A stretch of 34,078 nucleotides of DNA from Phycisphaerae bacterium (GTDB lineage Bacteria > Planctomycetota > Phycisphaerae > Sedimentisphaerales > Anaerobacaceae). This document shows positions 1 to 34,078 of the stretch, one piece after another. Both the position numbers and the translations under genes were made by a program. Within the stretch, counting starts at the first letter, position 1. The number at the start of each line of letters is the position of its first letter. The notes beneath the pieces were generated by a model, which saw only the letters and a program-made list of their open reading frames with translations, did not search any database and was not told where the DNA came from. The stretch is from contig JAUWIU010000010.1 in the NCBI GenBank assembly GCA_030608075.1, positions 1-34,078 of the forward strand, read 5' to 3'.

Positions 1-45
1 ATAGGAATTTGTAATAATAGCGAAAATAGGCAATATGCGCAAATT

Positions 46-107
46 GTCATTTCGAGCGAAGTCGAGAAATCTGTTTAAATAGACCCCTCGGCTGCGCTCG
101 GGGTGAC
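46..107. repeat. Short palindromic REP-like element
   Basis: The two 21-base ends form an imperfect inverted repeat. The left end begins GTCATTTCGAGCGAAG and the right end, read on the other strand, begins GTCACCCCGAGCGCAG; most differences are T/C changes. The centre is a short A/T-rich spacer. The form (GTCA at one end, TGAC at the other, CGAGCG core) is that of small dispersed non-coding repeats found in many environmental bacterial genomes. No protein is encoded. Confidence 0.6.
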
Positions 108-419
108 GGTGAGCGGTTGCCTTAATGAAGTCCCGCCGAAGGCGGTTAATTTAACGATATGTAGAAAGTTGTGTGGTAACAGTCGGCTGTCGAGGACTCG
201 GGCAATCGACCTGGCCGCCTCAATCGGATAAAATGTGGTTTTGCCGAACCAATAGCTGTATTTGGCGCAGATATGGGTGTCGGCAAGAAAATGTTGGTGG
301 AACCATCTGCAATAAAGCGGGGGCGCGAGCGATTGTCTGCGTGACAAACTCCAGCTGCTCTGCCGGGCCACCGCAGATTGTATGTTTCCTGTACTGCCAG
401 TATAGGCGGCGATTTTCTG
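108..419. other. Region without a recognisable gene downstream of nikR
   Basis: About 310 bases between the palindromic element and the end of nikR. Open frames on both strands overlap one another, none has a ribosome binding site, and none gives a protein I recognise. It may hold decayed coding sequence, because the minus strand just after the nikR stop codon stays open for about 67 codons, but I cannot assign it. Confidence 0.4.
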
Positions 420-833
420 TCAGAGCGCGTCGGCGGCTACAAAATTGACCCGTCCGAGCTTGACTCCCTTTTGACTGACTATATTCTCGGCCATCCTGTT
501 GATTTCTCCAACGGCGCCTCGAAGCACAATTACCTCCAGACAATCGTGCTCATCAAGATGAACGTGTGTGGAGCAGATGGTCTGCAGAAGATGCGAGTGC
601 TGCAGGTCGGTCAGCTTTGCCATCAGCTTTGTCGAATGATGGTCGTAGACAAGCCCCACCACCGCAACGGCTTCGGCCTTTGGGTTGCTCAGACGCTCGG
701 TGCTTAACTGCTCGCGTATCATATCGCGTATTGCCTCGGAACGGCTCTGGTAGCCCTTTGCGGCGATGAGTTTATCGAACATCGACAGCAGCTTTTTATC
801 CAGCGATACCCCTATCCGCTCAACTTGCGCCAT
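420..833 (-). CDS. nikR: Nickel-responsive transcriptional regulator NikR
   Basis: A 137-residue NikR, the usual family length. An N-terminal ribbon-helix-helix DNA-binding domain (residues 4-45, starting VERIGVSLDKKLL) is followed by an ACT-like metal-binding domain. The four high-affinity nickel ligands are visible: H79, H90 and H92 in the motif THVHLD, and C98 in DCLEV. This is the E. coli pattern H76/H87/H89/C95 shifted by three. The frame is open further upstream but only through a palindromic repeat; the ATG at 833 is chosen because AGGAG lies 8-9 bases before it and the protein then begins as in the family. NikR binds Ni(II) and represses, or sometimes activates, nickel transport genes. 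The histidine-rich transporter gene at 3504-4217 is a likely target. Confidence 0.95.
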   Translation of the reverse strand: MAQVERIGVSLDKKLLSMFDKLIAAKGYQSRSEAIRDMIREQLSTERLSNPKAEAVAVVGLVYDHHSTKLMAKLTDLQHSHLLQTICSTHVHLDEHDCLEVIVLRGAVGEINRMAENIVSQKGVKLGRVNFVAADAL

Positions 834-920
834 ATTTGTTCTCCTGAAAGTAGCTTCGGCGTCTTTCCTTGTCACTGCACTAATAGCCAGTATCTGTTGC
901 GGAAACCAGAAACCGACAAT

Positions 921-1023
921 GTCACCCCTGCCCCTGCTTGCACAGGGGTAAACTTGTCCCCGCGAAAGCGGGGAGCAGGGGTCCCGGGCGAAAAAACTGG
1001 ATTCCCGCTTCCGCGGGAATGAC
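921..1023. repeat. Multi-hairpin dispersed repeat upstream of nikR
   Basis: A 103-base element bounded by GTCA and TGAC. It holds several palindromes in a row: CCCCTG...CAGGGG, CCCCGCGAAAGCGGGG, and ATTCCCGC-TTCC-GCGGGAAT. Read in one frame of the minus strand it gives the FPRKRESS-type peptide that marks this widespread class of non-coding repeats. It sits between the divergent nikR and dockerin-protein genes, so it separates their promoters. Confidence 0.7.
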
Positions 1024-1097
1024 AAAATGCTGTTTCGGCAACAGCAACTATCTATTTTATGCGATGAAAATTTTTTTGGAAATAATTAAATTTTGGG

Positions 1098-1126
1098 TTG
1101 ACCTGGTAGCACGATTCTGATATTTG
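1098..1126 (+). promoter_or_regulatory. Promoter with embedded operator, shared with the 4.2-kb transporter gene
   Basis: A -35 box TTGACC at 1098-1103 and a -10-like TATTTG at 1121-1126 are 17 bases apart. The spacer carries TGGTAGCACG and the imperfect inverted repeat TAGCA-N6-TGATA. A near-copy (29 of 33 bases, counting the following TATG) precedes the nickel/cobalt-type transporter on the minus strand at 4265-4293. Because nikR is adjacent, NikR control is the simplest inference, but the site does not match the E. coli NikR operator. Confidence 0.6.
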
Positions 1127-1163
1127 TATGTGTAGTAGCACGATTTGCAGTTTTGTATGCGCA
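1106..1163 (+). repeat. Two-copy 29-bp direct repeat in the promoter region
   Basis: Unit 1 (1106-1134) and unit 2 (1135-1163) match at 22 of 29 positions. Both begin GTAGCACGATT and both contain TTTGTATG at the same offset. A partial third copy (ACACGAT) follows at 1168-1172. The first unit overlaps the promoter spacer, and the 29-base spacing would place two binding sites near the same face of the helix. Confidence 0.55.
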
Positions 1164-1205
1164 AAACACGATGGCGAATTAGTAACTTTTTTAGGAGAGG
1201 TAATT

Positions 1206-2237
1206 ATGATGAGAATAAAGTTAATAATTGTTATGTTGCTGGCAATCAGCTCCACAACCTTTGCTGCTGACCCAGCATGGGTCACGCACCGGCAGCTTCA
1301 GGCGGTGCACTCAGACGGCAGCAGCTCGTTTGACGACACCGGGCCAACAAGAGTTGTCCTGGAAGGCATTATTCTTAACAGCCCTGAACAATGGTTCGAC
1401 CCAACGGCAGATGATACGATGGCGGCGTGGTTTATGGGTGGTCAATGGGAAGTGTATGTGCAAGGCGAGGGTGAGGACCACGCCGGCACATCTTTATGGG
1501 TGGGGCAGAATTATGGTAACGGCCCGGGCTACGAAAACTATACAAACCAGGAATGGAGGGCCGAAATTTCACGGCTAAACCGGGACCCAAATACCGGCTA
1601 CATATTCAATCCCGGCGACAGAGTCCGAGTTACAGGGCGCTACTTATTTTACAAAGGCAAACTAAACGTAAATGAGAACCATGAAATCGGGACAAATTTT
1701 GACTTCACGGTTGAATTAGCCGAACCTGCTGTCGGAGTGCCACAGCCGGAAGCCGTCGAACTATCAGAACTGAAAGACGCTAACAACAACGAGATTTTTG
1801 ACCCGGCACGACTTAGCGGCTGCGAATACTATCAATCGCGGCTAATAAGAATTAACGACGTCAATATCGTAGACCCGGAAAATTGGGGCGTCGAACAGAC
1901 AATAACAATACGCGGTGCGAACGGCCTTACTTTGCCGGTGAGACTCGGCCTGGGCAGTGGTATCGGAAGGTTTTCTTGTCCGGCCGGCCAAATCGACGTG
2001 ATAGGGATTCTCGACCAGAACGCCCCGGGCTATCCACCTAATATAGATAATACGAAGGGTTATCGAATTTTAGTGCTGAATTACGATGGTAATGGTCTGG
2101 TTCTCACCGACCTCGGCTGCAAACGTGGCAATCTGGCCGGCGATATTAATACCGATTTCAAGGTCGATTTCAAAGATTTTGCCGAATTGGCGGCAAACTG
2201 GCTGGAATACCGGGACGGCCTGTACGGTTGTGATTGA
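1206..2237 (+). CDS. Secreted protein with C-terminal dockerin-like repeat
   Basis: A 343-residue exported protein. Residues 1-20 form a Sec signal peptide (MMRIKLIIVMLLAISS..., cleavage near FAA). The body has two stretches that read like OB-fold beta barrels: one contains VRVTGRYLFYKGKLNV, the other VDVIGIL-type strands around residues 240-300. The C-terminus has a single dockerin-like calcium loop, GDINTDFKVDFKDFAELAANW, the hallmark of exported proteins in Phycisphaerae. Start: ATG at 1206, 8 bases after AGGAG; a longer frame upstream lacks a binding site. It is followed after 63 bases by a prepilin-like gene, as in the dockerin/prepilin pair at 28.2-26.5 kb. Its promoter is shared with the nickel-type transporter. 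Molecular role unknown; a part in surface metal handling is inference from context only. Confidence 0.8.
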   Translation: MMRIKLIIVMLLAISSTTFAADPAWVTHRQLQAVHSDGSSSFDDTGPTRVVLEGIILNSPEQWFDPTADDTMAAWFMGGQWEVYVQGEGEDHAGTSLWVGQNYGNGPGYENYTNQEWRAEISRLNRDPNTGYIFNPGDRVRVTGRYLFYKGKLNVNENHEIGTNFDFTVELAEPAVGVPQPEAVELSELKDANNNEIFDPARLSGCEYYQSRLIRINDVNIVDPENWGVEQTITIRGANGLTLPVRLGLGSGIGRFSCPAGQIDVIGILDQNAPGYPPNIDNTKGYRILVLNYDGNGLVLTDLGCKRGNLAGDINTDFKVDFKDFAELAANWLEYRDGLYGCD

Positions 2238-2300
2238 TACGTTTGACAAGGTGCAAATAAACTTTTCTTGAAGCCGATAGTTGTGGAAGTGTTTCGCTCA

Positions 2301-2939
2301 ATGAAACGCGGTTTTAGTCTAATTGAACTGTTAGTCGTCATCTCCATCATATCGCTTTTGATGGCGGTTATGATGCCGGCACTTTCCCGGGCACGGGAGC
2401 AGGCCAAGATAGTAGCGGTTAATGCCGAGCTAAGGCAAATCGGGCTGGCCCTTGAGATGTATATGGACGACAACAACGCAAAGCACCCTCCGACGCGGAC
2501 CGACTGCAGTATGGGCTGGGAAGACCATCAACTGCCACCGGAATTGGTCGAGGGCCGATACTTGCCGGCTCCAAGGGGTGGTAGTATGTCGGCGGGAATG
2601 GAAGACCGATTCAACCGCGGCCATACATATAAGTACTGGGCTGTCGGAGAGCTTTATCAAAACAACCAGTACATTGAGGATAAACTGTCTCGACTGTGGG
2701 TTCCCTATGGTTTTCCAAACCGTGACAGTGACGACGGCGAATGGCAAACAGACCCTCAAGAGTCGCCGGTAACCTGGGTTGTTTTTAGTCACGGACCGAG
2801 ATTTCACTGGTGGACAATGAAACAGGACAAATACCCTGTGCCGAAGAGAGTCTGGTATAAGTCGGGAACTCGCAGTGGTGTCATAGTTCGTATGCGTTTG
2901 AAAAAAGGACGACACGTCGGCTCGTTCGAGCGGTTTTGA
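2301..2939 (+). CDS. Prepilin-like type II secretion/pilin family protein
   Basis: A 212-residue protein starting MKRGFSLIELLVVISIIS. This is a class III (prepilin) signal: the peptidase would cut after G4, leaving F5 as a methylated N-terminus, with the following 20 hydrophobic residues as the assembly helix. The rest is soluble and rich in aromatic residues. The ending IVRMRLKKGRHVGSF resembles that of other planctomycete prepilin-like proteins. The ATG at 2301 is preferred to an upstream in-frame TTG because the prepilin signal must be near the N-terminus. It lies directly after the dockerin-like gene and is probably cotranscribed. It is not a classical major pilin, and none of the secretion machinery is encoded nearby. 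Confidence 0.8.
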   Translation: MKRGFSLIELLVVISIISLLMAVMMPALSRAREQAKIVAVNAELRQIGLALEMYMDDNNAKHPPTRTDCSMGWEDHQLPPELVEGRYLPAPRGGSMSAGMEDRFNRGHTYKYWAVGELYQNNQYIEDKLSRLWVPYGFPNRDSDDGEWQTDPQESPVTWVVFSHGPRFHWWTMKQDKYPVPKRVWYKSGTRSGVIVRMRLKKGRHVGSFERF

Positions 2940-3017
2940 GGTATCTTCAGTTGTGTTAAGCGGTGCACTGACCGGATGCAGAAATAATCAATGATACGTA
3001 TGACGAAAGGAGCTAAA

Positions 3018-3455
3018 ATGAGAAACAGACGGGTAAGGGCAATTGTGTTCGAGCTCATTTTTCCATTGGCTGTCGGCAGTATATTTTTTGCAGGATGTGC
3101 GGCCAATTCCGGAGGTCTCGTTATGTCACCAGAGAAGGTCCGTGTTATACATCTGAAAAGCGGCAGTGAATATCAGGAACTGCTGTCTGGCCGGCCTCAA
3201 AGTCACGGAATGCGTTCGGGCAGGGTTTACCTGGAGCCCGGCCAGTCCTGCGGTCGGCACACTACCAAGGCGCATGAAGAGATGCTTATTTTCCTGGCCG
3301 GCAAAGGCACGGCACTGGTCGGCGAAGAAGAAAAGGCTTTTGAAGTCGGCAAAGGTGCAGTTTGCTACATACCGCCCCATACGATTCATAACATCAAAAA
3401 CACCGGGACCGAAGCTCTTGTCTATATTTATTGTGTCGCTCCCGTAAAAGATTAG
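3018..3455 (+). CDS. Cupin-domain lipoprotein
   Basis: A 145-residue protein. The N-terminus MRNRRVRAIVFELIF...FFAGC has a lipobox, so the mature protein is probably anchored to a membrane through its cysteine. Residues 60-140 are a single-domain cupin: cupin motif 1 appears as GRHTTKAHEEMLIFLAGKG, with two histidines and a glutamate able to bind a metal, and motif 2 around PPHTIHNIKNTG. Start: ATG 3018 with AGGAG 6-7 bases upstream, better than the earlier in-frame ATG at 2991. It is the third plus-strand gene after the dockerin and prepilin genes and may belong to the same nickel-linked unit. Substrate not predictable. Confidence 0.85.
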   Translation: MRNRRVRAIVFELIFPLAVGSIFFAGCAANSGGLVMSPEKVRVIHLKSGSEYQELLSGRPQSHGMRSGRVYLEPGQSCGRHTTKAHEEMLIFLAGKGTALVGEEEKAFEVGKGAVCYIPPHTIHNIKNTGTEALVYIYCVAPVKD

Positions 3456-3503
3456 ACCGGTGACTGTCGGCAACAAGGTTTGACTTATTTGGCTGACAGC
3501 TTC

Positions 3504-4217
3504 TCACAGGCCCAAAAACTGAATAGCCAGTCCGCAAAGGCATATAGTGGCACCGGCTATCACGTGAGCGAACCGCTGCATCCGAGAAAAGGGAATGAGA
3601 TTGACCCCTGCCCTGGGAAGCAGGACAAGTGCTACCATCGTGAGGATGGTTACCGTGCCGAAAACAGAGGTCACCACTACCAGGCCAAACAAGCTGGCCC
3701 TTGCAGCCGGATACATCACCAGGGGGATTAACGGTTCGCACGGACCAAAGACGAAAATCACAAAGAGTGTCCACGGTGCTATGCTTGTCGAGCCTTCCCG
3801 GTCATGAATATGAGCGTGTTCCAGATTGTGGGTATGGCTGTGCGCGTGAGAAGTGGTGCCGGTGTGGCTGTGACTGTGCGCGTGCGGCCGGGTGCGGTAT
3901 GCCCGCCGAAGTCCCCACGCCAGATACGCGAGCCCGAAAGCAATAAGCAGCCATGCCGCCAGATTGCCGCGAAAGGACTCAACTGTTTCAAGCCTTCCGA
4001 CTGCCAGTCCCATTGCCACGCCTATCAGTCCCAGCACGACCGAACTACCTATGTGTCCCAGACCGCACAGGACGGTTATGAAGGTGGTTTTGGCCGTTGA
4101 CCATTTTCTGGCCCACGACATCATAACAAACGGCAGATAATGGTCCGGCCCGAGGATAGTGTGGAAGAATGCTATCGAAGCAGCGGCGATAACAAGGGCG
4201 TTTAGCTCTACCGTCAT
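3504..4217 (-). CDS. Ni/Co-type transporter with histidine-rich loop (TauE/UreH-RcnA-like)
   Basis: A 237-residue integral membrane protein with about six helices. Helix 1 contains HTILGPDH, the HxxxxDH-type metal motif of nickel/cobalt transporters (NiCoT, RcnA, UreH). The loop at residues 110-142 is packed with histidine (HAHSHSHTG...HAHSHTHNLEHAHIHD), as in RcnA and HupE/UreJ-type proteins. A GPCEPLIP motif follows in a later helix. It could import Ni for enzymes or export excess Ni/Co; sequence alone does not decide. Start: ATG 4217 with GGAG 8 bases upstream. It converges with the cupin gene, and its promoter is a near-copy of the one at 1098-1126. nikR lies 2.7 kb away, supporting nickel control. 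Confidence 0.85.
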   Translation of the reverse strand: MTVELNALVIAAASIAFFHTILGPDHYLPFVMMSWARKWSTAKTTFITVLCGLGHIGSSVVLGLIGVAMGLAVGRLETVESFRGNLAAWLLIAFGLAYLAWGLRRAYRTRPHAHSHSHTGTTSHAHSHTHNLEHAHIHDREGSTSIAPWTLFVIFVFGPCEPLIPLVMYPAARASLFGLVVVTSVFGTVTILTMVALVLLPRAGVNLIPFSRMQRFAHVIAGATICLCGLAIQFLGL

Positions 4218-4264
4218 AATATGACTCCAGAAGAATTACAATAAGGCGTCGGGCCTTGCGCATA

Positions 4265-4293
4265 AAAATAGCAGGAGCGTGCTACCAGGTCAA
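4265..4293 (-). promoter_or_regulatory. Promoter of the Ni/Co-type transporter with embedded operator
   Basis: On the minus strand: TTGACC (4293-4288), a 17-base spacer, then TATTTT (4270-4265). The spacer begins TGGTAGCACG and holds the perfect inverted repeat TAGCA-N6-TGCTA. From the -35 box through a TATG just past the -10, 29 of 33 bases equal the promoter at 1098-1130. Transcription would begin about 40 bases before the gene. Confidence 0.65.
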
Positions 4294-4353
4294 GAAAATA
4301 ATTGTAAACGACCGGAATGTCCACGGGGGACACCGTCAAACCACAAAAAACCC

Positions 4354-4382
4354 TTGACAGCATGGAAAGGCTCTCATAAATT
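4354..4382 (+). promoter_or_regulatory. Strong sigma-70-type promoter for the SANT-like gene
   Basis: TTGACA (perfect -35) at 4354-4359, a 17-base spacer, then TAAATT at 4377-4382. The following gene begins 76 bases downstream of the -10. Confidence 0.7.
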
Positions 4383-4458
4383 GTACGTGTGGTCATGGCG
4401 GTGCCAGGACCCGGCAGACAGTTCCGGATGAACAGTATTTATTGAAAGGAGGCACAAA

Positions 4459-4683
4459 ATGGCAAAAAAGAAAAAAGCGGCGAAGAAAACGGCAAGAAAA
4501 AAAGGTGTAAAGGGTCTGTGGACAAAGGCAGAGGTCAATTTGCTCAAAAAGCTCTTCCCGACCAACCCCACGTCCGCAATAGCCAAACAGCTCGGACGTC
4601 AAACCGATGCGGTCAAGAAGAAAGCATCAAGAATGGGACTTCACAAAACCAAGAGATACCTGAAGTCCATCGGCAGGGCCTGA
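4459..4683 (+). CDS. Small lysine-rich SANT/Myb-like DNA-binding protein
   Basis: A 74-residue very basic protein. The first 20 residues are mostly lysine, alanine and arginine (MAKKKKAAKKTARKKG), like a histone H1 tail. Residues 21-62 form a helix-turn-helix of the SANT/Myb type: LWTKAEVNLLKKLFP, then TSAIAKQLGRQTDAVKKKASRMGL, matching the pattern in which small proteins of this sort contact DNA. A near-perfect ribosome binding site (AAAGGAGG) lies 7 bases before the ATG, and a consensus promoter precedes it, so expression is probably high. A nucleoid-associated role is inferred; the exact function is not known. Confidence 0.85.
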   Translation: MAKKKKAAKKTARKKGVKGLWTKAEVNLLKKLFPTNPTSAIAKQLGRQTDAVKKKASRMGLHKTKRYLKSIGRA

Positions 4684-4720
4684 TTTACAAAGCCGGTTCG
4701 GATTGGTCAACGCAAAAACC

Positions 4721-4749
4721 TTGACATTTGCCTGTGGCAGCATTATTCT
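4721..4749 (+). promoter_or_regulatory. Promoter for trpS
   Basis: TTGACA at 4721-4726, a 17-base spacer, then TATTCT at 4744-4749. The trpS start codon is 51 bases downstream. No T-box or other leader structure was seen in the short untranslated region. Confidence 0.7.
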
Positions 4750-4800
4750 TACCTGAAGTTTCCACAATGTTTACCCGAATTTTGTTAAGGAGGCGAAATA

Positions 4801-5775
4801 GTGAGGGTTCTTTCAGGCATACAGCCTTCGGGTCGGCTGCACATAGGCAACTTTTTCGGCGCAACCCGTCAGCACCTTGAGATGCAGGCTGAAAACGACG
4901 CGTTTTATTTTATCGCCGACTATCACGCTCTCACCAGCAACCCTTCACCGACGGAAATCGCGCAGTACACGCTCGATGTGGCCGCCGATTACATCACCCT
5001 GGGGCTGGACACGGACAAAACGGTTTTCTGGCGTCAGTCCGATGTCCCTGAGGTTACCGAGTTTACGTGGCTGCTGTCCTGTGTAACGCCTATGGGTCTT
5101 CTTCAGCGGTGCACGAGCTACAAGGACAAGGTCGCTCAGGGTTTCAGCCCGAATCACGGCCTGTTCGCATATCCGGTTCTGCAGGCCGCTGACATCCTTA
5201 TTTTCAACAGTGAGCTTGTCCCTGTGGGCGCCGACCAGAAACAGCACATCGAGGTTACCCGCGATATTGCGGTCCGCTTTAACAACGCCTACGGCCCGAT
5301 ACTCACCATCCCAAGGGAACATATCATCGAATCGGTAGCCGTTGTACCCGGCACGGACGGGCGGAAAATGAGCAAGAGCTACGGAAACACCATTGAGATA
5401 TTCGAGCCTGAAGAAAGTGTTACGAAGAAGATTATGCGCATCGTTACCGACTCTACGCCGGTCGAAGAACCCAAAGACCCCGAAAGGTGCAATGTTTTTG
5501 CCCTTTTGAAGCTGGTTGCCCAGCCGGAGGAGTTAGCTGAGTGGCAAGGGCGATACCGCGCCGGAGGTCTGGGCTACGCGGAGGTCAAGAAGCGGCTTGG
5601 CGAGCTGATGGTAGATTATTTCAGGCCTTACCGTCAGAAAAGAGCCGAGCTTGAGGACAATCCCGACTATGTCAGACAGGTTCTTGCCAAAGGTGCCGAG
5701 CGAGCCAGAGCGGTAGCCACAGAAACACTTGCCCGGGTTCGAGAAGCGGTTGGGTTAGGAGGTCACTATGTCTGA
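4801..5775 (+). CDS. trpS: Tryptophanyl-tRNA synthetase
   Basis: A class I aminoacyl-tRNA synthetase of 324 residues, typical of bacterial TrpRS. It activates tryptophan with ATP and charges tRNA-Trp in the cytoplasm. The ATP-binding signatures are intact: HIGN at residues 14-17 and KMSKS at 189-193. The start GIQPSGRLHIGNFFGA and the internal PVGADQKQH are also characteristic. The start codon is GTG, 6 bases after AAGGAGG. It overlaps the next gene by 8 bases, so trpS, the DUF2007-like gene and scpA are very likely one operon. Confidence 0.97.
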   Translation: MRVLSGIQPSGRLHIGNFFGATRQHLEMQAENDAFYFIADYHALTSNPSPTEIAQYTLDVAADYITLGLDTDKTVFWRQSDVPEVTEFTWLLSCVTPMGLLQRCTSYKDKVAQGFSPNHGLFAYPVLQAADILIFNSELVPVGADQKQHIEVTRDIAVRFNNAYGPILTIPREHIIESVAVVPGTDGRKMSKSYGNTIEIFEPEESVTKKIMRIVTDSTPVEEPKDPERCNVFALLKLVAQPEELAEWQGRYRAGGLGYAEVKKRLGELMVDYFRPYRQKRAELEDNPDYVRQVLAKGAERARAVATETLARVREAVGLGGHYV

Positions 5776-5995
5776 TAAGCTTGTTACAATTGCGACTTTT
5801 GGCGACAGCATAGAAGCGGACCTGGCCAAACAGTTGCTGGCGGATTTCGGTATTGACTCGGTCGTAACCGGCCGGCACGCTGCGAATGTGTATTGCGGGC
5901 TGCCGGCGGTGGCGGCGATAAAACTACAAACCCTGGAAAGCCAGTCCGAAAAGGCTCTGGAGATTCTGCAGTCGAATGAAAAACGGGAGCAGTGA
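5768..5995 (+). CDS. Small DUF2007-like putative signal-transducing protein
   Basis: A 75-residue protein reading MSDKLVTIATFGDSIEADLAKQLL. The pattern (attack of a short beta strand, then an EA-rich helix, then a strand carrying an xxAxxL core) fits the DUF2007 family, small ferredoxin-like folds found fused or free in many bacteria. Function unknown. The ATG sits in a TAGGAGGTCACTATG context that overlaps the end of trpS by 8 bases, so translation is probably coupled. scpA starts immediately after its stop codon. Confidence 0.75.
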   Translation: MSDKLVTIATFGDSIEADLAKQLLADFGIDSVVTGRHAANVYCGLPAVAAIKLQTLESQSEKALEILQSNEKREQ

Positions 5996-7003
5996 TTGGC
6001 TGACTATCGTGTAAATCTTGAGGTCTTCGCCGGGCCATTGGATTTGCTGCTCTATCTGGTCCGCAAGGAGGAGGTCGATATTTACGACATTCCTCTGGCC
6101 AGGATAACCGAGCAGTATGTCCGGTATATCGAGATGCTAAAAAGCCTCGATATCGACCTGGCGGGAGACTTTTTGGTGATGGCGGCGACGCTGATGGAGA
6201 TTAAGTCGGCGATGCTGCTGCCCAAAGCCGAGCCGGAGCAGTTTGGCACGGACGATTTAACAGACCCCCGCTCCGAGCTTATTCGCCAACTGCTCGAATA
6301 CAAGAAATTCAAAGACGCCGCCAATCTGCTCAACGCCGCCTCTGACCTGCAAAGCCGGCGTTACGGTCGCCCTGATAATATCCTCGAAAGACTGAAGGGT
6401 GGTGACGCCGAACGTCAGATTGACCTCGAGCAGGTTAGCCTCTGGGACCTGCTTGAGGCCTTCGACTCGGTAATGAAGTCGATAGGCCCAATCACGGACA
6501 TCAGCCATATCAAGGACGACACGCCTATCGACCTGTATCAGATAGAGATTCTCCATCGTCTGCAGACAGAAGGGCCGATGAGCTTCGAACGCATCTTCGA
6601 GTCAAAGCCGAGCCGGGCCGTTATGGTTGGGTTATTCCTGGCTCTTCTGGAATTGGTCCGCGAGAGACTGGTCTGGGCCGAGCAGGCCCGCCCGCTGGGC
6701 TCGATATATTTGAAACCCTTAACCGATGAACCTGCGGCGCAAGCCGTACAAAAGGCCATTCTCACCTCTGCCTCCGAGGCCGGTGGCGAGCAGCCTGCTC
6801 AAAAGGCTCCATCGCAAAAGCCAGCTATTGAGATTGAAGAAATGCGTGGACCTGCGACGAGCAAACCGGTGGTTTCAATTGACAGCCTACAGGCCGGACA
6901 GAGTTCTGCTCCAATCACCGAGTTAGCCGCAAAACGCAGACACTCCTCCTCACCACAAGTGCCTGAGGAAGAACAAACTGAGGACGTCGAGGAAAAGAGA
7001 TAG
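5996..7003 (+). CDS. scpA: Segregation and condensation protein A
   Basis: The kleisin subunit of the bacterial SMC condensin, which bridges the SMC heads and helps organise and separate chromosomes. The N-terminal signature is clear: VFAGPLDLLLYLVRKEEVDI, then DIPLARITEQYVRYI and DLAGDFLVMAATLMEIKSAMLLP. The winged-helix C-terminal domain follows (around residues 175-240, with PMSFERIFESKPSRAVMVGL). At 335 residues it is longer than the usual 230-270, because of a hydrophilic low-complexity tail of about 85 residues. It starts with TTG directly after the previous stop codon, with GGAG just upstream. The partner scpB is not in the window. Confidence 0.93.
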   Translation: MADYRVNLEVFAGPLDLLLYLVRKEEVDIYDIPLARITEQYVRYIEMLKSLDIDLAGDFLVMAATLMEIKSAMLLPKAEPEQFGTDDLTDPRSELIRQLLEYKKFKDAANLLNAASDLQSRRYGRPDNILERLKGGDAERQIDLEQVSLWDLLEAFDSVMKSIGPITDISHIKDDTPIDLYQIEILHRLQTEGPMSFERIFESKPSRAVMVGLFLALLELVRERLVWAEQARPLGSIYLKPLTDEPAAQAVQKAILTSASEAGGEQPAQKAPSQKPAIEIEEMRGPATSKPVVSIDSLQAGQSSAPITELAAKRRHSSSPQVPEEEQTEDVEEKR

Positions 7004-7180
7004 ACGGTTGCTGCCGAAGTTTTCCGAGCCGGGCCAGGCATCGATTTGGCAACTGTGTCAGAGAATCTTCGGTACTCAAATGCTCGCCATCGACCGGTGT
7101 AAAGCTTTCCGGCGGAACTGCACTTCTGCGTTTGCAGCCGACGGTGTCGGGTGTGATTGTTTTAGGCGCTGTTGGGAAGT

Positions 7181-7217
7181 AAAAAAGCCAGATTCTAAAA
7201 AACCCAGAATCTGGCTT
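7181..7217 (-). terminator. Intrinsic terminator active for minus-strand transcription
   Basis: The arms 7206-7217 and 7185-7196 form a perfect 12-bp stem (AAGCCAGATTCT and its complement) with a 9-base loop. On the minus strand the stem runs into TTTTTT. On the plus strand no T-run follows, so it would not end scpA transcription efficiently. Confidence 0.7.
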
Positions 7218-7309
7218 CGGAGGAGGGTGATGAAAAGCATATTAATACAGCGATTACCTGATAAACCCTCTTTACTAACCACCTTTATGTATATCGAACA
7301 AAGAACAGA
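7181..7309 (-). ncRNA. Candidate small RNA between scpA and panB
   Basis: On the minus strand a promoter-like TTGGCA (7344-7339), a 17-base spacer and TCTAAA (7321-7316) is followed by about 130 bases that end in a strong intrinsic terminator. Just before the terminator is a C-rich CACCCTCCTCC, which is complementary to ribosome binding sites; such motifs are typical target-pairing regions of bacterial small RNAs. No minus-strand gene lies in reach, so the terminator has no other obvious use. Not confirmed; on the plus strand the same bases give an SD-like sequence and a 44-codon frame. Confidence 0.4.
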
Positions 7310-7364
7310 GAACTCTTTAGAAAAACTACGAACCTTTTTGCCAAAAGATACATTTTTTCAGTAA
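7230..7364 (+). CDS. Possible 44-residue small protein
   Basis: An ATG at 7230 follows GGAGGAGGGTG closely and opens a frame starting MKSILIQRLPDKPSLL and ending KDTFFQ. It is basic and hydrophilic with no membrane helix or known motif. The binding site is good, but the codon usage is A/T-rich unlike the neighbours, and the same segment may instead be an antisense small RNA. Weak call. Confidence 0.2.
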   Translation: MKSILIQRLPDKPSLLTTFMYIEQRTENSLEKLRTFLPKDTFFQ

Positions 7365-7407
7365 GAAAACTAATGGTTTTTATTATTTTTTTCATATTTT
7401 GCCGAAA

Positions 7408-7424
7408 TGGCCGAAATTCGGCCA
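7408..7424. promoter_or_regulatory. 17-bp palindrome upstream of panB
   Basis: TGGCCGAA-A-TTCGGCCA is a perfect inverted repeat with 8-base arms about a single central base. A direct echo (GCCGAAAT) precedes it at 7401. It lies in A/T-rich sequence about 95 bases before the panB start codon and could be an operator. No known regulator can be named. Confidence 0.3.
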
Positions 7425-7518
7425 AAAATCCAATGATTTTACGCTTGCTAAAGCCGTTGTGTTCTCCTATTTTAACCAAAGAACTGTTATTTATTTGCTT
7501 CGACGAAGAAAAGCTGAA

Positions 7519-8373
7519 ATGGATACGAGAATTACCATTGCGGATTTGGTGTCGGCCAAACAGCAAAATCGAAAGATTGTGGCCGTTAGCTGCTACGACT
7601 ACACAACGGCCAAGCTGGTCTCGCAGGCCGATGTGCAAATGATACTGGTGGGGGATTCAGCAGCTCAGCTTGGGTTAGGCTACGACTCGACGCTGCCGGC
7701 AACGATGGATTTTATGGTCAGCCTGACGGCAGCGGTGCGGCGCGGGGCTCCTAATGTATACCTCGTGGCTGATATGCCGTTTCTGTCGTACCAGGCGGGA
7801 ATCAATGAAGCAGTGAAAAATGCCGGACGGTTCGTTACCGAGGCGGGTGCGCAAATGGTAAAAATCGAAGCAACGGATGCGTATCTGGATGTGATAAAAG
7901 CGGTCAGCAATGCGGGTATGGCCGTGATGGCCCATATTGGCATAAGGCCACAAAGTATCGGCAAGATAGGCAAGTTTAAAGCTGAAGCCACAACGTCAGA
8001 GATGGCGTTGGAATTGACAGGACTTTCAGCGCAGATGGTCGAGGCTGGTGCGTGCTCCCTGCTGCTTGAAGGTACGGCCGCTGAGGTAGCTGAGATTATC
8101 ACTAAGCGCTGCGAAGTACCAGTGATAGGCTGCGGCTCGGGGCCGGCGTGCGACGGACAGATACTGCTTGCGCACGATATCTTAGGCCTGACACAGGGGC
8201 AAACACCGAAATTTGTAAAGACGTACGGCAATTCCGCCGGCATTACAATCGAAGCAATCGCCGAGTACAGTAAAGAAGTCCAGGCAGGACAATTCCCGGA
8301 CAGGGGGCATAGCTATCATATGAAAACAGGGGAACTCGAGCGGCTGCGGGAATTCCTACAGGGCAGAGCTTAA
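7519..8373 (+). CDS. panB: 3-methyl-2-oxobutanoate hydroxymethyltransferase
   Basis: Ketopantoate hydroxymethyltransferase, the first committed enzyme of pantothenate and coenzyme A synthesis. It transfers a one-carbon unit from methylene-tetrahydrofolate to 2-oxoisovalerate in the cytoplasm. Family marks are visible: VAVSCYDYTTAKL near the start, the metal-site region VGDSAAQLGLGYDSTLPATMDF, the VKIEA strand and HIGIRPQS, and VIGCGSGPACDGQIL. Length is 284 residues, usual for the family. ATG 7519 is chosen because it gives the standard N-terminus; upstream the frame is open to a TTG at 7399 but through non-conserved A/T-rich sequence. The binding site (GAAGAAAAG) is weak. panC and panD are not nearby. 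Confidence 0.95.
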   Translation: MDTRITIADLVSAKQQNRKIVAVSCYDYTTAKLVSQADVQMILVGDSAAQLGLGYDSTLPATMDFMVSLTAAVRRGAPNVYLVADMPFLSYQAGINEAVKNAGRFVTEAGAQMVKIEATDAYLDVIKAVSNAGMAVMAHIGIRPQSIGKIGKFKAEATTSEMALELTGLSAQMVEAGACSLLLEGTAAEVAEIITKRCEVPVIGCGSGPACDGQILLAHDILGLTQGQTPKFVKTYGNSAGITIEAIAEYSKEVQAGQFPDRGHSYHMKTGELERLREFLQGRA

Positions 8374-8598
8374 TCGGCGGAGGCACTTTCCTTCATACCG
8401 CTGCGATTAAGTCGGAGGAACTAATAAGAGCTATTTTCTGCGTGTGAAGGTGGATTATTTCCAACCGCAGCATATAATTTGGGGCGGTATCCGGGATTGG
8501 CAGAAGCGAAGCAGCAAGAGATACGAAGCAATACAAATGCCTTATGTGCGGATATATTTACGGTCTCGGCTGTTTGTGAACAAGAGCAGGAAATGCAG

Positions 8599-10347
8599 AT
8601 GCTACATTCTAATCGGCATCGGATAATCGTCGTTGGGCTGTGCTGGATTATGCCGGCAGCTCTCTTTGCAGAAGGCTGTTTCGCTGCTGCACCGATATTG
8701 GCCAATGCGCCGTATGAGCCGCCGGGGACCATCCTGCAGTCTGATTGGCAGCAGGTGCCGGCCGGTCTGCACGGGGCATTCGGCAGTACCGACCGGCACT
8801 ACGAACGCCATAAGGCGCCCGATACCGATGGTTCGACGGCCTGGTCAGGTGCAGGCTGGCGCCGCGAGCGGGTCAGCGCCCAGATAGTTGTCTGGACGGC
8901 AGCCGGTGCTGAGCAGGTGCGAATTACAACCGGGCCGCTGCGAGGCAAAGATGCCAGCCATATTCCCGCCTCGTCTGTGCGTGCCCGATTTGTCCGTTAC
9001 GTATTAGCGAATGGAAAGCTTATACCCGACGTCCTCGACACCATCGAGCGGCTTGATATTGCCGCGCAAACAACTCGGCCAATCTGGCTTTCAATAGATG
9101 TGCCGGACAAGACGGAGCCCGGCGTGTATCACGGCAAAATCAACGTTGTGTCGAAGACGGATGCACCACTTACATTCAACATCGAGCTCGAAGTTTTGCC
9201 AATGACGCTGCCGCTGCCATCCGAATGGTCGTTTCACCTTGACCTGTGGCAAAATCCCTGGGCTGTTGCCCGCTACCATCGTGTTGAGCCCTGGTCTAAA
9301 GAGCACTGGCAATTGCTCGAGCCTCACCTTCGCATGTTAGCCGAAGCCGGCCAGAAATGCCTGACGACAACGATTGTGTATCGGCCGTGGGGCACGCAGA
9401 CTTATGACCCCCACGGCACAATGGTCAGATGGATTCGCAGAGCCGACGGCAGATGGCTCTACGACTACCACGTTTTCGACGAGTACGTAAAGTTTGGCGC
9501 CAAGTGCGGTATTACCAGGCAAATCAACTGCTATTCGATGGTGCCCTGGACCAACAGGTTTCGTTACTTTGACCAGGCGACGGGCAATTACAACTTCATC
9601 AAGGCCCAGCCCGGCACGGTCGAGTATGAAAGACATTGGCGGCCATTCATCAAGGATTTTGTAAAACACTTAAAACAAAAAGGCTGGCTTGAAAAAACCA
9701 CCATAGCGATGGACGAGCGACCTCTTGCCACCATGCGGAAGGTCATCGCTTTTGTGAAAGAAAACGCCCCGGAGCTTAAGCTGTCTCTGGCGGTAAATTA
9801 TCAGCCCAAAGCCAGGATTGACGTATATGATTTGTCGGCAGCTATTGGCCATCCTCTCGAAGCTTCTTTTATCAGGCAGCGGACCGAACAGTCGCGGCCT
9901 ACTACGTTTTACGTCTGTTGCGGCCCTGCCCGGCCGAATACCTTTCCCTGCTCACCGCCGGCCCAATCAACGTGGATGGGCTGGTATGCTGCTGGGCGGG
10001 GCTACAGCGGCTTCCTGCGGTGGGCCTATGATAGTTGGGTGGCCGAGCCGCTGTACGACACCAGCCATGTCACCTGGACCGCCGGGGACTGTTTTCTGGT
10101 TTATCCCGGCCGGCGGAGCTCGATAAGGTTTGAACGACTTCGTGAGGGTATTGCGGACTACGAAAAGATTCGCATCCTTCGTCAAGAGCTGCAAACGGAT
10201 AGTAATCCGAAGTCCAGGGCCGCCTTGAAACGGCTCGACAGCGTACTGGCGGAGTTCACATTTAAATCTGCGCAGAAACAGCCTTGTGCAGATGCAGTCA
10301 ACGCTGGGAAAAAGCTGCTCACAGAACTTTGCCGAAAATTTCAGTAA
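8599..10347 (+). CDS. Secreted glycoside hydrolase, GH123/DUF4091-like
   Basis: A 582-residue exported protein with a signal peptide (MLHSNRHRIIVVGLCWIMPAALFAEG). Residues 60-200 are a beta-rich domain ending in VYHGKINVVS...FNIELEVLPMTLP, typical of the N-terminal domain of GH123. A TIM-barrel region follows, with a DE pair at residues 372-373 (IAMDERPL), the position where GH123 beta-N-acetylgalactosaminidases carry their catalytic Asp-Glu pair. The C-terminus (GFLRWAYDSWV...FERLREGIADYEKIRIL) is DUF4091-like. Start: ATG 8599 with AGCAGG 8 bases before; ATG 8593 is too close to it. GH123 acts on N-acetylgalactosamine-containing glycans, but the substrate here is not proven. It stands alone, with no transporter next to it. 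Confidence 0.8.
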   Translation: MLHSNRHRIIVVGLCWIMPAALFAEGCFAAAPILANAPYEPPGTILQSDWQQVPAGLHGAFGSTDRHYERHKAPDTDGSTAWSGAGWRRERVSAQIVVWTAAGAEQVRITTGPLRGKDASHIPASSVRARFVRYVLANGKLIPDVLDTIERLDIAAQTTRPIWLSIDVPDKTEPGVYHGKINVVSKTDAPLTFNIELEVLPMTLPLPSEWSFHLDLWQNPWAVARYHRVEPWSKEHWQLLEPHLRMLAEAGQKCLTTTIVYRPWGTQTYDPHGTMVRWIRRADGRWLYDYHVFDEYVKFGAKCGITRQINCYSMVPWTNRFRYFDQATGNYNFIKAQPGTVEYERHWRPFIKDFVKHLKQKGWLEKTTIAMDERPLATMRKVIAFVKENAPELKLSLAVNYQPKARIDVYDLSAAIGHPLEASFIRQRTEQSRPTTFYVCCGPARPNTFPCSPPAQSTWMGWYAAGRGYSGFLRWAYDSWVAEPLYDTSHVTWTAGDCFLVYPGRRSSIRFERLREGIADYEKIRILRQELQTDSNPKSRAALKRLDSVLAEFTFKSAQKQPCADAVNAGKKLLTELCRKFQ

Positions 10348-10380
10348 ACCCCGAAAAAAACGTGAGCATTTTGAACCTTA

Positions 10381-10411
10381 TGTTATAATATGAGTATATA
10401 GTCATATAGTC
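10381..10411 (+). promoter_or_regulatory. Promoter and probable ArsR operator
   Basis: An extended -10, TG-T-TATAAT, lies at 10381-10389. Directly downstream is the inverted repeat ATATGA (10388-10393)-N8-TCATAT (10402-10407), with the direct repeat ATATAGTC ATATAGTC at 10396-10411. A/T-rich dyads of this kind overlapping the promoter are the usual binding sites of ArsR/SmtB repressors. Binding by the product of the following gene would block the start site. Confidence 0.7.
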
Positions 10412-10432
10412 ACCTAACAAAGGACCGATGAC

Positions 10433-10762
10433 ATGTTAAACAAAAAGAAACAGTTGTTGTTCGAAAAGCAGGCACAAATCGCAAAGGCGATAGCCCACCC
10501 GCTGCGAATTGCTATCGTGAACTACCTCAGAAACGGACCGCAGTGTGTTTGCGATATCGCAGAACAGGTTGGCTCTGAAAGGTCAAATGTCTCGCGCCAC
10601 CTTTCAGTTATGGTTTCCGCCGGTGTGCTGGAGTATCGCAAAGACGGGCTTAAGGTTATTTACAAGCTTAAGACGCCCTGCATCCTCGAATTCTTTTCGT
10701 GCGTTACCCGCGTTTTGAAGCAGCAGGCCAGGGATAATGAAAAGTTGCTGAAGGTCTTGTAG
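10433..10762 (+). CDS. arsR: ArsR/SmtB family metal(loid)-responsive repressor
   Basis: A 109-residue winged helix-turn-helix protein. LRIAIVNYLRNGPQCVCDIAEQV carries the CVCD motif in helix alpha3, where ArsR proteins bind As(III)/Sb(III) through cysteines. The recognition helix is SERSNVSRHLSVMVSAGVLEYRKDGLKVIYKL. Family action: the apo form represses its promoter, and metalloid binding releases it. A self-complementary operator sits in its own promoter. ATG 10433 follows AAAGGA by 8 bases. It is the first gene of an eleven-gene plus-strand run ending with the ACR3 exporter and a small thioredoxin, so arsenite is the likely signal. Confidence 0.9.
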   Translation: MLNKKKQLLFEKQAQIAKAIAHPLRIAIVNYLRNGPQCVCDIAEQVGSERSNVSRHLSVMVSAGVLEYRKDGLKVIYKLKTPCILEFFSCVTRVLKQQARDNEKLLKVL

Positions 10763-10884
10763 CCTGCAGCTGCACAGTCATGGCATCCGGGAACCTTTTG
10801 TCAAAGTATCCAAGCGGTGTTTGCCAACTGCGTGAGGGCCAATCAAAGTAACTTTGGCCAAGGTTTTTTGAAAGGCAGCAGAAC

Positions 10885-12195
10885 ATGAATCGTGAGTGGA
10901 AGATATTTGCCGGACTTGCCACGATTTTTGTCGTATTTTATGCCTTGCCGCTTAGTAACCCAAAGATTCAGGAGGCCATCCAGGAGGCCTTTCGATTGCT
11001 TCAGTGGTACGCGCGTAACCATACATTAACCTGCATTGTGCCGGCATTGTTCATTGCAGGAGCCATCATCACTTTCCTGTCGCAAGGCTCTGTAATGCGG
11101 TATCTTGGCCCGAAGTCCAACCCTGTTCTGGCCTACGCAGTGGCATCGGTCGCCGGTTGTGTTGTGGCGGTCTGCTCGTGCAGCGTTCTGCCCATGTTTG
11201 CGGGCATTTACCACCTTGGTGCAGGTCTGGGGCCGGCATCGGCCTTTCTATATTCAGGGCCGGCCATAAATATTCTTGCGATTTTCTTAAGCGCGCGAGT
11301 TGTGGGCCTGTCCATCGGTGTCGGTAGGGCTGTCGGCGCTGTGGTCTTCTCAGTGGTTATAGGACTGCTCATGGCAGCGGTGTTCCGTAAAGGTGAGCGC
11401 GCAAAATCTGAAGCCGCCCTCCAAATGCCCGAGCCCGAAAAACCCCATCGTCATATTGGCAAAACAGCGATTTTTCTTGCATCCATGATTTTGTTTCTCG
11501 TGTTCAGTGACTGGTTCAACCCCGGCAACGTGGTAGTGCGAACGACTGACGGCCGGGAATTCAAAGCCGTTGTCATCAACGAGATGAAAGACTCAATTCG
11601 TTTCCAGCTTGAGGAAGAAGTCGGGTCAGCCAAGAAGGGTGATAAGATAACGCTGCCTAAAACAGAAATTTCTGAAGTGCAGGAGCAAAAGACCTGGGTT
11701 ATTGCCATCCATCACATTCGCTGGTATTTGGCAGGCCTGTGCGGGTTGGCAGTACTGATTATGACATGGCTCTGGTTCGGCCGCGATGAAATCCATGAAT
11801 GGATGGGCAACACATGGAACTTCGCCAAGCTGCTCGTGCCGCTGCTGTATGGTGGTGTATTTGCGGTTGGCTTTGTAAGTGTGTTGCTGCCCGAAAAGCA
11901 GGTCGCGCAGTTGGTAGGCGACAATAGCCTGAGAGCTAATCTCGTAGCCAGTGTTATTGGTGCGTTCTGGTACTTCGCAACGCTAACCGAAATTCCTATC
12001 ACGCAGGCGCTGATGAAACTTGGTATGCACCATGGCCCGGTCCTGGCCCTGCTGCTGGCCGGCCCCGCCTTGTCGCTGCCAAACATCCTTGTCATCCGCA
12101 AGGTTATGGGAAATAGCAAGACAGTTGTGTTCATCTTGCTTGTGGTCGTGATGTCCACCATTGTTGGTATGTTCTTCGGTACGCTTTGGGGGTAA
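10885..12195 (+). CDS. Membrane permease of the ArsP/SO_0444 (DUF318) family
   Basis: A 436-residue membrane protein with about nine helices. The signature VCSCSVLPMFAGIYHLGAGLGPA in the third helix region, with two cysteines spaced CSC, and the FLYSGPAINI motif are typical of the DUF318 permease family, which includes the organoarsenical exporter ArsP and SO_0444-type metal exporters. The second half repeats the fold (LPEKQVAQLVGD...GPALSLPNILVI). Between the halves is a soluble insert of about 55 residues (VVVRTTDGREFKAVV...), probably a small beta domain. It is 122 bases from arsR and the first structural gene of the cassette. A role in exporting an arsenical is inferred from family and position. 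Confidence 0.85.
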   Translation: MNREWKIFAGLATIFVVFYALPLSNPKIQEAIQEAFRLLQWYARNHTLTCIVPALFIAGAIITFLSQGSVMRYLGPKSNPVLAYAVASVAGCVVAVCSCSVLPMFAGIYHLGAGLGPASAFLYSGPAINILAIFLSARVVGLSIGVGRAVGAVVFSVVIGLLMAAVFRKGERAKSEAALQMPEPEKPHRHIGKTAIFLASMILFLVFSDWFNPGNVVVRTTDGREFKAVVINEMKDSIRFQLEEEVGSAKKGDKITLPKTEISEVQEQKTWVIAIHHIRWYLAGLCGLAVLIMTWLWFGRDEIHEWMGNTWNFAKLLVPLLYGGVFAVGFVSVLLPEKQVAQLVGDNSLRANLVASVIGAFWYFATLTEIPITQALMKLGMHHGPVLALLLAGPALSLPNILVIRKVMGNSKTVVFILLVVVMSTIVGMFFGTLWG

Positions 12196-12276
12196 ATCGG
12201 AAAAGGTATGAGCAGGCAAGTGCGAGCCTTGCTATCCTCTTTTCGGAAAAACGTGTGATTTACAGGAGGATTCAAT

Positions 12277-12510
12277 ATGAAAAAAATACAAATTCTTGGA
12301 ACTGGTTGTCCTAAGTGTAAAAAACTTGCAGAAAACGTGGAAACTGCCACTAAAGAACTGGGTATTGAATATGACATTGAGAAGGTTACAGAAATCAATG
12401 AGATTATGAAGATGGGTATAATGTTGACCCCCGCCCTTGCAATAGATGGAATCGTGAAAGTTGCCGGCAAAGTCGTTTCACCCGATGATATAAAGGCAAT
12501 GCTTTCTTAA
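12277..12510 (+). CDS. Small thioredoxin-fold protein (redox-active disulfide type)
   Basis: A 77-residue protein of the thioredoxin-like family typified by MTH895/TM0996. The active site is the exposed CPKC at residues 11-14 in GTGCPKCKKLAENV, and the cis-proline element is MLTPALAIDG. Such proteins carry electrons to partner disulfides in the cytoplasm. A strong ribosome binding site (AGGAGG) precedes ATG. A copy about 71% identical lies at 17515-17748, at the far end of the cassette. A plausible role is as reductant for an arsenate-reducing or metal-delivery step, because no ArsC is present. Confidence 0.88.
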   Translation: MKKIQILGTGCPKCKKLAENVETATKELGIEYDIEKVTEINEIMKMGIMLTPALAIDGIVKVAGKVVSPDDIKAMLS

Positions 12511-12551
12511 TAAAATCCAGAGAATAGTTAAGAACGAAAGGATTACGTACT

Positions 12552-12593
12552 ATGAGTCAGGAAAATTCATGTTAATGTTCAGGCGGGCCAAAA
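12552..12593 (+). other. N-terminal codons of the DGC gene, broken by an in-frame TAA
   Basis: ATG at 12552, 9 bases after AAAGGA, opens a frame reading M-S-Q-E-N-S-C-stop-C-S-G-G-P-K and continuing directly into the DGC protein at 12594. Related DGC proteins begin with just such a C-x-C-S-G-G segment, so the TAA at 12573-12575 interrupts a real gene. A change such as TCA to TAA would explain it. Confidence 0.8.
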
Positions 12594-12926
12594 TTGATTT
12601 TTGCTTGTAGCAGCGCAATTGATGTCGGAGAAATTTCTGCCCGAGCTGCAAGACAGTTGACCAAAGAAGGTATCGGAAAGATGTTCTGTACTGCCGGAAT
12701 CGGCGGACGCGTCAGCGGTATTATGAAAACGACTGAATCAGCGGAAAGAATTCTGGCCATTGACGGCTGCCCTTTGAACTGCGTTAAAAACAGTCTTGAA
12801 CAGGCGGGTTTCAATAAATTTCACCACTTGCAACTGTCTGACTTAGGCCTCGAGAAATGCAATAGTCCGGTTACAGAAGAAAATATCAGCAAGGTCGCTG
12901 CCAAAGGCAAGGAAATGATATCGTAA
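12594..12926 (+). CDS. DGC-domain putative zinc-binding protein (5' end interrupted)
   Basis: A 110-residue remainder of a DGC-domain protein. Visible motifs: LIFACSSAIDVGEISARAA near the start, MFCTAGIGGRVSGIM, and IDGCPLNCVKNSL, whose conserved D-G-C gives the family its name; the cysteines (ACS, FCT, DGC, NC) probably bind metal. Function of the family is not established, but it recurs near ArsF- and thioredoxin-like genes. The natural start lies at 12552, cut off by TAA. The only nearby restart is TTG 12594, with a weak SD-like AGGCGGG 7 bases upstream; otherwise the gene is dead. All downstream codons look intact, which fits a recent lesion, a sequencing error or restart. Confidence 0.7.
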   Translation: MIFACSSAIDVGEISARAARQLTKEGIGKMFCTAGIGGRVSGIMKTTESAERILAIDGCPLNCVKNSLEQAGFNKFHHLQLSDLGLEKCNSPVTEENISKVAAKGKEMIS

Positions 12927-12946
12927 AAAGAATCCAAAGAGATGTT

Positions 12947-13456
12947 ATGACAAAAAAAATAATTCTAACAGCTTGTTTTGCGCTGGCAGTGTCAATCTCC
13001 GGCTGCCAGGAGCATGTCTCGTCTGATTCTGCAGACGAGATGAAACATAGCTCTCTTGAAGCAGTTCGGGCCAATAAAGAGAGTAACGCTGTTAATACAG
13101 CTAATACTTCAGATAAAGACAGCCCAACTGTAATAGCTTATTATTTTCACCGAACTATGCGGTGTCCTACCTGTTTAGCAATCGAAGCTAATGCTGCTCG
13201 TGTCATTGAGGAAAATTTTTCACAACATATCGCGGATGGGACTCTTATGTGGATGCCATTTAATCTGGATGACCCAGGCAGCGAGAAATTTGAAAAGGAA
13301 TTTGATGTATCTGTCAGTACCCTGGTACTGGCAAAAACGGAAGACGGCAATCATACAGAATATAAAAAACTTGAGAAGGTCTGGGGCTTTATCGGTGATC
13401 CTGTGAAATTTGATAGTTATGTGCAAAAGGAGGTAAAGCAGTTTTTGGATGAGTAG
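12947..13456 (+). CDS. ArsF-like lipoprotein (nitroreductase-subunit-like, thioredoxin fold)
   Basis: A 169-residue exported lipoprotein: MTKKIILTACFALAVSISGC has a lipobox with C20. After a 40-residue linker comes YYFHRTMRCPTCLAIEANAARVIEENF, a thioredoxin-like strand-helix with a CPTC motif. This matches the family annotated as nitrophenyl compound nitroreductase subunit ArsF, which is found in arsenic operons. The later LVLAKTEDG and GFIGDPVKFDSYVQKEV fit the same fold. The name is historical; activity is unproven, and a periplasmic thiol-disulfide role is the more cautious reading. Its stop overlaps the start of the next frame by 8 bases, so translation may be coupled. Confidence 0.8.
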   Translation: MTKKIILTACFALAVSISGCQEHVSSDSADEMKHSSLEAVRANKESNAVNTANTSDKDSPTVIAYYFHRTMRCPTCLAIEANAARVIEENFSQHIADGTLMWMPFNLDDPGSEKFEKEFDVSVSTLVLAKTEDGNHTEYKKLEKVWGFIGDPVKFDSYVQKEVKQFLDE

Positions 13457-14084
13457 TTTACAAGTTGAGATTGTAATGCAGTGTCCCTGCAGCGGCGATG
13501 GCGGCGTTAATCCGTTATTGCTGCTTGCTGTGTTTGTGGGGGCATGGCTTTTGTTTAACTGGGTAAAAACGTTAATAAAATCTAAAGGAGTTTCGTTTAT
13601 GAATAAGGCAACAAAAATGGTAATTGTTATTGCCCTGGTTGTAATTGTAGGTATTGTTATTGCAATCAAGCAACAGGGGAAAAACTCAGCTTCAGCACCA
13701 GTTGTAGCGGCAAACTCAGATACAGTCACTGCTGCAGAAAAGGCTGCTGGTAATTCAAAGGATTCACCTGAGACAGAAAATCTGCCACAACTTGTAGATC
13801 TGGGGGCCGGCAAATGTATCCCCTGCAAAATGATGGCTCCGATGCTTGAGGAGTTGAAAGCCGAATATAAGGGTCGGCTTGAAGTAGCCGTTATTGATGT
13901 GTGGAAAAAACCTGATGAGGCTAAGAAATACGGTATTAAGATTATTCCCACACAGATATTCTATGATGCTTCAGGTAAAGAACTTTTCCGTCATGAAGGC
14001 TTCTTTTCGAAAGAAGATATTTTCCGTAAATGGAAAGAATTTGGTGTAAATCTTGAAAAAGGAACGAATAATGAAACGAATTAA
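13449..14084 (+). CDS. Membrane-anchored thioredoxin
   Basis: A thioredoxin-fold protein. The catalytic motif is CIPC in DLGAGKCIPCKMMAPMLEEL, and the cis-proline segment is IKIIPTQIFYDASGKELFRHEGFF, so the active site faces the outside of the inner membrane. Two starts are possible in the same frame. ATG 13449 gives 211 residues with two membrane helices, including NPLLLLAVFVGAWLLFNWV. ATG 13599 has a perfect AAAGGAG 7-8 bases upstream and gives 161 residues with one signal-anchor helix (MVIVIALVVIVGIVIAI); this is probably the main product. The gene lies next to CcdA, the usual electron donor for such membrane thioredoxins. Confidence 0.85.
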   Translation: MSSLQVEIVMQCPCSGDGGVNPLLLLAVFVGAWLLFNWVKTLIKSKGVSFMNKATKMVIVIALVVIVGIVIAIKQQGKNSASAPVVAANSDTVTAAEKAAGNSKDSPETENLPQLVDLGAGKCIPCKMMAPMLEELKAEYKGRLEVAVIDVWKKPDEAKKYGIKIIPTQIFYDASGKELFRHEGFFSKEDIFRKWKEFGVNLEKGTNNETN

Positions 14085-15006
14085 TTACAAATCATCGGCA
14101 ATAATAGCAGTATTACTGGCAGTCATTTCATGTTTTGCACAGGCTAACAATTTAAACAGCATCAAAACAGTAGAGCAACTCTATCCAAACCTTGCAGCCG
14201 GCGTGCTTACCTATGCAAAGGTTTCGGTACTGCCTGAAGGAGTCCTGCTTAAATCCAATGGCATAGAAATCAGTTCAAACGATATCGACAAGTCCATATC
14301 AGGACAACCTGAGCAATTCCAGGCTGAATTGAAAAAGAATGCATTCTTTGTTCTTGAGCAGGAAGCAACGGGGAAAATCCTTAAAAAAGTGGCTGCCCAA
14401 AAACTTCCCGAAAAGGGCAAAGATGTCAATTCGATGGATGATAATCATCTTGTACAGAGTTTCTTTGAAGAATTGACAAAGGATGTCAAGGTAACTGACA
14501 AAGATATAGAGACATTTTACAAGGAAAACGAAAGTATTTTCTGCAACACACCGTTGAAGAGCGTACGGAAACAGATCGAATCCTATGTAGTTCAGGACAA
14601 GAAACAGCGTTTTGTAGCTCAGTACATACAAATGCTTGGACAGAAACTTGAAATTGTAGTGTCAGATTCGTGGACAAAACAGCAAGCTGCAAATGCAAAA
14701 GATAATCCACTCGATAAGGCAAGAGCTACAGGTAAGCCAACACTTGCCATATTTAGTGCCGCAAGCTGCTGCGGGCCGGATAAGATGATTCCAATCAGAG
14801 ATGCCTTGCTGAAAAGATACGATACCAATATCAATATCGTTTATATTGAGCCAAGAAAAGAGCAGATTCTTGCCTCTCGTTACGGTATCCGAGCCATTCC
14901 TACTCAGGTTTTCTATGACAGCAAAGGCAGGGAATTTTTCCGCCACAGCGGCTTCTATTCTGAAAAAGATATAACCAATAAGTTAGGCGAAATGGGAGTT
15001 CATTAA
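14071..15006 (+). CDS. Exported SurA/PpiC-like protein fused to a thioredoxin domain
   Basis: A 311-residue protein with a signal peptide (MKRINYKSSAIIAVLLAVISCFAQA). Residues 50-190 read like the helical chaperone part of SurA/PpiC peptidyl-prolyl isomerases (NGIEISSNDIDKSISGQ..., VTDKDIETFYKENESIF), but no parvulin domain is visible. Residues 215-311 are a thioredoxin fold: KPTLAIFSAASCCGPDKM, then YGIRAIPTQVFYDSKGREFFRHSGFYSEKDI. The motif is SCCGPD: two adjacent cysteines in place of CxxC. The C-terminal half closely resembles the preceding thioredoxin, suggesting duplication. ATG 14071 overlaps the upstream stop by 14 bases and follows AAGGAAC, so translation is coupled. Confidence 0.75.
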   Translation: MKRINYKSSAIIAVLLAVISCFAQANNLNSIKTVEQLYPNLAAGVLTYAKVSVLPEGVLLKSNGIEISSNDIDKSISGQPEQFQAELKKNAFFVLEQEATGKILKKVAAQKLPEKGKDVNSMDDNHLVQSFFEELTKDVKVTDKDIETFYKENESIFCNTPLKSVRKQIESYVVQDKKQRFVAQYIQMLGQKLEIVVSDSWTKQQAANAKDNPLDKARATGKPTLAIFSAASCCGPDKMIPIRDALLKRYDTNINIVYIEPRKEQILASRYGIRAIPTQVFYDSKGREFFRHSGFYSEKDITNKLGEMGVH

Positions 15007-15007
15007 T

Positions 15008-15706
15008 ATGCAGGAATTATTTACGCAATTGACCCGGGCAGTAGAAAGCACATGGTTTATAGCCATAGCAGCCTCTTTTGTGTGGGGAGTTCTGAGTATC
15101 CTGTTGAGTCCCTGTCATCTTGCAAGTATTCCGTTGATTGTCGGATTTATCGATGAACAAGGTAAGATTTCCACCAAACGAGCCTTCTGGATATCTACCT
15201 TATTCGCGGTTGGTATCCTTATTACGATTGGAGCTATTGGGGCAATTACTGCCGCTGCTGGGAGAATGATGGGTGATGTCGGAAAATACGGCAATTACTT
15301 TGTCGCGTTGATTTTTTTTGTAGTAGGCCTTCATCTTCTCGGTGTGATTCCCATTCCTTGGTCTGGGCCTGGACAGATATGCATGAAACGCAAAGGGATG
15401 CTCGCGGCATTTATCTTGGGATTGGTTTTCGGCATTGCTTTAGGGCCTTGTACTTTTGCTTATATGGCCCCTATGCTTGGCGTGACTTTCAAACTGGCCT
15501 CCACTAATCTTGCCTATGGTGTATTACTACTGCTGGTTTATGGAATCGGGCATTGTTCGGTAATTGTTTTCGCCGGGACCTTTACCGAATTGGTGCAGCG
15601 GTATTTAAATTGGAATGAAAAGTCGAAAGGTTCTATAATCTTGAAGAAAATCTGTGGTGTACTGGTGTTGCTGGGAGGTATTTATCTTATCTACGCTGCT
15701 CCTTAA
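15008..15706 (+). CDS. ccdA: CcdA-family thiol-electron transporter
   Basis: A 232-residue membrane protein with six helices, the length of CcdA and of the central domain of DsbD. The two functional cysteines are present: LLSPCHLASIPLIVGF in helix 1 and ALGPCTFAYMAPMLGV in helix 4, each followed by proline-rich turns. The family moves reducing equivalents from cytoplasmic thioredoxin across the membrane to extracytoplasmic thioredoxins. Position directly after two exported thioredoxins shows the likely clients. The ATG is 2 bases after the previous stop codon, with GGGAG 10 bases before, so the genes form one unit. Use for arsenic or metal detoxification rather than cytochrome c maturation is inferred from the cassette. 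Confidence 0.9.
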   Translation: MQELFTQLTRAVESTWFIAIAASFVWGVLSILLSPCHLASIPLIVGFIDEQGKISTKRAFWISTLFAVGILITIGAIGAITAAAGRMMGDVGKYGNYFVALIFFVVGLHLLGVIPIPWSGPGQICMKRKGMLAAFILGLVFGIALGPCTFAYMAPMLGVTFKLASTNLAYGVLLLLVYGIGHCSVIVFAGTFTELVQRYLNWNEKSKGSIILKKICGVLVLLGGIYLIYAAP

Positions 15707-15749
15707 CATATAAGTGGCCAGAACTCAAATAGACAAAAAGGGGGTGATT

Positions 15750-16169
15750 ATGAAAAGAGCGAAACTTAACCTGATTATTGATGCATTGCTGTTGCTGTGC
15801 CTTGCTGCAATTGCAGGAATCGGACTTTTAATAAAATATGTGCTGGTGCCGGGGCATCAACGTTGGGAGATTTATGGGCGAAATGTCAGTCTGTTTCTTT
15901 GGGGATTAGACCGCCACCAGTGGGGAACAATTCATTTTATAATCGGCTTGGTTTTTCTATCTTTGCTTGTGCTCCATGTTGTTCTACACTGGTCGATGGT
16001 TGTAGGGGTTTATCGCAGATTGATACCAAATCGTTTTGCCCGCTGTGGTTATCGCATTGATTCTTATTTGCATAACGGCTCTTCTCTTTTCTTTCCCTTA
16101 CCTTGTAAAACCCAAAGTTGTAGAACAAGGACGTGGCAATGGCCGTGGTTGGGGATTGGGGCCGTGTGA
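15750..16169 (+). CDS. DUF4405-like membrane protein, frameshifted at its 3' end
   Basis: The intact part (residues 1-95) has two membrane helices: LIIDALLLLCLAAIAGIGLLI and HQWGTIHFIIGLVFLSLLVLHVVLHW, with histidines (H-x3-H type pairs such as LHVVLHW) like those of DUF4405 and cytochrome b-type haem proteins. After RLIPNRF at about base 16034 the sequence turns into a nonsense tail rich in arginine, serine and tryptophan, while the +1 frame continues with a convincing third helix. Dropping one T of TTTT at 16034-16037 rejoins them. ATG 15750 follows AGGGGGTG. It is either a pseudogene, a sequencing error or a frameshifting gene. A redox role is likely beside CcdA. Confidence 0.65.
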   Translation: MKRAKLNLIIDALLLLCLAAIAGIGLLIKYVLVPGHQRWEIYGRNVSLFLWGLDRHQWGTIHFIIGLVFLSLLVLHVVLHWSMVVGVYRRLIPNRFARCGYRIDSYLHNGSSLFFPLPCKTQSCRTRTWQWPWLGIGAV

Positions 16170-16224
16170 TGCTAAGTGTGATTCCAAGTGTGATATACTA
16201 AGGTGCCCGTCAGAGATTCCCTGA
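16034..16224 (+). other. Out-of-frame 3' part of the DUF4405-like gene
   Basis: In the +1 frame relative to the preceding gene, the sequence reads PAVVIALILICITALLFSF-PYLVKPKVVEQGRGNGRG, a clear third membrane helix with a short hydrophilic tail, ending in GPCDAKCDSKCDILRCP. The cysteine-rich end may bind metal. The switch point is the TTTT run at 16034-16037. Confidence 0.7.
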
Positions 16225-16279
16225 AACTGGCAGATGGCCATAAGGATTGTTAAGCATTTTTATTCAAGGAGTAAGATTG

Positions 16280-17482
16280 ATGGAACAAGAAACTCTTGCC
16301 GCTAAACAAATCAAAGGATTGAGTATTTTTGAAAAGTATCTGACTATATGGGTGTTGCTTTGCATCATAGGCGGCATTGTGCTTGGAAAAGTAACACCCG
16401 GCGTAGCAAAATTCCTCGACGGAATGGCTATATATGTCGGTCAGGCTCCGGTTGTTTCAATACCTATCGCGATATGCCTGTTTTTTATGATGTATCCAAT
16501 TATGGTTAAAATCGATTTTGCCGAAGTTGTCAAGGCCGGCAAAAACGGCAAACCGGTTGGTTTAACCCTTTTCGTTAACTGGGCCATTAAGCCTTTTACC
16601 ATGTACGCTATCGCCTTGTTTTTCCTTGGCACACTATTCCACACATTCATCGGTCCGGATGCTGTTGATAACGTCAAAATGCCTTTTGGACTTGATCTGG
16701 CCATAGGAGCAACCCATGGTGCGGGTCGGGTTGTTCTTATCAATGGTGCTAAGATGCTTCAGGTTCCTCTCTGGCGAAGTTACTTAGCTGGTTGTATTCT
16801 TTTAGGCATCGCTCCCTGTACGGCTATGGTTTTGGTTTGGGGATATCTTGCCAGGGGCAACGATGGCCTTACGCTGGTGATGGTGGCAATAAACTCACTA
16901 ACGATGCTTTTACTTTATGGAATTCTTGGGGGTTTCTTATTAGGTGTCGGCAGACTGCCTGTGCCTTGGCAGGGCCTGTTGCTGTCTATTGCTATATATG
17001 TAGCTTTGCCTTTGGTGGCAGGATATTTATCACGGAAATGGATTATAGCAACTAAAGGCCAAGTGTGGTTTAAGGAAAAATTTCTGCATGTTCTCACACC
17101 TGTTACAATCATTGCATTGCTTATCACATTGGTGTTGCTGTTTTCATTTAAGGGCGAAGTTATCCTTTCAAATCCATTAACAATTCTATGGATTGCGATA
17201 CCGTTGTTCATCCAGACCAATCTAATCTTCTGGTTAGGCTACGGCCTGGCGAAATTGCTGAAATTAAACTATGAAGATGCAGCTCCAGCCGCCATGATTG
17301 GCGCGTCAAATCACTTTGAAGTTGCCATAGCCACTTCGACAATGCTGTTTGGGTTATCTTCTGGTGCAGCCTTAGCAACCGTTGTCGGAGTGCTTATTGA
17401 GGTGCCGGTCATGCTGATGCTCGTGCGAATATGCCTCAGGACACAAAGGTGGTTTCACACAGTTCCAGCTGGAAAGCTATGA
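16280..17482 (+). CDS. acr3: ACR3 family arsenite efflux transporter
   Basis: A 400-residue permease with about ten helices, matching bacterial ACR3. The family core [21 protein letters not shown] holds the conserved cysteine needed for arsenite binding, and the final helix [14 protein letters not shown] holds the conserved glutamate. It expels As(III) (and perhaps Sb(III)) at the cytoplasmic membrane using the proton gradient. One region between helices 3 and 4 ([36 protein letters not shown]) looks longer than usual. ATG 16280 is preceded by AAGGAG. It is the tenth gene of the ArsR-led cassette, which makes the cassette's arsenic role secure. Confidence 0.93.
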
Positions 17483-17514
17483 GGCAAAAAGAATTTTCTC
17501 AGAGGGATGTGACA

Positions 17515-17748
17515 ATGAAAAAAGTACAAATTCTCGGCACCGGTTGTCCCAAGTGCAAAAAGCTGGCGGAAAATGCTGAAGCTGCCGCTAAGAAACTCGG
17601 CATCGAGTATGAAATCGAGAAGGTTACGAAGATAACTGACATAATGGCCATTGGCGTAATGGTGACGCCGGCTCTGGTCATAGATGGACAGGTCAGAGTT
17701 GTTGGAAAGGTGCTGAGCGCAGACGACATCAGCGAAATTCTGAGTTGA
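17515..17748 (+). CDS. Second small thioredoxin-fold protein
   Basis: A 77-residue protein about 71% identical (55 of 77 positions, counted by eye) to the product of 12277-12510. The CPKC redox site (GTGCPKCKKLAEN) and MVTPALVIDG loop are conserved. ATG 17515 lies 33 bases after the ACR3 stop with GAGGG upstream, so it closes the arsenic operon. The earlier in-frame start at 17431 overlaps ACR3 and lacks conservation with the paralogue. A recent local duplication is likely. Confidence 0.88.
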   Translation: MKKVQILGTGCPKCKKLAENAEAAAKKLGIEYEIEKVTKITDIMAIGVMVTPALVIDGQVRVVGKVLSADDISEILS

Positions 17749-18068
17749 GCCGTTCCTGGTATCAGAAATCCGTGCAGCGAAACCATCCGTTGCTCAAACA
17801 ATGTAGTTTCGTTCATTCCTATAAAATCCTGCCTTGAAATTCTGCTTTTGCCTGATTGACCATCTAAACAAATACCTTGACAATTGAATTTGACGATACA
17901 AAAAACCCGGATTGGGCGCATGTGGGCACTGTGAAAGATAATGTGATTGGAAAATCTCCGACGCGGTTGCATTTTTCGGACGGATTTGGTATTTCATCAC
18001 AAATAGAAGTTTAGGGATGCGGCTGAAACAGGAATTGCTGGATTGTAGCTGGTACGGAGGTAAGCAAA
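17749..18068. other. Intergenic region between arsenic cassette and GH32 genes
   Basis: About 320 bases of A/T-rich sequence with no convincing gene on either strand. A TTGACA occurs at 17877-17882, but no good -10 follows at 16-18 bases. No terminator hairpin with a T-run was found after the cassette. The GH32 binding site (ACGGAGG) lies at its right end. Confidence 0.5.
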
Positions 18069-19565
18069 ATGTATGCGGGAACTGAACTAATCAAAAGCGA
18101 AAAGGCATTTTACAGTCGGCGTGATTTTCTCAAAACGGTCGGTTTGGGCGCAACGGCACTAACTGTGCCACCTCTTATACAAGGTTGTGCCGAGTTGAGT
18201 AAGGCTCGCAAGAAACCGCCCATCGGTGCGCTTTACAATGAAAAGTATCGCCCGCAGTTTCATTTTACGCCCCGAACGAACTGGACGAACGACCCGGATG
18301 GGCTGGTTTACTACAAGGGCGAATACCACATGTTCTTCCAGCACAACCCCTTCGGCATCAATTGGGGCAATATGACATGGGCCCATGCGATAAGTACCGA
18401 CCTGGTCCACTGGAAACAACTGCCCAACGCCATTGAGCCAGACGAACTCGGCACAATTTTCTCCGGTGGGGCGGTGGTGGACTGGAACAACACCTCCGGC
18501 TTCCAAACCGGCAAAGAGAAGGTTTTGGTGGCCTTCTACACGGCTGCCGGCAACCATGCTGACCCACCAAAACCGTTCACCCAGTGCCTGGCGTACAGCA
18601 ATGACCGGGGAAGGACATGGGTCAAGTACGAAAAAAATCCCATCATCGGTCATATCCGCGGGAGCAATCGAGACCCCGTTGTTAGCTGGTATGAGCCTGG
18701 CAGGCTGTGGGTTATGGCGCTGTTTCTGAATAAAGAGAACTTCGCGCTGTTTACCTCGGAAGACCTGAAGAACTGGACGCAAATTCAGGAACTCACTATT
18801 CCGGGCAGCAGTGAGTATCCGGATTTCTTCGAGATGCCGATAGACGGCGACTGGAACAACACACGCTGGGTAATCTATGGCGCCAACGGGAGGTATTTGT
18901 TGGGGACGTTCGACGGGAGAAAATTTACGCCGCAGGAAGGTCCTTATGATTCGCGGGTCGGACAGTACTATGCGGTCCAGACCTGGCGTGGAATACCAAA
19001 GTCGCACCGTCGAAGGGTACAGATTGCCTGGATGGCCGGTGGAAAATTCCCCGATATGCCGTTTAATCAGCAGATGTCGATTCCGTGCGAGATTACACTT
19101 CGGACACTGCCCGAAGGGATTCGGCTTTGCCGCGTTCCCGTCGGCGAAATCAAGAAGCTCCGAGGCCGCAAATACTCCTTCGGTCCGGTGACGCTCAAGC
19201 CCGGTGAAAACATACTGTCGAAGATATCGGGTGAATTGTTCGAGATTCAGTGCGAAGTCGAGCCTGCCAGCGCCGAGGAGTTCGGACTTACGCTGCGCGG
19301 AACACCGCTGGTCTGCAACGTTAAGGACCAAACCCTTATCTGCGGGGACAAAAAGGGCGAGTTGAAACTGCTCAACGGCAAAGTCAAGCTGCATATTCTG
19401 GTCGACCGCACGTCGATAGAGATTTTCATCAACGATGGTCGCGCCTCGATGTTCCTGTGTTCCCCGCTTGACAGTGACAACAGGTCACTGGAGGTTTTCG
19501 CTCACGGAGGGCAGGCAAAACTTCGGAACCTAAAGGTCTGGAAGCTGAAATCGATTTGGTTCTAA
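18069..19565 (+). CDS. GH32 fructan hydrolase-type lipoprotein, Tat-exported
   Basis: A 498-residue glycoside hydrolase family 32 protein. The N-terminus carries a twin-arginine signal (SRRDFLKTVG) ending in a lipobox (LIQGC, C40), so it is probably folded before export and then membrane-anchored. The five-bladed propeller starts at FTPRTNWTNDPDGLVYY, with the nucleophile D75. The RDP motif is at 201-203 (SNRDPVV), the stabiliser of the transition state, and the acid/base glutamate is E255 in DFFEMP, where most family members have EC. A C-terminal beta-sandwich follows (about 365-498, with VDRTSIEIFINDGRASM). Expected substrates are sucrose, levan or inulin. GGAGG precedes ATG 18069. Confidence 0.9.
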   Translation: MYAGTELIKSEKAFYSRRDFLKTVGLGATALTVPPLIQGCAELSKARKKPPIGALYNEKYRPQFHFTPRTNWTNDPDGLVYYKGEYHMFFQHNPFGINWGNMTWAHAISTDLVHWKQLPNAIEPDELGTIFSGGAVVDWNNTSGFQTGKEKVLVAFYTAAGNHADPPKPFTQCLAYSNDRGRTWVKYEKNPIIGHIRGSNRDPVVSWYEPGRLWVMALFLNKENFALFTSEDLKNWTQIQELTIPGSSEYPDFFEMPIDGDWNNTRWVIYGANGRYLLGTFDGRKFTPQEGPYDSRVGQYYAVQTWRGIPKSHRRRVQIAWMAGGKFPDMPFNQQMSIPCEITLRTLPEGIRLCRVPVGEIKKLRGRKYSFGPVTLKPGENILSKISGELFEIQCEVEPASAEEFGLTLRGTPLVCNVKDQTLICGDKKGELKLLNGKVKLHILVDRTSIEIFINDGRASMFLCSPLDSDNRSLEVFAHGGQAKLRNLKVWKLKSIWF

Positions 19566-19595
19566 ACATAGCTCTAAAGACAGTCATAACGTGAA

Positions 19596-21071
19596 GTGAA
19601 TTGGATTGCGAGAATGGCGCACGTCGGCATAGCTGGTTTGTTGGCCCTGGCTTGCTTTGCAACGCCGCCTGCCGACCCGGCCATAGCTAAGGCCATGAAT
19701 GCGCTGCGCCGAGCGGACGTGAGGGCACATGCAGACCCGACTCGCCCGGTCTACCATTTCAGACCACCGGCGCAGTGGATGAACGACCCCTGCGGTGGCA
19801 TCTATTACAAAGGTTATTACCACTTATTCTACCAACTCAATCCGTACGGTGACCAGTGGGACAACATCCACTGGGGACACGCCCGCAGCAAAGACCTGAT
19901 TTACTGGGAGCACCTGCCCATCGCCATCGCCCCAGCTCCAAACGAGCTCCGCTGCAACTCCGGCTGCGTCACAATCAACAAACAAGGCGTTCCAATGATT
20001 TTCTACACGCTCGTTCCCAATTATGACGCACCTCGCGACCAGCGTGCCGCCATCGGCGACGATGATATGATTACCTGGAAGAGACACCCTGCCAATCCCA
20101 TCTTGACACTGGACAGTCACGGAGGACCAAGATTCGGAGGCGGCTGGAGCGATTGTTTTGTCTTCTCCGAAGCCGGGCGGACATTCATGGTCATCGGCGT
20201 TGACGCCCTCGGCAAAAACGTAGCGGTTCCGCTTTATGAGGCACATGATTCCGGCTTAACACGCTGGACATATCGTGGACTGCTTTTCAGCGCCCCAAAA
20301 AGCAGAATCAGAAACATGGAAGTCCCCATGTTCTTCAAGCTTAATGGAAAATGGATACTGCTGTTTCACCCGGGCGGTCCCATCATGTATCTCACAGGGT
20401 CTTTCGACCTGCAGAGTCTGACCTTCAAACCCGAAAAAGAAGGAACTCTCACTCCCAGCAAAGATTTCTCGTCCCCACACGTCTTCTTCGATGACAAGGC
20501 CAGATGCATTCTTTTCGCCTGGGTGAGGGGTTTCAAGTCAGGTCGCGGCTGGAACGGCTGCCTTGCAATCCCCAGAATCATCTCCCTGGGCGCTGACGGG
20601 CTGTTGCGCCAGCAGCCCGTTGCCGAGACCAAAAAGCTCCGCAGCGAGCACGTGTCTATTCAAGACCTCGACTTAAACAATACCGGCCGCATCATCGAAA
20701 GCCCCCGTTCAGACACCTTGGAGATAATGGCCGTCTTTGAGCCGGGCGACGCTAAAACCATTGGCCTGAACCTCAGACGCAGCAATGACGGCAAAGACTC
20801 CGTTCGTATCACCTATGACCACACCACGCTCAGCGCAGCCGGCGTAAAACTCCCCCTCCAGCTAAACAAAGCCGAAAGGCTGCTCAAACTTCACGTCTTC
20901 CTCGACAAATCGGTAATGGAAGTCTTCGTAAACGATGGGCAAAAAGCCGCCGTAAAGGTCATCTACCCTGACCCCAACGACCTCGGTGTCGAGGCCTTCG
21001 CCACCGGCGGCACCGCCCGCCTCAAATCGCTCGACGTCTGGAAAATCAAGTCCATTTGGCAGCATAAATAA
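19596..21071 (+). CDS. Divergent GH32-family secreted protein
   Basis: A 491-residue relative of the preceding gene with a Sec signal peptide (MNWIARMAHVGIAGLLALACFA). The nucleophile motif is WMNDPCGG (D64) and the acid/base candidate is E242 (NMEVPMF). The RDP motif is replaced: in the corresponding stretch GGGWSDCFVF, arginine becomes serine and proline becomes cysteine, leaving D186. The C-terminal sandwich keeps LHVFLDKSVMEVFVNDGQKA. Loss of the arginine should change sugar recognition, so it may act on an unusual fructoside or bind without full activity. It starts with GTG 19596, giving a charged signal n-region; ATG 19614 is an alternative. No clear binding site. Only 30 bases separate it from the first GH32 gene. 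Confidence 0.85.
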   Translation: MNWIARMAHVGIAGLLALACFATPPADPAIAKAMNALRRADVRAHADPTRPVYHFRPPAQWMNDPCGGIYYKGYYHLFYQLNPYGDQWDNIHWGHARSKDLIYWEHLPIAIAPAPNELRCNSGCVTINKQGVPMIFYTLVPNYDAPRDQRAAIGDDDMITWKRHPANPILTLDSHGGPRFGGGWSDCFVFSEAGRTFMVIGVDALGKNVAVPLYEAHDSGLTRWTYRGLLFSAPKSRIRNMEVPMFFKLNGKWILLFHPGGPIMYLTGSFDLQSLTFKPEKEGTLTPSKDFSSPHVFFDDKARCILFAWVRGFKSGRGWNGCLAIPRIISLGADGLLRQQPVAETKKLRSEHVSIQDLDLNNTGRIIESPRSDTLEIMAVFEPGDAKTIGLNLRRSNDGKDSVRITYDHTTLSAAGVKLPLQLNKAERLLKLHVFLDKSVMEVFVNDGQKAAVKVIYPDPNDLGVEAFATGGTARLKSLDVWKIKSIWQHK

Positions 21072-21317
21072 GGAGAAAACCCGCCCCTCATAACTAACCC
21101 AACCGTCCGCACTCCCAATCAACATCCCCACGAACCTCTCCCTTCCCTGAAATCACCCACTTTTTCTGGATTCTCCCCAACTTTTAGCGTAAAAGTCAAC
21201 TTCTTGGCAAGTTCATAGCAATGACCTGCCAAATATCGTAGAATCTCCGGTGAAGTCAAGTGGTTTTACGAGCCGGGCCGCCAACTCGGCCCCGACCGTG
21301 ACCTTCTGGAGCAAGAA

Positions 21318-23039
21318 ATGGACCCGAAGCAGTTGGAAAAATACACTTCAGCGATAACGCTTTCCGATATGGAAATCTTCGTATTTCCGGAGCTAATCTA
21401 CAGCCTGGTTCTGGCCAATATTATGAGCCCGATTATCTGGCAGTGGCGGCAGCTCGACTGCTTCAAAAAGCTGCAGGGCAAGGGCAGCTATAAGAAATTG
21501 ATGCGGCTGAAGCAATTCATAATAGACCAGTACGAGTTCAATCTTGACCTTGAAACCTGGGGTCTCACCAGCAGGCAAAAAGAGCTCAAACGCTTTGCTG
21601 ATTTCATCTCGCCGGATGTTATCACCCAGAGCAATGCTTTGTTCGGCTACGAGGGTGACAAATACTACTTTGACGTCGACATCCGAAAGCATTTTGGGCT
21701 CGACAAATATGATAGTGACATCATCCCCTATTGGAAGACCGAAACCGTCGAGGCTATGGATGCTTTTCCGTTAAAACCAGGCTACACGAAGAAAGCCGGC
21801 GAGTGTGTCTCTCTTGCCGCTTTGTACGCTGCTGCAGCTTTCGTTGTCTGCGGAATCCCGCTCGAAGATATCTACATGATACTTACGCCGCTTCACTCAC
21901 AGAATTTTATCGATATAGATGACGGCGTGCTGACAAACAACAGAAGGCTTATTACGAAAACGATGTGGTTCAATGGTTCGGCCATTTCCAACAAAGCACA
22001 GCGTGCCCTGTGCAATGAAAATGTCACAATCGTGGCTCATCGTAGCGGCTATATCCACTGCATGTTCGAAGACGCCACAATGAATAAAAAATCTTATCAG
22101 CACTTTGCCAGCCATCTCGGTTCGTATTTGTCAGCAGATTTGACGCTGCGTGTGTTTGCAAACTTCCTGCGTGCAAATCGAGACCGTCAAAAATTCTTTC
22201 AGGCACGCTGCGATTGTCACGGCCGGGCGCAGTTTATAAAGGCTGAAGTGCTGTTTCATTACGAGCACAGCAGTAATTTCAGAATTGCTGACCAAACATA
22301 CGACAAATTACTTGGCGAGGTTTCGGATGAGGATTTTGTTGCGTATGAACTTCCTGGCAGGATCCGCTGCGACGAACTTGAAGAATTTATGAGAAAATCA
22401 AAAATTGACCTGCGAAAGCCTCACAGCAAAACAGGCTTGAGAAAATATTTTGAACCCGTTATCCCAGATGCAGGGCGGCTGGTGGATGAATTGGCGGATT
22501 TCGTGCACATTGAGCCTAAGCTGCCGTCCCAGGACAAAAATTTCCTTTCCACTGAGCCGATTGAAATCTCCGTAGAGCACGGCAGAGAGCAGATAATTGA
22601 CTTTTTGCATTCGACCCGTCGGAGCAACACCACCGCCGAGCTCGCCTTTTACGCCTATCGTGATATGCAAAGCTGTGACTGGGCTCCATTTGTAAAGGCG
22701 GCAGTGCAGCGCAACCCGGTCTCATTGCAAATTGCAGAGTCAATGTCGACCGAACAGGTGTATCAGTGGCTCCAGAAGATGAAAACCTTTTCTATCTATG
22801 ACGGCAAACGCCTGGCTCAACCGGATGAAGTGGCAAATTACAATACTGGCGACGGGCTCGAAAAGGCCTTTCTGCTGGCAAATGTAATGCATCAGAGAAA
22901 TCCCGAACAAGATATGAAAATAACTATAGATAATAATGAAGTAATACTAAATCAAGACAGTGGATACAGGTTTGCATCCGGCAAGGCCCTGAGAAAACAG
23001 ATTGATATTCCAGCACACAGCGAAGCTTATTCGAGCTGA
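21318..23039 (+). CDS. Conserved-type protein with possible transglutaminase-like core
   Basis: A 573-residue cytoplasmic-looking protein, not confidently recognised. No signal peptide or membrane helix. Residues 155-205 read KKAGECVSLAALYAAAAFVVCGIP...LTPLHSQNFIDIDDG. A cysteine at the head of a helix (C163), a histidine (H193) and an aspartate six residues later (D199) in this order resemble the catalytic triad of transglutaminase-like and related cysteine peptidase folds. The rest is alpha-helical and rich in charged and aromatic residues. ATG 21318 follows GGAG by 8 bases. The metal permease gene begins 20 bases later, so they may be cotranscribed. Function unknown; the triad is inference. 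Confidence 0.6.
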   Translation: MDPKQLEKYTSAITLSDMEIFVFPELIYSLVLANIMSPIIWQWRQLDCFKKLQGKGSYKKLMRLKQFIIDQYEFNLDLETWGLTSRQKELKRFADFISPDVITQSNALFGYEGDKYYFDVDIRKHFGLDKYDSDIIPYWKTETVEAMDAFPLKPGYTKKAGECVSLAALYAAAAFVVCGIPLEDIYMILTPLHSQNFIDIDDGVLTNNRRLITKTMWFNGSAISNKAQRALCNENVTIVAHRSGYIHCMFEDATMNKKSYQHFASHLGSYLSADLTLRVFANFLRANRDRQKFFQARCDCHGRAQFIKAEVLFHYEHSSNFRIADQTYDKLLGEVSDEDFVAYELPGRIRCDELEEFMRKSKIDLRKPHSKTGLRKYFEPVIPDAGRLVDELADFVHIEPKLPSQDKNFLSTEPIEISVEHGREQIIDFLHSTRRSNTTAELAFYAYRDMQSCDWAPFVKAAVQRNPVSLQIAESMSTEQVYQWLQKMKTFSIYDGKRLAQPDEVANYNTGDGLEKAFLLANVMHQRNPEQDMKITIDNNEVILNQDSGYRFASGKALRKQIDIPAHSEAYSS

Positions 23040-23059
23040 TTGATAGTGTTAGGTCCGTA

Positions 23060-24079
23060 ATGTCTGATTTTGCTAAATCGATAATAGTTGATTTTTGGGC
23101 GACGGTCGCCGAAATGTCACCCTATTTGTTATTCGGCTTGTTCGCTGCCGGCATTCTTTCTGTGCTTGTATCGCAAAGTATAGTGGAAAGACATCTTGGC
23201 GGTAAAGGGATATGGCCCTTGGTTAAGGCATCGCTTTTCGGTGTTCCGCTGCCTTTGTGTTCGTGCGGCGTCATTCCGGTATCAATGTCGCTGCATAAGC
23301 ACGGTGCGAGCAAAGGGTCGGTAATATCTTTTTTGCTCTCCACGCCTCAGACCGGTGCCGACAGCGTGCTTGTGACGTTGAGTCTTCTGGGACCACTTTT
23401 TGCCGTTTTCCGACCAGTCGCAGCGTTCATAACCGGTATCATTGGTGGCTCATTGATTAATGTGTTCGACAAAGAGCAAGAAAAGAAAGGGCAGAAGCCG
23501 CAGGAACGGACAGAACAATGCTGCCCTGGAAACCAAAACAAAAAAATCGTTAGATGCTTAAAATATGGTTTTGTTACACTGCCGCGGGATATCGGCAGAG
23601 CAATGCTTGTGGGATTGGCTATCGCGGCTGTTATTTCTGCATTGATACCCGATGGGTACTTTGCAGAAAGACTGGGGACGGGGATTTTTGCAATGGTGGT
23701 GATGATGTTTTTGGGGATACCGGTTTATGTGTGTGCAACAGCGTCGGTGCCAGTAGCGGCAGCATTGATATTGAAAGGCCTGACGCCGGGTGCTGCGCTG
23801 GTCTTTCTTATGACCGGGCCGGCCACCAACGCAGCGTCATTTGTGACTATCTGGAAAACATTGGGCCGCAGAACCGCAATTACTTATCTTCTTACCGTAG
23901 CAGGTTCTGCCCTTTTAGCAGGGATGCTGCTGGATTTCCTCGCTGGGGGCACCGACTTCAACGTCGTTTCTAAGACCGGTTGGATGCTGCCATCCGTAGT
24001 CAAGTCCGGGTCAGCGATAGTTCTTTTGGCGGTGTTGGGCGCAGCGATTGTCCATAAACCAGGAAGCAAAGTAACATAG
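23060..24079 (+). CDS. SO_0444-type metal efflux permease (DUF318)
   Basis: A 339-residue membrane protein with about eight to ten helices. The helix-2 motif VPLPLCSCGVIPVSMSLHKHGASKGS and the following LLSTPQTGADSVLVTLSLLG are the hallmarks of SO_0444 permeases, thought to export copper, zinc or similar ions. The second half repeats the pattern (VYVCATASVPVAAALILKG, FLMTGPATNAASF). A short charged loop with CC (residues 150-160) joins the halves. It is a distant relative of the permease at 10885-12195 but lacks its soluble insert. The next gene, 18 bases on, is an MntP-type manganese exporter, so this pair looks like a metal-efflux unit. Confidence 0.88.
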   Translation: MSDFAKSIIVDFWATVAEMSPYLLFGLFAAGILSVLVSQSIVERHLGGKGIWPLVKASLFGVPLPLCSCGVIPVSMSLHKHGASKGSVISFLLSTPQTGADSVLVTLSLLGPLFAVFRPVAAFITGIIGGSLINVFDKEQEKKGQKPQERTEQCCPGNQNKKIVRCLKYGFVTLPRDIGRAMLVGLAIAAVISALIPDGYFAERLGTGIFAMVVMMFLGIPVYVCATASVPVAAALILKGLTPGAALVFLMTGPATNAASFVTIWKTLGRRTAITYLLTVAGSALLAGMLLDFLAGGTDFNVVSKTGWMLPSVVKSGSAIVLLAVLGAAIVHKPGSKVT

Positions 24080-24097
24080 AGTTATTTTCAGGGAACT

Positions 24098-24658
24098 GTG
24101 GGCTTTGTCACAATAGGACTTATAGCTGTCGGTTTGGCAATGGATGCTTTTGCAGTCTCTATTGTCAACGGAGCAGTCTGCAAGCAGTTAAATGTGAAGC
24201 AGGCCTTTCGAATAGCGTCTTTTTTCGGCGGTTTTCAGGCCCTTATGCCGTTGATAGGTTACCTGGCGGGCCTAAGCATAAAAGAATACATAGGCCCCTA
24301 CAACCATTGGGTAGCCTTCGGTTTGCTGAGCGGTGTCGGAGGCAGGATGGTCTATGAATCATTCAGGACCAAGACTGAGCATGAAAGTTTTGGGCCTTTG
24401 AGTATTTTGAGCCTGCTGGTCTTGTCCGTTGCCACAAGTATCGATGCACTGGTGGTGGGAATAACCCTGCCGTTTCTGAGAATTTCCATCGCAATGGCTG
24501 TGATTGTCATTGGTCTGGTAACATTTGCGCTGTCGTTTTTTGGCGTGTTCGTCGGAAAAAGGTTCGGGCACTTGTTCGAAAATAAAATCGAAGCCGTAGG
24601 CGGGGTGGTCCTCATCGGCCTTGGCCTCAAAATACTGTTTGAGCACGTGTTTTTCTAA
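24098..24658 (+). CDS. mntP: MntP-type manganese efflux pump
   Basis: A 186-residue membrane protein with six helices, matching MntP. Two half-repeats each carry a conserved aspartate motif: GLAMDAFAVSIVNG in the first, and SVATSIDALVVGITLPFL in the second. FFGGFQALMPLIGYLAG and the final IEAVGGVVLIGLGLKIL are also characteristic. It exports excess Mn(II). GTG 24098 is the only start near the family N-terminus, with CAGGGA before. No yybP-ykoY manganese riboswitch was seen upstream. It is cotranscribed in all likelihood with the permease 18 bases before. Confidence 0.92.
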   Translation: MGFVTIGLIAVGLAMDAFAVSIVNGAVCKQLNVKQAFRIASFFGGFQALMPLIGYLAGLSIKEYIGPYNHWVAFGLLSGVGGRMVYESFRTKTEHESFGPLSILSLLVLSVATSIDALVVGITLPFLRISIAMAVIVIGLVTFALSFFGVFVGKRFGHLFENKIEAVGGVVLIGLGLKILFEHVFF

Positions 24659-24728
24659 AATGGCCTCACCGACCTTCCCATAATCAGCAAAAGCAGTCAG
24701 TGCTAACCGAAAAATAAATAAATGCAAT

Positions 24729-24783
24729 TTTGTTAAATATTTATCAAACTTTTGCTTGCATTCGCAAAACATTCTTGTAGAAT
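24729..24783 (+). promoter_or_regulatory. Promoter with two tandem operators for the LexA/CI-like repressor
   Basis: A promoter TTGCAT (24756-24761), 16-base spacer and TAGAAT (24778-24783) precedes the gene by 7 bases. Two 20-base palindromes lie upstream and across the -35: TTTGTTAAATATTTATCAAA (24729-24748, 18 of 20 symmetric) and TTTTGC-N8-GCAAAA (24750-24769). Their centres are 21 bases apart, two helical turns, which suits cooperative binding by dimers. Autoregulation by the following gene is the likely reason. Confidence 0.6.
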
Positions 24784-24790
24784 TGGGTTT

Positions 24791-25567
24791 ATGTCATTAG
24801 GCCAAATAATAAGGAAAAAACGAGAGCGGTTAAACCTGACACTCGAAGAGGTAAGCAGACACACCGGCTTCTCCAAGCCGTACCTGTCCACTATCGAAAC
24901 GGGCAAAGTCAAAAACCCACCCGGTGACCAGCTTCTGATAAAGCTTGAGAAGATACTCGAATTTGAGCCCGGCCTGCTGCTGCACATCGCTCATATGGAG
25001 CGGATTCCTCCCGATATCCGTCAGGAATATGAATCGGCTGAGGCAGAGAATGAGCAACTGCGGCAGTTTATCAGAAATCTCGTTCACCGAAAAGCCAGCC
25101 AGGCCGAAGTCGATGAATTTCTCGACAAGACCAATCTGAATGTTGAACGGGATGCACCTTCTTTGGCAGCCGGTCGACTCGTTCCCGTTATAAACAAAGT
25201 CGCGGCCGGCTATCCGCGTGACTTCAACGATTTGGATTATCCGGTTGGCATCGCTGATGATTACATTCGCTGCCCTGATTTGCACGACCCCAACGGCTTT
25301 GCCGTCCGTGTGGTGGGTGATTCGATGGAGCCGAGGTTCCGAGAGGGTGACATTGTGGTCTTTTCGCCGGCAGCCGACGTGCAGAGTGGAGATGACTGCT
25401 TTGTGCGTTTTCTAATGCCGCACGAAACGACCTTTAAGAGAGTGTTCTTTGAGCCGGATAACAAGGTTCGCCTTCAGCCGCGAAACGCAAAATACTCCCC
25501 AATGATTGTCGACGGCAAACGAATCAACGGCCTGTACCGAGCCATCATCAAATACGAAAAACTATAA
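24791..25567 (+). CDS. XRE-type repressor with S24 (LexA/CI-like) autoprotease domain
   Basis: A 258-residue repressor. Residues 4-62 are an XRE helix-turn-helix (IIRKKRERLNLTLEEVSRHTGFSKPYLSTIETGKV). A coiled segment follows. Residues 128-258 form an S24 peptidase domain: probable self-cleavage site A139-G140 in INKVAAGYPRD, catalytic S178 in VVGDSMEPRF, catalytic K216 in TTFKRVFF. LexA- and lambda CI-like proteins cut themselves when RecA filaments form, so this one may respond to DNA damage. It starts at ATG 24791; the longer frame would read through its own -10 box. No phage genes are nearby; comF, oriented toward it, is the nearest gene. Palindromic operators lie upstream. Confidence 0.88.
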   Translation: MSLGQIIRKKRERLNLTLEEVSRHTGFSKPYLSTIETGKVKNPPGDQLLIKLEKILEFEPGLLLHIAHMERIPPDIRQEYESAEAENEQLRQFIRNLVHRKASQAEVDEFLDKTNLNVERDAPSLAAGRLVPVINKVAAGYPRDFNDLDYPVGIADDYIRCPDLHDPNGFAVRVVGDSMEPRFREGDIVVFSPAADVQSGDDCFVRFLMPHETTFKRVFFEPDNKVRLQPRNAKYSPMIVDGKRINGLYRAIIKYEKL

Positions 25568-25652
25568 CAACCGCCGGCCTTCCCCTTGCAGCAGTTTCTT
25601 TATTGTTTATCAGCAGACACGGCTGTTCTCCCTGCAGTAATATCAACGTTGG

Positions 25653-26432
25653 TCAGCCGACCTTCTGGCCGGCGACGGCTAAGACTAATGCGAAGACTTT
25701 TGATGCGCCGGCCTCTTTTAATGTCTTTGCGCATTCGTTCAACGTGGCGCCGGTTGTTTTGATATCATCCACGAGGCAAATCCTGCGGCCAGCGAATTTA
25801 TGTCCGAAGCGGACCGCAAAAGCGCCGGCAACATTTCTGGCACGCTGGGCGGCTGTTGCCATTGCCGCTTGTGTCTTGGTTCGGCGTATTCTGACCAGGT
25901 CTGTATTGACTTTTGCCCGGGGGTGTTTCAATCTCCCGGCTATTATCTGCGACTGGTTGAAACCTCGAGCCAATCGCCTCGACCAGTGTATAGGAACAGG
26001 CACGAAAATCTCTATCGCATCCGAGAAACCACCGCCCTGCAGTGCAGCGTTGGCCAGAAAACCCAAGACCGAATCAAGTTCCGTGCGTCCGCTGAGCTTA
26101 AAGGCCAGAATCATTTCCCTCAGTGCGTCGGTGTAAAATCCCGCTCTCGCTATCCGGTCAAAGTATATTTCTTTGCCCTGGCAATCTGGACAGGCCCCTT
26201 CGAGCAGTCCGTATCTGCTGGCGTCGCGACCGCAGCGCGGGCAGTAATCACCCCCTGTGCCGGCCAGCAACTCGGCCCAGCAGGTTTTGCACAGACTATT
26301 ATCGGTTTCGCAGATACTGTCGCGGCAGTTGATACACACCGCCGGCCATAAGAGCTGATTCAAACCCTGCAGAGCAAAAATACCGGCTTGCTGCAGGTGG
26401 TTCGGGCTTCGTTTTGCCGGCGTCGTTTTCAC
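25653..26432 (-). CDS. comF: ComF family phosphoribosyltransferase-like protein
   Basis: A 259-residue ComF protein. The N-terminal third is a zinc-ribbon pair: CINC...CKTC and YCPRC...CPDC, with eight cysteines. The C-terminal domain is a type I phosphoribosyltransferase fold with the PRPP loop ICLVDDIKTTGATLNEC. The segment ARGFNQSQIIAG and the TQAAM...R run are typical. ComF proteins aid DNA uptake in competent bacteria and may act in fork restart. The start is GTG 26432; no ribosome binding site is present, and a TATAAT ends only 7 bases before it, so the transcript may be leaderless. It converges on the LexA/CI-like gene. Confidence 0.92.
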   Translation of the reverse strand: MKTTPAKRSPNHLQQAGIFALQGLNQLLWPAVCINCRDSICETDNSLCKTCWAELLAGTGGDYCPRCGRDASRYGLLEGACPDCQGKEIYFDRIARAGFYTDALREMILAFKLSGRTELDSVLGFLANAALQGGGFSDAIEIFVPVPIHWSRRLARGFNQSQIIAGRLKHPRAKVNTDLVRIRRTKTQAAMATAAQRARNVAGAFAVRFGHKFAGRRICLVDDIKTTGATLNECAKTLKEAGASKVFALVLAVAGQKVG

Positions 26433-26439
26433 ATTAGCG

Positions 26440-26467
26440 ATTATACTATGGCTGCTGCCGGATACAA
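26440..26467 (-). promoter_or_regulatory. Promoter giving a probably leaderless comF mRNA
   Basis: On the minus strand: TTGTAT (26467-26462), 16-base spacer, perfect TATAAT (26445-26440). The usual start of transcription, about 7 bases past the -10, falls at 26433-26432, exactly at the GTG start codon of comF. Confidence 0.55.
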
Positions 26468-26524
26468 TATCTCTGCTGCGCCAATGTCACAGGCCGCAAG
26501 GAAAGTCAGATGGTGAAAATCCTT

Positions 26525-27301
26525 TCATTCCAAATCGTACGCACTGTTATCCGGCGACAGGAAACCCGTTCCTTCGGCGATTTTGTCTTTTGCCCACTTG
26601 TCCGTCTCGGTATAAAACTGCCGAACGCTTCTGGCACTTCCGTCGCAGTACGCCACGTTTGTCCTGCCCAAATGACGGTATCCTTGCGTACCTGCATATC
26701 TGCCCGAAGCCGAAAAATCCTCGTCGAGATTGCCTGCAAAAGGAGCACGCATAAATTTGTTCGCACCGTTTGCGTACTGGCCGTCTCCAAAAATGGCACA
26801 GGCGGCGGGTCTCCTCACTTGTGTAACCCTTGCCGACGGTATCAAAATTCTTTTGCCTGACCAGAGGTCCTGACGATGGCTGCCGCCTATGTAGCTGGCA
26901 TTATAGTTATAGCCCGTGTATGGTTCCCCGTGCCAATTATCGGCGCCCCTGAAAGAGGGACACTGCTGTATCTTCAAGAGGGTTTGCCCTTCCCACAAAA
27001 TACCTGGTGCGAATCTCTTGTTCTTGCCGCTGCTGTCGGTGATAGTGACAAAATCCCAGGTGTATTCATAAACCTTATTGTGTCGTTCGGTTCTGACATC
27101 CTGGGTCAATGGATAGTAACCGTCATTATTATTAGCATAGATTTGAGCTGCTATTGTCATTTGTCTCAGGTTGTTCAAACAGGCAATACCTTTTCCATAT
27201 TGGCGTGCCGTTGCCAGCGCCGGCATCAGTATTGCCGCCAGAACCGATATCACCGATATCACCACCAGTACTTCTATCAGCGTAAGTCCTTTTGTTCTCA
27301 T
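26525..27301 (-). CDS. Prepilin-like protein with H-x9-DG motif
   Basis: A 258-residue planctomycete prepilin-like protein. The N-terminus MRTKGLTLIEVLVVISVIS is a class III signal, cut after G5. Near the C-terminus GYRHLGRTNVAYCDGSAR gives the H-x9-DG motif that names the family. The middle has tyrosine-, asparagine- and glycine-rich loops (YANNNDGYYPL, YTGYNYNASYIGG). ATG 27301 is used because it places the signal at the end; the start lies 7 bases after the stop of the dockerin-like gene, so these are cotranscribed. It is the last gene of the cobalamin-riboswitch operon. Role in the operon unknown; pilus-like display or a minor pseudopilin are possibilities. Confidence 0.85.
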   Translation of the reverse strand: MRTKGLTLIEVLVVISVISVLAAILMPALATARQYGKGIACLNNLRQMTIAAQIYANNNDGYYPLTQDVRTERHNKVYEYTWDFVTITDSSGKNKRFAPGILWEGQTLLKIQQCPSFRGADNWHGEPYTGYNYNASYIGGSHRQDLWSGKRILIPSARVTQVRRPAACAIFGDGQYANGANKFMRAPFAGNLDEDFSASGRYAGTQGYRHLGRTNVAYCDGSARSVRQFYTETDKWAKDKIAEGTGFLSPDNSAYDLE

Positions 27302-27308
27302 AGGTCTC

Positions 27309-28223
27309 TCAGGGACAATCCCATGTGCAATCCAGCCAGTGCGCCGCAATCAAACCAAAATCCAACATATCCACTCTGCAGTCTTTATTAAGGTCGCCGA
27401 CTGGAAACGGGTGTCTGTAGTCTCCGCAGCAAGTGACGTCGGAAATTGCATCTATTTCGGTAGTAACGTCGCTGCGGGGGTCGTCCTCAATACGAACATA
27501 TTGAATCCAGGCGAATCCGAATACGCCGATATCGAAACCGGTGCCGCCGGCCGAGCCATTGTAAAGTTCGATAACTTCGGCCACGGTCATGCCGTCCATC
27601 TCAGCCGCACTTAAATTCGGGTCCAACGGCCGTGTGGGGTCAAGCTCCGTGCCCCAAACGTCATTTACATCATCCCACCTGTAAGCCGCTGTGGGGGCAA
27701 AATCGTCGGCATAAGGCCCGTCTGAGAAAGTGTACCAGGTTTGTCCGTCCTGGCTGACGGAAACAATTCCGGGCTCGCTCGCCACCGCACCGCTTACTAT
27801 TGTCTGCTCAGGATTGCCAAAATCCCAGTCCTGTTCATTTCCATTAACCAGTGCAATAACCAGAAATGAGTTGCCAAACACAATAAAATCTACGCCATAC
27901 GGATTATTCCGGTCGTTTTCAAGAGGATGACTGAACTTAACCGTCAGCCGACCGCCGTCGCCAATTGTAATCACCTGATTGGCAAGCCATGGCTGAAAAA
28001 CCGGCACCACCGGCTCGGTTTCAGGATAACGTTTACCGCCCGTTTCCAGCGAAGGCCTGCCGACGGCGCTGTTGGGGTCATTGTGTAGTCCCACCCCTGA
28101 GCCCTCAACGTAATCGATAACCTCGATAGCAAAATCGTTTGCGTCATAGTCGTAGGCCTTTGTTATCGCGGCGAAACTAAACAATGCGTAAGCAAGAGCT
28201 ATAAACATTTTTTTCCGGTGCAT
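27309..28223 (-). CDS. Secreted cell-surface protein with C-terminal dockerin-like repeat
   Basis: A 304-residue exported protein (signal peptide MHRKKMFIALAYALFSFAAITKA). The body contains GVDFIVFGNSFL followed by SEPGIVSVSQDGQTWYTF, a beta-sandwich pattern that also occurs, as far as I recall, in surface proteins encoded in cobalamin-regulated loci of Bacteroidota. The C-terminus is a dockerin-like calcium loop, GDLNKDCRVDMLDFGLIAAHW. ATG 28223 gives the signal peptide; the frame is open further upstream but into the PEP-CTERM gene spacer. It is the second gene of the riboswitch-controlled operon, between the PEP-CTERM protein and the prepilin-like protein. A role in cobalamin capture is inference from regulation. 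Confidence 0.8.
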   Translation of the reverse strand: MHRKKMFIALAYALFSFAAITKAYDYDANDFAIEVIDYVEGSGVGLHNDPNSAVGRPSLETGGKRYPETEPVVPVFQPWLANQVITIGDGGRLTVKFSHPLENDRNNPYGVDFIVFGNSFLVIALVNGNEQDWDFGNPEQTIVSGAVASEPGIVSVSQDGQTWYTFSDGPYADDFAPTAAYRWDDVNDVWGTELDPTRPLDPNLSAAEMDGMTVAEVIELYNGSAGGTGFDIGVFGFAWIQYVRIEDDPRSDVTTEIDAISDVTCCGDYRHPFPVGDLNKDCRVDMLDFGLIAAHWLDCTWDCP

Positions 28224-28298
28224 TGTCTTTGCTTCCCACATTATTGGTGGTGCCATGGCGGCGGCCCCACCGGTTTGTCGAGGTAACATAGACCTTCT

Positions 28299-28814
28299 TT
28301 AGTTAGCCGAGTCTGGCTTCGCTCGGGCCCTGCGAACAAGCAACCCGCCAAGACACAACAGCAGCAAAGTGCTCGGTTCCGGGACTGTCCCGGCCCGCCC
28401 GTAAATCCAGCCATCCATATCACCACTGGAAACCACCCTGTCGCTGGCTCCATAAGGCGGGCTGACCCAGTCCGCATCGCCTCTTTTTACCCAGTAATGC
28501 CACCAGTCTTCACCGCCGGCGTAGCCCACATTACTGTGGGCGTTGTATGTTATCCCGTCGATGAAAACTCCAAATCCAAAGTCACTTCGCAGCGTCGTAA
28601 GTGAAGAATACGCCTCTACGGTATCGAACAGCCCAAGGCCGCTGACTGTCGGCTCATCAAAATTGACCAGGAATTCGGCCACACAGCCGTCGCTCCACTC
28701 GATATAAAGCCCGGCACTGTTTTCACCCGTGCCGACATCCATAGCAGTCGCCGCTGCCGACGAACTTGTTACTCCCAGAAAAGCAATTAAAGAAATCAAA
28801 CTTATGAGCTTCAT
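28299..28814 (-). CDS. PEP-CTERM surface protein with DUF4430/transcobalamin-like domain
   Basis: A 171-residue exported protein. Residues 1-21 are a signal peptide. The C-terminus VPEPSTLLLLCLGGLLVRRARA is a PEP-CTERM sorting tag: VPEP motif, helix and arginine cluster, which an exosortase would process. In between, FGFGVFIDGITY, WWHYWVKRGDADW and YGASDRVVSSGDMDGWIYG follow the DUF4430 pattern (strand ending in DGI, W-x-Y-x-V, then GA...GD...W-x-Y), the fold of the C-terminal domain of transcobalamin and intrinsic factor. ATG 28814 follows GAAGGAGAG. It is the first gene after a cobalamin riboswitch, so surface binding of B12 is a strong hypothesis. Domain assignment is by eye. Confidence 0.78.
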   Translation of the reverse strand: MKLISLISLIAFLGVTSSSAAATAMDVGTGENSAGLYIEWSDGCVAEFLVNFDEPTVSGLGLFDTVEAYSSLTTLRSDFGFGVFIDGITYNAHSNVGYAGGEDWWHYWVKRGDADWVSPPYGASDRVVSSGDMDGWIYGRAGTVPEPSTLLLLCLGGLLVRRARAKPDSAN

Positions 28815-28920
28815 CGTTTCTCTCCTTCAATTCAAAATCGCCGCTTGTTTTCAGAGGCCTTTGTACTTTCCTGATGTTTCTATTTTCTGTGGTACATCAA
28901 AGACCCTGAGTTGAAATCCG

Positions 28921-28960
28921 ACAATCGTGTTACGTGTTCGATTGTATTTACCTCCTTTCC
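28921..28960 (-). promoter_or_regulatory. Orphan SD-like sequence and hairpin in the riboswitch leader
   Basis: On the minus strand GGAAAGGAGG (28960-28951) is a near-perfect ribosome binding site with no start codon in range. It is followed by ACAATCG-N11-CGATTGT (28945-28921), a 7-bp hairpin. It lies after the terminator and 107 bases before the PEP-CTERM start. It may be a leftover leader gene or extra control of the mRNA. Confidence 0.3.
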
Positions 28961-28993
28961 TGGTACTCGGCCCTTGACGCGAGGGCGCCCAAC

Positions 28994-29029
28994 AAAAAAA
29001 CCACCGTTCCCGCGAAGGAAACGATGGTT
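28994..29029 (-). terminator. Intrinsic terminator downstream of the cobalamin riboswitch
   Basis: On the minus strand the arms AACCATCGTTTCC (29029-29017) and GGAACGGTGGTT (29010-28999) pair along 12 bp with one bulged base, then TTTTTTT follows. Placed between the riboswitch and its first gene, it fits transcription attenuation when cobalamin is bound. Confidence 0.85.
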
Positions 29030-29114
29030 TTTGCTGTCACTTTCGTCTGACGTGCAAGGTCAATCAGGCAAACAAATCACACCATGTTCGGCCCGCGAGA
29101 ACACTATAAATGTG

Positions 29115-29322
29115 AAGCCGACCACAGGCAGGTTTTCTGACTTGCGTCTTACCTCGAGACTCCTTCCCATTCGCCCGTTGCGAACAGTGGAACAAAATGT
29201 CACTCGGATTTCCGATTTTTACTCGGAACAGACACTTACAGCGGCGCGCCCGCCGCGGATTTTAACCGCGTTCCCTTTTGACTATTCCAAAGCCCGGTGC
29301 TCTGGAACCTGCAGTCAGGTTA
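29115..29322 (-). ncRNA. Cobalamin (B12) riboswitch
   Basis: Minus strand, about 190 bases. The 3' B12 box reads AAGTCAGAAAACCTGCC (29143-29127), a close match to the consensus. Its AACCTGC pairs with GCAGGTT (29312-29306) to close the P1 stem. Inside are the conserved GGGAACGCGGTTAAAATCCG, then GCCGCTGTAA, and GGGAAGGAGTC, in the right order. The downstream terminator and the PEP-CTERM/dockerin/prepilin operon show what it controls. Binding of adenosylcobalamin or a related form should switch the operon off. Confidence 0.93.
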
Positions 29323-29398
29323 TGTTCTTTTCAAAGAGCAAACTATCAACTTTTTAGCATATTATCTGACGGCGCTCAAGCAAAAAAACAAAAATTTC

Positions 29399-30247
29399 TC
29401 ACTGTCCGAGATAGATTACGATACCGGCTAAAATCAAAATAGCAGACACACATACGCCGACAGCCGTCAAGAACATCCACATAAAGCGCTTATTCTGCCT
29501 GGAAATGATGTACTTGAGGTATCTGTCGCTGGTGGCAAAGGTTTTGCTCATCTGCATGATTCCATCGGTTTGGCTGATGGTGCTCTGGTTCAGTTTGTCG
29601 AGCGTGCCGTTGAAGCTGTTGAAACTCTCGGCCATCTGGACATCGGTATCGGCAACGGCGGCAAGCTGATGGTCTATATCGGCCAGAGCGTCAGTTTGTT
29701 TTGCGGTCGCTGTCGGGATTTTCTCAACAGCGTCAATAAACTGCTGGTTCCTGGCGGCGGTTGTTTTCAGATGTTCGAGTAACTGTTCGATTAACTGCTT
29801 CTGATTTTCAACAACAGTCGGAAAGGTTTCAAGCAGCTTCGGCATGTTATCTATTCGGCTCATCAAATCTTCCTGCTGTACAACTTGTCGGTCGAGATGC
29901 TCGTTGATGCCGCGCAGTTGTTCAACGAGTTTGTTAAAGCCGTTTTGGAGTTTTTCGAGCGATTCATGTTTATTCATCGGCTGGGCCGCCTTGACCACAA
30001 CCTTGTTGGTTTCAACAGTGGTCTGCTCATTCTCTGCCGGCGCTGCCAGCCCGGCATCTTCACTAATCAGGCCCTGGTCATCAACCTGCGGCTGATACGC
30101 TTCAACCCCGGATAATTTGTGAGTCCGCAGCCAGCTATTGGCTTTCGCTTTGAATTCTCGTAATGCCATTGTCAGATTCCTCAAAACCCCAGGACGCTTT
30201 TCGCCGTCCAGACTGTTTTTCAAAACAGCATCTACAATTCGCCCCAT
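29399..30247 (-). CDS. Tail-anchored coiled-coil membrane protein
   Basis: A 282-residue protein, not assigned to a known family. It starts MGRIVDAVLKNSLDGEKR, has a charged linker with many glutamines, and from residue 95 a long predicted coiled coil with heptad-like spacing (LEKLQNGFNKLVEQLRGINEHLD, then further helices to residue 250). It ends in one membrane helix, FMWMFLTAVGVCVSAILILAGIVIYL, leaving a three-residue tail, so the bulk faces the cytoplasm. Sequence composition resembles the coiled-coil parts of chemoreceptors but without a signalling tip. ATG 30247 follows AGAGGAAA. It is divergent from the next gene. Function unknown. Confidence 0.7.
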   Translation of the reverse strand: MGRIVDAVLKNSLDGEKRPGVLRNLTMALREFKAKANSWLRTHKLSGVEAYQPQVDDQGLISEDAGLAAPAENEQTTVETNKVVVKAAQPMNKHESLEKLQNGFNKLVEQLRGINEHLDRQVVQQEDLMSRIDNMPKLLETFPTVVENQKQLIEQLLEHLKTTAARNQQFIDAVEKIPTATAKQTDALADIDHQLAAVADTDVQMAESFNSFNGTLDKLNQSTISQTDGIMQMSKTFATSDRYLKYIISRQNKRFMWMFLTAVGVCVSAILILAGIVIYLGQ

Positions 30248-30383
30248 ACAATTTCCTCTTTCAATTAACATCCATTAGAAAAGTCTACTGGTGCAACGTC
30301 AAGCTGTTTTTTACTGTCTCTATCCCATAAAACGCTGTAATATACTCATACTACTAATATATCGGGAAAAGAAAGGTCAAAAC

Positions 30384-31331
30384 ATGAAATTAGTTACTTA
30401 TTCCAGAGACCAGTCGGTCTCGTGCGGGGTACTGGTCGATGACGGAGTGATTGATATTGCATCGGCCTGGCAGGGGCCGAATCCGCCCCGCAGCGTCAAA
30501 GAGGTCTTACAGAGAGGTACATCCTGCCTGGAAAAACTTGCGCGGATGGCAACTGTTACCGATGTTTTGACGCCGCTGGATTCGGTCAAGCTGCTTGCGC
30601 CGATTCGTCGCCCGGACAAGATAATCGCCCTTGCCGGCAACTACAGCGAGCATATCAAAGAGGCCGGCCTGAAGCGCGGCTTTAAGGTCGGCCTGTCCGA
30701 TTCGCCGCGGCAAACGACTGTGCCCAGACCTTTTATTATGCCGCCGACGGTGGTAATAGGCCCGGATGACGAGATAACCTGGCCGGCGTACAGCGAACAG
30801 ATAGATTACGAAATCGAGCTTGCTGTGATAATCGGGAAAAAAGCCAAATGCGTAAAGGCCGACGATGCCCTTGACGTCGTGGCCGGCTATACAATCGTCA
30901 ATGATGTATCAGCTCGCAGTGTTACTTTCAAAAAAGGCCGGGCCGAGCGGCCCTGGGACGAATTCTATGACTGGCTGAACGGTAAATGGGCTGACGGCTT
31001 CCTGCCGATGGGCCCATACCTGCTTACTGCCGATGAAATCGAAGATGTGCAAAATCTCAATCTAACACTGACCGTCAACGGTCGAGTCCGCCAAAAGGCC
31101 AATACGTCGCAGATGATTTACCCTGTCGCCGACATTGTCTCGTTCGTAAGCCACCTGATGACACTTGAGCCGGGAGACGTCATCGCCACGGGCACACCAG
31201 CGGGCGTAGCGCTGGCAACAGGCGAGTTTCTCCAGGCCAGTGACCGAATCGAATGCACCATCGACAGACTCGGCACACTGACCAATACGCTCGGAAACCG
31301 CCCGGAGAGTTTCTACAAACCTTTGGAGTAG
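30384..31331 (+). CDS. Fumarylacetoacetate hydrolase family protein
   Basis: A 315-residue enzyme of the FAH superfamily. The divalent metal site is visible: E143 and E145 in DYEIELAVIIG, and D174 in YTIVNDVSARSV. A histidine, H90, in NYSEHIKEAG is the usual catalytic base. The motif EPGDVIATGTPAGV near the C-terminus is diagnostic. Members hydrolyse or isomerise 2,4-diketo or 3-oxo acids in aromatic or sugar-acid breakdown; which reaction applies here cannot be read from sequence. ATG 30384 follows GAAAGG; the longer frame to 30291 crosses the promoter region. No pathway neighbours are present. Confidence 0.9.
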   Translation: MKLVTYSRDQSVSCGVLVDDGVIDIASAWQGPNPPRSVKEVLQRGTSCLEKLARMATVTDVLTPLDSVKLLAPIRRPDKIIALAGNYSEHIKEAGLKRGFKVGLSDSPRQTTVPRPFIMPPTVVIGPDDEITWPAYSEQIDYEIELAVIIGKKAKCVKADDALDVVAGYTIVNDVSARSVTFKKGRAERPWDEFYDWLNGKWADGFLPMGPYLLTADEIEDVQNLNLTLTVNGRVRQKANTSQMIYPVADIVSFVSHLMTLEPGDVIATGTPAGVALATGEFLQASDRIECTIDRLGTLTNTLGNRPESFYKPLE

Positions 31332-31579
31332 ATGCGTAAGGCCTGGATGGGTGAGAGGGCAAAAGCGAGGGAAGATTAAAAATTAAAAAGCAAAATGAAA
31401 AATTGCAGACAAAAGTTGAAAATTTGTAAGGACAAGGAGTGAGCACGTTGCACAAGAAGAACTTCGCTTCAATAGGTACTTGATTTCAAACAGGTCATAA
31501 GTGTCATTCTTCGCTGCTATGCCGTAAAAGCACAGTTCGCGAAGACGGTTGGGTTGGAGCGGCCTGATGTTAGGGTTTG

Positions 31580-33346
31580 TCAGGGGGTGTTTTTGAGCCA
31601 ACACTCGGCAAAGAAAGCCAAATCGAAGCCGTCGACTTTGCCGTCTCCGTCTGGTGCCGGCGCGATGTCGGCAGACGGTGTGCCGGGCGGTTGCTGCCAC
31701 TGCTCAGCCAGTATGGCAAAGTCTCCGGAATCTACGCTGCCGTCATTGTTGATATCGCCGGGACCTGGTCTGGCAGCGTAGCCGGTGATGGCGAAGTTCC
31801 ACGAGATGTCGTTCCACTCGGTGTTGAAGCTGCCATAGGCGTCATAGTCGATGAAATCCAACCATTGGCCCGAAGCATTGCGGTAGAAGCTTTCATCGGC
31901 AGCGGCCGCCGAATAAACATCGTAGGGCGGGTCGGTAATAGTACCCCCTGCGATGTTCCCGCCTGACGTGTCAAACTTATAGAAGCCTTCGGTGATATCT
32001 TCTGTGTAATAGATGTCCTCGGGCGGCTCGGCAATCGGGCCCATCGCAACGTACAGTCTGAACGATGCATCAAAGGCATAACCGCCTTTGTCGACTTCAA
32101 CGGTTATGAAAAACACGTTACCGGCATTCAGGCTCACCGCACCGGCAAGGTCGACTATATGAAACCCGGGCCCGGCTATGGTTCCACTTGTTTGACTGAC
32201 GGCAGAGCTGCTGAGGTTATCTTTGTAGATGCTCATAGTATAGTTTACGTTGTCAGCTAAAGTATAGAAACCGACCGCCTTGAGATGTTCGGTTTGCTGT
32301 GCGACAAACCGATTGGCTGCCGCAGTAATATTCGGGTCGCTGGCGGTGTCATACTGCCATCCGTGGAGCGAATGGCTGTAGACGTTATCAAACCTGGACG
32401 GCTCGACACCGCTGAAGGTTACGCCGCCCATCTCCGGGTGTCTGGCTGTGTGCTTGTCGTAGTATGAAATCCAGAAATGCCCGTCTCCGTTCCAGGTATC
32501 TCCCCAGCTATTTCTACACAGCCATGCACCGGGCTGTTCGGCCTGGGTAGGTTTGTTGTCATCCCAGCCCACGATAGCGACTGCGTGGTTAGGCTGGTTA
32601 GGGTCGCCGGCAGGCTGGTAGTGTGTACCGTTGGAGTAGAATCCACCGCCCGAATACATGCAGGTAGCCACTGAACCCGCAGCGATGACGGCTTTTTTTA
32701 TCCGTTGTCGCTTTTCGACATCCGTGCCGGACAACGTATGCCACTGGACGTGACGCGGCATAAAATACACATAATTATCATCAGACTTCTGGATTCCATC
32801 AAAGTCGGAGTATCCGAATTTCGCACGTTTAGCGGGGTAATCAGTATCAGGTGCGGTTATTTCGGTATCCTCGGTCTCATTTACTGCGCCGTGATTGGTC
32901 AGGAAAGCGGTTGCGATACGGTAATCGCCCCCGAGATGAACTATCAGGCCGTGCGTTCGACTCTCCAGCGGCTCATCGGTGTTGCTGCCCGGAAATGGCG
33001 GCCCCTGGCCGGTGTACCAACTGTTACTGGGTATCTCGTCTCCGTCCATACCTTTTCGGGTGAAGCCATTGAATTTGTCAAGATGGTATTCAGCCAGGTC
33101 TACCTGGCCGCTCATACCGGCATCGGCCCAGCTGCCGGTCATGGTGAGGTTGCTCTCCATTGCAGCAGTGGTGCCGTGAATCCAGCACGTGCCCCAGGAT
33201 TGGTCGCGAACGGCGGTGGTGTAGTCAGTTGTGCCGTCAGCATAGTAGTCACGAAGGTCGAAGCTGGTGTCGGTGTAATTCGGCTCGGCAAATGCTGAAA
33301 CCGAAAGAGCACAAAGCACAAAGGCAATTACCGCCGGCTTATTCAT
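31580..33346 (-). CDS. Secreted papain-family (C1) peptidase with dockerin-like repeats
   Basis: A 588-residue exported protease. Signal peptide MNKPAVIAFVLCALSVSAFA. The C1 catalytic residues are all present: Q49 (oxyanion hole) and C54 in RDQSWGTCWIHGTTAAMES, H254 in PNHAVAIVGWDDN, and N279 in CRNSWGDTWNGDGHFWISYYD. No propeptide is obvious, and the DYYADGTTDYTTAVRDQ start suggests an unusual short pre-region. A beta-sandwich (residues 330-460) follows, and then two dockerin-like loops: GDINNDGSVDSGDFAILAEQW and PDGDGKVDGFDLAFFAECW. ATG 33346 follows AGCAGGAC. It is likely to degrade protein outside the cell or to act on a surface complex. Confidence 0.9.
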   Translation of the reverse strand: MNKPAVIAFVLCALSVSAFAEPNYTDTSFDLRDYYADGTTDYTTAVRDQSWGTCWIHGTTAAMESNLTMTGSWADAGMSGQVDLAEYHLDKFNGFTRKGMDGDEIPSNSWYTGQGPPFPGSNTDEPLESRTHGLIVHLGGDYRIATAFLTNHGAVNETEDTEITAPDTDYPAKRAKFGYSDFDGIQKSDDNYVYFMPRHVQWHTLSGTDVEKRQRIKKAVIAAGSVATCMYSGGGFYSNGTHYQPAGDPNQPNHAVAIVGWDDNKPTQAEQPGAWLCRNSWGDTWNGDGHFWISYYDKHTARHPEMGGVTFSGVEPSRFDNVYSHSLHGWQYDTASDPNITAAANRFVAQQTEHLKAVGFYTLADNVNYTMSIYKDNLSSSAVSQTSGTIAGPGFHIVDLAGAVSLNAGNVFFITVEVDKGGYAFDASFRLYVAMGPIAEPPEDIYYTEDITEGFYKFDTSGGNIAGGTITDPPYDVYSAAAADESFYRNASGQWLDFIDYDAYGSFNTEWNDISWNFAITGYAARPGPGDINNDGSVDSGDFAILAEQWQQPPGTPSADIAPAPDGDGKVDGFDLAFFAECWLKNTP

Positions 33347-33447
33347 CGTCCTGCTCCGACCCTTCCCATCCTCCGCAATTCATAGACCCATTATATCAAA
33401 AGAGCGGATGATTTACAAACAAGAATTGTGCAACGGCACGCTACAGC

Positions 33448-33759
33448 TTAGCCAAGGCCAAGTGCGCTTATTTGCTTCATTAACTGATGGTACATGTAAC
33501 CGAGCAGATAGGTAAAGAGCATCGTAAACACAATAACGATAGTTGTGACCACCAGTTTTGTACTTGTCTTATAGCGAGGGTTGAACCATACGAGCGGCAG
33601 GGCAAGCGGTCCTAAGCACAGCAGAGCAATTACAACAGCGGATGTGGTGAAATACCATTTTGTTTTTGACTTACCGGATTCATCAAGAAACTCACCGCAG
33701 TAGCGGCACTTTATCGCCTCTTCCTGGATTTCCTCTGCGCAAAACGGACACTTCTTCAT
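33448..33759 (-). CDS. Zinc-ribbon small membrane protein
   Basis: A 103-residue protein. It begins with a zinc ribbon, [22 protein letters not shown] (two CxxC pairs), followed by two membrane helices ([21 protein letters not shown] and [22 protein letters not shown]). Such small ribbon-helix proteins are common in bacteria, and their function is mostly unknown. ATG 33759; GGGGGAG lies about 13 bases upstream, a long spacing. It lies between the peptidase gene and a FlgM-like gene on the same strand, with no evidence of shared control. Confidence 0.8.
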
Positions 33760-33842
33760 AATCTTTGCAAATCTCCCCCAAACAGACCGGGCACTAAATT
33801 TTGCAGCCGATAAAGGATTGGAGCAGTTCAGTCTCGATTATC

Positions 33843-34078
33843 TTAGGCGGTGAGGTCTTCGAGCACTCTGTCCAGAGCGATATCGAGTCGCTCATTGAGT
33901 TCGTACCGGCCCTGGGTGAGCTGCCGGCGGATATCGAGCACTTTCTTTTGGCGAACATCGGGCAGCATGGCAATTTTTTTCAACACCTGACCAATTGGCG
34001 TATTATTGATATTCTCGAGAATCTGCTCCAAAAGCACATCCTCGTCCACCGACAGCTTTTGTTCATTGATAGAGCCTG
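33843..34078 (-). CDS. FlgM-like anti-sigma-28 factor, 5' end beyond the window
   Basis: The visible 78 codons end VLDIRRQLTQGRYELNERLDIALDRVLEDLTA, which matches the C-terminal sigma-28-binding helices of FlgM (pattern RRQ..GxYx...LD.A...V...L). FlgM holds back the flagellar sigma factor until the hook is complete. The frame stays open to the window edge (codons read GSINEQKLSVDEDV...), so the true start is outside. A possible GTG at 34049 is not required. It implies flagellar genes close by, beyond this window. Moderate confidence because FlgM is short and variable. Confidence 0.6.
   Translation of the reverse strand, partial: GSINEQKLSVDEDVLLEQILENINNTPIGQVLKKIAMLPDVRQKKVLDIRRQLTQGRYELNERLDIALDRVLEDLTA

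Follow-up and report, generated by a model that had tools for sequence, protein, structure and literature searches.

Three genes for exported proteins (P1-P2-P3) lie downstream of a cobalamin riboswitch and a terminator in the window, by which we mean the whole 34,078-nucleotide stretch of Phycisphaerae DNA that was analysed. The riboswitch matched the full length of the RF00174 covariance model (model 1-189) with 85.6 bits (gathering score 31.5) and was the only cobalamin riboswitch found in the host genome (67% complete). A previous sequence-only reading, which had placed a B12 riboswitch and a terminator before three genes for exported products, is thus confirmed; the start of the region it delimited, 26525, stands, but the end has to be moved from 29322 to 29327. 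Pfam searches within the window covered only selected genes at 21.3-33.3 kb. The features of the locus are the following:

29110-29327, minus strand: cobalamin riboswitch aptamer (RF00174; cmscan, 85.6 bits, E 5.9e-20)
about 28994-29033, minus strand: intrinsic leader terminator, a hairpin of about 15 bp followed by U7 (RNA folding)
28299-28814, minus strand: P1 (171 aa), transcobalamin beta-domain/DUF4430-like predicted fold with a PEP-CTERM tail (AlphaFold2, fold comparison)
28323-28388, minus strand: PEP-CTERM sorting signal of P1, residues 143-164 (PF07589 and TIGR02595 above cut-off)
27309-28289, minus strand: P2 (326-aa ORF), exported, with a BtuH-like cobalamin-binding domain, binding being inferred (fold and family profile)
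27429-28154, minus strand: BtuH-like domain of P2, with Asn140 and Phe142 (FGNSF) (structure alignment range)
27333-27398, minus strand: dockerin-like C-terminal segment of P2, below cut-off (PF00404)
26525-27301, minus strand: P3, prepilin-like, with an N-methylation signal, an H-X9-DG motif and a C-terminal GFLSPDNSAYDLE (PF07963 and TIGR04294 above cut-off)

The leader terminator was revealed by RNA folding and had been missed by a simple terminator scan, probably owing to an overlap of its U-run with the stem. At 17 of the 23 loci tested, the stretch between the riboswitch and the first gene contained a hairpin with a U-run.

P1 is composed of a signal peptide, a single domain and a sorting tail. 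The tail matched PF07589 with an E-value of 4.9e-5 and TIGR02595 likewise above its cut-off, and a PEP-CTERM match was obtained for 16 of 19 P1-family members. The AlphaFold2 model of P1 (pLDDT 87.5) matched intrinsic factor, transcobalamin, haptocorrin, and the DUF4430 structure 3u7z with Z scores of 12.4-14.4; all of the 15 best structure matches were transcobalamin-family or DUF4430 proteins, and the next unrelated fold reached a Z score of 6.8. Structure prediction therefore recovered the fold that had been suggested for P1, that of DUF4430 and the C-terminal domain of transcobalamin, but the PF14478 (DUF4430) profile matched neither P1 nor any of 18 relatives at E-values up to 10. For this reason, membership of P1 in DUF4430 by Pfam profile was rejected and only the fold was retained. 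The PF14478 search of the host genome yielded no member, and that of the whole class yielded one true member, in genome G142, on a contig different from that carrying the listed riboswitch of the same genome. P1 and this true DUF4430 protein gave a collinear but weak profile match (E 0.002, probability 13.6%) and nothing significant by BLAST, and the P1 profile found no useful match among PDB sequences. As the PDB describes 3u7z merely as a "putative metal-binding protein", the DUF4430 fold alone does not imply B12 binding.

For P2, a start at 28223 is more likely than the listed one at 28289, judging from the position of the predicted signal peptide. Its AlphaFold2 model (pLDDT 88.6) gave as top matches BtuG1 (8blw_B, Z 13.3) and BtuH2 (7biz_B, Z 13.1), with 26-29% identity over about 150 residues, while the CBM32-like group scored lower (Z 9.1). 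Profiles of the P2 family matched the BtuH domain of 8blw_B with E-values of 3.5e-6 and 1.1e-7, and that of 7biz with an E-value of 1.5e-4. By sequence, this relationship became visible only once distant relatives had joined the profile: the first P2 alignment, searched against PDB sequences, returned dockerins only, and single P2 sequences gave no useful match in the PDB and did not recover BtuH. The residues with which BtuH2 contacts B12 include Asn399 and Phe401 (PMC8941943), and these align with Asn140 and Phe142 of P2 in the profile alignment, the PDB-chain numbering being inferred by offset; the equivalent asparagine is invariant in an alignment of 17 sequences. Gln333, His476, Tyr510, Trp511, and Trp577 of BtuH2 were not alignable with P2, leaving just two contacts aligned. 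The segment that had led to P2 being called dockerin-like can be seen, but its PF00404 match (E 0.11, 13.1 bits) remains below the cut-off of 22.9, and by fold and profile P2 is BtuH-like. The NCBIfam LIC_13355 lipoprotein was rejected as a name for P2, the match being weak and far below cut-off. On the basis of these profiles and the predicted structure, P2 is a relative of the domain with which Bacteroides BtuH and BtuG1 bind B12, with binding by P2 not shown, and this relationship is a stronger finding than the fold of P1.

The listed TTG start of P3 at 27349 overlaps P2, and an ATG at 27301 lies immediately before the prepilin leader. Its earlier description as prepilin-like was borne out by both profiles. 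Riboswitch-linked relatives share the C-terminal motif, but none of the remaining prepilin-like proteins recovered from the host genome has it.

The window operon contains no outer-membrane transporter gene, and neither btuB nor btuG. The previously stated lack of the usual B12 uptake genes holds for the operon but not for the genome, in which BtuFCD-like genes are located on another contig (C37). Proteins with a B12-binding domain are also encoded in the host genome. A search for the TonB plug domain found none in the 67%-complete host genome and none in 17 of 38 relatives. Attachment of P1 by an exosortase, as proposed before, is plausible: exosortases were found in all seven relatives examined, but none in the incomplete host genome.

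Further copies of the cassette are found across the class, and also in Kiritimatiellae and Verrucomicrobia. A same-strand riboswitch is found no more than 4 kb upstream (median 820 bases) at a minimum of 54 of the 77 P2 places in the class, which is a lower bound, and P2 adjoins 54 of the 62 listed riboswitches in the genomes whose P2 places were counted. In the relative L039, a single gene run comprises the riboswitch followed by P1, P2, P3, BtuF, BtuD, and BtuC; in L104, the riboswitch is followed by P1, P2, P3, CobT, CobS, a CobC-like protein, BtuF, and BtuD, with a BtuC match next. In the relative G164 (95% complete), the cassette is present and no FecCD permease was detected. KSB1 has a P2 domain joined to a weak DUF5074-like propeller, resembling BtuG1; the fusion follows a riboswitch and a gene for a TonB-dependent receptor. 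In one family of Bacteroidota, as read from sequence, the majority of P2-like genes are flanked on one side by the predicted C-terminus of a TonB receptor and on the other by a BtuG-like lipoprotein.

These arrangements bear on which of the two proteins binds. A possible, if doubtful, reading is that only P2 binds cobamide, P1 being a non-binding surface protein with the DUF4430 fold that acts as anchor or partner of P2. Several genomes encode P1-P2 fusions, one of them combining two P1 domains with a single P2 domain, which agrees with this reading, as do the restriction of sequence-level homology with a proven B12-binding domain to P2 and the merely putative metal binding of 3u7z. However, at the riboswitch loci L114, L115, and L116, P1 and P3 occur and no P2 was recognised, so that P1 seems able to stand alone.

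Elsewhere in the class, riboswitches precede cassettes in which a DUF4465 protein accompanies a P3-like prepilin gene, and B12 binding has been proven for the DUF4465 family (PMC13398666). This pairing argues against B12 being a cue and not a cargo, that is, against an operon that builds a B12-switched attachment structure from a pilin and surface proteins without taking part in uptake. Such a role would suit the prepilin-like P3, the surface-sorting tail of P1, and the lack of a transporter gene in the window operon, but not the homology of P2 to a B12-binding domain or the gene run of relatives that includes BtuF, BtuD, BtuC, and cobamide salvage genes, and we regard it as very improbable.

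Control by the riboswitch, the transcobalamin-like fold of P1, and the relation of P2 to BtuH together make surface capture of B12 probable; under B12 shortage the host probably captures the vitamin at its surface, with binding inferred. We consider it likely, without binding or expression data, that the locus is a B12-starvation operon that catches cobamides outside the cell. The surface-capture role put forward by the sequence-only reading is thereby supported, by the P2-BtuH homology and by the BtuF/BtuD/BtuC gene runs of relatives, with binding not shown. When B12 is plentiful, the riboswitch would bind it and transcription would halt at the terminator, and under scarcity P1, P2, and P3 would be read. 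P1, with its transcobalamin beta-domain-like fold, and the BtuH-like P2 would bind cobamides at the cell surface, where an exosortase may hold P1 through its PEP-CTERM tail, and P3 may be a dedicated pseudopilin for exporting, displaying, or relaying the binders. By a route not identified here, the cobamide would then pass the outer membrane and be taken over by BtuF and BtuCD, encoded on the other host contig.

Several points speak against this capture model: P1 does not match PF14478 and has no alpha-barrel, the operon has no outer-membrane transporter, only two B12-contact residues of BtuH2 can be aligned in P2, G164 is without a detected FecCD, and for the role of P3 the only basis is its constant presence. 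The proteins could instead be secreted scavengers that hoard cobamide or deny it to neighbours without directly feeding BtuFCD, by analogy with the BtuJ proteins of Bacteroides, which work from vesicles in a siderophore-like manner (PMC12751083). Some relatives have no detected TonB-dependent receptor, which leaves some room for this reading, but attachment to the cell is predicted from the PEP-CTERM tail, and the cassette and BtuFCD form one gene run in some relatives; we find it improbable. Within the capture model, it is conceivable but rather unlikely that P1 and P2 form a two-part B12 clamp, in which the beta domain closes over a BtuH-held cobamide, served by a P3 pseudopilus that replaces or assists a TonB-dependent receptor; natural P1-P2 fusions would be its covalent form.

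In the open-access literature searched, we found no paper on a cobalamin riboswitch together with Phycisphaerae or Planctomycetes/PEP-CTERM, none on BtuH and Planctomycetes or on vitamin B12 with exosortase and riboswitch, and none joining transcobalamin and intrinsic factor with bacterial DUF4430. A class of environmental Planctomycetota appears to solve surface capture of B12 using parts different from those of gut Bacteroides: an exosortase-type anchor bearing a transcobalamin-like domain, together with a prepilin and a domain of the BtuH type. If true, three families of exported proteins that carry no annotation would gain functions, the BtuH domain would extend well past Bacteroidetes, the transcobalamin beta-domain fold would be placed in a bacterial B12-regulated operon, and the question would arise of how B12 passes the outer membrane where no TonB-dependent receptor was found.

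Surface capture of B12 by gut Bacteroides is known in detail and relies on lipoprotein binders working with BtuB-BtuG. The locus described here is a new version of these systems, with cobamide binding not shown. P2 resembles Bacteroides thetaiotaomicron BtuH2 and the BtuH domain of BtuG1 (7biz, 8blw) in predicted fold, detectable sequence, and cobalamin riboswitch control, and two of its residues align with the Asn/Phe pair that touches B12 in BtuH2; unlike them, it is no lipoprotein, having no cysteine at the end of its signal peptide, it has a dockerin-like C-terminus instead of PKD or propeller domains, and its operon is without btuB or btuG. The predicted fold of P1 resembles the beta domain of transcobalamin, intrinsic factor, and haptocorrin (5np4, 2pmv, 4kki) over about 100 residues at 1.8-2.4 Å, but P1 lacks the N-terminal alpha-barrel, carries a PEP-CTERM tail, a bacterial feature, and is only about 8-13% identical. 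With DUF4430 (PF14478; 3u7z) P1 shares the fold (Z 12.4), whereas P1 and its relatives miss the curated model. The BtuJ/DUF4465 proteins are exported cobamide binders, as is proposed for P1 and P2, which do not match DUF4465 (PF14717), and in other members of the class one occupies a position behind the riboswitch, in a cassette with a P3-like prepilin. Compared with BtuBFCD, a TonB plug domain was found neither in the host nor in 17 of the 38 relatives searched, but homologues of BtuF, BtuC, and BtuD are encoded in the host and, in relatives, belong to the same gene run as the cassette.

The candidate locus lies in a host genome of 1.5 Mb that is 67% complete, and the closest named relative recovered in our searches was a Sedimentisphaerales MAG (L073). 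A cobalamin riboswitch, the only one detected in this incomplete genome, is followed by a hairpin and then seven U before P1, which confirms the sequence-only reading of a B12 riboswitch and terminator ahead of three genes; the third of these, read as prepilin-like, does carry the expected features.

29110-29327, minus strand: cobalamin riboswitch, 85.6 bits
28299-28814, minus strand: P1, protein with a PEP-CTERM tail
27309-28289, minus strand: P2, Pfam dockerin match only, sub-threshold
26525-27301, minus strand: P3, protein with a prepilin signal and an H-X9-DG motif

The riboswitch is immediately preceded, on its own strand, by a gene (29399-30271) for a coiled-coil protein whose C-terminus bears a hydrophobic segment; several relatives' genomes keep this gene in the same position. 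The window also encodes a cysteine protease of the papain family that combines a lectin-like domain with a dockerin scoring above the cut-off (31580-33346), and, at 23060-24658, a predicted Cu/Zn efflux permease of the SO_0444 family adjoining an MntP-type manganese efflux pump.

The P2 protein, previously called dockerin-like and with only a sub-threshold dockerin match, is BtuH-like by fold and profile. Its AlphaFold2 model (pLDDT 88.6) matched best the C-terminal domains of the Bacteroides B12-binding proteins BtuG1 (8blw_B) and BtuH2 (7biz_B), with Z of 13.3 and 13.1 and 26-29% identity, and carbohydrate-binding modules ranked below at 9.1. A profile to which Bacteroidota relatives had been added recovered BtuG1 (E 1.1e-7) and BtuH2 (E 1.5e-4) by sequence. 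BtuH2 binds B12 with picomolar affinity, as determined by surface plasmon resonance, and does so through this C-terminal domain, with contacts that include Asn399 and Phe401 (PMC8941943). In the profile alignment the BtuH2 motif GNAF aligns with FGNSF of P2, placing Asn399 and Phe401 at Asn140 and Phe142, provided that residue 399 corresponds to position 299 of the crystallised chain, a numbering consistent with both the reported construct and the spacing of Asn-x-Phe. No alignment was obtained for the remaining contacts. The contact-aligned Asn of P2 was invariant in a 17-sequence alignment.

For P1, a DUF4430-like domain had been proposed, and structure prediction bears out the fold but not the family profile. 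Using the AlphaFold2 model (pLDDT 87.5, 19-sequence alignment), the first 19 Foldseek matches were all transcobalamin, intrinsic factor, haptocorrin or DUF4430 (probability 0.99-1.00, E-values merely 0.004 to 0.25). VIA-align superposed P1 on these structures with Z 12.4-14.4 at 1.8-2.4 A over 96-106 residues, the next fold scoring 6.8. The curated DUF4430 profile (PF14478) matched neither P1 nor its relatives, and the alignment of P1 with a genuine DUF4430 member from the class was collinear but weak. As modelled, P1 therefore has the DUF4430/transcobalamin fold and fails profile membership; this likeness is no proof of B12 binding.

A search for P2 relatives over 248 genomes of the class yielded matches at E 0.001 in 138, part of them to the dockerin-like tail alone. 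Of the 77 strongest P2 places, at least 54 lie no more than 4 kb downstream of a riboswitch on the same strand (median 820 bases for the 54), which answers how often the operon follows B12 riboswitches in the class. Among the 23 places without one, just one was in a genome having another listed riboswitch, and 54 of the 62 riboswitches listed in P2-place genomes adjoin P2. Genomes of several million bases carry about one riboswitch each, so chance falls far short of explaining this adjacency. The arrangement riboswitch, P1, P2, P3 was found again in several families, P2, P3, P1 being the order seen in Kiritimatiellae and P1, P3, P2 that at two further loci (L090 and L091); P1-P2 fusions occur in other genomes, one (L080) with two P1 domains and one P2. 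The set is kept despite rearranged order, which suggests that P1, P2 and P3 act together.

The component most consistently present in the cassette is P3: a P3-like prepilin gene lay near the riboswitch in 15 of 16 sampled loci (L107-L122), a sample drawn mostly from genomes lacking a strong P2 match. At the C-terminus of many riboswitch-linked P3 proteins stands a GFLSxDNSxYDLE-like motif, which was found in none of the other prepilin-like proteins recovered from the host genome; these align to P3 over the N-terminal helix region only.

DUF4465, the BtuJ family, has a member from Mucisphaera calidilacus, a planctomycete. B12 binding has been reported for eight divergent members, including this one (PMC13398666). 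DUF4465 proteins were found behind B12 riboswitches at L109 (1270-2064), L121 (7890-8675) and L122 (2083-2922), two of the three with a PEP-CTERM match. Because they share the riboswitch cassette with a P3-like prepilin in other class members, the cassette seems able to exchange its binder and keep its prepilin. Other exported proteins of unknown family behind B12 riboswitches, at L109 (2173-2946, PEP-CTERM tail), L122 (993-2030, dockerin match) and L118 (7549-8493), are candidates for additional cobamide binders. At L117 (7363-8877), a PQQ-type beta-propeller protein between riboswitch and P3-like prepilin is perhaps a counterpart of BtuG.

Transport genes adjoin the cassette in some relatives. 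One run (L039, G235) comprises riboswitch, P1, P2, P3, BtuF (PF01497), BtuD (PF00005) and BtuC (PF01032); another (L104, G069) comprises riboswitch, P1, P2, P3, CobT, CobS, a CobC-like phosphatase, BtuF and BtuD, immediately followed by a BtuC match. At L121 (G008), putative BtuF, BtuD and BtuC, called by position and sequence, lie downstream of the DUF4465 protein, a weak P2-like protein and P3; Pfam confirmed DUF4465 alone there. In the host, BtuF, BtuC and BtuD homologues lie on contig C37 beside mutL, with no riboswitch detected at that site; the host also encodes proteins carrying a B12-binding domain. Searches for a TonB plug domain detected none in the 67% complete host or in 17 of the 38 relatives examined, nearly all more than 90% complete. 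One cassette-bearing genome (G164, 95% complete) yielded neither a FecCD (BtuC) permease nor a TonB plug domain. Exosortase was found in seven of seven relatives and not in the incomplete host genome.

The best-supported reading is scarcity-induced capture by P1, P2 and P3 with uptake by BtuFCD, its regulatory direction and binding steps being inferred from families and position. When B12 is scarce, the riboswitch would be empty, the terminator would be passed, and the three proteins would be made; P1 and P2 would catch cobamide outside the cell, P3 may serve their export, display or transfer, and BtuFCD would complete uptake.

In the literature searched, we found no account of the riboswitch-P1-P2-P3 cassette, nor any description of a bacterial B12 riboswitch controlling a transcobalamin-like domain or of a prepilin linked to such a cassette. 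IPR013424 is the PEP-CTERM entry. It is present in 88 of 824 DUF4465-family sequences (PMC12751083); that part of this family carries PEP-CTERM tails is thus already known, as is surface B12 capture. P2-like matches also occurred in 39 of 54 genomes of one Bacteroidota family, where at most loci read the gene is flanked by a predicted TonB-receptor C-terminus on one side and a BtuG-resembling lipoprotein on the other, both identified by reading the sequence without a profile scan. A KSB1 locus (L100) has, behind its riboswitch, genes for a TonB-dependent receptor and for a fusion of a P2 domain with a region that matches DUF5074 weakly, the same architecture as BtuG1.
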